NCBI GenBank assembly: GCA_016790765.1
Contig: JAEUMZ010000134.1
Span: 1 to 64,000 of the forward strand
Length of the DNA: 64,000 nucleotides
Direction of reading: 5' to 3'
DNA from: Betaproteobacteria bacterium
GTDB lineage: Bacteria > Pseudomonadota > Gammaproteobacteria > Burkholderiales > Usitatibacteraceae
Below, piece by piece: positions 1 to 64,000 of the stretch. Position 1 is the stretch's first letter, and each line of letters opens with the position of its first letter. The position numbers and the translations under genes were made by a program. Below the pieces are notes generated by a model, which saw nothing but the letters and a program-made list of their open reading frames with translations, was not told the DNA's origin and made no database searches.

Positions 1-1896
1 GTCGGTGCCGATGGACTGTTGAGCGCGCTCACGACGACCGGAAAATCGACCTTCGGCGCGCCCATTGACGAGCGGTATGCGCGCGTGGGCAACAAGGTCC
101 GCTGGAAATCGAAGGCCGATGCGGCCGAGCGCGAGGTGAGCGGACCGGCGGCGTACGTGGCCATTGAAAATTCACCCGAGTTCATCGCCATCCTGGCGCG
201 CGCGGTGCTGAAGGCCCCGCGGCAGCAGTTGCCGGCGCTGCCCTCCGGCCAGCTGCTGATCGAAAAGCTGACCGAGGCCAAGGTGGTGGCCAAGGCGTCC
301 GGCACGCCGGGGAAGGGCGCCGCCAAACCGCGCGAGGGCACGGCAAGCCTGTATGCCCTGCGCGGGCTCGGCATCGCGCCGACCTACGTGTGGCTGTGGA
401 ATGGCGCGGCGAACAAGCAGAGGATGCTGGGGTTCGTCGAGCCCGCGTTTGCGTTCCTCGAAACCGGCTGGGAAAACAACCACGAGGCGCTGCTCAAGGT
501 GCAGGTCGCGGCGGATGCCAAGTCGCACAAGGCGCTGTACGACAAGCTCGCCCTGCGCCGCGATCACCCGATCGTGATCCGCAACGTGAAGTGGTTCGAT
601 GCCAACAACGCCACCCTCAACGGCCCGTCGGACGTGCACATCAACGATGGCCGCATCGCGGCCATCTTCCCGCCCAACGCGCCGATCGAGGGCGAAGCCA
701 CGGCGGTGGACGGCAGCGGCCGATTCCTCTCGCCGGGCTTGTTCGACATGCACGTGCATACCGGCCCCTGGGACGCGCTGCTGCACCTGGCCGGCGGCGT
801 GACCACGGTGCGCGACATGGGTAACGACAACGCGTTCCTCGCCACCCTGAAGGCGCGCATCGACCGCGGCGATGCCATCGGGCCCAACATCGTCGCCACC
901 GGGTACATCGAGGGCAAGAGCCCGTATTCCTCGTACGGCGGGTTCGTGGTCGAGGACGTCGAAGGCGCGAAAAAGGCCATCGACTGGTATGCGCAGCGCG
1001 GCTTCCGGCAGGTCAAGCTCTACAACTCGATCAAGCCCGAATGGGTGGAGCCAGTCGCGGCGCATGCGCACGCGCGCGGCATCCGTGTCTCCGGCCACAT
1101 CCCTGCGTTCATGCGCGCGGAGGAGGCGGTGCGCGCCGGTTTCGACGAGATCCAGCACATCAACCAGCTGGTGCTCAATTTCCTCACCAAGAAGGACGAC
1201 GACACGCGCACCCTGCTGCGCTTCTACCTGGTGGGCGACAACGCGAACCAGATCGACCTCGAGGGCGACAAGGTCCGCGACTTCATCAAGCTGCTGGTGG
1301 ACCGCAAGGTTGCCGTTGATCCGACCATGACCACCTTCGAGGCGATGTACAACCAGCGGCAGGGTGCGCCGAACCCCTCGTTCCGCATGGTCTCGCCCAA
1401 CATGCCACCCTCGATCAGCCGCGCCTGGCTGACCAACTCGATGGACGTCAACGACAAGAACGCCGAGCCGTTCCGAAAATCGTACGAAAAGCTGCTCGGC
1501 TTCGTGAAGAAGATGTACGACGCCGGCGTGCCGGTCCTGGCGGGCAGCGACGATGTCGCCGGGTTCACCATGCACCGCGAGCTGGAGCTCTACGTCATGG
1601 CCGGCCTGACCCCGGCCCAGGCGCTGCAGATCGCCACGCGCAACGGCGCGCGTTATTCGATGGTGGAGAGCCGCACCGGCACCATCGAGGTCGGCAAGGA
1701 CGCCGACCTGGTGCTGATGGAAGAAGACCCGACGAAGAACGTCGGCGCCGCGCGCAAGATTGCCCTCACCGTGAAACGCGGCGTTGCGTTCGAGAACGCC
1801 GCGTTGTACGAGGCGCTGGGCGTCAAGCCGTTCACGCAGAAGCTCACGATCAGCCACCAACCCGCGCCCACGAAGGGTGAAGAGGTGAAGAAATGA
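1..1896 (+). CDS. Amidohydrolase family protein (5' end outside window)
   Basis: This is a metal-dependent hydrolase of the amidohydrolase (imidazolonepropionase-like) superfamily; the substrate is unknown. Counting residues from the TTG at 19, the metal-site residues are all visible: HVH at 245-247, the candidate carboxylated Lys at 333 (QVKLY), His 360 (SGHIP), His 380 (IQHIN) and Asp 511 (AGSDD). The frame is open to base 1, so the real start is probably upstream and the gene is partial. The first ~190 residues before the barrel are not a recognised domain. The stop overlaps the start of the Bug receptor gene by 4 bp (ATGA), so the two are co-transcribed, which hints at uptake and hydrolysis of a related compound (inference). 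Confidence 0.85.
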   Translation, partial: VGADGLLSALTTTGKSTFGAPIDERYARVGNKVRWKSKADAAEREVSGPAAYVAIENSPEFIAILARAVLKAPRQQLPALPSGQLLIEKLTEAKVVAKASGTPGKGAAKPREGTASLYALRGLGIAPTYVWLWNGAANKQRMLGFVEPAFAFLETGWENNHEALLKVQVAADAKSHKALYDKLALRRDHPIVIRNVKWFDANNATLNGPSDVHINDGRIAAIFPPNAPIEGEATAVDGSGRFLSPGLFDMHVHTGPWDALLHLAGGVTTVRDMGNDNAFLATLKARIDRGDAIGPNIVATGYIEGKSPYSSYGGFVVEDVEGAKKAIDWYAQRGFRQVKLYNSIKPEWVEPVAAHAHARGIRVSGHIPAFMRAEEAVRAGFDEIQHINQLVLNFLTKKDDDTRTLLRFYLVGDNANQIDLEGDKVRDFIKLLVDRKVAVDPTMTTFEAMYNQRQGAPNPSFRMVSPNMPPSISRAWLTNSMDVNDKNAEPFRKSYEKLLGFVKKMYDAGVPVLAGSDDVAGFTMHRELELYVMAGLTPAQALQIATRNGARYSMVESRTGTIEVGKDADLVLMEEDPTKNVGAARKIALTVKRGVAFENAALYEALGVKPFTQKLTISHQPAPTKGEEVKK

Positions 1897-2876
1897 ACCG
1901 CCGTCCCCTCCTGCGCGCGCTAGGCGCCGCCGCGTTCATGCTGGCCGGCCTTGCGGCTGGGCCGGTTGCGCTCGCCGCGTATCCGGACAAGCCGGTCAAG
2001 ATCGTCGTCGGCTTCCCGCCCGGCGGGCCGCTGGACACCCATGCGCGCCTGCTAGTGGACCAGCTGCAACGGCACCTGGGCACCACGGTGGTGATCGATT
2101 ACAAGCCCGGCGCCGGCGGCACGATCGCCGCGCACGAGCTCATCAAGGCCGCACCGGACGGCTACACGCTGCTGATGGCCAATACCGGCACCATGGTCAT
2201 CAACCCCTTCATCTACACCAAGACCGCCTACGACACGCTGCGCGATTTCACGCCCGTGGCGCGCACCGCCCAGCAGCCGCTGGCGCTGGTGACCAACATC
2301 GACTTCGCGCCGAAGACCTTTGCAGAGTTCCTGGCCTACGCCAAGGCCAACCCCGGCAAGGTCAACTACGCCTCGGCGGGCAATGGCGGCATATCGCACC
2401 TGGTGCCGGAGATGCTGGAGGACGCAGTCGGCATCAAGATGGTGCACGTGCCGTACAAGGGCTCGGCGCCGGCCTTCAGCGACCTCCTGGCCGGGCAGGT
2501 GCAGTTCATGGCCGAATCGATTCCGCTGGTGAGCCAATACCTCAAGGCCGGCAAGGTTCGCGCGCTGGCCATGACCGGGCCGGTGCGCAACAGCGCGATC
2601 CCCGACGTGCCGACCATGGCCGAAGTGGGCGTGAAGGATTTCGAAATCGTCGGCTTCTACGGCGTGCTGGCGCCGCCCAAGTTGCCGGCCGAGGTGCTGG
2701 CCAAGTTGAACGATGCGTTCCGCAAGACCCTTGCCAATGAGGACCTCCGCACGCGCATGGTCGCGCAGGGCGCCGACCCGGCCTACCTGGACAGCGCGCA
2801 GTTCGGCGCGTTCATGAAGGAGCAATTGGTGCGCTGGCAGGCGGCGGTGAAAAAGGCCAATGTGAAGCTGGATTGA
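1893..2876 (+). CDS. Bug/TctC-family tripartite tricarboxylate transporter substrate-binding protein
   Basis: Periplasmic solute receptor of the Bug (TctC) family, 327 aa, the usual family length. Residues 1 to about 28 form a signal peptide (RR near the start, a hydrophobic Ala/Leu core, then an ALAA-type cleavage site). The mature protein begins with the family signature KIVVGFPPGGPLD. No TctA or TctB membrane subunits are next to it; orphan Bug receptors are common in Betaproteobacteria. It overlaps the amidohydrolase upstream and nearly abuts the DUF1653 gene downstream. The ligand cannot be read from sequence; organic acids and related small molecules are typical for the family. Confidence 0.92.
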   Translation: MNRRPLLRALGAAAFMLAGLAAGPVALAAYPDKPVKIVVGFPPGGPLDTHARLLVDQLQRHLGTTVVIDYKPGAGGTIAAHELIKAAPDGYTLLMANTGTMVINPFIYTKTAYDTLRDFTPVARTAQQPLALVTNIDFAPKTFAEFLAYAKANPGKVNYASAGNGGISHLVPEMLEDAVGIKMVHVPYKGSAPAFSDLLAGQVQFMAESIPLVSQYLKAGKVRALAMTGPVRNSAIPDVPTMAEVGVKDFEIVGFYGVLAPPKLPAEVLAKLNDAFRKTLANEDLRTRMVAQGADPAYLDSAQFGAFMKEQLVRWQAAVKKANVKLD

Positions 2877-2878
2877 GC

Positions 2879-3142
2879 ATGCCGCAGCGTGCGCAAGACG
2901 ACCTGCCGCCCCTGCCGGTGATCCAACCCGGGCGCTACCGCCACTACAAGGGCGGCGAGTACGAGGTGCTGGGCACCGCGCGGCACAGCGAGACGCTGGA
3001 GCCGATGGTGGTGTACCGGCCGCTGTACAACGATTCCGGCTGGTGGGTGCGGCCGTACGCGATGTTTGTCGAGACCGGCCACTTTGAGGGGCGCGTGCAG
3101 CCGCGCTTCGCGCGCATCGTGGAAGGTGCGGAGCGTGCCTGA
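2879..3142 (+). CDS. DUF1653 domain-containing protein
   Basis: Small protein (87 aa from this ATG; a TTG six bases earlier is possible) that is almost entirely a DUF1653 domain. The signature runs from GRYRHYKGGEYEVLG through PMVVYRPLY and WWVRPYAMF. Members are single-domain and function is not established; the fold is SH3-like in known relatives. It lies 2 bp after the receptor gene, and its stop overlaps the GTG start of the GNAT gene. It therefore belongs to the same operon. Confidence 0.88.
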   Translation: MPQRAQDDLPPLPVIQPGRYRHYKGGEYEVLGTARHSETLEPMVVYRPLYNDSGWWVRPYAMFVETGHFEGRVQPRFARIVEGAERA

Positions 3143-3662
3143 ATTGCACATGCGGCCGCTGGACTCGACAGATGCAGACGCCTATCGCGCGCTGATGCTG
3201 GACGCCTACGCACGCCACCCGGCCGAGTTCACCTCCACCGTCGAAGAGCGCGCGGTGCAGCCAATTGAGTGGTGGGTGCGGCGAATCGGCGGCGAAAGCA
3301 CCGATGCGCGCGCCTTCGGTGCGTTTCGGGAAGGCGAGCTGGTGGGCACCGTGGCGCTGGAATTCGCCACCCGCACCAAGATGCGCCACAAGGCCACGCT
3401 CATCGGCATGTACGTGGTCGAGGCCGGCCGCCGATGCGGGACCGGGCGCCAGCTGGTGCGCACGGTGCTCGATGCGGCGCGTGCGCGCGCGGGCGTGCGC
3501 CAGGTGCTGTTGACCGTGACCGAGGGCAACCACCCCGCGCAGCGCCTGTACGAATCCTGTGGTTTCGAGGCGTTCGGCACCGAGCCGCGCGCCCTGTATG
3601 CCGACGGCCGGTTTCGCGGCAAAGTGCACATGTGGTGCGACCTTGAAAGGAGAAGCGCATGA
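3135..3662 (+). CDS. GNAT family N-acetyltransferase
   Basis: Acetyl-CoA-dependent N-acetyltransferase of about 175 aa; acceptor unknown. The acetyl-CoA-binding core is visible (LIGMYVVEAGRRCGTGRQLV, an RxxGxG/A variant), followed by NHPAQRLYESCGFEAFGTE, the usual C-terminal beta-alpha unit. The GTG at 3135 is preferred because a purine-rich GGAG lies just upstream and the start overlaps the DUF1653 stop; ATG at 3150 is the alternative. The domain layout resembles the cassette GNAT at 28431-28943, but the two sit in different contexts. Confidence 0.86.
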   Translation: MPELHMRPLDSTDADAYRALMLDAYARHPAEFTSTVEERAVQPIEWWVRRIGGESTDARAFGAFREGELVGTVALEFATRTKMRHKATLIGMYVVEAGRRCGTGRQLVRTVLDAARARAGVRQVLLTVTEGNHPAQRLYESCGFEAFGTEPRALYADGRFRGKVHMWCDLERRSA

Positions 3663-4129
3663 ATCGGCGATGGATGGGGGGCTTGGCGACGCTGGTGGGC
3701 ATGTGGATCGTGGGCCCCGCGCCCGCAGCGGCGCACGTGCCGGTCAATATCGAGTACCTGAATTCGGGCAAGGTGCTGCCGAAAAACCTGCCCTTTTCGG
3801 AGGCGGTGCGGGTGGGCAACACGCTGTACCTGTCCGGCCAGGTCGGCATCGTGCCCGGTTCGCTCAAGCTGGTGCCCGGCGGCATGGCTGCGGAAGCGAA
3901 GCAGACCCTGGACAACATCAGGACCTCGCTCGAGGCGCATGGCTTTGCGATGAAGGACCTGGTGAAATGCACGGTGATGCTGGCCGACATCGGCGAGTGG
4001 GCCGCCTTCAACGACATTTACAAAACCTACTTCAAGGACCGCTTTCCCGCGCGCAGCGCGCTCGGCGCCAACGGGCTGGCGCTGGGGGCGCGGGTGGAGG
4101 TGGAGTGCATGGCAGTCAAGTGGGGATGA
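3659..4129 (+). CDS. RidA (YjgF/YER057c/UK114) family protein with signal peptide
   Basis: RidA-fold protein, 156 aa. The first ~25 residues are a Sec signal peptide (Ala-rich, ending PAAAHVP), so it is predicted periplasmic. The domain shows the YLSGQVG strand and ends with the Arg-bearing segment FPARSALGAN, where family members carry the Arg that binds substrate carboxylate. Cytosolic RidA hydrolyses enamine/imine intermediates; the role of exported members is unclear. It overlaps the GNAT stop by 4 bp (ATGA) and precedes the VOC gene by 13 bp. This window also holds a second, cytosolic RidA at 15749. Confidence 0.88.
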   Translation: MNRRWMGGLATLVGMWIVGPAPAAAHVPVNIEYLNSGKVLPKNLPFSEAVRVGNTLYLSGQVGIVPGSLKLVPGGMAAEAKQTLDNIRTSLEAHGFAMKDLVKCTVMLADIGEWAAFNDIYKTYFKDRFPARSALGANGLALGARVEVECMAVKWG

Positions 4130-4142
4130 CCGAAGCGCTCCG

Positions 4143-4544
4143 ATGAAACAATCGCTGCTGCATGTGTCGCTGGTGGTGCGCGACTACGACGAGGCTCTCG
4201 ATTTCTATGTTGGCAAGCTCGGCTTCGAGCTGGTCGAGGACACCTATCAACCGGCGCAAGACAAGCGCTGGGTGGTGGTGCGGCCGCGCGGGTCGGAGGG
4301 TACCTCCATCGTCTTGGGCAAGGCGAACAAGCCGGAGCAGCAGGACTTCATCGGCAACCAGACCGGTGGGCGCGTGTTCCTGTTCCTGCAGACCGACGAT
4401 TTCCAGCGCGATTACGCGCGCATGAAAGCCCAGGGCATCGAGTTCGTGCGCGAGCCGGTGGAACAACCCTACGGCAAGGTGGCGGTGTTCAAGGACCTGT
4501 ACGGCAACCTGTGGGACATCGTGCAGCGCAAGGACGCCGCATGA
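4143..4544 (+). CDS. VOC (glyoxalase/bleomycin resistance) superfamily protein
   Basis: Single vicinal-oxygen-chelate domain protein of 133 aa. It begins with LLHVSLVVRDYDEALDFY and ends with KVAVFKDLYGNLWDIVQ, the two conserved halves of the fold. The N-terminal His and C-terminal region could supply metal ligands. The specific reaction cannot be inferred. The stop overlaps the ATG of the following GFA gene by 4 bp, so translation is probably coupled. Confidence 0.87.
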   Translation: MKQSLLHVSLVVRDYDEALDFYVGKLGFELVEDTYQPAQDKRWVVVRPRGSEGTSIVLGKANKPEQQDFIGNQTGGRVFLFLQTDDFQRDYARMKAQGIEFVREPVEQPYGKVAVFKDLYGNLWDIVQRKDAA

Positions 4545-4939
4545 GGCGCACCGCGCGCTGTGCTTGTGGCGATGCTTTCATCACGGTGGAAGGCGAGCCG
4601 TCCCAATACGGCATCTGCCATTGCAGCAATTGCCGCCGCCGCACCGGCAGCGCCTTCGGCCTTTCGGCTTACTTTCCCAAAGCGGCAGTAATCGAGCGCG
4701 GCGGCGCGATGAACGAATTCGCGTTTCACCACGCCACGTTCAACCACGACCAATGCCGCCACTTCTGCGTCCGCTGCGGCACCACGCTGATTTGGACGAT
4801 TTCGACGATGCCCGATTTGATCGGCATCGCGGCGGGGTGCTTCACAGATCCGCCGCTGGGGACGCCAAGCTACTCGACCTCGCATTCGCAGTGTTTGGAG
4901 TGGGTGGAGGTGCCGGCGGGGATCAACAAGGGTGGCTGA
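4541..4939 (+). CDS. GFA family (glutathione-dependent formaldehyde-activating-like) protein
   Basis: Zinc-binding protein of 132 aa in the GFA/CENP-V-like family. Zinc-ligand motifs are clear: CACGD near residues 6-9, CHCSNCRRRTGS in the first third, and CVRCGTTLIW further on. Most members have no demonstrated activity despite the family name. The ATG at 4541 overlaps the VOC stop (ATGA). It is the last gene of the operon; a spacer of about 200 bp follows before the toxin-antitoxin locus. Confidence 0.87.
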   Translation: MRRTARCACGDAFITVEGEPSQYGICHCSNCRRRTGSAFGLSAYFPKAAVIERGGAMNEFAFHHATFNHDQCRHFCVRCGTTLIWTISTMPDLIGIAAGCFTDPPLGTPSYSTSHSQCLEWVEVPAGINKGG

Positions 4940-5089
4940 GGGCAATTGAAGTCAATGGATGCCGTGCTTGAGGAGTTGGGTGGCGTACGGCCTTCTTGGC
5001 ACCCCAAGCCTTGCCCCTCGGGGTACGTGGTTGCGCTCCGCCTTCATGCGGATTCACGAATCCTGCGCCAAACGTCAGCAGCGGCGATC

Positions 5090-5129
5090 TTGACCAATTT
5101 GATGACCATGGGCAGAATAGTGGTCATCA
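5090..5129 (+). promoter_or_regulatory. Toxin-antitoxin promoter with operator dyad
   Basis: A TTGACC -35 (5090-5095) and a CAGAAT -10 (5113-5118) are separated by 17 bp. Overlapping them is a perfect 9-bp inverted repeat, TGATGACCA (5100-5108) and TGGTCATCA (5121-5129). This is the layout expected for autorepression by a VapB or VapB-VapC complex. Promoter calls are by eye. Confidence 0.6.
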
Positions 5130-5147
5130 ATGGAGACGAGGCTCATC

Positions 5148-5381
5148 ATGCAAACGATTCAGGCTTCCGAATTCAAGGCGAAATGTCTGGCGCTCATGGA
5201 CGAAGTCGCGCGCACGGGGCAAGCCATCGTGGTCACTAAGAACGGGCGGCCCGTGGCGGAGCTCCGTCCGCATCGGCCCCCGCGTGCCTTGAGCCCGCTC
5301 GGCCTGCACGCGGACAAGATTGACATTCGCGGCGATATCGTTGCATCAGACGGCAAAGTGCGCTGGAAAGCGCTTAAATGA
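5148..5381 (+). CDS. Type II antitoxin, Phd/YefM-like (VapB role)
   Basis: Antitoxin of 77 aa. The N-terminal half (ASEFKAKCLALMDEVARTG followed by IVVTKNGRPVAEL) is the Phd/YefM DNA-binding fold; the C-terminal tail should wrap the toxin. ATG 5148 is chosen because GGAGACGAGG lies just upstream, whereas an in-frame ATG at 5130 sits only just after the operator repeat. The stop overlaps the toxin start (ATGATT), ensuring coupled synthesis. It probably represses its own promoter through the dyad at 5100-5129 (inference). Confidence 0.88.
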   Translation: MQTIQASEFKAKCLALMDEVARTGQAIVVTKNGRPVAELRPHRPPRALSPLGLHADKIDIRGDIVASDGKVRWKALK

Positions 5382-5779
5382 TTGTCCTCGATACGCACGC
5401 ATTGGTGTGGATGGACGCGGGTGACAAACAGTTGGGACGCAAAACCCGCGCGAGAATAGAGCAGGATTGGCGCAAGGGTGAGGTGCTCGTCTCGGCAATC
5501 TCTTTTTGGGAGGTTGCGGTTCTCGCCGAGCGAGGTCGCATCAAGCTTGCGTCCAGCATTGCGGACTGGCGGCATGAGCTCATCGCGGCAGGTCTCACCG
5601 AAGTGCCGCTGGACGGGCATATCGCGCTAAGAGCCTCGGAACTCAACGGTTTGTCCGAAGACCCTGCGGATCGCTTCATTGCGGCAACCGCGTTGTTGTC
5701 GCACGCAACGCTCGTCACCGCCGATCGTCGATCACTGGCATGGAAGCACACCTTGGAACGGCTTGATGCGCGTACTTGA
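5378..5779 (+). CDS. PIN-domain toxin (VapC family)
   Basis: PIN-domain ribonuclease toxin of 133 aa. The acidic metal-binding residues are intact: Asp in LDTHALVW, Glu in SFWEVAVL, Asp in DPADRFIAATAL and Asp in TADRR. VapC toxins cleave tRNA or rRNA; this one's target is unknown. It is translationally coupled to the Phd-like antitoxin. The pair marks the boundary between the upstream operon and the accessory DNA that follows, as is common for such loci. Confidence 0.9.
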   Translation: MIVLDTHALVWMDAGDKQLGRKTRARIEQDWRKGEVLVSAISFWEVAVLAERGRIKLASSIADWRHELIAAGLTEVPLDGHIALRASELNGLSEDPADRFIAATALLSHATLVTADRRSLAWKHTLERLDART

Positions 5780-6350
5780 TGCGCCCTCGGCGATCTCCTG
5801 AATGGCTTCTATGGTGCCCCGGCAATTGCTTCGCGCTTCAAGGTCATGCGCAGTCTGTGTGCGATTCAATCGGAAACAAATGACGCTGGCCCCTTTTGTT
5901 CACAACAAGGCGGCCTGCGCGCTGGCCAACAAGATGGCGCGCATCTGCTACGCCACCTTGCGCGATGGTGAATCCTTCACCAGCCAGGGCTCGCAGCTTG
6001 CGAAGAAACTGGCGCGAACCGATTTCCCCATCGCAACCTAGCCGGAAAACCGTTTGGCAGGAAAGGAGCTTCGTTTCACCACCACCTTCGCTTTGCGCAG
6101 AGATTGTTCCCCATCATGGCACCCAGGGTCATCCCCACATCGATGAACGCCGATAACTCTTCCGGCAGCCGCGTTGGCAACAACAGGCCTGCCGCTTGTA
6201 ACAATTGGCGCTTCGATGACGCAGATTCCATGTCGGCACGGGCCACCACGAGCCCACTTCAGATGCCGGATATACGACTGCAGGCTAGTCCCGGGCTACC
6301 AAACCTTCAGAACAATCTCTTGCGGTGGGCGGGGAGTCCATATACGAGGT
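5780..6350. other. Degenerate accessory spacer without an intact gene
   Basis: No complete gene is visible here. The left part holds an IS110-type transposase tail (separate entry). On the minus strand between about 6090 and 6230 there is a short frame with an ATG (MESASSKRQLLQAAG...) of roughly 50 codons that I do not recognise and which lacks an obvious ribosome site. The right end runs into half of an attC-like site. Base composition is less GC-rich than the flanking core genes. Confidence 0.6.
5877..6041 (+). pseudogene. IS110/IS1111-type transposase C-terminal remnant
   Basis: A short frame encodes KAACALANKMARICYATLRD, closely resembling the conserved C-terminal segment of IS110-family transposases (the ALANK-ARI-W-LR block that follows the Tnp_IS116/IS110/IS902 helix-hairpin-helix region). 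Nothing upstream encodes the DEDD nuclease domain, so this is a fragment. IS1111-group members of this family are known to insert in attC sites, and this remnant lies about 300 bp from an attC half-site. Family assignment is by recognition, not by search. Confidence 0.55.
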
Positions 6351-6357
6351 GTTAGGC
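6330..6357 (-). other. Partial attC-like site (R'' half)
   Basis: The + strand carries GTTAGGC at 6351-6357, i.e. GCCTAAC on the minus strand, 3 bp after the stop of the cassette gene at 6361. A partner R' box and a convincing stem are not found to the left, so the site appears truncated. This would be the attC belonging to the 233-aa cassette. Confidence 0.5.
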
Positions 6358-6360
6358 GAC

Positions 6361-7062
6361 TCATGCCGCAAACGGTCGCTTGACGACCGTTGAAATCTCG
6401 ATGGTATGCAATGCGCCCGGAGTTCGGTCAGCGAGGTCCCGCTCCTCATCAGTCAACTCCCCATACATTCGCCCATCTGACTTTCTAGCCTCGACCTCCC
6501 GAGTCAATTCAAATGACTCATTGTCCTTCCATCCTACGCACTTGCCCAAATCTCGAACTCGAGACAGCTCTTTGTACGGCAAGTCATCTGGCGAGGAGAA
6601 GTCATAAAACACGACTTCATACGGACAGGCCCAGTAGCAACCCTCAACCGCGAGTACCTGTGAATCGGGAGAAGGGTGTGCCGCGGTCCAACAAAGACCA
6701 CCGCCGTCATAGCCAGCGTCCGGAAAGTAGCTTCGAATCTCGCCAGTCGAAAGATTAACTATCGTCTGGCCTTGATAATCTTCACCGCAAATTAGGTATT
6801 CATGGCCATTGCCATGGGTGATCCATGAATACCAAAAATGGCCGTAGTTGCGCTTGATGTCGGCGATCATCCTGTTGCCTCGAGTCGTACTAACGCGGCC
6901 TCGGCTGAACTCCCAAGTGTTCGGACCGGTTGAGTAATAGTCCAACGTCAGCCGGTAGGCACGTGACGGTGATTCGATGACTTCACGCTCGTTCGCTTTC
7001 TCTGTGTACGAGGAAAAGCGAGACTCTAGTTCCCTACGCCGCTCGATGTAACGCGTATCCAC
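6361..7062 (-). CDS. Uncharacterised integron cassette protein, 233 aa
   Basis: Cassette-borne protein of unknown function. Visible features are EYLICGEDYQGQTIVNLSTG, then AHPSPDSQVLAVEGCYWACP and YEVVFYDFS. This looks like a beta-rich repeat domain found in scattered bacterial hypothetical proteins. There is no signal peptide or membrane segment. The frame extends upstream through the attC, so the start is set at the GTG at 7062. That GTG lies 8 nt after the R' box, the same spacing as other cassette genes here. It has no room for a promoter of its own and presumably depends on read-through. The stop sits 3 bp before the next R'' box. GC is lower than in flanking core genes. Confidence 0.75.
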   Translation of the reverse strand: MDTRYIERRRELESRFSSYTEKANEREVIESPSRAYRLTLDYYSTGPNTWEFSRGRVSTTRGNRMIADIKRNYGHFWYSWITHGNGHEYLICGEDYQGQTIVNLSTGEIRSYFPDAGYDGGGLCWTAAHPSPDSQVLAVEGCYWACPYEVVFYDFSSPDDLPYKELSRVRDLGKCVGWKDNESFELTREVEARKSDGRMYGELTDEERDLADRTPGALHTIEISTVVKRPFAA

Positions 7063-7070
7063 GTCGAGTC

Positions 7071-7151
7071 GCCTAACGGGTGAGGTAAGGGGCGGCGCGC
7101 TCTTGCGCCGTCCCGCGACCAAAGGGAGCAACCTTGACCGCAAAGTTAGTG
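7071..7151 (-). other. attC recombination site (81 bp)
   Basis: On the + strand the site runs from GCCTAAC (7071-7077) to GTTAGTG (7145-7151). Inside lie L boxes (GAGGTAAG and CTTGACCG) and a central GGGCGGCGCG/CGCCGTCCC stem. The length matches the attC at 30019-30099, and an ungapped hand comparison gives 59 of 81 identical bases. It separates two minus-strand cassette genes with 1-8 bp on either side. Confidence 0.8.
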
Positions 7152-7152
7152 G

Positions 7153-7593
7153 TCATGCCAGCCCTCGCTTTCGAATTGAATGCCACCACCACTCAACCCC
7201 AATGGCTGGCGCGAACCAAAGCGGCAACCACAATGCCATGAGCCAAACCAGAATTCCGCTCTCGGGGTGTCCGGAGTCGCGCGACACGAATGTAACAAGC
7301 AGCCATGTGATGAGGCCTACAACTGGAACCGCCATCAAGTAGGCACCGATGACACGCGGAACGTAAGAGAGAGCTGTTTCTGCCATATCAAGTTTGGACG
7401 GTATGACGAGGCGGCGTCCACGGAAGGCAAATTGCGAAACGCCTGCGGCAAGCATTGCTGCAACAAATACCAAAACATAAACGGGGGGATCTCGTCCAGC
7501 GACAGAATCCCACAGGATTCCGACTACCCAGAACGCAGTTAGCAGAACGCTTAAAGCAAAAATGCCGCGCAGCATATGGGGCCGAATTTCCAT
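7153..7593 (-). CDS. Four-helix membrane protein (integron cassette)
   Basis: Membrane protein of 146 aa with four predicted transmembrane helices (starting near MLRGIFALSVLL, VYVLVFVAAMLA, YLMAVPVVGLITWLL and LVWLMALWLPLWF). Family unknown; small multi-helix proteins are common in cassette arrays. ATG 7593 is chosen because it lies 3 nt after the attC R' box; an in-frame ATG at 7629 would place the start inside the attC stem. The stop codon abuts the attC at 7071-7151. No Shine-Dalgarno sequence of its own is evident. Confidence 0.72.
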   Translation of the reverse strand: MEIRPHMLRGIFALSVLLTAFWVVGILWDSVAGRDPPVYVLVFVAAMLAAGVSQFAFRGRRLVIPSKLDMAETALSYVPRVIGAYLMAVPVVGLITWLLVTFVSRDSGHPESGILVWLMALWLPLWFAPAIGVEWWWHSIRKRGLA

Positions 7594-7596
7594 GAC

Positions 7597-7670
7597 CGCT
7601 AACTCAATATAGGGCGCATTTCGCTGCATATCGCGGCAGCGTGCGCCCTATTACGGTTGAAAAACTAGCG
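7597..7670 (-). other. attC-like site upstream of first cassette
   Basis: The + strand shows CGCTAAC (7597-7603) and, at the far end, ACTAGCG (7664-7670). Between them is a long stem whose arms ATAGGGCGCA and TGCGCCCTAT are perfect complements. L-box-like CTCAA and GTTGA flank the stem. The distal core is degenerate relative to GTTRRRY. Seven bases further on starts the ISL3 target duplication. Confidence 0.65.
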
Positions 7671-7677
7671 GAAAGCA

Positions 7678-7685
7678 TTTTGTTT
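7678..7685. repeat. Target site duplication, left copy
   Basis: The eight bases TTTTGTTT immediately precede the left end of the ISL3 element and are repeated exactly at 12143-12150. Eight-bp duplications are characteristic of the ISL3 family. Confidence 0.9.
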
Positions 7686-7817
7686 GGGTATCCGGATTTT
7701 TGTGTTGGGCCGACGGTATGGTTGGGCAAGATGTCGATAGTGCCGATGTTGGATTCGGCTCGGTCGCGGTTCCAACCAAGAAGTGGCTTATCGGTGTATC
7801 GACGCCTGATGTAGATT

Positions 7818-8225
7818 TCAGTTCTCGTGCAACGCGTCAATCAGCGGGCAGGAGACACGGCCTTGTTGCGCTTGGCATTGGCACACCAGCGTTGACAGAA
7901 CTGTTTCCATTCGTGCCAGGTCGGCCAACTTGGATCGGACATCGGCAAGCCGCAGCGCGGCCAGCTCAGCAGCTTCGCCGCAATGGGTGCCGTCCTCCAG
8001 CTTGAGGAGTTGCCCGACCTCATCCAGGCTGAAGCCAAGGCGCTGCGCTGCCTTCACAAACTTCACCCGCGCCACGTCTGCGCTGCCATAGCGACGAATG
8101 CGGCCGTAGGATCGTTCTGGCGTCAGCAGAAGTCCCTTGTGCTGGTAGAACCGGATTGTCTCCACGTTGACGCCCGCGGCCTTCCCAAAGGCGCCGATGG
8201 TCAGGGTTTCCGATGCAGCATCCAT
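7818..8225 (-). CDS. merR: Mercury(II)-responsive MerR regulator
   Basis: MerR of 135 aa, the repressor and Hg(II)-dependent activator of the mer operon. The N-terminal winged-helix ([19 protein letters not shown]) is followed by the dimerisation helix. The three Hg(II) ligands fall exactly at Cys82, Cys117 and Cys126, the positions known from Tn501 MerR, with an additional Cys115. It is transcribed divergently from merT, with the shared operator between them. The start ATG lies only about 5 bp from the -35 of the mer promoter, so MerR binding should also control its own gene. Confidence 0.95.
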
Positions 8226-8230
8226 GTCGC

Positions 8231-8261
8231 TTGACTCCGTAGTTGACTACGGAAGTAATGT
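8231..8261 (+). promoter_or_regulatory. mer operator-promoter (merOP)
   Basis: TTGACT (-35, 8231-8236) and TAATGT (-10, 8256-8261) are separated by 19 bp, the overlong spacer typical of MerR-controlled promoters. The spacer holds a perfect dyad, CCGTAGT and ACTACGG (8237-8252), the MerR binding site. Hg-bound MerR untwists this spacer to activate merTPA (known mechanism). Confidence 0.93.
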
Positions 8262-8290
8262 TACGCCAGTCCGCAAAGAAGGAGTGCAAC

Positions 8291-8641
8291 ATGGCAGAAC
8301 CTAGAAGTGGTCGCGGCGCCTTGGTCGCAGGCGGCCTGGCGGCCCTCCTGGCCTCGACCTGCTGCCTCGGCCCGCTGGTCCTGATTACGCTGGGCGTTTC
8401 TGGCGCTTGGATTGGCAACCTTACGGCGCTAGAGCCGTATCGCCCGATCTTCATCGGCGCGGCGCTCGTTGCCTTGTTTTTCGCCTGGCGTCGCATCTTC
8501 CGTTCCGCGCAAGCCTGTCTGCCCGGCGAGGTATGCGCCGTGCCGCGGACTCAGAGCATCTACAAGGCCCTGTTCTGGGTCGTCGCCGCCCTTGTAGCCG
8601 TGGCGCTGGCGTTCCCCTATATCGTTCCGCTGTTCTACTAA
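8291..8641 (+). CDS. merT: Mercuric transport protein MerT
   Basis: Inner-membrane Hg(II) importer of 116 aa with three hydrophobic segments. The vicinal Cys pair in ASTCCLGP sits in helix 1 (Cys24-Cys25), and a second pair lies in the cytoplasmic loop (QACLPGEVCA). MerT receives Hg(II) from periplasmic MerP and delivers it to MerA. The start at 8291 follows a good GGAG ribosome site; earlier in-frame starts overlap the promoter. First gene of the merTPA operon. Confidence 0.95.
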   Translation: MAEPRSGRGALVAGGLAALLASTCCLGPLVLITLGVSGAWIGNLTALEPYRPIFIGAALVALFFAWRRIFRSAQACLPGEVCAVPRTQSIYKALFWVVAALVAVALAFPYIVPLFY

Positions 8642-8654
8642 CCGGAGAAGACTC

Positions 8655-10602
<1,948 letters not shown>

Positions 10603-10664
10603 CCGCTTGCGGTGTTTCGCCGCGATGATCCTGTCGCCTCCGAGTCGCGCCAGGAGCTCTCCTG

Positions 10665-12002
10665 CTACTCGAAATGACCTTCCTCCAGCAGCTTGCATAG
10701 CGTGGGGATGTAAGGACCATACTCGACCACCTGCTGCACCTTCTTCTTCCGGACGGACGGACCAGCGCGTGAGTAAGTGAACTCGGCGAGGTTCGGGTTG
10801 AAGTCGTCGACCAGGACCGTCTCCACCACGGCACCATCCTCGCGAGCCTTCTTGTCGTAAAGCATCCGCGCTCGGATCACCTCGAAGCTGTAGCCCCTGC
10901 CCATGCGATTCATGTCCTTCGCCAGTCGGTTGACAGACTCAGTATAGGCATTGGTGATGGGCTGCTCAAAGTAGGCGAATATTTCGTCGTGCCAGTTGCG
11001 GACCGCTGTGGTCAGGTCCTTAAAGACAGGCGCCAGTTCCGGCGCGATGTTGCCCAGCCAGCGCTCGCAGGCCGCTTCCGCACCCGCTCGGCTTTTCTGG
11101 TCCCAGATCGACAGGAAGCCCTCCTTGAGCGCATGCGCCTCGCCTAGAAGCGGGAACTGCTCGAACCAGGCCAGCATGCGCGCCATGGCCGCCGCGTCCA
11201 GGTCGTGCTGCCGCTTGAGCAGCATGAAGCGCTCATCCTTGAGCTTGAGCCGCTGGCGGGCCGAGAGATCCTTCCGCAGACGCTTCCGCAGCTTCTCTAC
11301 CGCCTCATTGGCCATGCGCTGGATATGGAACCGGTCCACCACGATCCGTGCCTGCGGCAGCGTGGCTTTCACTACTTGCCGGTACACGTGATACATGTCC
11401 ATTGCTACCAACTCCACGTTGTCCTTGTCGCGGAGCTGACGGAAATACGGCAGCAGATCCGCCTTGGCGCGGCTTGGACGCACATCAAACACCGTTTTCC
11501 GCTCGATGTTGGTGATCATCGCGCGGTAGCTACCGATGATCTTGATCTCATCGATACCGAGCACCCGCGGCGTCAGAAACCGGACGCTGGTCCCTAGTTC
11601 GGCCACGAAGTCGTCAAAAATGTGCCGAATGGTCTTTTCGTCCAGAGCCACTTGCCTGGCCATGGCAGCAAACGTTTCGCGGAAGCAGTGGGTTCGGACG
11701 TAGTTGACCAAGCGCCCGGTGGCCTGACGCTTGCCGTCGATGTCGGCAATAGGCTCGAACTGCGTCTTGCCACAGGCAATGCAGCGGTAACGCCGTCGCT
11801 GGATCACGATGCGCACGGGCTTGCCGTGCGACGGCGTGTCCTGGAAAGACTGCTCCTGCGAGCCGTGACCGTGCAGCCGGCCAACCTCACACAACTGGCA
11901 AGTGAGCCAGTCGGAACGTCCGGCGGCCTCGACAACGTAAAACTCGTCGTCACTTCGGACAGCAAGCGTTTTAAGGCTAGGCAACTGCAGAAAATCGGTC
12001 AC
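10665..12002 (-). CDS. tnpA: ISL3 family transposase
   Basis: Full-length ISL3 transposase of 445 aa. The N-terminal zinc-ribbon-like region has CQLC and CIACGKTQ, followed by a helix-turn-helix (ATGRLVNYVRTHCF) and the DDE catalytic domain (LGIDEIKI, VAMDMYHVYRQVV, then the late Glu in AYTESVNRLAKDMNRMGRG). It is convergent with merA, with 62 bp between them. It mobilises the 4.5-kb element defined by the inverted ends. No frameshift or premature stop is visible, so it is probably active. Confidence 0.95.
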   Translation of the reverse strand: MTDFLQLPSLKTLAVRSDDEFYVVEAAGRSDWLTCQLCEVGRLHGHGSQEQSFQDTPSHGKPVRIVIQRRRYRCIACGKTQFEPIADIDGKRQATGRLVNYVRTHCFRETFAAMARQVALDEKTIRHIFDDFVAELGTSVRFLTPRVLGIDEIKIIGSYRAMITNIERKTVFDVRPSRAKADLLPYFRQLRDKDNVELVAMDMYHVYRQVVKATLPQARIVVDRFHIQRMANEAVEKLRKRLRKDLSARQRLKLKDERFMLLKRQHDLDAAAMARMLAWFEQFPLLGEAHALKEGFLSIWDQKSRAGAEAACERWLGNIAPELAPVFKDLTTAVRNWHDEIFAYFEQPITNAYTESVNRLAKDMNRMGRGYSFEVIRARMLYDKKAREDGAVVETVLVDDFNPNLAEFTYSRAGPSVRKKKVQQVVEYGPYIPTLCKLLEEGHFE

Positions 12003-12142
12003 TCAGCACCCGGGCAAGCCCACAGTGGAATCCGGCTTTTACGATAACACACCCGGCCGACATTCCAACACTAAAATCCGGTTCTTGAAGTATGTGTTAC
12101 GCCCCTCCAAAACCCCAATCCCACACCAGATTCCGGATACCC

Positions 12143-12150
12143 TTTTGTTT
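12143..12150. repeat. Target site duplication, right copy
   Basis: TTTTGTTT directly follows the right end of the ISL3 element and equals the left copy at 7678-7685. Confidence 0.9.
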
Positions 12151-12157
12151 TCAATGA

Positions 12158-12193
12158 GATGCATAATATTACTGTAAACAAATACAGTCATAA
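12158..12193 (-). promoter_or_regulatory. LexA (SOS) box within a sigma-70-like promoter
   Basis: CTGT (12172-12175), 8 AT-rich bases and ACAG (12184-12187) form a perfect SOS box. On the minus strand it occupies the spacer between ATGACT (-35) and TATTAT (-10) set 17 bp apart, so LexA would block this promoter. Transcription would run leftward, into the transposon today and into the cassette array before the insertion. By base composition roughly one chance match to the 8 defined bases is expected in a window this size, so position is the main support. Confidence 0.5.
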
Positions 12194-12408
12194 CGCAAAC
12201 GACAAACCCGGCACTTGTCTGGATGGGTTGTGGGTTCTTATACCCTGATGTGCTCAAAGTTTAGCACCGCGCAGGGGTGAAACGCTGCGCGGATGGCGGG
12301 GCTTGATATGGGCCTCAGACGGCTGCGCGTGAGGCAGCTGCCCCGAGAATGGCGTTCCGCGCCGATACGACGCGGCACGCAGGCGACGCTGCGGGTAGGT
12401 AACTCGCG

Positions 12409-13884
12409 CTACAACGCCCGCTCCAACGTCTCCACCAATCGCTTCAAAGTCTCCACCCGCGCCCAGGGCTTGTCGTTGGAGGCAATCACGTTCCATGGCG
12501 CGATGCCCGTGGACGTGCGGTCGATCATGTCGGCCACCGCCCGCTCATACTGCGGCCATTTCTTGCGGTTGCGCCAGTCTTCGTCGGTGATCTTGAATTG
12601 CTTGTGCGGGATCTTGGCGCGTTCCTTGAAGCGGCGCAGCTGTTCATCCGGGCTGATGGCCAGCCAGAACTTGGCGACGATGGCGCCGCCCGAGGCGAGC
12701 TGCTCCTCGAATTCGTTGATCTCGTGGTAGGCGCGCATCCAGTCGCCTTCGGCACAGAATTTCTCCACGCGCTCCACCAGCACGCGGCCGTACCAGGAGC
12801 GGTCGAAAATCACCGCGTGGCCGTGCGGCGGCACATGCCGCCAGAAGCGCCACAGGTAGGGGTGCGCGCGTTCCTCGTCACTGGGGGCGGCGATCGGCAC
12901 GATGTGATAGAAGCGCGCGTCCATCGCCCGCGTGATTCGGCGGATGGTGCTGCCCTTGCCGGCCGCGTCCATGCCCTCGAACACCATCACCAGCGAGCGC
13001 TCGCGCATTTTCTTGTGGCGCGTGAGCAGTGACAGCTCGCCCTGGAGCTTATCCAGCTTGCGGCTGTAGTCCTCGCGCGTGAGTTTGCGTTTGTAATCGG
13101 CGGTGTTGAGCACGTCGCGCTGGTCGATCGCGGGCTGCGGCAATGGCTCCCGGCTGACCGGGGGTGCTGCGGGGTTCTTCAGGCGCCGCTGCAGGGCATC
13201 GAGCAGCAGGCGGCCGGCGGTGAGCGAGCGGTACTCGTGGTCGCTGCCCTCGATCACGTTCCAGGGCGCTTCACCGGTGGAGGTTTCCTTGAGCGCGTGT
13301 TCGCAAACGCCGACGAATTCGTCGTAGCGCTTGAAGTGCTTCCAGTCTTCCTTGGTCACGCGCCAGGCGGTTTTCTTCTTCGCGGAGAGTTCTTTCAGGC
13401 GCTTCTTTTGCGCGTCCTTGGAGAGGTGGAACCAGAGCTTCACGATCAGCGCCCCCTCGGCCACCAGCATGCGCTCGTGGTCGCGGATGCGCGCGAGGCG
13501 CTCGTTGAACTCCGCCGCGCTTTCGCTTTCCATCACGCGCTGGAGGATCGGGTCCGTGTACCAGGAGCCGAACAGGATGCCGATGCGCCCCTTGGGCGGC
13601 AGCGCCCGCCAGAACCGCCACATTTCCGGCCGCTGGCGCTCCGCATCGGTGGAGCCGCCGAAGGCGTGGGTGTGGATGTGGCGCGGGTCCATCCATTCGT
13701 TGAACAGGTTGACGGTCTCGCCCTTGCCGGCGCCGTCGACGCCGTTGACCAGGATGATGACGGGAAACCTGGCTTGTTCCAGAAGGTCGTACTGCGCATC
13801 CAGAAGGGCGCGGCGCAGCTTGGGTTCTTCGCGGTCAAATTCCTTTTTTCCCAGCTTGTGACCGATTTCCGCAGACTCGAACAT
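12409..13884 (-). CDS. pap: Two-domain PPK2: polyphosphate:AMP phosphotransferase
   Basis: Protein of 491 aa made of two tandem PPK2 domains. It uses polyphosphate to phosphorylate AMP (class II PPK2). Walker A motifs are GVDGAGKG at residues 48-55 and GMDAAGKG at 304-311. The C-terminal domain keeps the catalytic lid segment FDRSWYGR; in the N-terminal domain the same place reads FGSWYTD. The second half is therefore likely the active one, as reported for characterised two-domain members. Both domains end with the APWNVI motif. The gene stands alone, ending about 260 bp from the SOS-box/transposon junction. Confidence 0.9.
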   Translation of the reverse strand: MFESAEIGHKLGKKEFDREEPKLRRALLDAQYDLLEQARFPVIILVNGVDGAGKGETVNLFNEWMDPRHIHTHAFGGSTDAERQRPEMWRFWRALPPKGRIGILFGSWYTDPILQRVMESESAAEFNERLARIRDHERMLVAEGALIVKLWFHLSKDAQKKRLKELSAKKKTAWRVTKEDWKHFKRYDEFVGVCEHALKETSTGEAPWNVIEGSDHEYRSLTAGRLLLDALQRRLKNPAAPPVSREPLPQPAIDQRDVLNTADYKRKLTREDYSRKLDKLQGELSLLTRHKKMRERSLVMVFEGMDAAGKGSTIRRITRAMDARFYHIVPIAAPSDEERAHPYLWRFWRHVPPHGHAVIFDRSWYGRVLVERVEKFCAEGDWMRAYHEINEFEEQLASGGAIVAKFWLAISPDEQLRRFKERAKIPHKQFKITDEDWRNRKKWPQYERAVADMIDRTSTGIAPWNVIASNDKPWARVETLKRLVETLERAL

Positions 13885-14173
13885 GCACGCCTCCGCAATG
13901 TGGGTCGATCCGTGTGTAGAGTATGGAATGAAGCGCCCGGATGCGCTTGCGTTGCATCAAAGACAACTGTGGTCCATGGGAAAGCTGTACGGGCGGATTT
14001 GCGGCGGTTTGGATTCGACGGTATTCGCGCAGGGGCAACACCATAAATCCCCCGCTCGCTCTCGCTCGCCGCCCCCTTTTTCAAAGTGGGCATGATGACG
14101 AAAACCCGTTTCAAGTCGTCGACAATCTCACCAGCACATTCGATCGAACGACTCTTGACTTGCGATAGACCCC

Positions 14174-14659
14174 ATGAACGCCATCCGCACCGCCACCTCA
14201 AAAGACGTTCCCGCCATCGTCGAGGTGACCAACCGCGCCTACCTCGCCGAGGCTGCATGCATCGACGGTGCGCGCACGGATTCCAGCGACATTGCGGCCA
14301 AGATGCGCGCCGGCGATTTCCTGCTGCTCGCAGACGCCGAAGGTGCGTTGACCGGGTCCGTCTATGCCGCGTCGGTGCGGGGCCGCGGCTATCTGGGCCT
14401 GCTGGCGGTGAGTCCCGCGGCGCAGGGCCAGGGCCTGGCACGGGTGCTGATCCACGCGGCAGAGGACTGGTGCCGTGCGCGCCAGTGCCGCTACCTCGAC
14501 CTCACGGTGATCAACGTGCGGCACGAGCTGTTTCCGTTTTACCGGCACTTCGGTTTCGCGCCGCGCGAGTCCGTGCCGTTTCCGCGGCCCGACGTGATGA
14601 AAGTGCAATTGCACCTCGTCAAGTTCACCAAGGCCCTGTATCCACCTGAGCAACTTTGA
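14174..14659 (+). CDS. GNAT family N-acetyltransferase
   Basis: Acetyltransferase of 161 aa. The acetyl-CoA site is GLLAVSPAAQGQGLARVLIH (a Q/RxxGxG/A variant), followed by LDLTVINVRHELFPFYRHFGF, typical of GNATs that modify small molecules or protein N-termini. Acceptor unknown. The 289 bp upstream hold no gene I can recognise. Downstream, the palindromic repeat at 14675-14790 may terminate transcription. Confidence 0.85.
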   Translation: MNAIRTATSKDVPAIVEVTNRAYLAEAACIDGARTDSSDIAAKMRAGDFLLLADAEGALTGSVYAASVRGRGYLGLLAVSPAAQGQGLARVLIHAAEDWCRARQCRYLDLTVINVRHELFPFYRHFGFAPRESVPFPRPDVMKVQLHLVKFTKALYPPEQL

Positions 14660-14674
14660 GAATCACCAAGCTAT

Positions 14675-14790
14675 CGTCGTTCCCGCGCAGGCGGGAACCT
14701 AGTCCCTAACAAACACTGATTGGTTGTTACGATGTACTGGGTTCCCGCCGCAGCCTGCCCTCGAGTGCTTTGATCGGGGGCGGGAACGAA
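14675..14790. repeat. REP-like palindrome, family B (degenerate copy)
   Basis: The left arm CGTCGTTCCCGCGCAGGCGG (14675 onward) matches the arms of the intact copy at 41275-41356. The right arm is interrupted by extra sequence around 14755-14780. The copy fills the space between the GNAT and dehydratase genes. Confidence 0.7.
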
Positions 14791-14816
14791 GGACCACACT
14801 CCAACTTCGACCCTCC

Positions 14817-15761
14817 ATGCTCACTCTCGACACCATCCGCGCCGCGCACGATCGCATCCGCCCGCACATCCACCGCACGCCGGTGCTGACAAGCGGCATC
14901 CTCAACGCGCGCCTGGGCGCGGAGCTGTTTTTCAAGTGCGAGAACTTCCAGAAGGTCGGCGCGTTCAAGGCGCGCGGGGCCTGCAACGCCGTGCTGTCCT
15001 TGACCGACGAACAGGCCAGGCGCGGCGTGGTCACGCATTCGTCCGGCAACCACGGCGCGGCGCTGGCCTGGGCGGCGCGGCTGCGCGGCATTTCGGCCAC
15101 CATCGTGGTGCCGGAGAACGCGCCGGCGCCGAAGAAGCGCGCCATCGCCGCGTACGGCGCCACCATCGAATACTGCGCGCCGAATGTGGCCGCGCGCGAG
15201 GCGGCGGTCGATCGACAGATTGCTACGCACGGCTACGAACTGGTGCACCCGTTCAACGACTATCGCGTCATGAACGGGCAGGGGACGGCGGCGCTGGAAT
15301 TGATTGAGGACGTACCGGACCTGGACATCGTCATGTCGCCTTTGGGCGGCGGCGGGTTGCTCTCGGGCACCACGATCGCGGCCAAGGGCGCCAAGCCCGG
15401 CGTGAAGGTCTATGGCGGCGAACCGGCCGGCGCGGACGACGGTTTTCGCTCCTTGCGCGATGGGGTGCGCATCACCGACGCGGTGCCGGACACCATCTGC
15501 GACGGCCTGCGCACCGGGCTGGGGGACAAGACCTTCGACATCCTGCGTACGAATGTCGATGGCATCGTGCTGGCTACGGAAGCGAATATCATCGCGGCCA
15601 TGCGCACCACCTGGGAACTGCTCAAGATCGTGTGCGAAACCTCGTGCTGCCCGCCGCTGGGCGCGATCCTGGAAGGCAACCTCGACGTGAAGGGAAAACG
15701 CGTCGGCATCATCCTTACCGGAGGCAATGTGGACCTGGACAAGCTGCCATGGCAAAACTGA
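14817..15761 (+). CDS. Threonine/serine dehydratase (PLP fold type II)
   Basis: Pyridoxal-phosphate enzyme of 314 aa that should deaminate L-threonine and/or L-serine to the oxo acid through an enamine intermediate. The Schiff-base Lys is K51 in VGAFKARGA. The substrate loop SSGNHGAA and the phosphate-binding SPLGGGGLLSG are present. There is no C-terminal ACT domain, so it is the catabolic or serine-racemase-like short form. ATG 14817 is chosen because upstream in-frame codons lie in the repeat. It overlaps the RidA gene by 13 bp; RidA clears the 2-aminoacrylate or 2-aminocrotonate that such enzymes release. Confidence 0.88.
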   Translation: MLTLDTIRAAHDRIRPHIHRTPVLTSGILNARLGAELFFKCENFQKVGAFKARGACNAVLSLTDEQARRGVVTHSSGNHGAALAWAARLRGISATIVVPENAPAPKKRAIAAYGATIEYCAPNVAAREAAVDRQIATHGYELVHPFNDYRVMNGQGTAALELIEDVPDLDIVMSPLGGGGLLSGTTIAAKGAKPGVKVYGGEPAGADDGFRSLRDGVRITDAVPDTICDGLRTGLGDKTFDILRTNVDGIVLATEANIIAAMRTTWELLKIVCETSCCPPLGAILEGNLDVKGKRVGIILTGGNVDLDKLPWQN

Positions 15762-16141
15762 CTTTTGTATCCGCGCCGGACGCGCCGCCGCCCGCCGGCC
15801 ACTACTCGCCGGCGGTCGTTCACGGCGACACCATCTATGTTTCCGGGCAACTCGCGCGCGTGCCGGGCGCGGCGCCGGATTTCGTCCCCGAGGGCATGGC
15901 CGCGCAGGTCACCCAGTGCCTGACCAACGCCGAGACGATTCTCAAGGCCGCCGGGTCGGACCGCCGCCACGTGGTGCGTGCCACGCTGTATGTGTCCGAC
16001 ATCGCCGGCTGGGCCGAGGCCAACCAGGCGTTCGCCGCGTTCTTTGGCGACCACAAGCCGGCGCGCTCGATCATTCCGGTCAGCCGCTTCAAGAGCACCT
16101 ACGTGGTGGAAATCGACATCGTGGCGGCGGTGGCTGCATGA
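15749..16141 (+). CDS. RidA family enamine/imine deaminase
   Basis: Cytosolic RidA-fold protein of 130 aa. It shows IYVSGQLARV in the first half, VVRATLYVSDIAGWAEAN, and the C-terminal ARSIIPVSRFKSTYVVEIDIVA, including the Arg that pairs with substrate carboxylate. It overlaps the dehydratase gene, a textbook functional pairing. Unlike the exported RidA at 3659-4129 it has no signal peptide. Its stop overlaps the ATG of the next gene. Confidence 0.9.
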   Translation: MAKLTFVSAPDAPPPAGHYSPAVVHGDTIYVSGQLARVPGAAPDFVPEGMAAQVTQCLTNAETILKAAGSDRRHVVRATLYVSDIAGWAEANQAFAAFFGDHKPARSIIPVSRFKSTYVVEIDIVAAVAA

Positions 16142-16890
16142 CAATGACCAAACCCCAGGACCCGCGCGGCAACCAGGCCGAAAGCGGCCCACACGCCGCG
16201 CCAGTGCTCGGGTTCATCAACCCTTTGCCCAGTGTCACCCCGGCGAAGGCCGGGGCCCAATTTAGAAACGTCAACTTGGACCCCGACCCATTGCCACCCG
16301 GATGGGTGGTTCGCCGGGGCGACAGTTCAAGCGGAGCGACTCCGGCAAGTACTTCGTTGCGCCGGAATTTCCTAATTGGGGCTTCGGCGTTTGCTGCATT
16401 CCCCGCATCATGGACATTCGCACAAGAAAAGCTCGACGCCCCCAACGTGGTGCCGATTTCCGACCTGTGGACCACCTCCGGCCAGCCGACGGCCGCAGCG
16501 CTGGCGGGCCTTGCGGCACGCGGGTTCCAGTCGGTGATCTACCTTGCGCCGCCCACGGTGGATTCGGCCGTGAAGGAGGAGCCGGCGATCCTGGCCAAGC
16601 AGGGCGTGGACTACCACAACATCCCGATCCCTTTCGGCGCGCCGGCGGAAAAGCACTTCGACGATTTCGTCGCCGCGATGCGCCTGTACGGCAAGCAAAA
16701 GCTCCTCGTGCATTGCGAGGTCAACATGCGCGCCTCGTGCATGATGTTCCTGTACCGCACCATCATCCGCAAGGTGCCGGTGGAAACGGCGTACGAATCG
16801 GTGACCAAAGTGTGGACGCCGCGCTTCGCCTGGAAACCGTACGTCGAATCCACGCTGGCGCGCCACGGGATCAAGTTCGAGGTGTATTGA
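16138..16890 (+). CDS. Exported phosphatase-like (DUF442/PTP-like) protein, repeat within 5' coding region
   Basis: The core (PISDLWTTSGQPTAAALAGL, VIYLAPP, LLVHCEVNMRAS) belongs to the DUF442/protein-tyrosine-phosphatase-like group. The segment after the Cys is HCEVNMR, one residue shorter than canonical CX5R, so catalysis is doubtful. Residues following about 73 look like a Tat or Sec signal (LRRNFLIGASAFAAF, cleavage before QEK). ATG 16138 overlaps the RidA stop, but 30-odd codons after it fall inside a family A palindromic repeat (16233-16324). True translation may therefore begin at GTG 16306 or TTG 16357, just before the signal peptide. Confidence 0.72.
   Translation: MTMTKPQDPRGNQAESGPHAAPVLGFINPLPSVTPAKAGAQFRNVNLDPDPLPPGWVVRRGDSSSGATPASTSLRRNFLIGASAFAAFPASWTFAQEKLDAPNVVPISDLWTTSGQPTAAALAGLAARGFQSVIYLAPPTVDSAVKEEPAILAKQGVDYHNIPIPFGAPAEKHFDDFVAAMRLYGKQKLLVHCEVNMRASCMMFLYRTIIRKVPVETAYESVTKVWTPRFAWKPYVESTLARHGIKFEVY
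16233..16324. repeat. REP-like palindrome, family A (copy 1, inside a gene)
   Basis: The left arm CACCCCGGCGAAGGCCGGGG and a right arm ending GCCGGGGCGACAG match the family at 26226, 27223 and 42673. About 20 extra bases lie in the right arm. It falls inside the predicted reading frame of the phosphatase-like gene. Confidence 0.75.
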
Positions 16891-17219
16891 TGGCATCTCT
16901 GAAGCGGATGACCGCCACGAAGTGGTACTGGTACCTCTGGCCGTTTATCGCCACGGATGTGTGGCAGTTTGAGCATGCCGGCGAAACGTTCATCCTCACG
17001 AATCGCTGGTTTGGCCCGACCCGATTGTTGAGGGGGGCGCGCGAAATCGCCCGTGCGACCAAGATGATTTCCACTGGAGATCGCGTGCCAATCCTCACTG
17101 CCAAGGTCGAGACCTCTGAAATGGCGCCCGCGGAAATTCGCGTGTTCATCGAGTCGATTTGGTATTCCAGGGCCCGCATCGAAATCAACGGCGAGCGGAA
17201 TCCGGAAGGACTCGTGTAG
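16890..17219 (+). CDS. Hypothetical protein, 109 aa
   Basis: I do not recognise this family. The protein is soluble-looking with a Trp/Tyr-rich start (TKWYWYLWPFIATDVW) and an antiparallel-strand-like pattern (GETFILTNRWFGPTRLL). It starts within the stop of the phosphatase-like gene (TGATGG overlap of one base), so it should be the last gene of the dehydratase-RidA operon. Nothing indicates a catalytic function. Confidence 0.65.
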   Translation: MASLKRMTATKWYWYLWPFIATDVWQFEHAGETFILTNRWFGPTRLLRGAREIARATKMISTGDRVPILTAKVETSEMAPAEIRVFIESIWYSRARIEINGERNPEGLV

Positions 17220-17266
17220 GCAGGCCTTGGCTCTGCGCGGGACGCCAACCTTTGGTCCGCGTCGTC

Positions 17267-17902
17267 TCAAGTGATTTGCTCCGACTCGACGACGTGAATG
17301 CCCTGGTCGTGCGTTTGCGCGCTGTGCAAGAGCGTTCGCGCGACAGCCTCCGCATCAACAGGCCGCACCCGCCGCGCCGGTCCGATCATCAACGGCGAGA
17401 GCACCCGCGACACCGCAATGCCGAACCGTTCTGCGGGCCGCGATTCATCGCGCTCTCCTAGAAGCAGGGACGGCCGCACCAGGGTCAGGGACTCGAACCC
17501 CAACGCCATCAGCGCGGCCTCGGCCTCGCCCTTGACGCGGTTGTAGAACACGCCGGATTTCGCGTTTGCGCCGAGTGCGGACACCAGCCCGAAGTGCGTG
17601 GCGCCGGCCTTCTTGGCCGCGCGCGCGAAGTGCACCACCATGTCCAAGTCCACAGCACGAAACGCCGCCTGCGAACCGGCCTTGCGGATCGTGGTGCCGA
17701 GGCAGCAGAACGCAGTGTCGATCGCCGGCAGGTCCGGCGCCGAGTCGAGCGCGCATTCAATGAATTTGAGTTTCGCGTTTGACTGCGCGGGTGCACGTCG
17801 GCCCACAGCGAACACCTGTTTGACGGCGGGGAGGGTGCAAAGTTGGGCCAGCAGGTGGCCGCCCACGAGTCCTGTCCCGCCGGCGATGGCCACGCGTTTC
17901 AC
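17267..17902 (-). CDS. NAD(P)-binding atypical SDR (TIP30/HTATIP2-like)
   Basis: Oxidoreductase-like protein of 211 aa. The N-terminal Rossmann motif is VAIAGGTGLVGGHLL. Later features are CCLGTTIRKAGS, HFGLVSALGAN and FYNRVKGEAE, where the YNRVK segment supplies the Tyr and Lys of an SDR active site. This is typical of the NAD(P)H-binding/TIP30-like group. Substrate unknown. It is transcribed in the same direction as the WS/DGAT gene and lies 43 bp after that gene's stop, so it may be cotranscribed. Confidence 0.85.
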   Translation of the reverse strand: MKRVAIAGGTGLVGGHLLAQLCTLPAVKQVFAVGRRAPAQSNAKLKFIECALDSAPDLPAIDTAFCCLGTTIRKAGSQAAFRAVDLDMVVHFARAAKKAGATHFGLVSALGANAKSGVFYNRVKGEAEAALMALGFESLTLVRPSLLLGERDESRPAERFGIAVSRVLSPLMIGPARRVRPVDAEAVARTLLHSAQTHDQGIHVVESEQIT

Positions 17903-17945
17903 GTCGATGCGACTTTCAGGCCGTACCGGGACGGGCTGCGGGCCG

Positions 17946-19490
17946 TCAGGCGTTGTCGCGTTTCAGGCGTTTCTTTGCAGGCGCTTCCGCACTGCCGGAG
18001 GCGGCGCCGCCCCCGAACGCCTTCTCCAGTTCCGGCTCGAACTCCGGACCGTACGGGCCCATGAGCGTCTGCATCACCAAGCGCTCGAACTCGTCGCCGA
18101 AGCGGTTGATGATCGATTCCGGATCCGGCACCAGGCCGGCATCGGTGATGAGGCCGAACTGCACCTTGCCGTTGTAGGTCAGGATGGATACACCCATGCC
18201 GATGCCGCCCGATTGCGGCACCCAGAAGTCGATCTCGTCGATCTCGCGTCCGGCGAAGAACAGCGGCTTTTGCGGGCCGGGCACGTTGGTCATCACGGCG
18301 GTGGCGTTGCGGCCGATGAGCGCGCTGATCTGGTCCTGCAGGATCTTCGGCCCCATGCCGACGGCCGAGAGCAGCACGAAGGCCACGATCGGCTGCGCGG
18401 AGCCCTTCAATTCGCGCATGCGGGCGCGCACCACCTGCGTGCGCTCGATGGGGTCGTCGATGCCGACCGGGAGGTCCAGGAACACGAGGCCGAACTGGTT
18501 GCCCAGGTCACCGGCCTTTTCCACCGGCCGCAAATTCACCGGCACTACGGCGCGCAGCTCCACGCCGCCGGTGTCGTCGCCCTTGTTGGCCAGGTAATCG
18601 CGCAGCGCGCCGGCCGCAGTGGCCAGCAGCACGTCGTTCACCGAGCCGCCCAGCGCCTTGCCGATCACCTTCACCTCGGACAACGGCAACGGGTCGCACC
18701 AGGCCACGCGCTTCTTGCCGGTGAGCAGGCCCTTGTAGCGCGTCGGGGTATCCGGCTCCATCATCGCGATCTTGCGCAGTTCCTCGGCCAGTTCCATGCC
18801 CTTGGTGGCGAACTCGCGCATGGTCGCCGGGTCCTTGGCGATCTCCAGGCCCTGTTCGACGATGCCGCGCGTGAGCTTCATCGCGCCGGACCAGACGCTG
18901 GCCATCGGCTTGGTGACGCTGGTCCAGAAATCCATGTCGGCGGCCGGCGGGCCGGGGTTCTTCTTGTCGCGCGGCGGCGGCTTGATGAGGCTTTTCTCTG
19001 CGCTGTCGCCGGTCATCGACATCATCACGCCGATCAGCGCAATGCCGTCGGCATAGCAATGGTGGATGCGCGTGAGCAGCGCCGTGCCGCCCTTGTAGTT
19101 GTCGATCAACTGGAACTGCCACAGCGGCTTGGTGAAGTCGAGGCTGGTGCCGGCCATCTGGCTGACGTAATCCTCCAGGTCCTTCTTGTTGCCCTTGCCG
19201 GGCAACTTCACCTTCTTGATGTGGTGCTTGATGTCGAAGTTCTTGTCGTCCTCCCACCAGGCGCCGGTGGGGTCCTGCACGGCCTTTTGCTTGAAGCGCG
19301 GAAAGGTCAGGAAACGCTGTTCGATTGCAGTGCAGAGCTTCTTGTAGTCCAGCCGCTCCTTGAACATCATCACGCCGACAATCATCATCAGGTTGGTCGG
19401 GTGTTCCATGCGCAGCCACGCCGTGTCGACACCGGACATGCGCTCGCGATTGCCGATCTTGATGTTGGGCAGGCTGGGGATGTTGGCCAT
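17946..19490 (-). CDS. Wax ester synthase/diacylglycerol acyltransferase (WS/DGAT)
   Basis: Acyltransferase of 514 aa that joins acyl-CoA to a fatty alcohol or diacylglycerol to make storage neutral lipid. The catalytic HHxxxDG motif is HHCYADG at residues 143-149, and the C-terminal DUF1298 part has FVLLSAVGMGP and NVPGPQKPLFFAG. Start at MANIPSLPNI (19490), which matches the N-terminus of family members; codons upstream look non-coding. The acyl-CoA-binding protein is divergently transcribed 242 bp away, fitting a shared role in acyl-CoA handling. The C-terminus is a Lys-rich tail (KKRLKRDNA). Confidence 0.93.
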   Translation of the reverse strand: MANIPSLPNIKIGNRERMSGVDTAWLRMEHPTNLMMIVGVMMFKERLDYKKLCTAIEQRFLTFPRFKQKAVQDPTGAWWEDDKNFDIKHHIKKVKLPGKGNKKDLEDYVSQMAGTSLDFTKPLWQFQLIDNYKGGTALLTRIHHCYADGIALIGVMMSMTGDSAEKSLIKPPPRDKKNPGPPAADMDFWTSVTKPMASVWSGAMKLTRGIVEQGLEIAKDPATMREFATKGMELAEELRKIAMMEPDTPTRYKGLLTGKKRVAWCDPLPLSEVKVIGKALGGSVNDVLLATAAGALRDYLANKGDDTGGVELRAVVPVNLRPVEKAGDLGNQFGLVFLDLPVGIDDPIERTQVVRARMRELKGSAQPIVAFVLLSAVGMGPKILQDQISALIGRNATAVMTNVPGPQKPLFFAGREIDEIDFWVPQSGGIGMGVSILTYNGKVQFGLITDAGLVPDPESIINRFGDEFERLVMQTLMGPYGPEFEPELEKAFGGGAASGSAEAPAKKRLKRDNA

Positions 19491-19732
19491 GATCGTGGGT
19501 GTTGGCTTCCGGTTTTGCCGTGCGGTTTTGCCGTGTTCTATGCCGTGCCGCGCCTGGTTTTTGTGCGCGGTGTCCTCCGAAGAACCCATGCTTTTCCGAG
19601 GGAAATTGCCCGCCCCGGACGATTCAGCTAGAGTTACTTTAGCCTGTGTTCACCCCCAAGGAAACCCCCGCCAGAGCGGAATTCACCCTTTGGACCCCTG
19701 CAAAAACCCGGAAATACAGAGGAGCAGTCGCG

Positions 19733-19996
19733 ATGTCCGACCTGAAAAAGCAGTTTGAGAAGGCCACCAAGGACGTGACCAAGGCCAAGAAGGACCCTGG
19801 AAACGAGATGAAGCTGCGCCTCTACGCGCATTTCAAGCAGGCCTCCGAGGGAGATGTTTCCGGCGACAAGCCCGGGTTCACGGACTTTGTCGGCCGCGCC
19901 AAGTACGACGCCTGGGCCAAGATCAAGGGCATGAGCCAGGACGACGCCATGAAGGCGTACGTGAAACTGGTGGACCGGGTGCTCAAGGAGGAGTGA
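19733..19996 (+). CDS. Acyl-CoA-binding protein (ACBP)
   Basis: Small four-helix protein of 87 aa that binds long-chain acyl-CoA. Conserved features are LYAHFKQASEGD and FVGRAKYDAWAKIKGMS, including the Tyr and Lys residues that contact CoA in ACBPs. The start follows GAGGAG by 8 bp. ACBP may deliver acyl-CoA to the divergent WS/DGAT (inference from neighbourhood). Confidence 0.93.
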   Translation: MSDLKKQFEKATKDVTKAKKDPGNEMKLRLYAHFKQASEGDVSGDKPGFTDFVGRAKYDAWAKIKGMSQDDAMKAYVKLVDRVLKEE

Positions 19997-20040
19997 TTCT
20001 TCCGCTGTTTTCCCAGCGTACTGGAACCAAAGTCCAGGAG

Positions 20041-20097
20041 GGGCGGGCGTTTCGGGCCGTTTTCGGCCTGAAAGCCGCGCCAGTCATCGGGTTTGCC
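20041..20097 (+). repeat. Dispersed ~50-bp intergenic repeat, copy 1
   Basis: The stretch GGGCGGGCGTTT...GCCGTTTTCGGCCTGAAAGC...CGCGCCAGT resembles 43897-43946 and 39743-39806. The 3' motif is partly diverged (CCAGTCATCGGGTTTG). Confidence 0.55.
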
Positions 20098-20155
20098 TCC
20101 GCAAATGGACGCCGGCGCGCGCGCTTGCAGGAACACGCGCCACGTAGGTCAGCTT

Positions 20156-20242
20156 TGTAGGTCAGGTTGCCGAAGGCTACCTGACACCGCTGTTGGTGGA
20201 TAACAGGATTGTCAGGTAGCGCTGCGCGCAACCTGACCTACA
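20156..20242. repeat. REP-like palindrome, family C
   Basis: The outer arms TGTAGGTCAGGTTGC and GCAACCTGACCTACA are perfect complements. The inner arms GCTACCTGAC and GTCAGGTAGC pair as well. The unit GTCAGGTAGCGCTGCG recurs at 28430-28445. Confidence 0.8.
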
Positions 20243-20323
20243 GAATGCTTTTTTGTCGGCGTTCACCGGCGGAAATGGGCACGCAACCTTGGAAAGTTCC
20301 ACCGACCACGGAAGGGGCAGCGA

Positions 20324-21058
20324 ATGAGCGAAGGCCTGGTGATTGGCATCGGGATCGGCGGGATCGTCCTCTTCCTGGTCCTCTTTTCCCTGCTGGGCCG
20401 CTGGATGAAGCGGAGCGCGGAGCGCACGGCCTTGGCCGCAAGGGAACGCAACGAGACGTTGTATCGCGCCATGTTCCCGGAACTGCAACCGCACTACCAC
20501 CCCGAGCGGCTGCTCGATTTCGTCCAGGCCCTTCGAAAGCGCCGGGGAAACAAGAAGCGGCCTGAACCGGACTGGAACGACGTGCCCGGGTTCCCCGGGC
20601 TCAATGCCACGTTTGTGGCCACGGAGAAGGGCGAGCGCGTGACGCTCAAGGAACCTGCCGGGAAGGCGGTGACCGATTTCCTTTACCAGGACGTCGACAA
20701 TGCCGGGGTCCTGCGCGTGGGGAAAGGCAAGCTCACGGTCGACCTCGCCAATCCTGCTGATCCACGCGTGCGCTACTGGCACCCGGAGCGCGAGTTCAAG
20801 TGGTCGCGCAAGGGATGGACCTTCAAGACGCCAATGGCCGATGAACCCTTCACCTCATCGACCTCCGACAGCAGCCATTCGTCCTTTACGTCCTCGTCCT
20901 CCTCCGCGGATTCGCGCGCAGCCACGGCCGTCGCGTTTGCCGGTGCGGGCGGTGCGTTCGACGGGGGCGGGGCGGCGGGCAGCTGGGACGCGGCCTCCGC
21001 GGGCGCCGGTGGCGACTCCGACGGCACTTCGGGCGGCGAGTCCTCGACCGCCTACTGA
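20324..21058 (+). CDS. Membrane-anchored hypothetical protein with Ser/Gly-rich tail
   Basis: Protein of 244 aa that I do not recognise. It has one N-terminal transmembrane segment (GIGIGGIVLFLVLFSLLG), a basic juxtamembrane region, and a central domain of about 120 residues (HYHPERLLDFVQALRKRRG, YQDVDNAGVLRVGKGKLTVD). The C-terminal ~75 residues are low complexity, first Ser-rich and then Gly/Ala/Ser-rich, much like tails of TPM-domain membrane proteins. The start follows GGGGCAGCGA, a modest ribosome site. The stop is 6 bp from the glycosyltransferase start. Confidence 0.7.
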   Translation: MSEGLVIGIGIGGIVLFLVLFSLLGRWMKRSAERTALAARERNETLYRAMFPELQPHYHPERLLDFVQALRKRRGNKKRPEPDWNDVPGFPGLNATFVATEKGERVTLKEPAGKAVTDFLYQDVDNAGVLRVGKGKLTVDLANPADPRVRYWHPEREFKWSRKGWTFKTPMADEPFTSSTSDSSHSSFTSSSSSADSRAATAVAFAGAGGAFDGGGAAGSWDAASAGAGGDSDGTSGGESSTAY

Positions 21059-21064
21059 CCCGCC

Positions 21065-23353
21065 ATGGATGGCGCCACGCCGGTCGCGAGCCTGATCGCC
21101 TCAGGCTGCGCGCCGTCCATTGAGCCGGCGGCCGCGCCGATGCCGGTGCGCGTGCTGATCGCATCCCTTGCACGCGGCGGTGCGGAGCGCATCGTGCTGG
21201 AATGGCTGTCAGCCGAGGCCTCGCGCGGGCGCGCCATCGAACTGGCCGTGGTGCATGCGCGCAGCGATGAGTATCCCGTGCCGTGCGGCATCGATGTCTT
21301 GCGGCGCGGGCGGGAGAGCCCGGAGGATTTCGTGGACCGGGTGGCCCGCCGGTGGGCGCATTCACCCATGCTCATTCCCGTGGCCGTGCACCTGGTGCCC
21401 GATGCCCTGATGGCGCGATTGTGGCGGGCCGGCCTGGTGACGATCCCGGTGCTGCACAACACGCGCGCCGGGTGGCGCAACGCGCCGCACACCTGGCCGC
21501 CGCAGCACGTGCCGCTGGCCCTCGCCTGTGCGGCCGCGGTGCGCGCGGAGGCGATGGCCGACGGCTGCCGCGTGCCGGTCGCGGTCATCCGCCATCGGCC
21601 CCGGGTGGAGGCGTCGGCGGTCAATCCCGCCCGGCGACAGCAACTGCGCGCCGAATGGAACCTGGCGGCGGAGGACTTCGTGATCGGCGTGGTTGGGGCC
21701 TTCAAGCCCCAAAAGGACCACGCGCGTGCCGTGGAGGTGCTGGCGGCGATGCCACCGCACTCCCGGGCACAACTGGTGATCCTGGGCGGCGCGCTGGACG
21801 CCGGTGGGTTGAACGAGCTTGAGCGCGTGGCGAACGCCGCAGCGAAGCGGGGTGTGGCGAAGCGCTTGCGCCTTCCGGGCTGGGTGCCGGACGTTGCGCC
21901 GTGGTACGCCGCCTTCGATGCCGTGCTCAACGTCAGCCGCCACGAGGGCCTGTCCATGGCCACGCAGGAGGCGTTGGCGGCGGGCCTGCCGGTGGTGGCG
22001 CTGGACGTCGGCGGGCAAGCGGAAATTACGCACCCGGCGCTCACGCTGCTGCCGGCCGATTCAACAGCGCATTCGGTCGCAATGCGCCTTGCAGCGTTGC
22101 CCGTGCGCGCCACGCTCGCGCCGGCGACTGCGCCGCGCTGGCCGCGCGCATGGAGCGTGCCCCTCGGACTGCGCCCGCAAAGTGGGGCGGCGCCATCGAT
22201 CGACTCCTTGTTCGTGACGGCAAACCTGAACGCAGGCGGCGCACAGCGCTCGCTGATGAACCTGGCGTGCGCGGTTGGTGCGCGGCAGCGCATCGCCATC
22301 GCCGTGTGCGGCACGACCACGCAGCCGGTGTTCGCCGCGCAATTGGCCGCAGCCGGCGTGCGGTGTTTCCGCCCGGCCGGCAGCGCGGATGCCTTCGAGG
22401 TGGCCGAGGCCGTGCTGGCCGCCGCCACGGGCAGCGGCGCACGCACGCTGTGCTTCTGGAACGCCGACCCCCAGGTGAAGCTGCTGGTGGCCTGCTTTGC
22501 GCCGGCCGCGCTGCGGCTGGTGGATGCCAGCCCCGGCGGCTACGCGTATGCGGAGATGGACTCCGCCGCGCCGCTCGGGGAAGCACTGGCCTTCGGTCCT
22601 GCCGACTATTACGCACGGCTCGACGTGCTGGTCAGCAAGTTCCACGATGCCGCCTGTCCTGCAGCGCGGCAGGTGCGCGTGATTCCGAATGGCGTGGCCC
22701 CGCGTTCGCAGGCGCCGCAACCCTCAAAGCCCACCTTCCGGGTCAGCGGGCGCATCGCGCCGAGCAAGCGGATCGAATGCATCCTCGAGGCCTTCGACCT
22801 CATGCGGGCCAAGGTGCCCGGTGCCGTCCTGGACATCGTCGGCCAGGCCGAGGCGCGCGATGCCGGGTACCTGCAGACGCTGTTGCAGCGTGCGCGGGGC
22901 CTTCCCGTGATGTTCCGGGGGCCGGACGCGGCGCTTGCGCACCTGGCCGAGCCCTGCACGGCAACGATCGTGCTCGGCACGCACCAGGGCTGCCCCAATG
23001 CCGTGCTGGAAGCGATGTCCGCGGGCGTTCCGGTGATTGCCAATGACAGCGGCGGCACGCGCGAACTGGTGGTGGACGGCATTACCGGCTGGCTGCTGCC
23101 GGAAGATGTGGATGCGCAAACCCTGGCCGATGCCCTGCGCGAAGCGTGCCACGCGGAGGTTTCGCGGGCCCGCGGCCTCCGGGCCCGCGCGCAGGTGCGG
23201 CAGCACCATGCCATCGAAGCGATGGCGCAGGCCTACCTGGACGTGTTCAAGGATGCGCGTGAGGCGCCGGCTCCGGCGGAATCCATCGCTTCTCGATCCA
23301 TCGGCGAAAAAAAACCCCGGTGCCTTTCGGACCCGGGGTTTGAAACGTCCTGA
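21065..23353 (+). CDS. Tandem two-domain GT4-type glycosyltransferase
   Basis: Protein of 762 aa that appears to fuse two GT-B glycosyltransferases. The first spans about residues 20-350: ASLARGGAERIVLEWL, then GVVGAFKPQKDHARAVEVL and the donor-binding NVSRHEGLSMATQEALAAGL. The second spans about 380-730: TANLNAGGAQRSLMNLA, then SGRIAPSKRIECILEAF and GTHQGCPNAVLEAMSAG. Each has the EX7E-like segment. Sugars and acceptor are unknown; envelope polysaccharide or glycolipid synthesis is typical. The last ~20 codons run through the terminator hairpin of the opposing phasin gene (23307-23338), so the true C-terminus is an add-on of repeat sequence. Confidence 0.85.
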   Translation: MDGATPVASLIASGCAPSIEPAAAPMPVRVLIASLARGGAERIVLEWLSAEASRGRAIELAVVHARSDEYPVPCGIDVLRRGRESPEDFVDRVARRWAHSPMLIPVAVHLVPDALMARLWRAGLVTIPVLHNTRAGWRNAPHTWPPQHVPLALACAAAVRAEAMADGCRVPVAVIRHRPRVEASAVNPARRQQLRAEWNLAAEDFVIGVVGAFKPQKDHARAVEVLAAMPPHSRAQLVILGGALDAGGLNELERVANAAAKRGVAKRLRLPGWVPDVAPWYAAFDAVLNVSRHEGLSMATQEALAAGLPVVALDVGGQAEITHPALTLLPADSTAHSVAMRLAALPVRATLAPATAPRWPRAWSVPLGLRPQSGAAPSIDSLFVTANLNAGGAQRSLMNLACAVGARQRIAIAVCGTTTQPVFAAQLAAAGVRCFRPAGSADAFEVAEAVLAAATGSGARTLCFWNADPQVKLLVACFAPAALRLVDASPGGYAYAEMDSAAPLGEALAFGPADYYARLDVLVSKFHDAACPAARQVRVIPNGVAPRSQAPQPSKPTFRVSGRIAPSKRIECILEAFDLMRAKVPGAVLDIVGQAEARDAGYLQTLLQRARGLPVMFRGPDAALAHLAEPCTATIVLGTHQGCPNAVLEAMSAGVPVIANDSGGTRELVVDGITGWLLPEDVDAQTLADALREACHAEVSRARGLRARAQVRQHHAIEAMAQAYLDVFKDAREAPAPAESIASRSIGEKKPRCLSDPGFETS
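23307..23338 (-). terminator. Rho-independent terminator of phasin gene
   Basis: Read on the minus strand, CCCCGG, an 12-nt loop region and CCGGGG form a GC-rich stem followed by eight U residues (23314-23307). It lies 70 bp after the phasin stop and overlaps the 3' coding end of the glycosyltransferase on the other strand. Confidence 0.85.
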
Positions 23354-23407
23354 TAACAGGACGAGGAGGAGACGTCAGGCCCTGCGCTCGGCAGGGCCGG
23401 GTTGGGG

Positions 23408-23989
23408 TTAGCGGCGCTTGGCTGCGGGCTTCTTCGCGGCGGGGCGCTTCGGCATTGCTTTCTTGGCCACCGGGCGGGCGCCGGCCTTCTTTTCCTGCGC
23501 CAGCAGGGCGCGCACGGCTTCGGAGAGTTCGGACACTTGCTGCGTGAGCGCCTCGATGTCGCGGGCGGTCAGCACGCCCAGGCGATTGAGCGAGGCATGC
23601 ACGCGGGCTTCGAACACCTGCTCGAGCTTGTCCAGCTTGCCGGACGCGGCTTCAAACGTCTTGGTGGCTTGCGCCTTGGCGGTTTCAATCGTCGCCTCGG
23701 CCACGTGGCGGGTGTTTTCCTCGATTTCCACGCCCTGCTTGACCAGCGTGTCGAAGGCCTTCTTGCCTTCGTTCTGCGCCTTGGAGAATGCGCCGAGGCC
23801 GGCCAGCCAGATCTGCTGGGCCGATTCCATCACCTGCTTGGCGTTCGGTTGCGCGCCGATGTTCTGTGCCAGCTCGGTGAGCTTGGCGGCGATGTCGCCG
23901 GCGGGGCCCAGCTTGTCCAGCGCGGCCATGGCGGCGCTCTTGGCGGAACTGGGGGTGGACTTGGCGGATTTCTTGAACTTGGTGGCCAT
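23408..23989 (-). CDS. Phasin family PHA granule-associated protein (PhaF-like)
   Basis: Protein of 193 aa. The central part (QIWLAGLGAFSKAQNEGKKA, FDTLVKQGVEIEE) is the phasin-like amphipathic helix region of the PhaI/PhaF family. Between about residues 120 and 165 there is a heptad-rich coiled coil (LDKLEQVFEARVHASLNRLG). The C-terminus is a histone-H1-like Ala/Lys/Pro tail (KKAMPKRPAAKKPAAKRR), as in PhaF, which binds both granules and nucleoid. Role: coating polyhydroxyalkanoate inclusions and helping their segregation. It has its own terminator and is divergent from fadD. Confidence 0.88.
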   Translation of the reverse strand: MATKFKKSAKSTPSSAKSAAMAALDKLGPAGDIAAKLTELAQNIGAQPNAKQVMESAQQIWLAGLGAFSKAQNEGKKAFDTLVKQGVEIEENTRHVAEATIETAKAQATKTFEAASGKLDKLEQVFEARVHASLNRLGVLTARDIEALTQQVSELSEAVRALLAQEKKAGARPVAKKAMPKRPAAKKPAAKRR

Positions 23990-24207
23990 GCGATGCTCCT
24001 CGGCGGCGGTGGAATGTTGGGATGGGAGGCCACAGGGGGCGTGGCCGTGAAGTTGAGACCGACTTTACGGCGCGCTTTTAGAGCAAACACACTATTCACC
24101 CGAGTGGATTTCATCCTGCGCTAAGATGCGCAAAACCCGGGCGGCGCGACCGCCCGGACGGTGCCTCCAGAGCGCCGGTACAACGACCACACCACGAGGA
24201 GAGCACC

Positions 24208-25890
24208 TTGACCGCCAGTACTGAACGCATTTGGCTTGCGTCCTATCCCCCGGGCATGCCGCACGACATCGATCCGGACCGCTACCCGAACATCAATGCG
24301 GTGGTCGATGAGGCCTGCAAGGTCTATCGCGACCGGCCGGCGTTCACCTGCATGGGCAAATCGCAGACCTTCGGCGAACTCGACGCGGCGGCGACGCAAC
24401 TGGCGGGGTATTTGCGCGGCGTTCTCAAGCTCGCGCAGGGCGACCGCGTGGCGATCATGATGCCCAACATCCTGCAGTACCCGATCGCGGTGTTCGGCAT
24501 CCTGCGTGCCGGGTTGATCGCCGTGAATTGCAACCCGCTGTACACCCCGCGCGAACTGGAACACCAGTTGAAGGACTCCGGCGCCAAGGCGATCATCGTG
24601 GTGGAGAACTGCGCGGCCACGCTCACGGCCGTGATCGGCAAGACGGATGTCAAGCACGTGATCACCACGCAGATCGGCGATCTGCTCGGCTTCCCGAAAT
24701 CGCTGCTGGTCAACTTCGTGATCAAGCACAAGAAAAAGATGGTGCCGGCGTTCGACCTGCCGGGCGCGGTGGCCTTCAAGTCCGCACTGTCGATGGGTAG
24801 TGGCGCGCCGTTCACGCGGCCGGAAGTCAAGGGCAGCGACTTGGCCTTCCTCCAGTACACCGGCGGGACCACCGGCGTGTCGAAGGGCGCGATGCTGTCG
24901 CACCGCAACATCGTGGCCAACATGGAGCAGGTGGATGCGTGGACCGGCGGCCTGTTTGAATATGGCAAGGACGTGATGGTGCAGCCGCTGCCGCTGTACC
25001 ACATCTTCGCGCTGTCTTCGGGCTTGACGTTCAGCAGGAAGGGCATGGAGACCATCCTCATTCCCAACCCGCGCGATTTCGACGGCTTCATCGACGTGCT
25101 GGCCTCGCGCAAATGGAACGCCCTGACCGGCGTGAACACGCTGTTCGCGGCGCTGCTGGCGCATCCGCGCTTTGCGAGCCTCGATTTTTCCAACGTCAAG
25201 CTGGTGCTCTCCGGCGGCATGGCATTGCAGCACGCGGTGGCGGACAAGTGGAAAAAGGTCACCGGCAAGTCCGTGATGGAAGGCTACGGCCTGACCGAGA
25301 CCTCGCCCGGCGCCTGCATCACGCCGGTGCACCTGCCGGACAAGGTGGAGGGCATCGGCCTGCCGATTCCGTCGACGGTGCTGAGCATCCGCGACGACGA
25401 TGAGAACATCCTGCCGCCGGGCCAGCCGGGCGAAATCTGCATCGCCGGCCCGCAGGTGATGCAGGGCTATTGGCAGCGTCCCGATGAAACCGCCAAAGTG
25501 ATGGCCAAGGACGGCGCGTTCAAGAGCGGCGACATCGGCGTGATGGACGAGAAGGGCTTTTTCAAGATCGTCGACCGCAAGAAGGACATGATCCTGGTCT
25601 CGGGCTTCAACGTGTACCCGAACGAGATCGAGGACGTGGTGGCGATGTGCCCCGGCGTGCGGGAAGTGTGTGCGGTGGCATCGCCGGACGAGAAATCCGG
25701 TGAGGTGGTGCGCGTGGTGATCGTCAAGGGCGACCCGGCGCTGACCAAGGAAAAGGTCATGGAGCACTGCAAGGCCAACCTCACCGGCTACAAACTGCCC
25801 AAGATCATCGAGTTCTGGGACGACCTGCCGAAGACCAACGTGGGCAAGATCCTGCGGCGCTCCGTGCGGGACATCCCCGTCAAGGCCTAG
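24208..25890 (+). CDS. fadD: Long-chain fatty acid-CoA ligase
   Basis: AMP-forming acyl-CoA synthetase of 560 aa that activates fatty acids for oxidation or lipid storage. The P-loop-like motif YTGGTTGVSKGAML is at residues 217-230, the A5 motif is YGLTETSP, the hinge is DRKKDMILVSGFNVYP, and the C-terminal catalytic Lys lies in TNVGKILRR. Length and N-terminal WLASYPPGMPHDI match FadD. TTG at 24208 follows ACGAGGAG and is preferred. With the nearby ACBP and WS/DGAT it suggests an acyl-CoA channel. Confidence 0.93.
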   Translation: MTASTERIWLASYPPGMPHDIDPDRYPNINAVVDEACKVYRDRPAFTCMGKSQTFGELDAAATQLAGYLRGVLKLAQGDRVAIMMPNILQYPIAVFGILRAGLIAVNCNPLYTPRELEHQLKDSGAKAIIVVENCAATLTAVIGKTDVKHVITTQIGDLLGFPKSLLVNFVIKHKKKMVPAFDLPGAVAFKSALSMGSGAPFTRPEVKGSDLAFLQYTGGTTGVSKGAMLSHRNIVANMEQVDAWTGGLFEYGKDVMVQPLPLYHIFALSSGLTFSRKGMETILIPNPRDFDGFIDVLASRKWNALTGVNTLFAALLAHPRFASLDFSNVKLVLSGGMALQHAVADKWKKVTGKSVMEGYGLTETSPGACITPVHLPDKVEGIGLPIPSTVLSIRDDDENILPPGQPGEICIAGPQVMQGYWQRPDETAKVMAKDGAFKSGDIGVMDEKGFFKIVDRKKDMILVSGFNVYPNEIEDVVAMCPGVREVCAVASPDEKSGEVVRVVIVKGDPALTKEKVMEHCKANLTGYKLPKIIEFWDDLPKTNVGKILRRSVRDIPVKA

Positions 25891-25896
25891 CCGAAC

Positions 25897-26127
25897 GTGC
25901 TGCGCGCGCTGGCCCTCGGCGGCATTGGCCTGGCGGGCCTGTGGATGGGCTTGCGCGCCGTGTTCACAGGGGTCGTGGACCTGGGCGGCAAGCGCGGCGG
26001 CACCTACGTGGTCACGTTCGCCGACCAGCCCGGTGCGTTTCTGATCGGCACGATTTTGATGCTGGTGCTGGGGGCGGGGGCGCTGGTGGTGGCGTGGAAG
26101 CTATTGAAAGGTGACGCGGAGCCTTAG
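25897..26127 (+). CDS. Small two-helix membrane protein
   Basis: Protein of 76 aa with two predicted transmembrane helices (ALALGGIGLAGLWMGLRAV and FLIGTILMLVLGAGALVVAW) and a short Gly-rich loop. No family recognised. GTG start 6 bp after the fadD stop, suggesting cotranscription; a relation to fatty acid uptake is only positional. Confidence 0.55.
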   Translation: MLRALALGGIGLAGLWMGLRAVFTGVVDLGGKRGGTYVVTFADQPGAFLIGTILMLVLGAGALVVAWKLLKGDAEP

Positions 26128-26225
26128 CAAGATCCTCAGCGCTCCTACCCGATCGTGCACTCGTAGCGCGTGAACCTGGACGCTGGTGCATCAAAGTGTG
26201 GCGGTATTCCGTAGCCCCCTCGGAA

Positions 26226-26301
26226 TTGTCGCCCCGGACTTGTTCCGGGGCCCAAGTTTGCAAAAGTCAAATTGGACCCCGGAACAAGTCCGGGGCGACA
26301 A
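26226..26301. repeat. REP-like palindrome, family A (copy 2)
   Basis: Two 30-nt arms (26226-26255 and 26272-26301) are complementary except for one base, giving a long hairpin with a 16-nt loop. Core: GTCGCCCCGGACTTGTTCCG. It lies between the convergent genes at 25897 and 26342 and could act as a bidirectional terminator. Confidence 0.85.
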
Positions 26302-26341
26302 GCTGAAACATCGCCTTTGAGAAGGCGGGTGCCTCATGCCT

Positions 26342-27181
26342 TCAGGGCAGGTGGATCACCCCGCGCCCAATCTCAATCACCTGGCCGGTGACCTGAATCC
26401 GTCCGCTAACGGACACGTCGAGCCCCAAGTGACACGCCCGTCCCGTTTGCTCGCCTTGTTCAATCGAGAACGCGCAAGGATTCCGCCCATTGGAGAGCAT
26501 CCATCCGCCCAGGTTGGCGGTGGCCGACCCGGTGGCGGGGTCCTCGATGACGCTGGTGTGCTTCATGAAAAAGAACCGCGACAGCAGTTTTCCCGCGCCA
26601 TTGGCCGAGAAGACGTAGGCCATCGAACGGTCCTGGCTGCTCTTGATCCGCGCCAGCTTCTCGGCGGCCGGCGAGGCCCGGCGCACCGCGTCCGGTGAGG
26701 CCAGCGGGATGATCAGCTGATCCGACCCGGTGTTCACCCAGCGCGCGCCATCGAGGACATCGGCCGCCGCCAGGCCCAGGGCATCCGCCAGTTGCGCAGC
26801 GGAGAATTCCACCTCGCGCACGGCCGGTGCGTTGGCGGTAAAGGTCCACCGGTCTGCCTTCGCTTCCACGGGAATGATCCCGGCTTTCATCTCCAGGCGC
26901 AGCGTGTCGCCGGCCGAACGCAAGTCGCGCACCACGTGCGCGGACCCGAGCGTCGGGTGGCCGGCAAAGGCCATCTCGAAGGTGGGCGTGAAAATCCGCA
27001 CCCGCGCCGTGGCCGCCCCAGAGGGCAGGATGAAGGTGGTTTCCGAGAGGTTGAACTGCAGCGCCAGCGCCTGCATCTCGGCGACACTGAGGCCTTCGCC
27101 GTTCTCGAACACGCACAGCGGATTGCCGCCGAACACCGATTCGGCGAAGACATTGACGAGGCGATAGGGGTAGGCGCGCAT
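26342..27181 (-). CDS. PhzF family isomerase/epimerase-like protein
   Basis: Protein of 279 aa with the PhzF (diaminopimelate-epimerase) double hot-dog-like fold. Conserved parts: YRLVNVFAESVFGGNPLCVF at the N-terminus; the LSETTFI segment with the acidic residue corresponding to the PhzF catalytic Glu; FEMAFAGHPTLGSAHV; and EDPATGSATANLGG. It is unlikely to make phenazines, since no phz cluster is present. Members act on diverse small metabolites. It is flanked on both sides by family A repeats. Confidence 0.9.
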   Translation of the reverse strand: MRAYPYRLVNVFAESVFGGNPLCVFENGEGLSVAEMQALALQFNLSETTFILPSGAATARVRIFTPTFEMAFAGHPTLGSAHVVRDLRSAGDTLRLEMKAGIIPVEAKADRWTFTANAPAVREVEFSAAQLADALGLAAADVLDGARWVNTGSDQLIIPLASPDAVRRASPAAEKLARIKSSQDRSMAYVFSANGAGKLLSRFFFMKHTSVIEDPATGSATANLGGWMLSNGRNPCAFSIEQGEQTGRACHLGLDVSVSGRIQVTGQVIEIGRGVIHLP

Positions 27182-27222
27182 GGACGATTGCGTGGCGGTT
27201 TGTCAAAAGTGACTCGGTATTA

Positions 27223-27308
27223 TGTCGCCTCGGCGCAGGCCGGGGTCCAATTGCGGTTGACGTGACAAGAGTTCCCAAAATTGGGCCCCGGCCTACGCCG
27301 GGGTGACA
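27223..27308. repeat. REP-like palindrome, family A (copy 3)
   Basis: Arms TGTCGCCTCGGCGCAGGCCG (left) and a right arm ending CTACGCCGGGGTGACA. The spacer is longer than in copy 2. It lies between the divergent PhzF-like and msrA genes. Confidence 0.8.
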
Positions 27309-27453
27309 GGCCAAAGTTCGTGCCACAGGAGTCGGTGCCGAGCATGGGGCTCCATGTCCAATGAATCCGTAGCCGGGCCGTTCCCGTATTTGTGCGCATG
27401 CAAGTTTGCGCGAGTCCACGCGACTCAATACAGTCCACCCTTGGAGATCTGGA

Positions 27454-28071
27454 ATGCTGAATCGTCTTGTCCTGACTGCCGTGCTGTTCTTGATGTCGTT
27501 TTCCGCCCTTGCCCAGCCCAAGCCTGCGGCCACCGAGCGCATCGTCTTTGCCGGCGGCTGCTTCTGGTGCATGGAGCAGCCGTTCGACGTGCTGCCCGGC
27601 GTCATCTCCACCACCTCCGGCTACATCGGTGGGCAGAAGAAGAACCCCACCTACAAGGAAGTCTCCGCCGGAATCACGGGCCACACGGAGGCCGTGGAGG
27701 TGGTGTTCGACCCCGCGAAGGTCAAGCTTGAGAAACTGATCGACGTGTTCTGGCACAACATCGACCCCACCGTGAACGACCGCCAGTTCTGCGACGGCGG
27801 CAGCCAGTACCGGCCGGGCATTTTCTACGTCAACGACACGCAGAAAAAGGCAGCGCTGGAATCGAAGGCGGCGATCGAGAAGTCCAGGGTGTTGAAGGCG
27901 CCCATCGTGGCCGAGATCACCGAGGCCACCACGTTCTACCCGGCCGAGGACTACCACCAGGACTACTACCAAAGGAATTCGGTGCGCTACAAGTTCTACC
28001 GCAGCGGCTGCGGGCGTGACGCGCGCTTGAAGGAGCTGTGGGGGCAGTACGCGGGGAAGGGGCGGTTGTAG
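27454..28071 (+). CDS. msrA: Peptide methionine (S)-S-oxide reductase, exported
   Basis: MsrA of 205 aa that repairs S-methionine sulfoxide in proteins. A signal peptide (LNRLVLTAVLFLMSFSALAQ) predicts periplasmic location. The catalytic motif is GGCFWCME, with the second half YIGG and GHTEAVEVVFDP. EDYHQDYYQRNS and a resolving Cys in YRSGCGRD near the C-terminus complete the fold. ATG 27454 has a GGAG site upstream. No msrB lies nearby. Confidence 0.93.
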   Translation: MLNRLVLTAVLFLMSFSALAQPKPAATERIVFAGGCFWCMEQPFDVLPGVISTTSGYIGGQKKNPTYKEVSAGITGHTEAVEVVFDPAKVKLEKLIDVFWHNIDPTVNDRQFCDGGSQYRPGIFYVNDTQKKAALESKAAIEKSRVLKAPIVAEITEATTFYPAEDYHQDYYQRNSVRYKFYRSGCGRDARLKELWGQYAGKGRL

Positions 28072-28101
28072 GGATGGTGGATCGCTCCCGACGCCCGCGC
28101 C

Positions 28102-28353
28102 TTAGCGGTGCGGGCAGCCGGGCCAGCAGCACGGCCTCCTCATGCCGCTGCGCATCTTGTCGATGCCCGCTTCGATGCGGCGTTTCCGCGTGGCGTCCTG
28201 CTTGGGCGAAGTGACCCAGCAAATCCATTCGTTGCGCGCCAGCGGGGTGATGTCGGCCCAGAGGCTTTTCGCGGGGGCGCAGGATTCGATGGCCTTTCGC
28301 AGGTCTGCGGGGAGCTTGTGGACGGTGCCATGGGTGATCTTGTCAGTTGTCAC
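28102..28353 (-). CDS. YdeI/OmpD-associated family protein (short)
   Basis: Protein of about 83 aa corresponding to the C-terminal YdeI/OmdA region: LPADLRKAIESC, LWADITPLARNEWICWV and the Arg-rich end with RRPCCWPGCPHR. Family members have been linked to bacteriocin protection and membrane stress, but the mechanism is unknown. GTG 28353 is preferred because GAAGG lies 8 nt upstream. Longer in-frame starts would run into the neighbouring cassette gene. Full-length relatives are often longer, so this may be a short variant. Confidence 0.75.
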   Translation of the reverse strand: MTTDKITHGTVHKLPADLRKAIESCAPAKSLWADITPLARNEWICWVTSPKQDATRKRRIEAGIDKMRSGMRRPCCWPGCPHR

Positions 28354-28429
28354 GCCCTGAACCTTCAATATCTTGCTGGCCAATCCTTGGTGAACACGCT
28401 TCGACGTGATGAGTCCACCAGGGCGATGG

Positions 28430-28445
28430 GTCAGGTAGCGCTGCG
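28430..28445. repeat. Half copy of family C repeat
   Basis: GTCAGGTAGCGCTGCG is identical to 16 bases of the right arm of the family C palindrome at 20211. It supplies the stop codon and last residues of the cassette GNAT on the minus strand. Confidence 0.7.
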
Positions 28446-28943
28446 TACTTGGCAAACCATGTGGTGTTCATCGTGCAGGACGCCATCCACGAGCAGAAAT
28501 TCGCGCTCGGTTCCGTACACCTCGAATCCGACGCGCCGATACAACGAGATTGCAGCCGCGTTCTGCGTGTTCACGCCCAGATTGACCTGGCGGACGCCAA
28601 GCTCATCGCGAGCGTACGCAAGGGCATGGACCAGCAGTTCCTGGCCGACCCCGGACCTGCGCGCGTCCGGCGCAACGTACATGCCCCAGATGTAGGCCTT
28701 GTGGGCAAGCTTTGACATTCCTTCGCGCTGCACGCCCACCACGCCACGCAACGCCGGACCGGCGAACCAGCCAAAGATCGCGCCATCCGGCTTGTGCGCA
28801 AGGCGTTGGGCAACAACCTCAAGTGGTGTCCCGACTTCTTCCTCATGGCTGGACGCAAAAGCGCTCGGGCACTCCTGCAGGCCGCATAGGCGTACGGACT
28901 GGAATTGCTCAGCGTCTGAGGGAAGCAATCGACGGACGGTCAT
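28431..28943 (-). CDS. GNAT family N-acetyltransferase (integron cassette)
   Basis: Acetyltransferase of 170 aa. The acetyl-CoA motif is GMYVAPDARRSGVGQELL, and the C-terminal unit is NAAAISLYRRVGFEVYGTE. It resembles antibiotic/amine acetyltransferases but has no specific signature. ATG 28943 lies 6 bp after a degenerate attC core, the cassette pattern in this array. On its 3' side a full attC is missing: the stop falls in a family C repeat half-copy, which marks the end of the array. Confidence 0.85.
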   Translation of the reverse strand: MTVRRLLPSDAEQFQSVRLCGLQECPSAFASSHEEEVGTPLEVVAQRLAHKPDGAIFGWFAGPALRGVVGVQREGMSKLAHKAYIWGMYVAPDARRSGVGQELLVHALAYARDELGVRQVNLGVNTQNAAAISLYRRVGFEVYGTEREFLLVDGVLHDEHHMVCQVRSAT

Positions 28944-28949
28944 GGGGTG

Positions 28950-29031
28950 GACTAGCGATCAAGGTAAGGGGCGCGCCGCTGTTGATGCGTCACAGTGAGC
29001 GAAGCGAACGTTCTTCAACGCAATGTTGGAA
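28950..29031 (-). other. attC-like site, degenerate (82 bp)
   Basis: Cores are GACTAGC (28950-28956) and GTTGGAA (29025-29031) on the + strand. Interior elements (AAGGTAAGGGGCGCGCCGCT, then CTTCAACGC) align with the better attC at 30019-30099. It is flanked directly by two cassette genes. Confidence 0.6.
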
Positions 29032-29038
29032 GTCGGGC

Positions 29039-29464
29039 TCACTTTGCGTCCCTAGCTTGGCGAAGTTTTTCAAGTAGCACCTTGTCGCCCTCAAGCGTAG
29101 GCAGAATTGTCCGCGATCCGGAGCACATCCAGACCCAACCTTCGGAGGTTGTGTGAATGATCCACTGATCTCCCGCCATGATGCGAACGCCGCACATGCC
29201 GGTATCAGTGATGGTGCGCAGTACTGTAATGCCGTCAGGACTTCCACGGAATCGCTCAATGAGCTGATATCTGACGCTGACGACGGGAATACCCCGGTCG
29301 GTCTGGGATGTGAGATCCGTGCCGAGGACTTTGGCCTGGAATATGATGGGGGACTTCGAGTCCCACCAGCTCTCCGCGGTCGGACAGGAGCAAGCCGATG
29401 CGATGGGCACGCCCAGAATGCCGAAGACCGATGCGAGAAAGACTGGTACGGCGTTCATTTGCAT
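29039..29464 (-). CDS. TIMP/NTR-like secreted protein (integron cassette)
   Basis: Exported protein of 141 aa. Signal sequence followed by ASACSCPTAE, i.e. mature Cys-X-Cys, then FQAKVLGTDL, YQLIERFRG, TDTGMCGVRIMAGDQWIIHT and a later MCSGSR. The N-terminal CxC, the CGVxxxxGxxxI strand and the paired cysteines are the hallmarks of the TIMP/NTR OB-fold. The first mature Cys could alternatively be lipidated. The ATG lies 3 nt after an attC core and the stop 7 nt before the next one. Role unknown; TIMP-like domains in animals inhibit metalloproteases. Confidence 0.7.
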   Translation of the reverse strand: MQMNAVPVFLASVFGILGVPIASACSCPTAESWWDSKSPIIFQAKVLGTDLTSQTDRGIPVVSVRYQLIERFRGSPDGITVLRTITDTGMCGVRIMAGDQWIIHTTSEGWVWMCSGSRTILPTLEGDKVLLEKLRQARDAK

Positions 29465-29467
29465 GAC

Positions 29468-29545
29468 TTCTAGCGTTCGACGTAACCGGACCGCGGAGGC
29501 TGGCGCAGCCAGCCGTAGTGGGTCCGCTTGATGGAGGGGTTACGC
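29468..29545 (-). other. attC recombination site (78 bp)
   Basis: Minus-strand R'' is GCGTAAC (29545-29539), which contains the TAA stop of the upstream GNAT gene. L'' is CCTCCATCAAGCGGACC, the stem arms are GGCTGGC/GCCAGCC, then GGTTACGTCGAAC and a degenerate R' GCTAGAA (29474-29468). Confidence 0.72.
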
Positions 29546-30013
29546 GTCATTAGGTATGCGCAGCCATTTTTCGAGGTTGACCCCATCCGCGGCACCGCTG
29601 TACATGCGCCGCTTGAGGCAAATTTCGTGGTAGCCGTGCTGGTTGTAGAAGCTGCGGGCGGCGACACTATCTAGGCGCGCCTCGACGCGAACTCGCTTTG
29701 AGCCGGCGACAACTGCACAGGCCTCAAGCCAGGCCAGGATTGAACTACCTACACCTTGACGCTGGCTGGCGGGACGGACAGCAAACAGAACCAGGTGCGC
29801 GTCGTCGTCCCAGTACTCCATGATGCCGAACCCGACCAGTTTGTCTTGTTCGCGAACTACTGCAACGTTTGTGTTTGGTGAGGCAATCGCGCGAGCGACA
29901 CGCGCTGGCTGCCATGACCAAGGAAGCCCGTACTCGATCAAGCTCCTCGACATTTCGGCGATTGCCTCGGAATCACTGGCCAGAGCGAGCTGAATTTGCA
30001 AAGCCGGGGTCAC
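29540..30013 (-). CDS. GNAT family N-acetyltransferase, RimI-like (integron cassette)
   Basis: Acetyltransferase of 157 aa. The acetyl-CoA loop is FAVRPASQRQGVGSSILAWL, and SVAARSFYNQHGYHEICLKR forms the C-terminal unit. The acceptor cannot be inferred. GTG 30013 sits 5 nt after the attC core of the preceding site. The TAA stop is embedded in the R'' box of its own attC (29539-29545), a direct sign of cassette architecture. Confidence 0.85.
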   Translation of the reverse strand: MTPALQIQLALASDSEAIAEMSRSLIEYGLPWSWQPARVARAIASPNTNVAVVREQDKLVGFGIMEYWDDDAHLVLFAVRPASQRQGVGSSILAWLEACAVVAGSKRVRVEARLDSVAARSFYNQHGYHEICLKRRMYSGAADGVNLEKWLRIPNDA

Positions 30014-30018
30014 GTGAC

Positions 30019-30099
30019 GGCTAACGACTTAGCTAAAGGGCGCGCCGCTTTTGGCGCGTCCAGCGACCGAAGGGAGCGACCTTGAGCGCCGTGTTAGGC
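30019..30099 (-). other. attC recombination site (81 bp)
   Basis: From GGCTAAC (30019-30025) to GTTAGGC (30093-30099), with L boxes AGCTAAAG and CTTGAGCG and central stem GGGCGCGCC/GGCGCGTCC. It is the best-preserved attC of the window and resembles the site at 7071-7151. Confidence 0.85.
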
Positions 30100-30105
30100 A
30101 TACCG

Positions 30106-30591
30106 TCACGCGGGCGCGCTTGCGCTAAGGTTGGCATAAGAACGAAGCCACTCTTGAAATGAGGGTGCAACTTTGCCAATGTTCCTCTCCTCATGCAGAA
30201 AAAAATAGACAGGGCTGTCGTCAGCTCGGCCCTTCAAAGAGTCACTTGGCTTTAAACAAAAATAATCGCCTCCCCCGTTCGTTGCAATCGGCACATATCC
30301 GCGCTTTAGACCGAGCTGACGTAGTGATCGCATTTCTGCCGACAATTCCATTGGAGCAAGAAAATGATAGATGGGTTCAAGAAAGTCTTTCGCTGATAAG
30401 GCGGCGTTGGTCAATGACTGCTCGATCTGAACCCAGCCGAACCGCAGGATGAACTCTCGATAGGCTGCGGGCAGCAACCCAAGTTCCCGTTCTGCGGCGT
30501 CAAGCGGGCCAGGATTGACTGTGCTTGGAAGATATTCGGCGTCCACCCATTTCTTCACGAATTGCTGAAAAATCTCGTCGCGTGAATTCAT
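30106..30591 (-). CDS. SMI1/KNR4 family protein (integron cassette)
   Basis: Protein of 161 aa of the SMI1/KNR4 (SUKH-type) superfamily. The signature LPAAYREFILRFGWVQIE is followed by YVPIATNGGGDYFCLKPSD, typical of the fold, and a C-terminal SFQEWLRSYANL. SUKH proteins are often immunity proteins against nuclease toxins, but no toxin gene is adjacent. As a cassette it may be an orphan immunity gene (inference). ATG 30591 lies 7 nt after GTTAGGC, and the stop lies 6 bp before the attC. Confidence 0.82.
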   Translation of the reverse strand: MNSRDEIFQQFVKKWVDAEYLPSTVNPGPLDAAERELGLLPAAYREFILRFGWVQIEQSLTNAALSAKDFLEPIYHFLAPMELSAEMRSLRQLGLKRGYVPIATNGGGDYFCLKPSDSLKGRADDSPVYFFLHEERNIGKVAPSFQEWLRSYANLSASAPA

Positions 30592-30598
30592 TAGGTAT

Positions 30599-30652
30599 GC
30601 CTAACTTAATGTAGTGGAACTAGCTGTCCTCGTATCACGGTCAGCTGTCCTC
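30599..30652 (-). other. Cassette boundary core with direct repeats (attI-like or attC remnant)
   Basis: On the minus strand GTTAGGC (30605-30599) begins the first cassette. Upstream of it are two 10-bp direct repeats, GAGGACAGCT (30652-30643 and 30631-30622), spaced by 21 bp. attI sites have direct repeats beside the core, but no integrase gene follows. Confidence 0.4.
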
Positions 30653-30943
30653 TGATCGGATTGTGGATAGACCGCAAGATCTTCATTGCGATCAAAAGCT
30701 TATCACCCGACTTGCCGCTGATCGACCCCCATAACAGAATCGGCAAAAGCGGCAGACGAATGACGAATCTGCCAATGGAAGTTGGATGCGGAGTGGTCGC
30801 CGAAGTTTGACGTACTCCAACGGTGCCAGACATGAACGCCAGCGCCTCCAAATAGCAAACCCCAGTACTGGCGAGCCTTCCTGGCCAAAACCGCCCCAAA
30901 CGTCGCACCAGTGCTTGACTTTGGCGCACGAACGCCCTGAACC
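30606..30943. other. Gene-free spacer between cassette array and peptidase gene
   Basis: No gene is recognised. It contains the direct repeats near the first cassette core and, at its far end, a copy of the dispersed repeat (30883-30930). Minus-strand frames here are open but show no family resemblance and lack starts with ribosome sites. Confidence 0.5.
30883..30930 (+). repeat. Dispersed ~50-bp intergenic repeat, copy 2
   Basis: Contains CGCACCAGTGCTTGACTTTG followed by GCGCA, the core shared with 39781, 43930, 48371 and (reversed) 56308. Confidence 0.65.
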
Positions 30944-32410
30944 CTACACCGCCTTGCGCACAAACTCCCGGAGGTGCTTCCCCTGCGCCTTCAGCGACGG
31001 CATGTGCACGTACATCATGTGCCCGCCTTCGTAGTAGTACTTGACGATGTTCTTGGCCAGCGCGGGGTCGAGGGCCATGTGGTTCAGCACATAGTCGCTG
31101 GCGAAGTGCGGGGTGGCCAGGTCGTAGTAGCCGCTGGCCACATAGACCTTCATGTGCGGGTTGGTGGACATGGCCTTGCGCAGCGGCTCGGCGACATTGA
31201 GGTAGCCGTTCGGCGTGCCGAAATCCCAGGTCATGTAGAGCTTGGAGATCATCGTGTAGGGCGTGTCGGTGGCGAAGCCCAAGTCGCGGCCGAGGTAATC
31301 GTTGATGCACGCCGAGTACGCGCCATCGAGGTTGCTGTGCGCGGGGTCGAACTCGAAGTTCTCGCCCGCGGCATCGCGGTCCACGCCCTTGAAGCGGCTG
31401 TCCAAGCGCCCAACCGTGCGGCGTTCCTTTCGCAACAGTTCCTTGCAGAAGCGGTGGATCTGGATGCGCAGGTTGGTCGATTCGATGTAGCCCGCATCCA
31501 GCCCGGTGTACCTGGCCAGTTTCTTGACGATCTCAGCACGCTTCGCGGGCGGGAGCTTGTCGCCCTGGAACAGCGCCAGCGCGTAGTCGCTCTCGGCAAA
31601 CGCCTCCACTTCGTCCATCACCGCGCGCAGCGGCTTCTTTCGCAGTGCTGCGTCGATCTTGCCGTGGTACCACGCCGTGGCGGCATAGGTGGGCAGGAAC
31701 AGCACGTGCGCCAGGTCGTGGCCTTCCGCGAAGCGCAGGGCGGAAAATTCCAGCGCCGTGGAAAACAGCATCAGGCCATTGAGGTTGAGGCTGTACTTTT
31801 CCTGCAGGTGCGAGGACAGTCCGGCCGCGCGCGTGGTGCCGTAGGATTCGCCGGCGATAAACTTGGGCGAGGCCCAGCGCTGGTGGCGCGAGGTGTACAG
31901 CCGGATGAACGCGCCCACGCTTTCGATGTCGCGCTGGTAGCTGTGGAATTCCTTGATTTTTTCCCCATCGAGCATGCGGCTGTAGCCGGTGCCGATCGGG
32001 TCGATGAACACCAGGTCGGTGTCGGAAAACACCGAGTGCTCGTTGTCCACCAGTTGGTACGGTGGCGGCGGCGCGAAGCCGTCCTGGTCCACCTTCACCC
32101 GCTTCGGGCCCAGCACGCCCAGGTGCAGCCACACGCTGGAGGAGCCCGGCCCGCCGTTGAACGAAAACGTGAGGGGCCGCTTGGCGGGGTCCTTCACCCC
32201 GTCCTTCACGTAGGCGATGAAGAACATCTCCGCCTTTGCCTTGCCGGCCTCGCGCTTGCCGTCGTTGTCGCCATCCTCGCGGATCACCACCGTGCCGCAG
32301 GTGACGGTGTAGCTGATCGTTTCGCCGTCGAGGCGGATCTTGTGTTTGGTGGTGACCAGGCGGTCGGCGGGTTCGGGTTTGCTCGATTCGTTTTTCTTCT
32401 CGTCATTCAT
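30944..32410 (-). CDS. Serine carboxypeptidase-like peptidase (S10 family)
   Basis: Alpha/beta-hydrolase peptidase of 488 aa. S10 landmarks: NGGPGSSS oxyanion region (85-92), nucleophile Ser189 in GESYGT, Asp in SGYYDLATP and His in YEGGHMMY near the C-terminus. DPIGTGYS is also typical. From the ATG at 32410, which has GAGGAA upstream, there is no signal peptide. Most S10 enzymes are exported or lysosomal, so this one may be cytosolic or the start may be misjudged. It stands alone. Confidence 0.9.
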   Translation of the reverse strand: MNDEKKNESSKPEPADRLVTTKHKIRLDGETISYTVTCGTVVIREDGDNDGKREAGKAKAEMFFIAYVKDGVKDPAKRPLTFSFNGGPGSSSVWLHLGVLGPKRVKVDQDGFAPPPPYQLVDNEHSVFSDTDLVFIDPIGTGYSRMLDGEKIKEFHSYQRDIESVGAFIRLYTSRHQRWASPKFIAGESYGTTRAAGLSSHLQEKYSLNLNGLMLFSTALEFSALRFAEGHDLAHVLFLPTYAATAWYHGKIDAALRKKPLRAVMDEVEAFAESDYALALFQGDKLPPAKRAEIVKKLARYTGLDAGYIESTNLRIQIHRFCKELLRKERRTVGRLDSRFKGVDRDAAGENFEFDPAHSNLDGAYSACINDYLGRDLGFATDTPYTMISKLYMTWDFGTPNGYLNVAEPLRKAMSTNPHMKVYVASGYYDLATPHFASDYVLNHMALDPALAKNIVKYYYEGGHMMYVHMPSLKAQGKHLREFVRKAV

Positions 32411-32636
32411 GCAGAGTTCCTCGATTCGATTCGGCAAAAAACCTGAAACACAGAGGGTAGGGATTTTGAGGAGGGCACTGAGAAACCCTCAAATAGTCGT
32501 GGGCCGGTTTCGTGTATGCCGTCGGTGCCTGGAGGGTAGTCTCGACCACCCGCTCAAGGCTCTCTCCGTGCGCTCCCAACTCTCTCTACCCTCTGTGTCC
32601 AAGGTTCTGAATGTTCCCCTATCCACGATCCTCGAC

Positions 32637-34061
32637 TTACTTCAGCAACAGCTTGATCAGCGACTCAAACCGTTTTCCGAACGGCGGCTTGAACAGGAAC
32701 ATGCCGTTGAGCAAGGCCTGGTGGAATACCGGCTTCATGTGCGAAAACGTCTCGAATCCGGCCTGCCCGTGGTAGGCACCCATTCCGGACGGGCCCACGC
32801 CGCCGAACGGCAGGTGCTCCTGCGAAATGTGCAGGATGGTCTCGTTCACCGTCACGCCGCCGGCCACCGTGTGGTCCAGCACCTTGTCGATGTGGTCCTG
32901 GAAATTGCCGAAGTAGTACAGCGCCAGCGGGCGCGGCCGGGCGTTGACATAGGCGATGGCGTCGTCGAGCGTGTCGTAGGGCACCAGGGGCAGCAGCGGG
33001 CCGAAGATCTCCTCCTGCATGATGCGCATGCCGTCGGTGACGTTGGCCACCACCGTCGGGGCGATCTTTCCGGAGGCGGCGACGCCCTGTTCGGCGTGCA
33101 GCACGCGCACCGCGGCGCCCTGGGCCAGCGCATCGTCCAGGTAGCCCAGCAGCCGGGCGCGGTGGCGCGCATTGATGATGGTGGTGTAGTCCGGGTTGTC
33201 CGCCAGCGTGGGATAGGTGGCTTCCACGGCGCGCTGGGCGGCATCGGCAAAGGCGCGCTCCTGCGCGCGCGGCACCAGCACGTAGTCCGGCGCGATGCAG
33301 GTCTGCCCCGCGTTCACGCATTTGCCGAACATGATCTTCTGCGCCGCCTCGTCGATGCGGCACTCCGGCCCGACGATGGCCGGCGACTTGCCGCCCAGTT
33401 CCAGCGTCACCGGGGTGAGGTTTTCGGACGCCGCGCGCATCACGTGGCGGCCCACCGCCGTGGACCCGGTGAACAGCAGGTGGTCGAACGGCAGGTGCGA
33501 GAACGCCTCGGCGACGTCGGCATCACCGAGGAGGACCTGCACCTCGCCGCCGGGGAAGTACTTGGCCGCGAGCGATTGCATCAGTTCGCCGGTGTGCGGC
33601 GTGAACTCGCTCATCTTCACCAGCACGCGGTTGCCGGCGGCCAGTGCGCCGGACAGCGGCGAGAGCGCCAGCAGCATCGGGTAGTTCCACGGCACGATGA
33701 TGCCGACCACGCCCAGCGGCTGCGGGCGGATTTCCGTGCGCGCCGGCAGGAACCACATCGAGGCCCAGCGGCGCTTGGGTTTCATCCATGCGCCCACGTG
33801 CCGGCGCGCGCCGCGGATGGCGGACAAGGCCGGGAAGACTTCCAGCGCCCGGGTTTCGTGCGCCGATCGATGCCCGAAGTCGGCCGACACGGCGCGCTCG
33901 AAGGCCGCCATATTCTCCACGACCAGGCGTTCCAGGGACGCGAGCACCGCGCGGCGGGCCGGCGCGGCCGGCATGCGCTGGCGGGCGAAATCCGCCCGCG
34001 CGCGTGCGAACGCGTGGATCAGGGCAGGGTAGGCGGAAAGGTTGGGCTGGCTCAGGTCCAT
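32637..34061 (-). CDS. Coniferyl-aldehyde-type aldehyde dehydrogenase
   Basis: NAD(P)-dependent aldehyde dehydrogenase of 474 aa. The catalytic Cys255 lies in NAGQTCIAPDY, the general base Glu221 in TLELGGKSP, and the PWN motif at 124-126. The overall short length, FEMPHIS-type spacing and the hydrophobic C-terminal end (HQALLNGMFLFKPPFGK) fit the coniferyl aldehyde dehydrogenase/fatty aldehyde dehydrogenase branch. Substrate is thus an aromatic or long-chain aldehyde. It is divergent from the gene at 34134. Confidence 0.87.
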   Translation of the reverse strand: MDLSQPNLSAYPALIHAFARARADFARQRMPAAPARRAVLASLERLVVENMAAFERAVSADFGHRSAHETRALEVFPALSAIRGARRHVGAWMKPKRRWASMWFLPARTEIRPQPLGVVGIIVPWNYPMLLALSPLSGALAAGNRVLVKMSEFTPHTGELMQSLAAKYFPGGEVQVLLGDADVAEAFSHLPFDHLLFTGSTAVGRHVMRAASENLTPVTLELGGKSPAIVGPECRIDEAAQKIMFGKCVNAGQTCIAPDYVLVPRAQERAFADAAQRAVEATYPTLADNPDYTTIINARHRARLLGYLDDALAQGAAVRVLHAEQGVAASGKIAPTVVANVTDGMRIMQEEIFGPLLPLVPYDTLDDAIAYVNARPRPLALYYFGNFQDHIDKVLDHTVAGGVTVNETILHISQEHLPFGGVGPSGMGAYHGQAGFETFSHMKPVFHQALLNGMFLFKPPFGKRFESLIKLLLK

Positions 34062-34133
34062 GCGGCGTCCTCGGCAATGCGACCCGTAGAATACCAGTCC
34101 CGTGCCGCGCTGGCGGCCGCAAGCGCGCGCCCG

Positions 34134-34829
34134 ATGCTCGATCACCTGAAACAACTCGAAGCCCTGCGCGGCCCGCAGGCCCGGCTGCGGTCGGACACCG
34201 CCTTTGCGGCCCGCGTGCTGGCCGTGAAGCGCTGGCAGAACGCCCGGCTGACCCATTGGTATCGTGACCTCGCGGCGCAACCGCGCTATGCGCCGGCGGT
34301 GGCGTTTTTCCTCGACGAGTTGTACGGCACGCAGGATTCCGCGCTGCGCGACCGCGACCTCATCCGCATGGAACCGACCATGCGGCGCCTGTTGCCCGAT
34401 TTCGCGTTCCAGACCGTGGAAAGTGCGCTCGAGCTGGACCTCATTTCCGAGGAATTCGACCAGGCGCTGGCAGCGTGCCTCGCGCCGGGCCCCATCAACG
34501 GGGCGCGCTACGCCGTGGCCTTCCGCGCGGCCGGCCAGAAGGAACGGCGGCTGAAGCAGGTGGCCCTGATGGGCCGCGTGGGCGAGGGGCTGGACGTGGT
34601 GGTCGCCAAGCCGTTCATCTTCACCACGCTCAAGATGCTGCGCGGCCCGGCCAAGCTGGCCGGACTCGGCGAGATGCAGCGTTTCCTGGAGGCCGGGTTC
34701 ACCGCCTTCCGGCACATGGCCGGGGCCGAGGTGTTCTTGTCGACGATTGCAGAACGCGAGACCGCCCTCATCGAAACTGTCTTTTCCGGGGCATCCGTGG
34801 ATTTTGAGGTGGCGTCACCGGTATTGTGA
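34134..34829 (+). CDS. Conserved hypothetical protein, 231 aa
   Basis: Soluble, mainly helical protein of unknown function. Distinctive segments are FFLDELYGTQDSALRDRDL, IRMEPTMRRLLP, TLKMLRGPAKLAGLGEMQRF and LEAGFTAFRHM. I recall similar FFL-ELYG proteins as uncharacterised in proteobacteria. ATG 34134 is chosen; ATG 34077 in the same frame is possible and would lie close to the start of the divergent dehydrogenase gene. Confidence 0.75.
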   Translation: MLDHLKQLEALRGPQARLRSDTAFAARVLAVKRWQNARLTHWYRDLAAQPRYAPAVAFFLDELYGTQDSALRDRDLIRMEPTMRRLLPDFAFQTVESALELDLISEEFDQALAACLAPGPINGARYAVAFRAAGQKERRLKQVALMGRVGEGLDVVVAKPFIFTTLKMLRGPAKLAGLGEMQRFLEAGFTAFRHMAGAEVFLSTIAERETALIETVFSGASVDFEVASPVL

Positions 34830-34907
34830 TCAATCGTTTCCGGCATTGTCGGGCCGCGGGATTCAGGCGCATAGTGGGTCTGTCGTGCGTTGTCCGCTTC
34901 CCGCGCC

Positions 34908-35993
34908 ATGAATTCCTCCGAACTCAATGCTTCCGTTGATGTGCTGGCCGACCAGGCCGTCCGCACCGCGCGGGCGGGGGACCTGCGGGCCGGCCTGGGG
35001 CTGGCGCGCCATGCGGTGAGCCTGGGGCGGGTGAAGGACGAACCGGCCCACCTCTATGCCCTCAATGCACTCGGACTGGTGCAGGGCGCCTGCGGATTGT
35101 TCATCGAGGCCATCGCGAGCTGCATCGATGCCTATGCCATGGCCCTGCGCCTGCAGGACGCACGCGCCGCGCTGCATGCGGCGGTCACGGCGGCCGGGGC
35201 CGGCACCTTCATCCTGGAAGCCGGTGAGGTCACCGAATCGCTGCTGAAGCGCTGTACCGAGGCCTCGATGCGGCTCAACGATACGCCGCTGCTAGTGCGC
35301 ATCGACAACACCTACGGCATCTACTACCTCAACGTCAAGCGCTTCGACGAGGGCATCGCTGCGTACAACCGCGCGCTGGAGCAGGTGGGCGAACCGGATA
35401 CCCGTGCCTGGCTGTTCACGCCGCGCTACATGATCATGGGCAACCTTGCTTTCCTGCATGTGCAGCGCGCGCTGGCGGCACCCCCGGAAACGCACGCGGC
35501 CATGGTGGCCAGTGCGCGCGAGCGCATTGCGCTGTCCGTGTACACGGCCCACACGTTCCAGAACGTCGACGCCGAGGCGCGCGCACAGTATGGCCAGGGG
35601 GTGCTGCAGGCCCACCTGGGGGAATACAGCGATGCGCTGGTGTCGTTCGAACGGGCGCTGGCGATTGCGCGCCGGATCCAGCACCAGCCGCGGCTGGTGG
35701 ACACGCTCATCGAGATGGGCAAGTGCTGGCGCGAGATGAAGGAGTACACCCAAGCGATCGCCGCCCTGGACGACGCGCATGCCACGGCCGATGGCATCCG
35801 GCCGACCATGAAGTTGCCGCGGATCTGCGATGACCTGGCGGCCACCTACGAGGCGCTGGGCAGGATGCGCGAGGGCGCGCACTATCGCGCCATGGCCGCC
35901 AGGGAGCGTGAATTGCTGGGCCGCGAGAACGCACACGCGATGCGCGACCTAACCACCTTCTCGGACCGGCTGCAGATCCCCGGCATGGAATGA
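34908..35993 (+). CDS. TPR-repeat protein (paralogue 1)
   Basis: All-helical protein of 361 aa with several TPR-like units (for example LYALNALGLVQGACGLFIEA, ARAQYGQGVLQAHLGEYSDA, ALVSFERALAIARR and VDTLIEMGKCWREMKEYTQA). Sequence and architecture parallel the next gene, indicating tandem duplication. The C-terminus (ERELLGRENAHAMRDLTTFSDR) resembles the coiled linker that in TPR-GGDEF proteins leads into a diguanylate cyclase domain, but no such domain follows. Likely a scaffold. Confidence 0.78.
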   Translation: MNSSELNASVDVLADQAVRTARAGDLRAGLGLARHAVSLGRVKDEPAHLYALNALGLVQGACGLFIEAIASCIDAYAMALRLQDARAALHAAVTAAGAGTFILEAGEVTESLLKRCTEASMRLNDTPLLVRIDNTYGIYYLNVKRFDEGIAAYNRALEQVGEPDTRAWLFTPRYMIMGNLAFLHVQRALAAPPETHAAMVASARERIALSVYTAHTFQNVDAEARAQYGQGVLQAHLGEYSDALVSFERALAIARRIQHQPRLVDTLIEMGKCWREMKEYTQAIAALDDAHATADGIRPTMKLPRICDDLAATYEALGRMREGAHYRAMAARERELLGRENAHAMRDLTTFSDRLQIPGME

Positions 35994-36100
35994 CAGCTTG
36001 GGTGGTGTGACGGCGGTCCTTGGCCCCGTGGCCGTTTCACCATTGCTGCGTTTCGAGTCTTCCTTGCGTGCTTGTAATTGGTGGGTGACGGGTTCATCAT

Positions 36101-37252
36101 TTGCATGCGGACATCGTGGTCCCGGCTGACAACGTGAATCACAACGACCTTTCTGCGGCGTCATCGGTAATAGCCGACCAGGCGATCCGGGCCGTGCGCA
36201 ATGGGGAACTGCGGCGTGCGCAGGGATTTGCGGCACAGGCGCTGCGCATGGCACGCGACGAAGGGGAAGGCGCGACCCTGCAGGCGCTGAACACCCTTGC
36301 GTTGGTGCAGGGGGTCAGCGGCCGCTATATCGAGTCGATGGCGTCGTCCGTCGATGCCTTCAACATGGCCCACCAGGCCGGCAACCGCAGTGGTGCATTG
36401 CATGCGGCGGCGACCATGGGCGCCAATGGCACGTTCATTCTCGACGCCGGCCCGGCGCTGGGCGAGTTGCTCGAGTACTGCGCGGGCGAGGCGGCGGCGC
36501 TGGGGGACGACGTCTTGAAAGCGCGCATCCACAACACGCGCGGCTTGCACTACCAGACTTCCGGCCACCTGGACCTGGCCAAGGCCTCCTTCGAGGCGGC
36601 ACTCGCGATCGTTGGCGACCCGCTGTCGCGCGCGGCCATGTACACGCCGCGGCTGTTGGTGCTCAGCAACCTCGCCTTCCTGGGCGTGGAACGGGCGCGC
36701 CGCGCAGAACCCGGCGAGCAGGCGCGTTTGCGCGCGCAGGCCAGGCAAGCCGTGGACACGGTGGTGGCCCTGGCCGTCGATTCCGGCAATCTCGATGCGG
36801 TTGGGCGTGCGCGCTTTGGGCTGGCCACCCTGCATGCCGATGCCGGCCATGCCGTCGAGGCGCTGGGCGAGTTCGAACGGGTCCTGGAATGTGCCCTTGC
36901 CATCGGCCAGACGCCGCAACAAGTCGACGCACGCATCGCGATCGCGCAGGCGGAATTCGCGCTCGCGCGGCCGGATGCGGCCATCGCCACACTGGCACAA
37001 GCCTTTGAAACGGCCGAAACCATGCGTCCCACGCGGCAAATTGCCACCATTTGCGATCTTCAGGCCGAGATGTACGGGCGGCTTGGTCGCCCGCGCGAAG
37101 CCGCGCATCACCGCGCCATCGCGGAGCGCGAGCGCGCAATCCACCTCAAGGAAAACGAACATGTGCGCAACATGTTCCTGGACTTCTGCAGCCGCCTGCA
37201 ACGGCCGCACCACGCCGGTGTCACCGGGGGCGGGGCCCCGCCCGGAGGTTAA
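36101..37252 (+). CDS. TPR-repeat protein (paralogue 2)
   Basis: Protein of 383 aa aligned along its length with the preceding gene (LSAASSVIADQAIRAVRNGE, LQALNTLALVQGVSGRYIES and FILDAGPALGELLEYC have counterparts). TPR helices dominate. The terminal region RERAIHLKENEHVRNMFLDF again resembles a truncated pre-GGDEF linker. The start is uncertain: TTG 36101, GTG 36116 or GTG 36134 are in frame. The 3' end overlaps the convergent PHA-system gene, both stops lying in the palindrome GTTAAC. Confidence 0.78.
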   Translation: MHADIVVPADNVNHNDLSAASSVIADQAIRAVRNGELRRAQGFAAQALRMARDEGEGATLQALNTLALVQGVSGRYIESMASSVDAFNMAHQAGNRSGALHAAATMGANGTFILDAGPALGELLEYCAGEAAALGDDVLKARIHNTRGLHYQTSGHLDLAKASFEAALAIVGDPLSRAAMYTPRLLVLSNLAFLGVERARRAEPGEQARLRAQARQAVDTVVALAVDSGNLDAVGRARFGLATLHADAGHAVEALGEFERVLECALAIGQTPQQVDARIAIAQAEFALARPDAAIATLAQAFETAETMRPTRQIATICDLQAEMYGRLGRPREAAHHRAIAERERAIHLKENEHVRNMFLDFCSRLQRPHHAGVTGGGAPPGG

Positions 37253-37596
37253 CGTTTCTTGGCGGCGGGCTTCTTGGCGGCCGGCGCTTTTGCAGGCGTT
37301 GCCGCCTTGGCCTTGGCCGGTGCGGCAAGGACTTTCTCCAGTTGCTCGTGCACCGCCTGCTCGATGGGGCCTTTCATCATCTTGAGCATGAAGTTCAGCG
37401 TGACCTGCAGGTGCATTTCGTCGTGGCTGATTTCCAGCGTGCCGTTGACGCCGGTGCGCCGGAACACCAGCACGTTGCCGTCCCAGTCGCCGGCCAGGTC
37501 GAATTTTTCCCCCAGCTTGTCGGCCATCTTGTCCGCGGCTGTGCGTGCACCCTTCAATCCCAGCTGGTGTTTGCGTTTGATGGAAATGTCGGCCAT
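37249..37596 (-). CDS. Polyhydroxyalkanoic acid system family protein
   Basis: Protein of 115 aa matching the small PHA-granule-region family: MADISIKRKHQLGLKGARTA at the start, then LAGDWDGNVLVFRRTGVNG and LQVTLNFMLKMMKGPIEQ. It ends with an Ala/Lys/Pro tail (PAKAPAAKKPAAKKR) like that of the phasin at 23408. The family is found with PHA synthesis genes; molecular role is not established. Start at 37596 is supported by AGGGGA upstream. No phaC lies in this window. Confidence 0.83.
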   Translation of the reverse strand: MADISIKRKHQLGLKGARTAADKMADKLGEKFDLAGDWDGNVLVFRRTGVNGTLEISHDEMHLQVTLNFMLKMMKGPIEQAVHEQLEKVLAAPAKAKAATPAKAPAAKKPAAKKR

Positions 37597-37770
37597 GGAT
37601 TCCCCTGTGTGGATGGTTCGGACGATGTGCCCGGAGTCTAGCGCAGGCCAGCCCAACGCAGCAGGGAGGCGGCCGTTCATCGCGCGCATTTGCCGGCCGC
37701 GCCGCGGATTTGCAGCCGGTCAAGGCGCACTTGCGCCTTGGCGTGCGCGCCAGTAGCCTCGCGTCCCATC

Positions 37771-38958
37771 ATGCCCAACAGCCTCTGGACCACCCTTCGC
37801 CAGCGATTCCACTCCCAGCGCGAGCGCGGCCTGGCGCGCCTGACGCCGCAGGAACGTGCCGAAATCGCCCAGTTCGATGCCGCCGTGCGCCGCCACACCT
37901 GGCGCTATGCCGGCATTGCGGTGGGGGTGTGGCTGACGATGGCGGTGATCGCCAAGCTGGCGGTGGCGCAGCTCGGTTGGACCGCGGCCCTGGTGCTGAG
38001 CGGCGTCATGTTTGCCGCCTTGTCCTTTGCGCTGGCCGCGGTGTGGTTCGGGCCCTCGCGGGCGCGCACCGGCTTGAAAAGCATGGCGGTGGTGGTGGGC
38101 CTGGCGGTGTCCGGCGCGGTGCTGGGCGGGTTCCTGGGCCGCTTGATCACCACCGGCAGCATCGCGGATGTGATGGAGAGTTTTACCCGTGCCGCGCCGC
38201 AGATCCTCATCGGCGGGCTGGTGACCGGGATGGTGTTCGCCGTGATGATGGTCAGCGTGGCGCAGTACCGGCGCAGCCAGCTGATGCGGCAGAACGCCGA
38301 ACTGGCGCGCCAGGCCGGGGCGGAGCGCATGGGCCGCCAACTGGCCGACGCCAAGCTCAAGCTCATGCAGGCGCAGGTGGAGCCGCATTTCCTGTTCAAC
38401 ACGCTGGCCTCGGTGCAGCAGCTGGCGGAGGGCCGCGCGCCGGAAGCGGCCGCCATGACGGCGCAGTTGATCAAGTTCCTGCGCGCCGGGCTGGCCGGCC
38501 TGCGCGAGGAATCCTCGACGCTGGAGCGCGAGTTCGCCGCCATCGGCGCGTACCTGGACATCATGACCACGCGCATGGGGGACCGGCTGCGTTACGAGCT
38601 GGTGCTGCCGGCGGAACTGCGCGGCGTTGCCGTGCCGCCGGCGATGCTCATTTCGCTGGTGGAAAATGCCATCAAGCACGGCATCGAGCCGGCGCTGGAG
38701 CCGGCGCTGCTGCGTGTGGAGGCGACGGCCGGCGCCGCCGGACTGCAGGTGGTGGTTGCCGATACCGGCATCGGGCCGAACACCCGCAATGCCGGCGGAG
38801 GGGTCGGGCTCGACAACATCCGTCAGCGCCTGCGCATCCTGTATGCGGGCCGCGCAACCTTGACCGTGCGGGCCAACGAACCGCACGGCTTCCACGCCAC
38901 CATCACACTGCCGAACGACACGCACGGCGCCAACGAACAGAACCGGGAGACCCCATGA
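37771..38958 (+). CDS. LytS-type sensor histidine kinase
   Basis: Membrane sensor kinase of 395 aa. The N-terminal part has four transmembrane helices (from about residues 46, 72, 104 and 145) with little periplasmic sequence. Then comes a coiled linker and the His_kinase domain, with phospho-acceptor His206 in VEPHFLFNTLASVQ. The ATPase part has N-box LVENAIKHGI, DTGIGPN and GVGLDNIRQRL. Its stop overlaps the response regulator start (ATGA), so they form one system. The signal is unknown. Confidence 0.92.
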   Translation: MPNSLWTTLRQRFHSQRERGLARLTPQERAEIAQFDAAVRRHTWRYAGIAVGVWLTMAVIAKLAVAQLGWTAALVLSGVMFAALSFALAAVWFGPSRARTGLKSMAVVVGLAVSGAVLGGFLGRLITTGSIADVMESFTRAAPQILIGGLVTGMVFAVMMVSVAQYRRSQLMRQNAELARQAGAERMGRQLADAKLKLMQAQVEPHFLFNTLASVQQLAEGRAPEAAAMTAQLIKFLRAGLAGLREESSTLEREFAAIGAYLDIMTTRMGDRLRYELVLPAELRGVAVPPAMLISLVENAIKHGIEPALEPALLRVEATAGAAGLQVVVADTGIGPNTRNAGGGVGLDNIRQRLRILYAGRATLTVRANEPHGFHATITLPNDTHGANEQNRETP

Positions 38959-39707
38959 TCAAGGTGGTGATTGCAGACGACGAACCGCTGATGCGTGAGC
39001 GGCTTGCCAAAATGGTGCGCGAGGCCTGGCCGGAGGTGGACATCGTGGCCGAGGCGCGCAACGGCGTCGAGGCGCTGGAGGCGTTCCACACCCACCGGCC
39101 GGCGGCGCTGTTCCTGGACATCCGCATGCCGGGCAAGACCGGCCTGGAGGTGGCCGCCGAGGTGGGCGACGGCGCGCACGTGGTGTTCGTGACCGCCTAC
39201 GACGAGTACGCGGTGCAGGCCTTCGAGGACGGTGCGGCGGACTACCTGATGAAGCCGGTGGAACTGGACCGCATGCAGGCCGCGGTGGCGCGGCTGAAAA
39301 AGCGGCTGGCCGCGAATGCAGCACCCGCCGACATGAGTGCGCTGATGGAAAAACTGCTCAACCGGGCAGATGGCGGCCAGCAGAAACTGAAGTGGATCCG
39401 CGCCTCGCTGGGCAACCAGACGCGCCTGATCAATGTCGACGACGTGCTGTTCTTCCAGTCGGATTCGAAGTACACGCGCATCGTGCTCAAGGACTCCGAG
39501 GCGCTGGTGCGCTCGCCCTTGAAGGACATCGTGGCGGGGCTCGACGAGGAAGCCTTCTGGCAGGTGCACCGCAGCACCATCGTCGCGGTCGCCGCGATCG
39601 ATCGCGCCACGCGGGAAGGGCCGGAAAAGCTCACCCTCACGCTGCGCAACCACCCGGAGAAGCTGGCGGTGTCGCGGCAGTATTTCCACCTGTTCAGGCA
39701 GAACTAG
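38955..39707 (+). CDS. LytTR-family response regulator
   Basis: Response regulator of 250 aa: receiver domain (acidic pocket DDE at 8-10, phospho-acceptor Asp55 in FLDIRMPG, Lys in DYLMKPVE) and C-terminal LytTR DNA-binding domain (about 145-248, WIRASLGNQTRLINVDDVLF and QVHRSTIVAV). LytTR regulators bind short direct repeats at promoters. It is partnered with the upstream LytS-like kinase. Targets cannot be read here. Confidence 0.93.
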   Translation: MIKVVIADDEPLMRERLAKMVREAWPEVDIVAEARNGVEALEAFHTHRPAALFLDIRMPGKTGLEVAAEVGDGAHVVFVTAYDEYAVQAFEDGAADYLMKPVELDRMQAAVARLKKRLAANAAPADMSALMEKLLNRADGGQQKLKWIRASLGNQTRLINVDDVLFFQSDSKYTRIVLKDSEALVRSPLKDIVAGLDEEAFWQVHRSTIVAVAAIDRATREGPEKLTLTLRNHPEKLAVSRQYFHLFRQN

Positions 39708-39742
39708 CCCGGTTTCCGAGCACTCCAAAGCCAAACCCAAGC

Positions 39743-39806
39743 GGGGGCGGGCGTTTCCAGCCGAAAGTACCCCAAGTGCCGCACCAGTGCTAGTGTTTGG
39801 CCCATG
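39743..39806 (+). repeat. Dispersed ~50-bp intergenic repeat, copy 3
   Basis: GGGGGCGGGCGTTTCCAGCC and, further on, CGCACCAGTGCTAGTGTTTG. It lies between the LytTR regulator and rarA. Confidence 0.65.
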
Positions 39807-39840
39807 CAACCTGCCAAAGCCGGCCCCGCATAATGTCGTC

Positions 39841-41184
39841 GTGGGCGACCTGTTCTCCAATGTAGATGCCGAATCCGGGCGCGGCGCGCCCGTGGATGCG
39901 CCGCTGGCTGAGCGCCTGCGGCCGCGCGCGCTGGGCGAGGTGATCGGCCAATCGCACCTCACCGGGCCGGGGATGCCGCTCTCCATCGCCTTCGAATCCG
40001 GCGTGCCGCACTCGATGATTCTCTGGGGGCCGCCGGGCGTGGGCAAGACGACCATTGCGCGGCTGATGGCCGATGCCTTCGAGGCCGATTTCATCGCCTT
40101 GTCCGCCGTGCTGTCCGGGGTGAAGGAAATCCGCGAGGCCGTCGAGCGCGCCACGGTGAATCGCAATTCACTGGGGCGGCGGACCCTGCTGTTCGTCGAT
40201 GAAGTGCACCGCTTCAACAAAAGCCAGCAGGACGCCTTCCTGCCGCACGTGGAATCGGGGCTGTTCACCTTCATCGGCGCAACCACCGAGAACCCGTCCT
40301 TCGAGCTCAACAACGCCTTGCTGTCGCGGGCCGCCGTGCATGTGCTGAAGCCGCTGGACGAGGCGGCGTTGCGCACCGTGTTCGAGCGCGCGGTGGACGC
40401 TGCGGGTGTGGGATCGCGGCTGCAAGGCGCAGTGCGTGAATCGGTGGCATCGCGGGTGGTGGCGTATGCGGACGGGGACGGGCGCCGGCTCATCAACCTC
40501 ATCGAGCAGCTCGCCGTGGCGGCCGGGCAATCGAAGGACGGCGCCCTCGACGAGGCCTTTGTCGAGCGCGTGCTGACGCGCGCCGGGCGGCGCTTCGACA
40601 AGGGCGGGGACGATTTCTACGACCAGATCTCGGCCCTGCACAAGTCGGTGCGCGGCTCCGATCCCGATGCGTCGCTGTACTGGCTCACGCGCATGCTCGA
40701 TGGCGGCGCCGACCCGCGCTACCTCGCGCGGCGCATGATTCGCATGGCGGTGGAGGACATCGGCCTGGCCGACCCGCGCGCCATGGACGTGACCTTGAAC
40801 GCGGCGGAAATCTACGAGCGGCTGGGTTCGCCCGAGGGCGAACTGGCGCTGGCCGAAGCGATCCTCTATTTGGCCATCGCGGCCAAGTCCAACGCGGTGT
40901 ACAAAGCCTATGGATCCGTACGCGAATTCATTGCGAAGGACGGCTCGCGCCCGGTGCCGATGAAAATCCGCAATGCGCCGACCCAGCTGATGAAGGACCT
41001 CGGCATGGGCAAGGATTACCGCTATGCGCACGACGAGGCGGAGGGCTACGTGGCCGGCGAGACCTACCTGCCGGACGGCATGCCGCGCCAGGATTGGTAC
41101 CAGCCGACCGAACGCGGGATGGAAGCGAAAATCCGCGAGAAGCTTGCGCACCTTCGCGAACTTGATGGAAAATCGAAGGCATGA
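39841..41184 (+). CDS. rarA: Replication-associated recombination protein RarA
   Basis: AAA+ ATPase of 447 aa (MgsA/WRNIP1 family) that acts at stalled forks with SSB. N-terminal PLAERLRPRALGEVIGQSHL, Walker A GPPGVGKT at 63-70, Walker B LLFVDEVHRFNKSQQDAFL, sensor IGATTENPSFELN, then the tetramerisation domain (YWLTRMLDGGADPRYLARR). GTG 39841 is preferred: the protein then begins VGDLFS, matching the family start. In many proteobacteria rarA precedes serS, as here, with only a palindromic repeat in between. Confidence 0.93.
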   Translation: MGDLFSNVDAESGRGAPVDAPLAERLRPRALGEVIGQSHLTGPGMPLSIAFESGVPHSMILWGPPGVGKTTIARLMADAFEADFIALSAVLSGVKEIREAVERATVNRNSLGRRTLLFVDEVHRFNKSQQDAFLPHVESGLFTFIGATTENPSFELNNALLSRAAVHVLKPLDEAALRTVFERAVDAAGVGSRLQGAVRESVASRVVAYADGDGRRLINLIEQLAVAAGQSKDGALDEAFVERVLTRAGRRFDKGGDDFYDQISALHKSVRGSDPDASLYWLTRMLDGGADPRYLARRMIRMAVEDIGLADPRAMDVTLNAAEIYERLGSPEGELALAEAILYLAIAAKSNAVYKAYGSVREFIAKDGSRPVPMKIRNAPTQLMKDLGMGKDYRYAHDEAEGYVAGETYLPDGMPRQDWYQPTERGMEAKIREKLAHLRELDGKSKA

Positions 41185-41274
41185 AGTTGAACGCCTCCCT
41201 CCGTTTCCCGCGCTTCTCCTCTTCCTCGCGCTCCCGCAAGGGATAACGCGCTCGTTTTCATTCCCCATTCATTT

Positions 41275-42669
<1,395 letters not shown>

Positions 42670-42672
42670 AAT

Positions 42673-42745
42673 TTGTCGCCCCGGCGCAGGCCGGGGCCCA
42701 AGTCGATGATGTGAAATTGGACCCCGGCCTTCGCCGGGGTGACAA
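42673..42745. repeat. REP-like palindrome, family A (copy 4)
   Basis: Arms start TTGTCGCCCCGGCGCAGGCC and end TCGCCGGGGTGACAA. It begins 3 bp after the serS stop and probably terminates or stabilises the serS transcript. Confidence 0.85.
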
Positions 42746-42763
42746 GACTGAAAGGATTGCGTT

Positions 42764-43390
42764 TTGACCGAACTCATCCTCATCCGCCACGGCGAAACCC
42801 TCTGGAACCGCGAAGGCCGCATCCAGGGTCATCTCGACAGCGCGTTGACGGACGAGGGCATCGAGCAGGCCATCGCCTGTGGAAGGCGGCTGGCGGGTGA
42901 ATCACTCTCCGCCTTCTACTGCAGCGACATGGGCCGCGCGCAACACACGGCACGGCTGATCGGCGAGTCGCTTCGCATCGCGCCCGCCTCGCGTGCGGAC
43001 CTGCGCGAGCGCGCCTACGGCGACGGCGAGGGCCTGACCTACGCCGAGATCGACCAGCGTTTTCCGGAAGCCTTCTCCAAGGTGCGCAGCGTCGACGAAC
43101 ACTATGCGGTGCCCGGCGGCGAAACCAAGCGGCAGTTCCACGACCGCGTCGTCACGGCGCTCACGGACCTCGCGACGGCACACGCCGGCGGCAGCGTGCT
43201 CGTCGTCACCCACGGCGGCGTGCTGGGCGTGGTGTACCGCTGGCTCCACGACCTCCCGGTCGCCAGCCCGCACAAGGTCGCCATCCCCAACGTGGCCATC
43301 AATCGCGTGGCGCACAATGGGGGCACATGGTCGATCCGGCTGTGGGGCGACGTCTCGCACCTGGGTGTGGAGACGTTTGAAGAGGTGTAG
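42764..43390 (+). CDS. Histidine phosphatase (phosphoglycerate mutase family)
   Basis: Branch-1 histidine phosphatase of 208 aa. The catalytic His9 lies in LIRHGETLWN, with REGRIQGHLDSALTDEG, an acidic residue in LRERAYGDGEGLTYAE and the second His in VVTHGGVLGVVYRW. Family members include cofactor-dependent mutases, GpmB-like and CobC-like phosphatases; the substrate is undefined. TTG 42764 is used, 7 bp after AAAGGA. Confidence 0.9.
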   Translation: MTELILIRHGETLWNREGRIQGHLDSALTDEGIEQAIACGRRLAGESLSAFYCSDMGRAQHTARLIGESLRIAPASRADLRERAYGDGEGLTYAEIDQRFPEAFSKVRSVDEHYAVPGGETKRQFHDRVVTALTDLATAHAGGSVLVVTHGGVLGVVYRWLHDLPVASPHKVAIPNVAINRVAHNGGTWSIRLWGDVSHLGVETFEEV

Positions 43391-43417
43391 TCCCAGGTCT
43401 TTCGGGGGAAATGCGCT

Positions 43418-43837
43418 GTGCGCGGTATCGGGTACGCAGCGATCATTCTGGCGTTCTGGCCGGCGACCGCGCACACGATGGACGCCAATGCCGGTGCGGT
43501 CATGCTGGCGATGTCCGGGGTCGCATTGGGCGCAGCCGCAGCGGGCGCCTGGTGCGGATGGCGCGACCATCAATGGCGGACGACATTGCGAATTGTCGTC
43601 ACGGCCGCGTTGGCGGGCGCGGTGTTGGTGTTGACGGCGCTCGCGATTCATCGGGGTGGAATGGCGTGGGTCGACGCGTTGGGCGCCCTGTTGGCCGCAG
43701 CCGTGGCGGGCGTGTTTCCACTGGTCCTGGGTGGCGGCGCCGGTTTCCTGGCGGGCCGCATCCTGCAGGGTCTGCGTCGCCACAAGCCAACGGACCCCGT
43801 GGCGAAACGCGGCGACAACGGTCCATTGCCGGATTGA
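43418..43837 (+). CDS. Hypothetical multi-helix membrane protein
   Basis: Protein of 139 aa with about four hydrophobic helices (GYAAIILAFWPA, AVMLAMSGVALGAAAAGAWC, IVVTAALAGAVLVLTALAI and LGALLAAAVAGVFPLVLGGG). No family recognised. It begins with GTG 27 bp after the phosphatase stop. Ends with a polar tail. Codon use is in line with neighbours. Confidence 0.6.
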   Translation: MRGIGYAAIILAFWPATAHTMDANAGAVMLAMSGVALGAAAAGAWCGWRDHQWRTTLRIVVTAALAGAVLVLTALAIHRGGMAWVDALGALLAAAVAGVFPLVLGGGAGFLAGRILQGLRRHKPTDPVAKRGDNGPLPD

Positions 43838-43896
43838 ACGGAGTTGCGACGCATGCGCGGACGCCGGGTCATCGTTGGGCGACGTGCAAGACTGTC

Positions 43897-43946
43897 GCGG
43901 CGTTTGGGGCGTTTTCGGCTGAAGGCCGCCGCCAGTGCTTGTGTTT
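43897..43946 (+). repeat. Dispersed ~50-bp intergenic repeat, copy 4
   Basis: GCGGCGTTTGGGGCGTTTTC then GCTGAAGGCCGCCGCCAGTG and CTTGTGTTT. It lies in the spacer before tsaB. Confidence 0.65.
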
Positions 43947-44017
43947 CATCTCGAGTCTGCGCTCCATTCAGCAGTTAACTTCCAGCCACACCAACAATCC
44001 CGAAAACCGCGCCGACT

Positions 44018-44023
44018 ATAATT
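44018..44023 (+). promoter_or_regulatory. Candidate -10 element upstream of tsaB
   Basis: A perfect TATAAT hexamer lies about 25 bp before the tsaB start in otherwise GC-rich DNA. No good -35 sits at the expected distance (ACAATC is the closest), so the assignment is tentative. Confidence 0.4.
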
Positions 44024-44048
44024 CGCATGGCTTCCCGCCCTTGCCGCC

Positions 44049-44810
44049 ATGCGCATCTTTGCCCTTGAAACCTCCACCGAACGCCTGTCGCTGGCGCTGA
44101 TCCGCGACGGGACGCCGTTCGAGCGCGATGTGCAGGCCGGACAGCAGCATTCCGACCTCGCGTTGCCGTTGATCCGGGCGTTGTTCGATGAGGCCGGCAT
44201 GGCGATTCGCGACCTGGACGCCATCGCCTTCGGCCAGGGGCCGGGGTCGTTCACCGGTGTGCGCATTGCCTGCGGCCTGGCACAAGGCATGGCATTCGGC
44301 GCCGGGCTGGGCCTGCTGCCGGTGCCGACGCAGATGACGATTGCCGAACAGTGCGAGGCGGAGCGTGTCCTCGTGGCACTCGACGCGCGCATGGGGGAGA
44401 TTTACCTGGCCGCCTATGTGCGAGACGGCTTGGAGGCGACGGGATGGCGAACACAGATCGCGCCGATGCTGGCGCGCCCGTCTACGCTCCCCGCCCTTGA
44501 GCCGGGAACCTGGACGTTGACCGGAAGCGCGACGGCTGTTCCGGCACTACGCGATGCACTCGCCGTGGCGTATGGCCCGCAACTGGCCGCGGTGGAGGCG
44601 GGGCGCATGCCGCGCGCACTGCCGGCCGCACACATTGCCGGACGCACGCTCAACCACTCGGGGCCGGCCGCGCTGGTGAACCCGCGCGACGCCGCCCCGC
44701 TGTACGTTCGCGACCACGTGGCGTTGACCACGGCGGAGCGCGAAGCCCGCAAGCCGATGCGGAAGGACGGTGCGCGGGGCGCGGAACCGGCGTCGAAGGC
44801 GGCCGCATGA
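44049..44810 (+). CDS. tsaB: tRNA threonylcarbamoyladenosine biosynthesis protein TsaB
   Basis: TsaB (YeaZ) of 253 aa, the partner of TsaD in forming t6A37 in ANN-decoding tRNAs. N-terminal RIFALETSTERLSLALI is the ASKHA phosphate-1-like region. The conserved FGQGPGSFTGVRIACGLAQG loop and VLVALDARMGEIYLA are clear. It starts the tsaB-rimI-udg operon; the stop overlaps rimI (ATGA). Confidence 0.95.
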   Translation: MRIFALETSTERLSLALIRDGTPFERDVQAGQQHSDLALPLIRALFDEAGMAIRDLDAIAFGQGPGSFTGVRIACGLAQGMAFGAGLGLLPVPTQMTIAEQCEAERVLVALDARMGEIYLAAYVRDGLEATGWRTQIAPMLARPSTLPALEPGTWTLTGSATAVPALRDALAVAYGPQLAAVEAGRMPRALPAAHIAGRTLNHSGPAALVNPRDAAPLYVRDHVALTTAEREARKPMRKDGARGAEPASKAAA

Positions 44811-45289
44811 GTGCGCTGCCGATCGATCCGGCGTCCGCCCTGCAATGGCAGGCGATGCGCGAGGAGGACCTCGCCGACGTGGCCGCGATCGAGGCGACGG
44901 TGTACGCCTTTCCATGGACCTTGGGCAATTTCCGCGATTCTCTGGCGGCCGGCTACCAGTGCAGCACGGCCTGGATTGGCCGCGAGCTGGTGGCCTATGC
45001 GGTGGTGATGCTGGCGCTGGATGAGGCGCACCTGCTCAATGTGGCCGTGGCGGCGCACTGGCAGGGCCATGGCATCGGCCGGCGCTACATGCACCACCTG
45101 ATCGAATCCGCGCGCCGGCAAAAACTGGACATGCTGTTCCTGGAAGTGCGGCCGTCGAATGCGATTGGCCGCCACTTGTACGCGACGCTCGGATTCAAGC
45201 AGCTCGGCGTGCGGCGCGACTACTATCCCGCGGTCACCGGCCGGGAAGACGCGCTGTTCCTGGGCCTCAACCTGGACGAACGGGCATGA
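44807..45289 (+). CDS. rimI: Ribosomal protein S18-alanine N-acetyltransferase RimI
   Basis: GNAT of 160 aa. The acetyl-CoA loop is NVAVAAHWQGHGIGRRYMHH, and LFLEVRPSNAIGRHLYATLGF followed by RRDYY is diagnostic of RimI. It acetylates the N-terminal Ala of ribosomal S18 (family knowledge). Overlaps tsaB and udg genes by 4 bp each. Confidence 0.93.
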   Translation: MSALPIDPASALQWQAMREEDLADVAAIEATVYAFPWTLGNFRDSLAAGYQCSTAWIGRELVAYAVVMLALDEAHLLNVAVAAHWQGHGIGRRYMHHLIESARRQKLDMLFLEVRPSNAIGRHLYATLGFKQLGVRRDYYPAVTGREDALFLGLNLDERA

Positions 45290-46077
45290 CCCGGCCGGTG
45301 AACCTGGACACCTTGCGCGAGCTGGAACTGCTCGACGTCCTGCCGCACCTGTGGCGAACCGGTACGCCCGCCGGCGCCCCTGCAACGTCTCCAGAGGCGC
45401 CGCAACGCACTTCGACCCCGGCGGTCGTTGCACCCGGCACGCAGCGCGCGCCCAAGGCGCCGATCGCCGCGCAACCCTTGCCGGTGCCCGCGGATCCGGC
45501 GCGCGCCGCGAGAATTGCCGCGCTCGACTGGCGCGCGCTGAACGAAGACATGGCCGCCTGTCGCGCCTGCCGCTTGTGCGAGCGACGCAAGCAGGCCGTG
45601 CCGGGCGTGGGCGCGCTCGATGCGTCCTGGCTGTTCGTCGGCGAAGGGCCGGGCGCCGAGGAGGACGAACAAGGCGAGCCGTTCGTGGGCCAGGCCGGCA
45701 AGCTCCTCGACGCGATGCTGGCGGCCGCAGGACTGCAGCGGGGACGCGAGGTGTATATCGCCAACGTGGTCAAGTGCCGGCCGCCCGGCAATCGCACGCC
45801 CAGCCCGGATGAAGCGGAAGCGTGTGCGCCCTATTTGGACCGGCAGATCAACCTCATTCGCCCGAAGATCATCGTCGCGCTCGGCAAGACGGCCGTCACG
45901 CGCCTGACCGGACGCGACACCAGCATGGCCTCGCTGCGCCTGCAGCGGTTCGAATACCAGGGGATCCCGCTGGTGGCGACCTACCATCCTGCGTACCTGC
46001 TCAGAAACCTGCCCGACAAGCTGAAAGCCTGGGAAGACCTGGTGTTCGCCCGCCGCGTCCGGGCTGAAACCCGCTGA
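45286..46077 (+). CDS. Family 4/type uracil-DNA glycosylase (iron-sulfur)
   Basis: Uracil-DNA glycosylase of 263 aa. N-terminal ~85 residues are an Ala/Pro-rich linker. The Fe-S ligands CRACRLCERRKQ and those in VVKCRPPGNRTPSPDEAEAC are present. Motif A FVGEGPGAEEDEQGEPFVGQ and motif B TYHPAYLLRN define family 4 (UDGa). It removes uracil from DNA. The tsaB-rimI-udg order is seen in Betaproteobacteria. Confidence 0.92.
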   Translation: MTRPVNLDTLRELELLDVLPHLWRTGTPAGAPATSPEAPQRTSTPAVVAPGTQRAPKAPIAAQPLPVPADPARAARIAALDWRALNEDMAACRACRLCERRKQAVPGVGALDASWLFVGEGPGAEEDEQGEPFVGQAGKLLDAMLAAAGLQRGREVYIANVVKCRPPGNRTPSPDEAEACAPYLDRQINLIRPKIIVALGKTAVTRLTGRDTSMASLRLQRFEYQGIPLVATYHPAYLLRNLPDKLKAWEDLVFARRVRAETR

Positions 46078-46218
46078 GCGTACGGGCCTTGGTGCCGGCA
46101 AGATGGGCATTCGTCGCAACACACGGACCCGGCGCTTGGAATCGCTAGAATGCCCCCATATTCGATTCGCGGCCCGATCGACCTGTTCCGGGGCCGCATC
46201 ATCTGAAGAGGAAACGAC

Positions 46219-46836
46219 ATGAAAAAGTGGATGCTGACGTTGGGCTTGACGGCTGCGCTGACGTTGTCCGGCTGCGGCTATAACGATTTCCAGACCAAGG
46301 ACGAGGCCGTCAAGAAGTCCTGGGCCGAGGTGCTGAACCAGTACCAGCGCCGCTCGGACCTGATCCCGAACCTCGTCGCCACCGTGCAGGGCTATGCCCA
46401 GCAGGAAAAGGACGTGTTGCTGGGCGTGACCGAGGCGCGCTCGCGCGTCGGCTCGATGAAGGTCGATGAAAGCGTGCTGGCCAACCCGCAGGCAATGCAG
46501 AATTTCCAGAAGGCGCAGGGCGAACTGTCCAGCGCGCTGTCGCGATTGCTGGTGGTGGCAGAGAACTACCCGCAACTGAAATCCGACGCCAACTTCCGCG
46601 AGCTGCAATCGCAACTGGAAGGCACGGAAAACCGCATCACCGTGGCCCGCAAGCGCTACACGGAGGCGATCGAAGGCTACAACGTGCTGACGCGCCAGTT
46701 TCCGACCAACCTGACGGCGATGCTGTTCAGCTATTCGGTCAAGCCGCAGTTCACGGTGGAAAACGAAAAGGCGATCTCCACGGCGCCCAAGGTCGACTTC
46801 GGCGCCAAGCCGGCGCCGGCGCCGGCCACGAAGTGA
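46219..46836 (+). CDS. lemA: LemA family lipoprotein
   Basis: Protein of 205 aa. Lipobox TLSGC places the lipidated Cys at residue 19. The LemA domain is clear: AEVLNQYQRRSDLIPNLVAT, GYAQQEKDVLLGVTEARSRV and ENRITVARKRYTEAIEGYN. The helical-bundle domain is periplasmic; function is unknown. It heads a lemA-TPM-TPM unit as found in many bacteria. The ribosome site GAAGAGGAAA is strong. Confidence 0.93.
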   Translation: MKKWMLTLGLTAALTLSGCGYNDFQTKDEAVKKSWAEVLNQYQRRSDLIPNLVATVQGYAQQEKDVLLGVTEARSRVGSMKVDESVLANPQAMQNFQKAQGELSSALSRLLVVAENYPQLKSDANFRELQSQLEGTENRITVARKRYTEAIEGYNVLTRQFPTNLTAMLFSYSVKPQFTVENEKAISTAPKVDFGAKPAPAPATK

Positions 46837-46863
46837 TTCGCGCGTTCACGCGCGGGTCTTGAC

Positions 46864-47802
46864 ATGACGCTCCAGCGGGCCATCCCGGCACACGCCGGGA
46901 TCCGGGCGTGGGTCTGGCTGCGCAGCGCGCTGATCGCAGCCTGCGTGGCGATGGCCACGCTGGGGGCGCAGGTGGCGATCGCCGCCGAAGGCGATCCCCT
47001 GCCGGTGCCCCCGGTCAAGAAGCGCGTCACGGACCAGACCGGCACCCTGTCCGCTGCCGACGAGGCGCGCATCGAGGGCAAGCTGCGTGCGTTCGAGTCG
47101 GCCAAGGGCGCTCAGGTGGCGGTACTGATCGTGCCGACGACGCAGCCGGAAGCCATCTTCGACTATGCGATCCGCGTCGCCGAGGCCTGGAAACTGGGCC
47201 GCAAGGGCGTCGACGACGGCGTGCTGTTCGTGGTCGCCAAGAACGACCGCAAGATGCAGATCCTCGTCGGGCCCGGTTTGCAGGGCACGCTCACCGATGC
47301 GATGAGCAAGCGCATCATCGGCGAGATCGTCGCGCCGCGGTTCCGTTCGGGCGACTTTGCCGGCGGCATCGAGCAGGGACTCGACCGCATCATGGGACTC
47401 CTGCAGGGCGAGGCGCTGCCTCCGCCGCAGAAAAAGCGCACTGGCGTGAAGTCGTCCTCGTCGGCAATGGAGGGGTTCCTCATCGTCGGTGTTCTGGCCG
47501 CGCTGGTGGTGGGCCCGCTGCTCCGGATGCTGATGGGGCGCCTCCTTGGCGCGGCGGCAACCGCCGGGGTCACCGGGGCGGCGGCCTGGTTCGTGCTTGG
47601 CGGGCTCCTGGTGCCGATCGTGGTCGGCGTGATCGTGTTTTTCGTGGTGCTGCTGATGGGGGCGATGTCGCGGCATGGCGGTGGATGGGGCGGGGGCTGG
47701 TCCACAGGCGGGGGTGGAGGGGATTGGAGCGGCGGGTCGTCCGACAGCTTCAGTGGCGGCGGTGGCAGCTTTGACGGCGGCGGCGCTTCGGGGGACTGGT
47801 GA
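46864..47802 (+). CDS. TPM domain membrane protein (YgcG family)
   Basis: Protein of 312 aa: signal peptide (SALIAACVAMATLGAQVAIA), TPM domain (VTDQTGTLSAADEARIEGKL, VLIVPTTQPEAIFDYAIRV, DDGVLFVVAKNDRKMQILVG), then hydrophobic segments (FLIVGVLAALVVGPLL, GGLLVPIVVGVIVFFVVLL) and a Gly/Ser/Asp-rich tail. The first codons fall in a small palindrome (CCCGGCACACGCCGGG), so the N-terminus before the signal may not be original. It follows lemA and overlaps the next TPM gene. Confidence 0.88.
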   Translation: MTLQRAIPAHAGIRAWVWLRSALIAACVAMATLGAQVAIAAEGDPLPVPPVKKRVTDQTGTLSAADEARIEGKLRAFESAKGAQVAVLIVPTTQPEAIFDYAIRVAEAWKLGRKGVDDGVLFVVAKNDRKMQILVGPGLQGTLTDAMSKRIIGEIVAPRFRSGDFAGGIEQGLDRIMGLLQGEALPPPQKKRTGVKSSSSAMEGFLIVGVLAALVVGPLLRMLMGRLLGAAATAGVTGAAAWFVLGGLLVPIVVGVIVFFVVLLMGAMSRHGGGWGGGWSTGGGGGDWSGGSSDSFSGGGGSFDGGGASGDW

Positions 47803-48302
47803 TGGACTTCCTCAAACGCTTCCTGCGCCATGTGTGGATGTCCCCCATCCAGCGAAACCGCATGTTTCCGCAGACCACGCTCGATGCCATCCAAAAGGTG
47901 ATTGCGGCCGGCGAGACCACGCATCGCGGTGAAATCCGCTTCGTGGTGGAGGCCGAGCTGACGGCCGGGCAACTGTGGGCCAACATCTCGTCGCGGCAGC
48001 GCGCGATCGACGTGTTTTCCGAGTTGCGCGTGTGGGATACCGAGGAGAACATCGGCGTCCTGCTGTATGTGCTGCTGGCCGACCGCAAAGTGGAGATCGT
48101 CGCCGATCGCGGCATCGACCGGCGCGTCGGCGCCGAGCGCTGGCGCGCCATCTGCAAGGAAATCGAACTGCGCTACCGCCGCGGTGAATTTCTCGAGGGG
48201 ACGCGTATCGGCATCGAGAAGATCAGTGCCGAGCTGGCGCACGCTTTTCCCGCCCAAGGCGAGAATCCCAACGAGCTGCCGGACAAACCGGTCGTGATGT
48301 AG
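47802..48302 (+). CDS. TPM domain protein, soluble form
   Basis: Protein of 166 aa with a TPM domain (IQKVIAAGETTHRGEIRFVV, WDTEENIGVLLYVLLADRKV, EIVADRGIDRRVGAERW and a helical C-terminus). No signal peptide, so it probably sits on the cytoplasmic side or is soluble. ATG 47802 overlaps the preceding TGA by one base. Its pairing with the membrane TPM and LemA suggests one membrane-associated complex (inference). Confidence 0.86.
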   Translation: MDFLKRFLRHVWMSPIQRNRMFPQTTLDAIQKVIAAGETTHRGEIRFVVEAELTAGQLWANISSRQRAIDVFSELRVWDTEENIGVLLYVLLADRKVEIVADRGIDRRVGAERWRAICKEIELRYRRGEFLEGTRIGIEKISAELAHAFPAQGENPNELPDKPVVM

Positions 48303-48340
48303 CGCCTGGCCCTGCAAGGCCGACCGCCGCGTCCGCCAAG

Positions 48341-48393
48341 GCGTTCCGGCCGGCATTGACTTGAAATCCGCGCCGGTGCTAGAGTTTGGCGCA
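48341..48393 (+). repeat. Dispersed ~50-bp intergenic repeat, copy 5
   Basis: Contains AATCCGCGCCGGTGCTAGAG followed by TTTGGCGCAT; it lies just upstream of the gene at 48428. Confidence 0.65.
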
Positions 48394-48427
48394 TAGAACC
48401 CGCGTGCAACCACTCGCCAGGAATCGC

Positions 48428-48883
48428 ATGCCTGCTTCACCTGCCACGCTGTCGCCCCCTGAATTCCTTGCCGTCGTGCGCGGCTATGCAGAGGCGTGCC
48501 GCGCGCACGATGCGCGATTGCTGGTGTGGTTTGGCCTGGCGCTGTTCGCCGCGCTCGAGGTGGTGGCCGGGGGGTTCCTGTTCCTGGACGCGAACGTGCT
48601 GGCGAACTTCGGCCAGATCGGACCGTTTGCGCGCGCCTGGACGGCGCTTTCCCTGGCGGCGGCGGTGGGCTTGGCGGTCTACATCCTGGCCACCAGTTCG
48701 CGTTTCCACCGCAATTCCGTGCCGCGCTGCCCGCGCTGCACGGTATCGATCCGCAACCTCGATGACTTCCTGATGGCGATGTCGCTGCCCGCACCGGTCG
48801 GGCACATGGCGGCCAGCGTGCGGTGCGATGTCTGCGAACACGGCATCGCGGACTGGAACGCCGGGGCGTTTCGCGCCTCCTGA
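48428..48883 (+). CDS. Hypothetical membrane protein with zinc-ribbon-like tail
   Basis: Protein of 151 aa with two transmembrane helices (VWFGLALFAALEVVAGGFLF and ALSLAAAVGLAVYILA). The C-terminal domain has two CxxC pairs (CPRCT and CDVCEHG), suggesting a zinc ribbon. Family unknown. Its stop lies 17 bp from the convergent CBS gene. Confidence 0.62.
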   Translation: MPASPATLSPPEFLAVVRGYAEACRAHDARLLVWFGLALFAALEVVAGGFLFLDANVLANFGQIGPFARAWTALSLAAAVGLAVYILATSSRFHRNSVPRCPRCTVSIRNLDDFLMAMSLPAPVGHMAASVRCDVCEHGIADWNAGAFRAS

Positions 48884-48899
48884 CGCGTCGGGGCGGGTT

Positions 48900-49487
48900 T
48901 CAGCCCGGTGCGATGGCCGCCTCGATTTCAGCGAACGAGCGTGCCGCGCCGCTGGCGATGATCGACACGCCGAGTTGACGCTCGATCTGTGTGAGCGAGA
49001 ACACGCCGATCACGACCACACGGCCCTCGCGGTCCTTGTCGATCACCAGCGTGTGCTGGCGCCCGGATTCCTTCAGGCTCGCCACGACCTCGCCCACATG
49101 GCCGTGCGAGACCGTGCGCCAGTCGATGGCGTCGAGCCTTTCCAAGGGCGTCATGATGTCCGCGACGAGGATTTCCGAATGGCGCACGCGGCGCTCCTGG
49201 ATGAAGCGCAGCGGCTTGTCGCCGAGGATGTCGTTGGCGGTGATGATGCCGCAGAGGCTGCGTTCGCTGTTGAGCACGAACAGCATGCGCACGCCGCGCT
49301 GGATCATGTACGCATGCGCCGCGTCCATCGACTGCTGCTGGTCGATGGTGGCGGGAATGTTGTGCCGCAGGTCGGTCATCACGTCGAGGGCGGGCGAATC
49401 CTCCTTGACCGACTTCGGGGGCGCGGGGCGGGCGACGAGCACGGTACCTTGGAGGTTCAAGCTCGGAAGCGGGCGATAGTCGCGCAT
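48900..49487 (-). CDS. CBS-domain protein
   Basis: Protein of 195 aa with a pair of CBS motifs: NIPATIDQQQSMDAAHAYMI, RMLFVLNSERSLCGIITAND for the first and VGEVVASLKESGRQHTLVID with GRVVVIGVFSLTQIERQLG for the second. CBS pairs usually bind adenine nucleotides and sense energy state. Start at 49487 excludes an upstream extension with no similarity. It lies 147 bp after the kinase gene on the same strand and may be co-regulated. Confidence 0.85.
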   Translation of the reverse strand: MRDYRPLPSLNLQGTVLVARPAPPKSVKEDSPALDVMTDLRHNIPATIDQQQSMDAAHAYMIQRGVRMLFVLNSERSLCGIITANDILGDKPLRFIQERRVRHSEILVADIMTPLERLDAIDWRTVSHGHVGEVVASLKESGRQHTLVIDKDREGRVVVIGVFSLTQIERQLGVSIIASGAARSFAEIEAAIAPG

Positions 49488-49634
49488 GGACCGGGTCTCC
49501 TGGTCTGTTGTGGCTGGCGGTCGCCGGAACAATCGGCCCGCGGTTCCCCGGGGCAGCGTTCCGAATCCTGAATCGATACTACGCCGATTCGTGCGCGCTC
49601 GCCAAGAGGCGGGACGATGGTGGATGGGTGCAGC

Positions 49635-50948
49635 TCAGCGCAGCAGCAGCGCCACGGACAGCCCCACGGCCAGCACCGCGAGCAGGATGATGAGCGCGAT
49701 CGGCACCAGGTTGTTCACCGACGGTGCACTGGCGGGACGTTGCGCCGCCAAGGGCTGGGTGCGGCGCGACTTGTCGAACTGCTCCAACTGGTCGACGTGC
49801 GCAAAGCGGACACTGCGCTGGCCTTGCGTGTCGGCGGGCCCCGGCTTTGGGCGCGGACCCGTGGCCTCGGCGCCAGGCGTCAGGTGCTTGAAGGCGCGCA
49901 TCTTGCGGGTATCCGAGATGTACTTTTCGAATTCCGCGGTCTGATTGGTCATTGCGGCGAGCTTCAGGGTGGCGTCGAAAGAGTCGAAACCCTTGGCCAG
50001 CTTGAGCGGCGCCGCTTCCTCGACCTGCTGCGATTCTTTTTGGTAGCGCCCGGCGCTCAGGGCTTCGCGCTTGGGTGCCTGCGTGGTGGGCGGCGCAGTC
50101 TTGGCCAGCGGCGCGCCATCGCGTCCGGTCACCGAGCGCTTGACGAAGTCGAGGTCGTTCGCGAACTCGGCCATGGACTGGTAGCGCTCGTCCGGCATCT
50201 TGGCCAGCGCCTTGGCGACGATCAGGTCCAGCATCTGCGGCACCTGCGGATTCGAGGTGGACGGTGCCGGCGGGTTGTTGTTGACCGTCGCATACATGAT
50301 CGCATTGACGTTTTCGCCATCGAACGGCGGTTGTCCCGTGAGGGCCTCGTAGAGCACGACGCCGAGGGAGAAGATGTCGGTGCGCGGATCGAGGTCGCGG
50401 CCGATCACCTGCTCCGGCGACATGTAGCGCGGGCTGCCCAGGATCAGGCCGGTCATGGTCTTGACCGCCGAGGTCGGGATGCGTGCAATGCCGAAGTCGG
50501 TGATCTTGGCCAGGCCGCCGCGCACCAGCATGATGTTGGAGGGCTTCACGTCGCGATGCACCACCTCGTGCTCGTGTGCAAAGCCCAGCCCCATGGCGAT
50601 CTGCCGGATCCAGTCGACCGTCGATCCCACGTCGGGCAGCTTGCCCTCGGCCAGCACGTCCTTCAGTTCGTGCCCCTCGAGGAACTCCATCGCCATGTAG
50701 GCCATTTCCTCGGTGCGGCCCACGTCGTAGATCGTCACGATGTTGGGATGGTTGAGGCGGCCGGCCGCCTTGATTTCCTGCTGGAAACGGAGTTCGTACT
50801 CCTCGATCTCGGCACGATTGAGCGACAGGTTGACCGTCTTGATGGCGACCACGCGGTCGATCATTGGATCGACGGCCTTGTACACGGTACCCATCGCACC
50901 CTGGCCGATGGTCCCGAGGATCTTGTAGCGCCCGAGGGTTTCAATCAT
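49635..50948 (-). CDS. Membrane-anchored Ser/Thr protein kinase
   Basis: Hanks-type kinase of 437 aa. Glycine loop GQGAMG (15-20), invariant Lys37 in VAIKTV, HRDVKPSN catalytic loop, DFG in ITDFGIAR and SPRYMSPEQV. The domain ends near residue 275. A ~140-residue linker with no known fold is followed by a C-terminal membrane helix (LVPIALIILLAVLAVGLSVA), so the kinase faces the cytoplasm. The start overlaps the stop of the TssQ-like gene (ATGA). Confidence 0.92.
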   Translation of the reverse strand: MIETLGRYKILGTIGQGAMGTVYKAVDPMIDRVVAIKTVNLSLNRAEIEEYELRFQQEIKAAGRLNHPNIVTIYDVGRTEEMAYMAMEFLEGHELKDVLAEGKLPDVGSTVDWIRQIAMGLGFAHEHEVVHRDVKPSNIMLVRGGLAKITDFGIARIPTSAVKTMTGLILGSPRYMSPEQVIGRDLDPRTDIFSLGVVLYEALTGQPPFDGENVNAIMYATVNNNPPAPSTSNPQVPQMLDLIVAKALAKMPDERYQSMAEFANDLDFVKRSVTGRDGAPLAKTAPPTTQAPKREALSAGRYQKESQQVEEAAPLKLAKGFDSFDATLKLAAMTNQTAEFEKYISDTRKMRAFKHLTPGAEATGPRPKPGPADTQGQRSVRFAHVDQLEQFDKSRRTQPLAAQRPASAPSVNNLVPIALIILLAVLAVGLSVALLLR

Positions 50949-51736
50949 TTGCCGGCGGCGGGTTTGGTTTTGGACTTGGCGGCGCGGAACGACGGGCCCC
51001 ACGACGGATGGCCGGCCTCGGCGGGCTCGAGGTCGAACTTTGGATCGATCTGCAGGATTTTTTCGAACTCCGCACGGCACTGCGGCATGCGGTTGGTCAG
51101 GCAATAGCAGAAGGCGGAGAGCTTGCGCGCCTTCTGCGCATCCGCCGCCGGGAGCGATTCCTTGAGCCCATCCTGCAGCAGTTTGAGCGCCTTGGCGAAG
51201 TCGCCGTCCTCGTAGGCCTTGGTGCCGTCGGTGACCAGCTTTTCACCCGCGCTGAGCAGCCGCGCGGGCGGCGGAATCGGCTTGCCGGAAGCCTTGAGTT
51301 CGCGCTCGGTCTTGACCAGCCGGAACAACGGTCCCCAGGTGGGGTGGCCGGACTCGGTGGGCAGCAGCTCGAACTTGGCGTCCACCGTGAATGCCTTCTC
51401 AAATTCCTCCTTGCACTGCAACTCGCGGCCGTTCACGCAATGCGTGAAGGCCAGGTGCTTGCGCGCGGTCAATTGCTCGCCCGCCTGCAGCAGACCGGAG
51501 TCGAGCGCCAGCAGGAGGTTTTTCAGCGCATCGTCGTACGCACCGGTCTCGTAGGCCTTGACGCCATCGGCGAGCAGCGTGCGCGCCCGGTCGAGCCGCG
51601 CCTGCTGCGCCACTTCTTCCGCGGTGGGGCCGGCAGGCTTGGGGGGCGGCGGAGCCGCGCAGCCCGCCATTCCGGCCAGGATCAGGCCGATGATCGCGCA
51701 CCGTATCGCGGGGGAACGCTGGCGGCGGGCATTCAT
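50945..51736 (-). CDS. TssQ-like lipoprotein with duplicated domain
   Basis: Lipoprotein of 263 aa; lipobox LAGMAGC. Two homologous halves follow: GVKAYETGAYDDALKNLLLA, CKEEFEKAFTVDAKFELLPT and GHPTWGPLFR; then GTKAYEDGDFAKALKLLQDG, CRAEFEKILQIDPKFDLEPA and GHPSWGPSFR. This matches the TssQ family found with some type VI secretion clusters, where a single unit is usual. No other T6SS component is in the window. It lies between the cyclase and the kinase genes. Confidence 0.83.
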   Translation of the reverse strand: MNARRQRSPAIRCAIIGLILAGMAGCAAPPPPKPAGPTAEEVAQQARLDRARTLLADGVKAYETGAYDDALKNLLLALDSGLLQAGEQLTARKHLAFTHCVNGRELQCKEEFEKAFTVDAKFELLPTESGHPTWGPLFRLVKTERELKASGKPIPPPARLLSAGEKLVTDGTKAYEDGDFAKALKLLQDGLKESLPAADAQKARKLSAFCYCLTNRMPQCRAEFEKILQIDPKFDLEPAEAGHPSWGPSFRAAKSKTKPAAGK

Positions 51737-51821
51737 GCGCAGAACTCCGTCTTCGGTGGGGAGAGCGTCAGGCTCGGGCTTGACATTCTAATGGCGTGGA
51801 ACGGCACCCTTGTTGCTGCGA

Positions 51822-53108
51822 TCATCTGAACGTGTGACGGACAACCACCTCTTCACGTGCCTTGACCTCCACGGTGGCCACGTACGGCGCAAAGGTGGAG
51901 TTCCGCACTTCGACCTTGTACTTTCCGGGGGGCAGCTTGTGCTGCTTGACCGGCGGCGAAACGCCGATGGTCTTGCCGTTCACCACCACCTCGCCCCAGG
52001 GGTTGATCTGCAGGTTGATGGTGCCCAGGACAATGGCGGCCTTGGCATCCAGCTTGGCATCGGCCTTGGCCTCGGGCTTCGATTCCGGTTTGCCTTCCGC
52101 TTTCGAAGGCTCGGTCTTGGCCGGCACTGGAACCGCGACCGGCGCCGCGTCGCCAGGCGGCTTGGCGGGCTCGGTGGACGACGTGGCAGGGGTGTTCGAA
52201 CCGGTCGCTCCCGTTGCAGGCATGGCAGGTTCCGGGGTCGGGCTCGCCGGCGGCAGCGCTGCCTTGTTCGCCAAGGCGGCGACGTCAGGCGCTTTTTCCG
52301 GGGGTTGGTCCTGGGACTTCTTGGAAAACACCACGAAGGCCAGCACGAACACCACGGCCGCGAGCGACGCGATCAGCACCGTGAGCTTGCGCTTGTCCTG
52401 CAGGAAGGGCACGGACGCGGCGCCGCCGTCGGTGGCCGCAGGGTCATAGGCGCCGGTGCGGCCCTCGTACGTCGAATATGCATTGGTGCCGCTCATCGCG
52501 GCGCGGCTGGCAAATCCCGCGCGCACCTTGTCGAACGCCGCGGCCGATTCGCCCACCACGTAGATTTCGTGCTCGCGGATGTGCTTGTCGGTGCGCGAAC
52601 CCTCGTAGCGGAACAGCTTGGCGTATTCGTCCGAGATGACCGAGACCACGTCGAAGAACGAACGCGACACCACGATCTGGCCTTCGTTGGCGAAGCCCAT
52701 GATCCGCTGCGCAACGTTGATGCCGTCGCCGACGATGTTCGGGTGACCGTTGATGTCCCGAACCAGCTTCACCGGTCCCAGGTTGATGCCGATGCGCAGG
52801 GGCAGGGGATCGTCGCCCGGTTCTGCGCCGGAGCTTGCGTCGACACGCCGCACCATGTCGCGCATGTGCATCGACACAAACAGGGCGTCTTCAGGGTCGC
52901 CCAGGAAACTCAACGCCGCGCCGTCGCCGGTGTCGAGGATCAGGCGCTGGTCCGGTGCGATGTCCGACAGCGCGCTCGACAGCAGTGCCGTGAAGCGATC
53001 CTTGAGCGTGATCTGCTCGGACACCGTCCGCTTCGAGTAGCCGATGATGTCGACAAACACCACGCTGCCGATGAAGGTGCGGCTACTCTGGTCGAGCACT
53101 GCGCTCAC
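51822..53108 (-). CDS. Adenylate/guanylate cyclase-domain protein with PEGA domain
   Basis: Protein of 428 aa. N-terminal class III cyclase homology domain (SVVFVDIIGYSKRT, LILDTGDGAALSFLG, GINLGPVKLV, NIVGDGINVAQRIM), about residues 10-185. A membrane helix follows near residue 245 (LTVLIASLAAVVFVLAFVVF), then ~90 Pro/Ala/Lys-rich residues and a C-terminal PEGA domain (INPWGEVVVNGKTIGVSPP). The cyclase is cytoplasmic and the PEGA domain is outside. Whether catalysis or only nucleotide sensing is retained is not clear. Confidence 0.88.
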   Translation of the reverse strand: MSAVLDQSSRTFIGSVVFVDIIGYSKRTVSEQITLKDRFTALLSSALSDIAPDQRLILDTGDGAALSFLGDPEDALFVSMHMRDMVRRVDASSGAEPGDDPLPLRIGINLGPVKLVRDINGHPNIVGDGINVAQRIMGFANEGQIVVSRSFFDVVSVISDEYAKLFRYEGSRTDKHIREHEIYVVGESAAAFDKVRAGFASRAAMSGTNAYSTYEGRTGAYDPAATDGGAASVPFLQDKRKLTVLIASLAAVVFVLAFVVFSKKSQDQPPEKAPDVAALANKAALPPASPTPEPAMPATGATGSNTPATSSTEPAKPPGDAAPVAVPVPAKTEPSKAEGKPESKPEAKADAKLDAKAAIVLGTINLQINPWGEVVVNGKTIGVSPPVKQHKLPPGKYKVEVRNSTFAPYVATVEVKAREEVVVRHTFR

Positions 53109-53277
53109 GTGTGGGTTCCGATGATGGTCTCGAGGCTACGTGCGAAGGTCGCCGGCGGATGCCCTGTTGTTTTCATCCCTCTGGCAAGGCAAGCGCCGTG
53201 CCAACGGCCACCGGTGGACGTATGTTACCCAATCTTGAACCAAATCCGTACCCCGGCATTGCGGGGTGGGCGGGGAA

Positions 53278-54054
53278 TTACTGAGCGGGGTCAAGGGAAA
53301 CACAGACACCATTGATCCGCGACCCGAGAGGTGCGGGGCCCAGCAGGTAGAGCATCGGCCTTGCCACGACATCGACATCGGCCAAGCGCCCGGCGTCCTC
53401 ACCGGGGTGGCTGCGGTGGCGCATCGGCGCGCGCAACGGGCCGGGGAGCAGCAGGTTGAAACGCGGGCCCGTCGTCTCGTTCTCGTCGGCCCACACGGCC
53501 ACCAGGTGACGCAGGGCCGACTTGACCGTGGCAAACCCGCCCCAATAGGCGCGAGGGTCCTCGGCATGCGACTCGGTCAGGAACACAATCGACGCGTCCG
53601 GCGCCCGTTTGAGCATCGGATAGCAGGTTTGCGTCAGTGCGGCCGGCCCGGTCAGGTGGATGCGCGCCGTACGTTCCCACGCTTCCAGGGTGATGGCCTC
53701 GAGCGGCATGGTGGAGGTGAAGTGGCTCGCGGCATGGACGATGCCGTCAAGCCGGCCCGTCGTGCGCTTGATCGACAGCGCCAGCGCCTGCAACTGATCC
53801 TGCGTCGCGGACGACAGGTCGAATGGCACGATGGCCGGCTTGGGGCCGCCTTGCCCGACGATCTCGTCGTACACCGCCTCGAGCTTGGATGCCGAACGCC
53901 CAAGGAGGATCACGACGGCACCGGCGCTCGCACATGCGCGCGCCGTCGCACGTCCGATGCCTTGTCCTGCGCCGGTGATCAGGAGGGTGCGGTCGGTGAG
54001 GTGTCCGGGTGGTGGGACCCAGCCGGCGGGCATGGCGTGGGGCAGAAGGGTCAT
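53278..54054 (-). CDS. SDR family protein (YciK-like) with altered active site
   Basis: Short-chain dehydrogenase of 258 aa. Cofactor motif TGAGQGIGRATARACASAG and DGIVHAASHF are intact. Where YciK-like enzymes have YxxxK, this protein reads WGGFATVKSAL, so the catalytic Tyr appears to be Phe and only Lys remains. It may therefore bind NAD(P) without normal oxidoreduction, or the alignment is shifted. It lies directly downstream of hpnE (15 bp), last in the hpn cluster. Confidence 0.85.
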   Translation of the reverse strand: MTLLPHAMPAGWVPPPGHLTDRTLLITGAGQGIGRATARACASAGAVVILLGRSASKLEAVYDEIVGQGGPKPAIVPFDLSSATQDQLQALALSIKRTTGRLDGIVHAASHFTSTMPLEAITLEAWERTARIHLTGPAALTQTCYPMLKRAPDASIVFLTESHAEDPRAYWGGFATVKSALRHLVAVWADENETTGPRFNLLLPGPLRAPMRHRSHPGEDAGRLADVDVVARPMLYLLGPAPLGSRINGVCVSLDPAQ

Positions 54055-54069
54055 GTGTCGGTTTGCGCG

Positions 54070-55392
54070 TCAATGCGGGGTGATGGACGCCAAGGCGGCA
54101 CGCGCGGCGTCGACACCACTGCGCGCGGCGGACTCCAGCGTCGCCGGATAGGGGCTGTGCACATAGTCCCCGGCCAGAAACACGCGCGGATGCGACGTGG
54201 CGCAGGCGGGCCGCCGAGCATGCAGGGCCGGCGTGCAGGCGATGGTGGCAAACTTTTCGGTCACCGTCTTGGTCCACTCCGGTTCCGGGGCCTGCGGGCA
54301 GTGGACGGACAGTTCGCGCCAAGCCAGCGTTTCGAATGTACCCTCGCCCGCAGCGGCATCCGTGGTGGACGGCGATCCCGCGGCGGAGATCACGCCGGCA
54401 ATCAGGCCGTCGCGTGCGTTTGGATGCAACAAGTCGCGGCGATCAAAGAACCACTGCACGCGACCGTCCGCCTGCCCGAGCATCGGTTCCGGCAGCCGTA
54501 CGGCCGCGGCAAACTTGAAATAGACCGTCACAATTTGTTCAAACGCGAATTCCGCGGCTTTTGCGCCATCCAGGCAACCGGGGGCCTCGAGACTGGCGAG
54601 TTGATGCGGCCCCACTGCCACGATGACGGCATCGTAGGTCCGCGCCTGTCCGTCAAACCGGAGGTCGATCGCGGCAGCTCGAGGCGCCAGGGCATCAACG
54701 CGGCATCCGGTCAAGACCTCCCCGCCGCGTTCGCGCACCAACGCCGCTGCGCGTTCAGGGTAGAGCGCGCTCAGGTCCACACAGGGCAACAACAGGTCGC
54801 TGGCATCCCGCTTGGCGTCGAGGGCATCCCGCAGGACATGGGCAAAGACCTGCGCGCTGGCGCTGTCGATGGGCGTGTTGAGTGCGCCAACGGCGAGCGG
54901 CTGCCACACATGGCGCAACAGGGCAGACGTCTGGCGATGCGCGGATAGCATGGCTGCCACGGTCTGCGTGGGATCGACCTGATAGTTCGACGCACGCAGG
55001 GCCCGCATCATGCCGAGGGCTGCGAATCGATCGGCCCAGCCCAGCCCGCGGGCGCCGAGCAAGGCCGCGGCCAGGTGCAAGGGCGCGGGCCAGCGCGGTG
55101 CGCGCATGCGGAACGCAGGTGGCATCGACAGGGTCAGGGGAATGCGCTTGAGGTCCGTCGCGGGGCCACCGGCGCGCTGCATGAGCTGGAGCAGGGTGGA
55201 GTACGCGCCACTGAGGATGTGCTGGCCGTTATCCAGGGTTTCATCCCGGTATTGGATCCGTCGGGCGCGCCCGCCCAGCACCTTGGCGGCCTCGAACACT
55301 GCCACATGCGCCCCGCGTTCGCAGAATGCCTGGGCGGCGGCCATGCCGGCATACCCACCGCCAATCACGGCGATCCTTGGGCGGGCGGTCAC
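54070..55392 (-). CDS. hpnE: Squalene synthesis FAD-dependent oxidoreductase HpnE
   Basis: FAD enzyme of 440 aa that reduces hydroxysqualene to squalene, the last step of the HpnCDE route. FAD motif VIGGGYAGMAAAQAF with GGRARRI, and a C-terminal VFLAGDYVHSPYPATLESA. GTG 55392 overlaps the hpnD stop (GTGA) and is preferred; ATG 55413 is an alternative. With hpnC and hpnD it forms the complete pathway from farnesyl diphosphate; squalene-hopene cyclase is not in the window. Confidence 0.92.
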   Translation of the reverse strand: MTARPRIAVIGGGYAGMAAAQAFCERGAHVAVFEAAKVLGGRARRIQYRDETLDNGQHILSGAYSTLLQLMQRAGGPATDLKRIPLTLSMPPAFRMRAPRWPAPLHLAAALLGARGLGWADRFAALGMMRALRASNYQVDPTQTVAAMLSAHRQTSALLRHVWQPLAVGALNTPIDSASAQVFAHVLRDALDAKRDASDLLLPCVDLSALYPERAAALVRERGGEVLTGCRVDALAPRAAAIDLRFDGQARTYDAVIVAVGPHQLASLEAPGCLDGAKAAEFAFEQIVTVYFKFAAAVRLPEPMLGQADGRVQWFFDRRDLLHPNARDGLIAGVISAAGSPSTTDAAAGEGTFETLAWRELSVHCPQAPEPEWTKTVTEKFATIACTPALHARRPACATSHPRVFLAGDYVHSPYPATLESAARSGVDAARAALASITPH

Positions 55393-56222
55393 GCGCGGAC
55401 CCAGGTCTTCCAAGCCAGCCAGAGTTTGCGGACCGGCGTCAGGGAAATCCGCTGGTGCAGCACACGAAAGCGCGTGCGCTCGATCTCGTCAAGCAGGGTC
55501 ATGTAAATGGCCGCCATCATCAGGCCCGGCCGCTGCGCGCGCCGGTCAACTGGGGGCAGCGCCTGCATCGCCAAGCGATGGTGTTCGCGCGCACGCGCCG
55601 CCTCGAAGGCCATCAACTGTTCGAATCCGGCGGAATACTCCCCGCGCAACAGGGACTCTTCGTCCACACCGAACCGGCGCATGTCTTCGGCCGGGAGGTA
55701 GATGCGCCCGCGCCGGGCATCTTCGCCGACGTCGCGGATGATGTTGGTCAACTGGAATGCGAGCCCGAGGTTTTCAGCGTAGTCGAGCGTGGAAGCCGAC
55801 TGGTGCCCGAAGATCCCGGCCGAAAGTTGTCCGACCACGCCGGCGACGCGATGGCAGTAGATGCGCAGTGCATCGTAATCCGCGTAGCGGCGATGGGTCA
55901 GGTCCATCTCCATGCCGTCGATGATTTCATTGAGGCGCGCAGCGTCCAGCCCGAAGGCGGCGATGGCGGGCTGCAAGGCCCGCGTCACCAGGTGGGTCGG
56001 TTGGCCAGCGAACAGGTTGGCCACCTCCGCGCGCCACCAACCGAGTTTGGCCAGTGCGACCTCGCGGTCGGAGACCTCGTCGGCAATGTCGTCGACTTCG
56101 CGGCAAAACGCATACAAGGCCGTGATCGCGCGCCGGCGGTCGGGTTCGAGAAATCGAAAGCTGTAATAAAAACTCGAGCCGCTCTTGGCGGCGCGGTCTT
56201 CGCAGTATTGGTCCGGTGTCAT
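55389..56222 (-). CDS. hpnD: Presqualene diphosphate synthase HpnD
   Basis: Trans-prenyltransferase of 277 aa condensing two farnesyl diphosphates to presqualene diphosphate. The Asp-rich motifs are REVDDIADE and NIIRDVGEDARRGRIYLP. YCHRVAGVVG is typical of the squalene/phytoene synthase family. Between it and hpnC lie 176 bp holding a dispersed repeat. Confidence 0.94.
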   Translation of the reverse strand: MTPDQYCEDRAAKSGSSFYYSFRFLEPDRRRAITALYAFCREVDDIADEVSDREVALAKLGWWRAEVANLFAGQPTHLVTRALQPAIAAFGLDAARLNEIIDGMEMDLTHRRYADYDALRIYCHRVAGVVGQLSAGIFGHQSASTLDYAENLGLAFQLTNIIRDVGEDARRGRIYLPAEDMRRFGVDEESLLRGEYSAGFEQLMAFEAARAREHHRLAMQALPPVDRRAQRPGLMMAAIYMTLLDEIERTRFRVLHQRISLTPVRKLWLAWKTWVRA

Positions 56223-56307
56223 GTCGGCGGAGTGCTGGCGCGGCGCGGATTATCGCGTACCTGGCCCGACTTCATTGCCTGGACACCTTGGCGGGTCGCG
56301 GGTGAAT

Positions 56308-56350
56308 CGTCAAAGTCAAGCACTGGCGCGGATTCCAAGGCTGAAATGCG
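56308..56350 (-). repeat. Dispersed ~50-bp intergenic repeat, copy 6 (minus orientation)
   Basis: Read on the minus strand: GGAATCCGCGCCAGTGCTTG then ACTTTGACG. The only copy in inverse orientation; located between hpnC and hpnD. Confidence 0.65.
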
Positions 56351-56398
56351 TGGAACGCAAGGACCGGCGCGGTGTCTTGCGCTTGGGTATGCTGAACA

Positions 56399-57220
56399 TC
56401 ATCGCGCGAGAAGTGCCCGGGGGGCCAGGCGCAGCCAATCGACCCGGGTCAGCACGGGCCGGTGACGGAACACGTCCCCTTCGGCGGCGTCGATCTTGTC
56501 GAGAATGGCCAGCCCGCCGGCCATGATCAGCCGCAACTCGGCACCGATTCGTCCGTGCAAGATGCGACCCAGCGGGCGGCCGCTCATCATCAGCGCGCGG
56601 GCCTGGGCGCTGCGCTCCGCCATCATCGCGCTCCACGCCGGCGTCACGCGCTGGTGTTCGATGTCGGAATCGCTCAGGCCATGTTTTTCAAGCAGGTCCC
56701 TGGGCAGGTATACGCGTCCAAAGCCGTTCTTCTTCCAGTCGATGGCCACGTCTTGCCAGTGGTTGATCAACTGCAAGGCGGTGCAGATGGCATCGCTGTG
56801 TGCGAGGCAATGCGGTGCGGTTTCGCGATAGAGGTGCAGAAGAAGGCGCCCGATGGGATTGGCCGACCGTCGACAGTAGTCGAACAGCTCGGCATCGTTC
56901 GCGTACCGCACTTTGGTGACATCCTGCTTGAACGCATCGAGCAGGTCGCGAAACAGCGAGACTGGCAGGGCGTGATGCAGGATGATTTGCTGGAGGCCGG
57001 CAAACAGCGAGTCGGCGGGCATGTCGCCTGACTCGATCGCGTCCAGCTGGCTTTCAAATCCCTCCAGCAAGGCCAGCCGTTCGGCAGGCTTGCGGTCGCC
57101 TTCGTCCGCAAAGTCATCTGCGCGGCGGGCGAATTGATAGATCAGTTCTATCGGCCGGCGCAGGTGGGCGGGCAACAGGAATGAGGCGACTGGAAAGTTC
57201 TCGTAGTGATCGACGGGCAC
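56399..57220 (-). CDS. hpnC: Hydroxysqualene synthase HpnC
   Basis: Squalene/phytoene synthase-like protein of 273 aa converting presqualene diphosphate to hydroxysqualene. Motifs: VDHYENFPVASFLLP at the N-terminus, RRADDFADEGD, and NHWQDVAIDWKKNGFGRVYL. GTG 57220 is chosen because VPVDHYENFPVAS is the usual start in this family; the reading frame continues upstream through unrelated sequence and the tRNA-Leu gene on the other strand. No clear ribosome site. Confidence 0.9.
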   Translation of the reverse strand: MPVDHYENFPVASFLLPAHLRRPIELIYQFARRADDFADEGDRKPAERLALLEGFESQLDAIESGDMPADSLFAGLQQIILHHALPVSLFRDLLDAFKQDVTKVRYANDAELFDYCRRSANPIGRLLLHLYRETAPHCLAHSDAICTALQLINHWQDVAIDWKKNGFGRVYLPRDLLEKHGLSDSDIEHQRVTPAWSAMMAERSAQARALMMSGRPLGRILHGRIGAELRLIMAGGLAILDKIDAAEGDVFRHRPVLTRVDWLRLAPRALLAR

Positions 57221-57377
57221 TGTGCAAGGAGAATCGGAGCGTTTGGAAATTATATTGAGAAAACAAGGACTTTCCTCAAGTTGGGCGCCTGCCGGGATCG
57301 TGCTTTCGCATGCGGCCAAGGGCACTTTCGGGTAGAATTCGCGGTCATTCCCCGGGGTCTGCAACTGCGGCCCAAGC

Positions 57378-57462
57378 GCGAAAGTGGCGGAATTGGTAGA
57401 CGCACTGGATTTAGGTTCCAGCGCCTTGCGGCGTGGGGGTTCGAGTCCCTTCTTTCGCACCA
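57378..57462 (+). tRNA. tRNA-Leu (UAG anticodon)
   Basis: Cloverleaf of 85 nt with encoded CCA. Acceptor GCGAAAG pairs with CTTTCGC; D-arm GGCGGAATTGGTAGACGC; anticodon loop TTTAGGT with TAG; long variable arm GCGCCTTGCGGCGT as in class II tRNA; T-arm GGGGGTTCGAGTCCCTT. Reads CUA and other CUN codons. It lies 64 bp before tig. Confidence 0.97.
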
Positions 57463-57526
57463 TGGAACGCCCCTCTTGCATCCCGTTGGGGCAAGGCCTT
57501 TCGATACTTCGATTTCAAGGATTCAC

Positions 57527-58840
57527 ATGCAAGCCCAAGCTTCTACCTCCGCGCCCAGCGCACTGGAACGCAACCTCGTCCTGACGCTCAAGTCGGCGGA
57601 AATCGACGCCCAGATCCAGTCCCGCCTCAAGCAGATCGCCCGGACCGCCAAGATGTCCGGCTTTCGGCCGGGCAAGGTGCCCTTCAGCGTGGTGGCCAAC
57701 CAGTACGGGTTCCAGGTGCGCCAGGAAGTGATGTCCGACTCGGTCCAGCGTTCGTTCGCCGACGCAGTGAAACAGCAAAACCTGCGTGTGGCGGGCTATC
57801 CGCGCTTTGCGCCGGCCGGTGCGACACCGGCGCCCGACAGTTTCGAGTTCACCGCCACCTTCGAGGTGTATCCGGAAATCAAGCTGGGTTCACTGGCCGG
57901 TTGCAAGTTGGAGCGCCCGGTGGCGGCCGTCACGGACAAGGATGTCGACAACACCATCGAAACCCTGCGCAAACAACGCGCGTCCTACGACAAGGCCGAC
58001 CGCCCGGCACAGAAAGGTGACTTTGTGATGGTGGATTTTGCCGGGACCGTCGACGGAACACCCTTTGAAGGCGGAACGGCGGAGAACTTCGGTGTGGTGT
58101 TGGGGGACGGGCGCATGTTGCCGGAGTTCGAGGCCGCATTGGTCGGCATGTCCGGCGGCGCCAGCAAGCAGTTCCCGCTGACCTTTCCGGCAGACTACAC
58201 CGCGGAACTGGCGGGCAAGACGGCAGAGTTCAACGTGACGGTCAAGGTGGTGAACGCACCGGCGTATCCGCCGGTGGATTCCGCGTTTGCCGTGTCGCTT
58301 GGGGTGGCCGACGGTGATGTCGCCAAGATGCGTGCCGAGATCAAGGCCAATCTGGAGCGTGAACTGAAAAAGCGCGTGCGTACCCGCACCAAGGACCAGG
58401 TCATGGAGGCGCTGGCCACGGTGACGACGGTGGACCTGCCGCGTTCCCTGGTCGACATGGAAATTGGCCGCCTGCAGGAAACGGCCGTGCGCGACCTCGA
58501 GGCGCGCGGGATGACCACCAAGAACATGCAACTGCCGCCGGAACTGTTCCTTGAGCGCGCCGAAAAGCGCGTCAAGCTCGGCCTGATCCTGTCTGAAGTG
58601 ATTCGCCAGCACGACCTGCGCGCTGCGCCGGACCAGGTTCGCACCGTCGTCGAGGAGCACGCCGAGAGCTTCGAGGATCCCAAGCAAATGGTACGCTGGT
58701 ACTACAGCGATCCGTCGCGGCTGGCCGAGGTCGAGGCCATGGTGCTGGAGGAGAATGTGGTCGAATGGGCGGCCAAGTCGATGGATGTCAGCGACGTGGA
58801 AAAATCATTTGACGAAGTCATGGAGATCAAGCGCACATGA
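57527..58840 (+). CDS. tig: Trigger factor
   Basis: Ribosome-bound chaperone and prolyl isomerase, 437 aa. N-terminal ribosome-binding segment [12 protein letters not shown], central FKBP-type domain ([17 protein letters not shown]), C-terminal helical arm domain. The stop overlaps clpP by 4 bp (ATGA), an unusually tight coupling. Start at 57527 excludes upstream codons that lie over the tRNA. Confidence 0.96.
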
Positions 58841-59502
58841 GACACTTTGCCGAGTTCCAGTCACGCGCGTTCGATCTCACCGGCATGGCGCCAGGGGAGG
58901 GCCCCACCGGACTGGGCTACATTCCCATGGTCATCGAGCAGTCGGGCCGCGGTGAGCGCGCGTTCGACATTTACTCGCGGCTGTTGAAGGAGCGGGTGAT
59001 CTTCCTCGTCGGGGAAGTCAATGACGCAACAGCGAACCTGATCGTCGCGCAGCTTCTGTTCCTCGAATCGGAGAATCCGGACAAGGACATTTCCCTGTAC
59101 ATCAATTCACCCGGCGGATCCGTCACCGCGGGACTGGCGATCTACGACACGATGCAGTTCATCAAGCCGGATGTGACGACCCTGTGCACCGGGTTTGCCG
59201 CCAGCATGGGCGCATTCCTGCTGGCAGCGGGCTCCAAGGGCAAGCGCATTTGCCTGCCGAATTCGCGCGTGATGATTCACCAGGTCTCCGGCGGATTCCG
59301 CGGCCAGGCATCGGACATTGAAATCCACGCCAAGGAGACCTTGTTCCTGAAGCGCCGACTGAACGAAATCATGTCTCGGCACACCGGCCAGCCGATGGAA
59401 GTCATCGAGCGCGATACCGACCGTGACAATTTCCTCTCGGCGGAAGAGGCGAGGAATTACGGTATTATCGACAAGGTACTGGAGAGTCGGCACCAGTTGT
59501 GA
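58837..59502 (+). CDS. clpP: ATP-dependent Clp protease proteolytic subunit
   Basis: Serine peptidase of 221 aa forming the ClpP tetradecamer. Catalytic Ser in [11 protein letters not shown], His in MIHQVSGG, and the Asp in RDTDRDNF region. N-terminal propeptide before [11 protein letters not shown] is typical. Cotranscribed with tig and clpX. Confidence 0.97.
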
Positions 59503-59552
59503 GGGGTCCGGCATCCTCACCGGTGACTTGAAACGGGCAGAGCGGGATCAGC

Positions 59553-60818
59553 ATGACGGAAAAGGTGGGTGAAAAGCTGCTGTATTGCTCCTTTTGCGGC
59601 AAAAGCCAGCATGAGGTGAGGAAGCTGATTGCCGGCCCGTCCGTGTTCATTTGCGACGAGTGCATCGACCTCTGCAACGACATCATCCGTGAAGAGGCGC
59701 AGTCCGATGCCAAAGACAAGTCCGCCAAGAACGACCTGCCCACGCCGCAGGAGATTTGCGACATCCTCGACCAATACGTGATCGACCAGTTGCAGGCCAA
59801 GAAGATCCTGTCGGTCGCCGTGTACAACCATTACAAGCGGCTCAAATCCAGTGGCAAGGATGGCGACGTCGAACTTGCCAAGTCCAATATCCTGCTGATC
59901 GGGCCGACCGGTTCCGGGAAGACGCTGCTGGCACAGACACTTGCGCGCTTGCTCAATGTTCCGTTTGTGATCGCCGACGCGACCACGCTGACCGAGGCGG
60001 GGTATGTGGGCGAGGATGTCGAGAACATCATCCAGAAACTGCTGCAGAAGTGCGACTACGATGTCGACAAGGCGCAGCGCGGCATCGTGTACATCGACGA
60101 AATCGACAAGATTTCACGCAAGTCGGACAACCCGTCCATCACGCGCGATGTCAGCGGCGAGGGCGTCCAGCAGGCGCTCTTGAAGCTCATCGAGGGGACG
60201 ATTGCCTCCGTCCCTCCGCAGGGCGGCCGCAAGCATCCCAACCAGGAGTTCGTGCAGATCGACACGACCAACATCCTGTTCATTTGCGGTGGCGCCTTCA
60301 GCGGACTCGAGAAGGTCATCCAGAACCGGACCGACAAGGTCGGCATCGGGTTCGGCGCGGACGTGCGCAGCGGCAAGGATCGCGAGGCGAGCAACGAATT
60401 GCTGCGCGACGTGGAGCCCGAGGACCTGATCAAGTACGGGCTGATTCCGGAGTTTGTCGGTCGCCTCCCGGTGGTTGCAACCCTTGAGGAACTCGATGAG
60501 AAGGCCCTCGTCCGCATCCTGACTGAACCGAAGAACGCCCTCACCAAGCAGTACGATCGGCTGTTCGCCATGGAAGGCGTGGCTTTGGAATTCCGCGAAA
60601 CCGCGCTCAATGCCATCGCCAAGCGCGCCTTGGAGCGCAAGACCGGGGCCCGTGGCCTGCGTTCGATCATCGAGCATGCTTTGCTGGATGTGATGTTCGA
60701 GCTGCCTTCGCTCGCCAATGTAGAGAAGGCTGTCGTGGACGAGGGAACGATCAACGGGGACCAGAAACCCCTGTTGATCTACTCCGACCAACCCAAGGTG
60801 GCTGGCGCGCAGTCTTGA
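59553..60818 (+). CDS. clpX: ATP-dependent Clp protease ATP-binding subunit ClpX
   Basis: AAA+ unfoldase of 421 aa. Zinc-binding domain CSFCGKSQ and CDECIDLC; Walker [11 protein letters not shown]; Walker [10 protein letters not shown]; pore and sensor segments ([14 protein letters not shown], then [15 protein letters not shown]). Recognises substrates and feeds ClpP. 50 bp after clpP. Confidence 0.97.
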
Positions 60819-60961
60819 TCCTTGCGGCCGTGATTCATGCGCGTCGCATCGCGTTGCCGGTGCCCAAGGCGCCTGAGCATTGAAAATCTCCGAATCGGCA
60901 CCACGTGCCTCCATGCCCGGCCCCGATTGCCGGGCCAATGAGCTTGAATACAGGAATCGCC

Positions 60962-63355
60962 ATGAGCATGTCTGAACCAACCGTCCTGCCCTTGTTGCCC
61001 CTGCGCGACGTGGTGGTGTTTCCCCACATGGTGATCCCGCTGTTCGTGGGCCGCCCGAAGTCGATCAAGGCGCTCGAGGCCGCGATGGAGGAAGGCAAGA
61101 ACGTCGTGTTGGTCGCGCAAAAGTCGGCGGCCAATGACGACCCGACGCCGGATGACCTGTACGACGTGGGTTCCGTGGCGTCGATCCTGCAAATGCTGAA
61201 ACTGCCCGACGGCACGGTCAAGGTCCTGGTGGAAGGCGCGCACCGCGCCCGCATTCACGAGGTGATGGGCGACAAGGAGCATTACGAGGCGTCGATCACG
61301 CCGATCGCGCAGGATGGCGGGGACAACAACGAGGTCGAGGCGATGCGGCGCAGCCTGTTCGCGCAGTTCGACCAGTACGTGAAGCTCAACAAGAAGATCC
61401 CGCCGGAAGTGCTGACGTCCCTGTCGGGCATCGAGAATGCGAGCCGGTTGTCGGATACGATCGCCGCCCATTTGCCGCTGAAGCTCGAACAGAAGCAGCA
61501 GATCCTCGAGAACTTCGATGTGCCCTCGCGCCTGGAGCAGTTGCTCGGGCTGCTGGAAACGGAGATCGACATCCTCCAGGTGGAAAAGCGCATTCGCGGT
61601 CGCGTGAAGCGCCAGATGGAAAAGTCCCAGCGCGAGTACTACCTCAACGAGCAGGTCAAGGCGATCCAGAAGGAACTGGGTGAATCCGAGGATGGCGCCG
61701 AGGTTGACGAACTGGAGAAGAAAATCAAGGCGGCGCACATGCCGAAGGATGCGCGCGCCAAGGTCGAGGCCGAACTCAAGAAGCTGCGCATGATGTCGCC
61801 GATGTCGGCAGAGGCGACCGTGGTGCGCAATTTCATCGACACGCTGGTTTCGCTGCCCTGGAAGAAGAAGACCAAGGTCAGCATCGACCTGGCCAAGGCG
61901 GAAAAGGTGCTTGACGCGGACCATTTCGGCCTCGAAAAGGTCAAGGAACGCATCGTCGAATACCTGGCCGTGCAGAGTCGCGTCGACAAGCTGAAGGCCC
62001 CCATTCTTTGCCTGGTGGGGCCGCCCGGCGTGGGCAAGACCTCCCTCGGGCAGTCGATCGCCAAGGCCACCAACCGCAAGTTCGTGCGCATGTCGCTGGG
62101 CGGCGTGCGCGACGAATCGGAAATTCGCGGCCATCGCCGGACGTACATCGGTTCCATGCCGGGCAAGATCCTGCAGAACATGAGCAAGGTGGGGGTGCGC
62201 AATCCGCTGTTCCTGCTCGACGAAGTCGACAAGATGGGCATGGATTTCCGCGGGGATCCCGCCAGCGCGCTCCTTGAGGTGCTGGACCCGGAGCAGAACC
62301 ACACGTTCCAGGATCACTACGTCGAGGTCGATTTCGACCTTTCAGACGTCATGTTTGTCGCCACGTCCAATTCCTTCAACATCCCGCCCGCCCTGCTGGA
62401 CCGGATGGAGGTCATCCGCCTGGCCGGCTATACGGAGGACGAAAAGGTGCACATCTCGCGCCAATACCTGCTGCCCAAGCAGATGAAGGCCAATGGCGTG
62501 AAGGCTGACGAACTCAAGGTGGCGGACCAAGCCCTGCGGGACATTACCCGCTACTTCACGCGCGAGGCCGGGGTGCGGGGACTTGAGCGCGAGATCGCCA
62601 AGATCTGCCGCAAGGTGGTCAAGTCGCAGATGACGGCCAACAAGAAAGGCACGGTGCAGGTCACCGCCAAGAACCTCGACAAGTTCCTCGGTGTGCGCCG
62701 ATACACGTACGGAATTGCGGAGAAAACGAATCAGATCGGCCAGGTCACCGGCCTGGCCTGGACCGAAGTGGGCGGCGAGCTGCTCACCGTCGAGGCGGCC
62801 AAGCTGCCCGGCAAGGGCAAGGTCGACACCACCGGCAAACTCGGCGAGGTGATGCAGGAGTCGATCAAGGCGGCCATTTCCGTGGTGCGCTCGCGCGCCA
62901 AGTCGCTGGGCATTCCTGCCGACTTCTACGAGAAGAACGACTTGCACATCCACCTGCCGGAGGGCGCCACGCCGAAGGATGGGCCGAGCGCCGGGATTGC
63001 AATCACGACGGCCCTGGTGTCCGTTCTGAGCAGCAATCCGGTGCGGTGCGATGTCGCCATGACGGGCGAGATCACCTTGCGCGGCGAAGTGTTGCCGATC
63101 GGCGGCCTCAAGGAAAAGCTGCTGGCGGCGGCGCGCGGCGGGATCAAGAAAGTGCTGATCCCCGAGGAGAACCGCAAGGACCTGGCGGAAATTCCGACCG
63201 AGATTACGCGCGACCTGGAAATCATCCCGGTAAAGTGGATCGACGCGGTGCTGGAAACCGCACTGGAGCGCACGCCGGAACCCCTGGACGAGACGGTCGA
63301 AGTCGCACCTGCAATTGCGGCGCCTGCAGAGAAATCCACCATCACGAAGCATTGA
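60962..63355 (+). CDS. lon: ATP-dependent protease Lon
   Basis: Lon (LonA) protease of 797 aa. N-terminal substrate domain begins VLPLLPLRDVVVFPHMVIPL; ATPase Walker A GPPGVGKTSLGQSIAK; proteolytic domain with catalytic Ser in PKDGPSAGIAITTAL and Lys in GGLKEKLLAA. ATG 60962 is used, a second Met two codons later is possible. Spaced 143 bp from clpX, so it may have its own promoter. Confidence 0.97.
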   Translation: MSMSEPTVLPLLPLRDVVVFPHMVIPLFVGRPKSIKALEAAMEEGKNVVLVAQKSAANDDPTPDDLYDVGSVASILQMLKLPDGTVKVLVEGAHRARIHEVMGDKEHYEASITPIAQDGGDNNEVEAMRRSLFAQFDQYVKLNKKIPPEVLTSLSGIENASRLSDTIAAHLPLKLEQKQQILENFDVPSRLEQLLGLLETEIDILQVEKRIRGRVKRQMEKSQREYYLNEQVKAIQKELGESEDGAEVDELEKKIKAAHMPKDARAKVEAELKKLRMMSPMSAEATVVRNFIDTLVSLPWKKKTKVSIDLAKAEKVLDADHFGLEKVKERIVEYLAVQSRVDKLKAPILCLVGPPGVGKTSLGQSIAKATNRKFVRMSLGGVRDESEIRGHRRTYIGSMPGKILQNMSKVGVRNPLFLLDEVDKMGMDFRGDPASALLEVLDPEQNHTFQDHYVEVDFDLSDVMFVATSNSFNIPPALLDRMEVIRLAGYTEDEKVHISRQYLLPKQMKANGVKADELKVADQALRDITRYFTREAGVRGLEREIAKICRKVVKSQMTANKKGTVQVTAKNLDKFLGVRRYTYGIAEKTNQIGQVTGLAWTEVGGELLTVEAAKLPGKGKVDTTGKLGEVMQESIKAAISVVRSRAKSLGIPADFYEKNDLHIHLPEGATPKDGPSAGIAITTALVSVLSSNPVRCDVAMTGEITLRGEVLPIGGLKEKLLAAARGGIKKVLIPEENRKDLAEIPTEITRDLEIIPVKWIDAVLETALERTPEPLDETVEVAPAIAAPAEKSTITKH

Positions 63356-63495
63356 CTTGCATCGACGCGTGATCGCGGAACGCGCCTGACGCAGCGAATC
63401 GGGATGTATTAGAATTCCCGTTCGAATTTGCCGTGCGCGTTCGGTCCGTACCGGCACCAAAGCCAGCTCCGCATTCAAACAAGAAGGATGACCCC

Positions 63496-63768
63496 GTGAA
63501 CAAGACAGAACTGATCGAGTCGATTGCCAAGTCCGCCGACATCTCCAAGGCTGCCGCGCAGCGCGCCGTCGACGGCATGTTTTCCGCCATTCGCGTGTCG
63601 TTGAAGCGGGGCCAAATGGTGACCCTGGTGGGATTCGGCACGTTTTACGTGGGTCGCCGCAAGGCACGCCCGGGCCGCAATCCGCGTACCGGCGCATCGA
63701 TCAAGATCGCTGCAGCAAAAGTACCGAAGTTCCGCGCTGGCAAAGCACTCAAGGATGCGCTAAACTAG
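63496..63768 (+). CDS. hupB: DNA-binding protein HU (beta-type)
   Basis: Nucleoid-associated HU protein of 90 aa. [20 protein letters not shown] at the start and the DNA-binding arm [20 protein letters not shown] are canonical. GTG start at 63496 after GAAGGA. Follows lon as in most proteobacteria. Confidence 0.97.
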
Positions 63769-63776
63769 CGGGCTTC

Positions 63777-63852
63777 GGGTGCTTAGCTCAGCTGGTAGAG
63801 CGTCGCCCTTACAAGGCGAATGTCGGGGGTTCGATCCCCTCAGCACCCACCA
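63777..63852 (+). tRNA. tRNA-Val (UAC anticodon)
   Basis: 76 nt including CCA. Acceptor GGGTGCT/AGCACCC; D-arm AGCTCAGCTGGTAGAGC; anticodon loop with TAC in GCCCTTACAAGGC; T-arm GGGGGTTCGATCCCCT. Reads GUA and other GUN codons. Confidence 0.97.
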
Positions 63853-63900
63853 TGAGGATTTCCGCCGTTTCGCGCCGCTGAAACGGGCATTGCAGCGAAT

Positions 63901-63977
63901 GGAGTGGTAGTTCAGTTGGTTAGAATACCGGCCTGTCACGCCGGGGGTCGCGGGTTCGAGTCCCGTCCACTCCGCCA
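63901..63977 (+). tRNA. tRNA-Asp (GUC anticodon)
   Basis: 77 nt including CCA. Acceptor GGAGTGG/CCACTCC; D-arm AGTTCAGTTGGTTAGAAT; anticodon GTC within CGGCCTGTCACGCCG; T-arm CGCGGGTTCGAGTCCCG. Reads GAC/GAU. 48 bp after tRNA-Val, probably cotranscribed. Confidence 0.97.
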
Positions 63978-64000
63978 ATTCCAAATGCCCCGCACTTGCG

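Follow-up and report, generated by a model that had tools for sequence, protein, structure and literature searches.

Integrons are bacterial gene-capture systems which assemble antibiotic-resistance arrays. The promoters of integron integrases (PintI) carry an E. coli-type LexA box before intI, and loss of LexA control accompanies inactivation of the integrase (Cambray et al. 2011, PMC3108266). Arrays of cassettes that lack an integrase, known as CALIN, have attC sites as their sole defining feature (IntegronFinder 2.0, PMC9024848) and have been described at several conserved loci in Xanthomonas (PMC12444791), and the delta-attI-type gene cassettes of mobile integrons contain pieces of attI inside cassettes (PMC12901181). 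The locus described here lies in a 64-kb stretch of DNA, analysed as a whole and referred to as the window. It shares the E. coli-type LexA box with the SOS-controlled integrase promoters (PMC3108266), but here the box persists without the integrase gene. As in CALIN (PMC9024848, PMC12444791), attC-bearing cassettes are found without a neighbouring intI; unlike CALIN, the arrays also bear an attI and what remains of an intI promoter, and several such copies occur per genome. The delta-attI cassettes (PMC12901181) resemble this locus in having attI away from the integrase, and their attI pieces still recombine, which makes them a possible dispersal route; in contrast to them, whole attI-PintI modules are present here and head chromosomal cassette arrays. 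No use of the term "orphan attI" was found in the literature searched. The reading preferred here, to which a probability of roughly 0.9 is given, takes the box for the LexA operator in the PintI of a chromosomal integron, now without integrase and separated from attI by a transposon, and the promoter for a relic or a spare copy (features in Table 1).

Table 1. Features at and around the split attI-PintI site (window coordinates).
Feature	Position	Strand	Basis or remark
Second-cassette ORF, 233 aa, no family	6361..7062	-	
First-cassette attC	7073..7149	-	attC profile, E 1e-18
First-cassette ORF, 146 aa, no Pfam or NCBIfam family	7153..7593	-	
Left part of attI-PintI module: attI and cassette crossover core (CTAAC at 7599; G/TTAGCG on minus strand)	7598..7685	+	
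Target duplication TTTTGTTT, left copy	7678..7685		perfect 8-bp repeat
ISL3-type mercury transposon, 4457 bp	7686..12142		ends and target duplication
merR	7818-8225	-	
merT	8243-8641	+	
merP-like gene	8655-8933	+	
merA	8947-10602	+	
ISL3 transposase	10665-12002	-	
Right part of module: promoter region, LexA box, start of intI leader	12143..12216	+	homology to 12216
Target duplication TTTTGTTT, right copy	12143..12150		overlaps -35 hexamer
Degraded PintI: TTGTTT (12145-12150), 17 nt, ATTACT (12168-12173)	12145..12173	+	placed by alignment
Promoter-like pair ATGACT-17-TATTAT	12163..12191	-	consensus match only
LexA box CTGTAAACAAATACAG, palindromic operator	12172..12187		pattern search and matrix score
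Polyphosphate:AMP phosphotransferase gene, chromosomal, begins where intI is expected	12409..13884	-	

The box CTGTAAACAAATACAG is the single CTGT-N8-ACAG sequence in the window. Since 0.46 matches are expected per window by chance, the eight defined bases alone prove nothing, in agreement with the caution expressed in the initial annotation, and the remaining positions of the site decide. The pattern occurs at 11 places in the whole genome, and five of the other sites lie a short way upstream of lexA, recA (two), uvrB and an HMCES-like gene (names assigned by reading the proteins); because of these five sites, the LexA of this species very probably uses an E. coli-type box. With a matrix of 20 positions trained on these five operators, TACTGTAAACAAATACAGTC scored 25.8 bits, compared to 20 to 27 for the training sites, 13.0 for the runner-up 20-mer in the window and a maximum of 18.9 over 300 simulated 64-kb sequences. 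The site thus matches the species' own SOS operators, as a LexA operator of the beta/gammaproteobacterial type, and the earlier proviso that this LexA might recognise another motif very probably does not apply. Judged from its sequence, the orphan SOS box is genuine and far from chance. A mere chance match to CTGT-N8-ACAG, for which only the expectation of 0.46 per window would speak, has a negligible probability, as it is refuted by the homology and spacing given below and is also at odds with the full-site score.

For the comparison with the intI loci found in the family, the flanks of the transposon were fused with the target duplication counted once. This joined site matched the region before the full intI of G010:C44, which belongs to the same genus, with 69% over 132 nt (E 5e-8). 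A common layout of crossover core, attI, -35/-10, LexA box, leader and intI is seen in four intI-bearing integrons of the genus, with TTGCAA or TTGAAA-17-TATACT as -35/-10 in three of the four. The model of these integrons, which left the window out and contained one mistyped flanking base in its first sequence, matches as two adjoining halves at 7599-7682 and 12130-12198, one on each side of the transposon, and gave no match elsewhere in the window up to E=5. A wider profile, for which 24 modules outside the window were used, aligns with the joined site along 159 nt (E=8e-16). With the box masked, E values of 6e-6 for the joined site and 0.001 for the left half alone were obtained, and the match of the right half alone was not significant. 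The distance between core and box is 108 nt with the transposon removed, compared to 109 nt in the two relatives measurable in the same way and to the approx. 80 bp from the cassette site assumed initially. The locus is an attI-PintI platform homologous to platforms bearing intI in the same genus, and the "attC-like site" previously thought to head the cassettes is, per this homology, the attI. Homology of the leader past 12216 is not claimed, as 38 of 500 shuffles score as high as the best pairwise comparison. The right edge of the integron DNA is plausibly located at about 12283, because the GC content jumps there.

The conserved promoter, degraded here and represented by TTGCAA-17-TATACT in relatives, is on the plus strand, in the direction of intI, rather than on the minus strand as stated in the initial annotation. 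The minus-strand pair ATGACT-17-TATTAT described there is present (12191..12163) and flanks the box, and on this strand the relatives show 8-9 of 12 matches. It is nevertheless improbable that the cassettes are or were SOS-controlled via a minus-strand promoter overlapping the box: the LexA-box palindrome creates -10-like hexamers by itself, the pair does not coincide in position with the best minus-strand pair of the relatives, the transposon separates promoter and cassettes, and the overlapping cassette promoter of Vibrio cholerae is not SOS-controlled (PMC3948777). The pair also points to the ISL3 transposase gene, the start of which (12002) is about 150 bp away. SOS-inducible transposition driven from the box is still less probable, as this argument is one of position only and the transposon would presumably bring a promoter of its own.

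The complete-integron arrangement, with intI beside attI, is not found at this locus. Neither tblastn nor profile search found intI at 12188-12408; profile searching for fragments near 12200-12408 gave nothing significant, the same was true of both methods over 12143-12450, and the assembly (80% complete) encodes none that passes the family cut-off, in line with the absence noted from the sequence before. Many weak tblastn matches to intI at 12143-12450 (lowest E 0.012 among the matches listed) had no profile match and were treated as chance. For the DNA between the box and the phosphotransferase gene, no informative relative was present among 300 genomes of the order. The designation "scar of a lost intI promoter" was right in kind, as a remnant is indicated by the match of both halves to the model; "lost" and "never present in this copy" are indistinguishable, and loss of intI in place is not proven, because no intI fragment is left at the locus.

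The element splitting the site, called an ISL3 element in the initial annotation, is larger than the transposase gene and constitutes a mercury transposon. Its termini are GGGTATCCGGA.../...TCCGGATACCC at 7686 and 12142, with GGGTATCCGGA common to both ends. The site of insertion overlaps the -35 hexamer of the former PintI promoter, and attI and cassettes are now 4.5 kb away from the promoter. A relative with the same insertion point was looked for and none was found. In sum, the locus is an attI-PintI module homologous to those of the intact integrons of the genus, with cassettes on its left (attI) side and no integrase gene to the right of the box, and the transposon inserted in its -35 region has pushed attI and cassettes away. 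LexA would probably still bind the box, since it looks like the other LexA boxes of the species. Cleavage of LexA would now release no integrase, and the box presumably lacks a present function. Once no integrase is left to control, such a box would be expected to erode, as the family of integrase-less attI modules in the genus suggests.

Modules of this family (48, the split window copy counted once) were found in 11 of 13 genomes of the genus with model R2, which was made from 25 modules, 24 of this genus and one of the same family. Beyond the genus, a search of the whole family with the first model detected a single module, in G014 of the same family, which is followed by an intI-like stretch; the remaining 14 genomes from other genera gave none. 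A full-length intI is located alongside only 4 of the 48 modules, and one of these four genes has four in-frame stops. In the complete genome G003, the survey threshold yielded eight modules, and no intI passed the cut-off. All four modules with full-length intI retain a box scoring 16 bits or more vs 8 of the 44 without (Fisher p=0.0025), a comparison in which related copies are non-independent, modules with a box are found more readily by the models, the right flank is short in some cases and the limit of 16 bits was chosen with the scores already known. Sister species have dozens of integrase-less modules of this kind, and the box in them is mostly decayed. Two further boxless attI modules of this genome are located at G000:C177:5567-5714 (L183) and G000:C50:33764-33911 (L222). 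The motif TTGCNN-17-TANANT occurs in 10 of the 48 modules and in none of 630 control stretches. Selection for a cassette promoter in the integrase-less modules (orphans) was considered and rejected: the motif mostly survives where the box survives, and its survival is therefore explained by common age.

One orthologous locus appears to display the stepwise decay of intI and box. It is intact in G010:C44, intI has four stops in G008:C84, intI is deleted save 60 nt in G003:1340k (box CGGTATTTATGCACAG), and both intI and box are absent from C177 of the present genome. The window copy might also never have had its own integrase, being a bare attI-PintI unit that was dispersed and loaded by an integrase elsewhere. 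This is a possibility of some weight, if a rather doubtful one. It would fit the 44 of 48 modules without full intI and the 95% identity over 231 nt of G008:C40b to the intI-bearing G010:C18, whose flanks have no detected similarity, and the likely right edge at the window locus is near the same place as in this pair. On the other hand, at least one orphan (G003:1340k) is an in-place intI deletion, and G012:C52 and G004:C60 retain N-terminal intI pieces. Several orphans (module right ends L137-L191 and L222-L234) stop at about the same place, just past the intI codons CTGCAATCG (+229 to +252); for one orphan only with this shared edge is in-place deletion shown. Close to some module ends there is an inverted repeat with the arms CTAGCACTGGCG. 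It is a dispersed repeat that does not belong to the module, and it is very abundant in this genome (G000) and in G002 (129 and 249 hits, respectively, with one mismatch) and rare in G003 and G010.

The boxless modules G003:1449k and G010:C90 have the module and right flank in common (94% over 1.2 kb), and their first cassettes differ, with the break exactly at the core. Cassette exchange after box loss, by an integrase acting in trans, may explain this difference, as may other recombination. G010 carries two intI genes. Tentatively, and with more doubt than confidence, integrase-less attI modules could be scattered docking sites rather than dead scars, kept loaded in trans by one integrase encoded elsewhere; the box would be shed as it is of use to the master copy only. 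With several attI copies in a genome, it becomes a testable question whether one integrase feeds many attI sites. At many loci of the genus the integrase has repeatedly been lost or is absent while the box survives or erodes, which provides a natural series for the rate at which LexA control decays once it has nothing to control.

Left of attI the usual cassette anatomy is found, with the ORF start just past the core followed by an attC, and the attC-bearing cassettes adjoin the attI core in the right orientation. The attC at 7073-7149 belongs to the same family as the attC sites of the intact integron of G002. With regard to the at least two attC without neighbouring intI by which CALIN are recognised, the cluster at 6.3-7.6 kb has one clear attC and one core, and there are two clear attC in that at 28.4-30.7 kb. 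A PIN-domain toxin-like gene is encoded on the plus strand (5378-5779), close to the far end of the first cluster, and the ORF just upstream of it is Phd-like by eye. A 45-aa stretch at 5.9-6.0 kb, which resembles the end of an IS110-type transposase by eye, has no Pfam match and was left unnamed. Another attI module of this family, which lacks both LexA box and intI, is located at 30597-30757 and heads a second cluster of minus-strand cassettes (28431-30591) encoding a SUKH-like protein, two GNAT acetyltransferases and one unknown protein.
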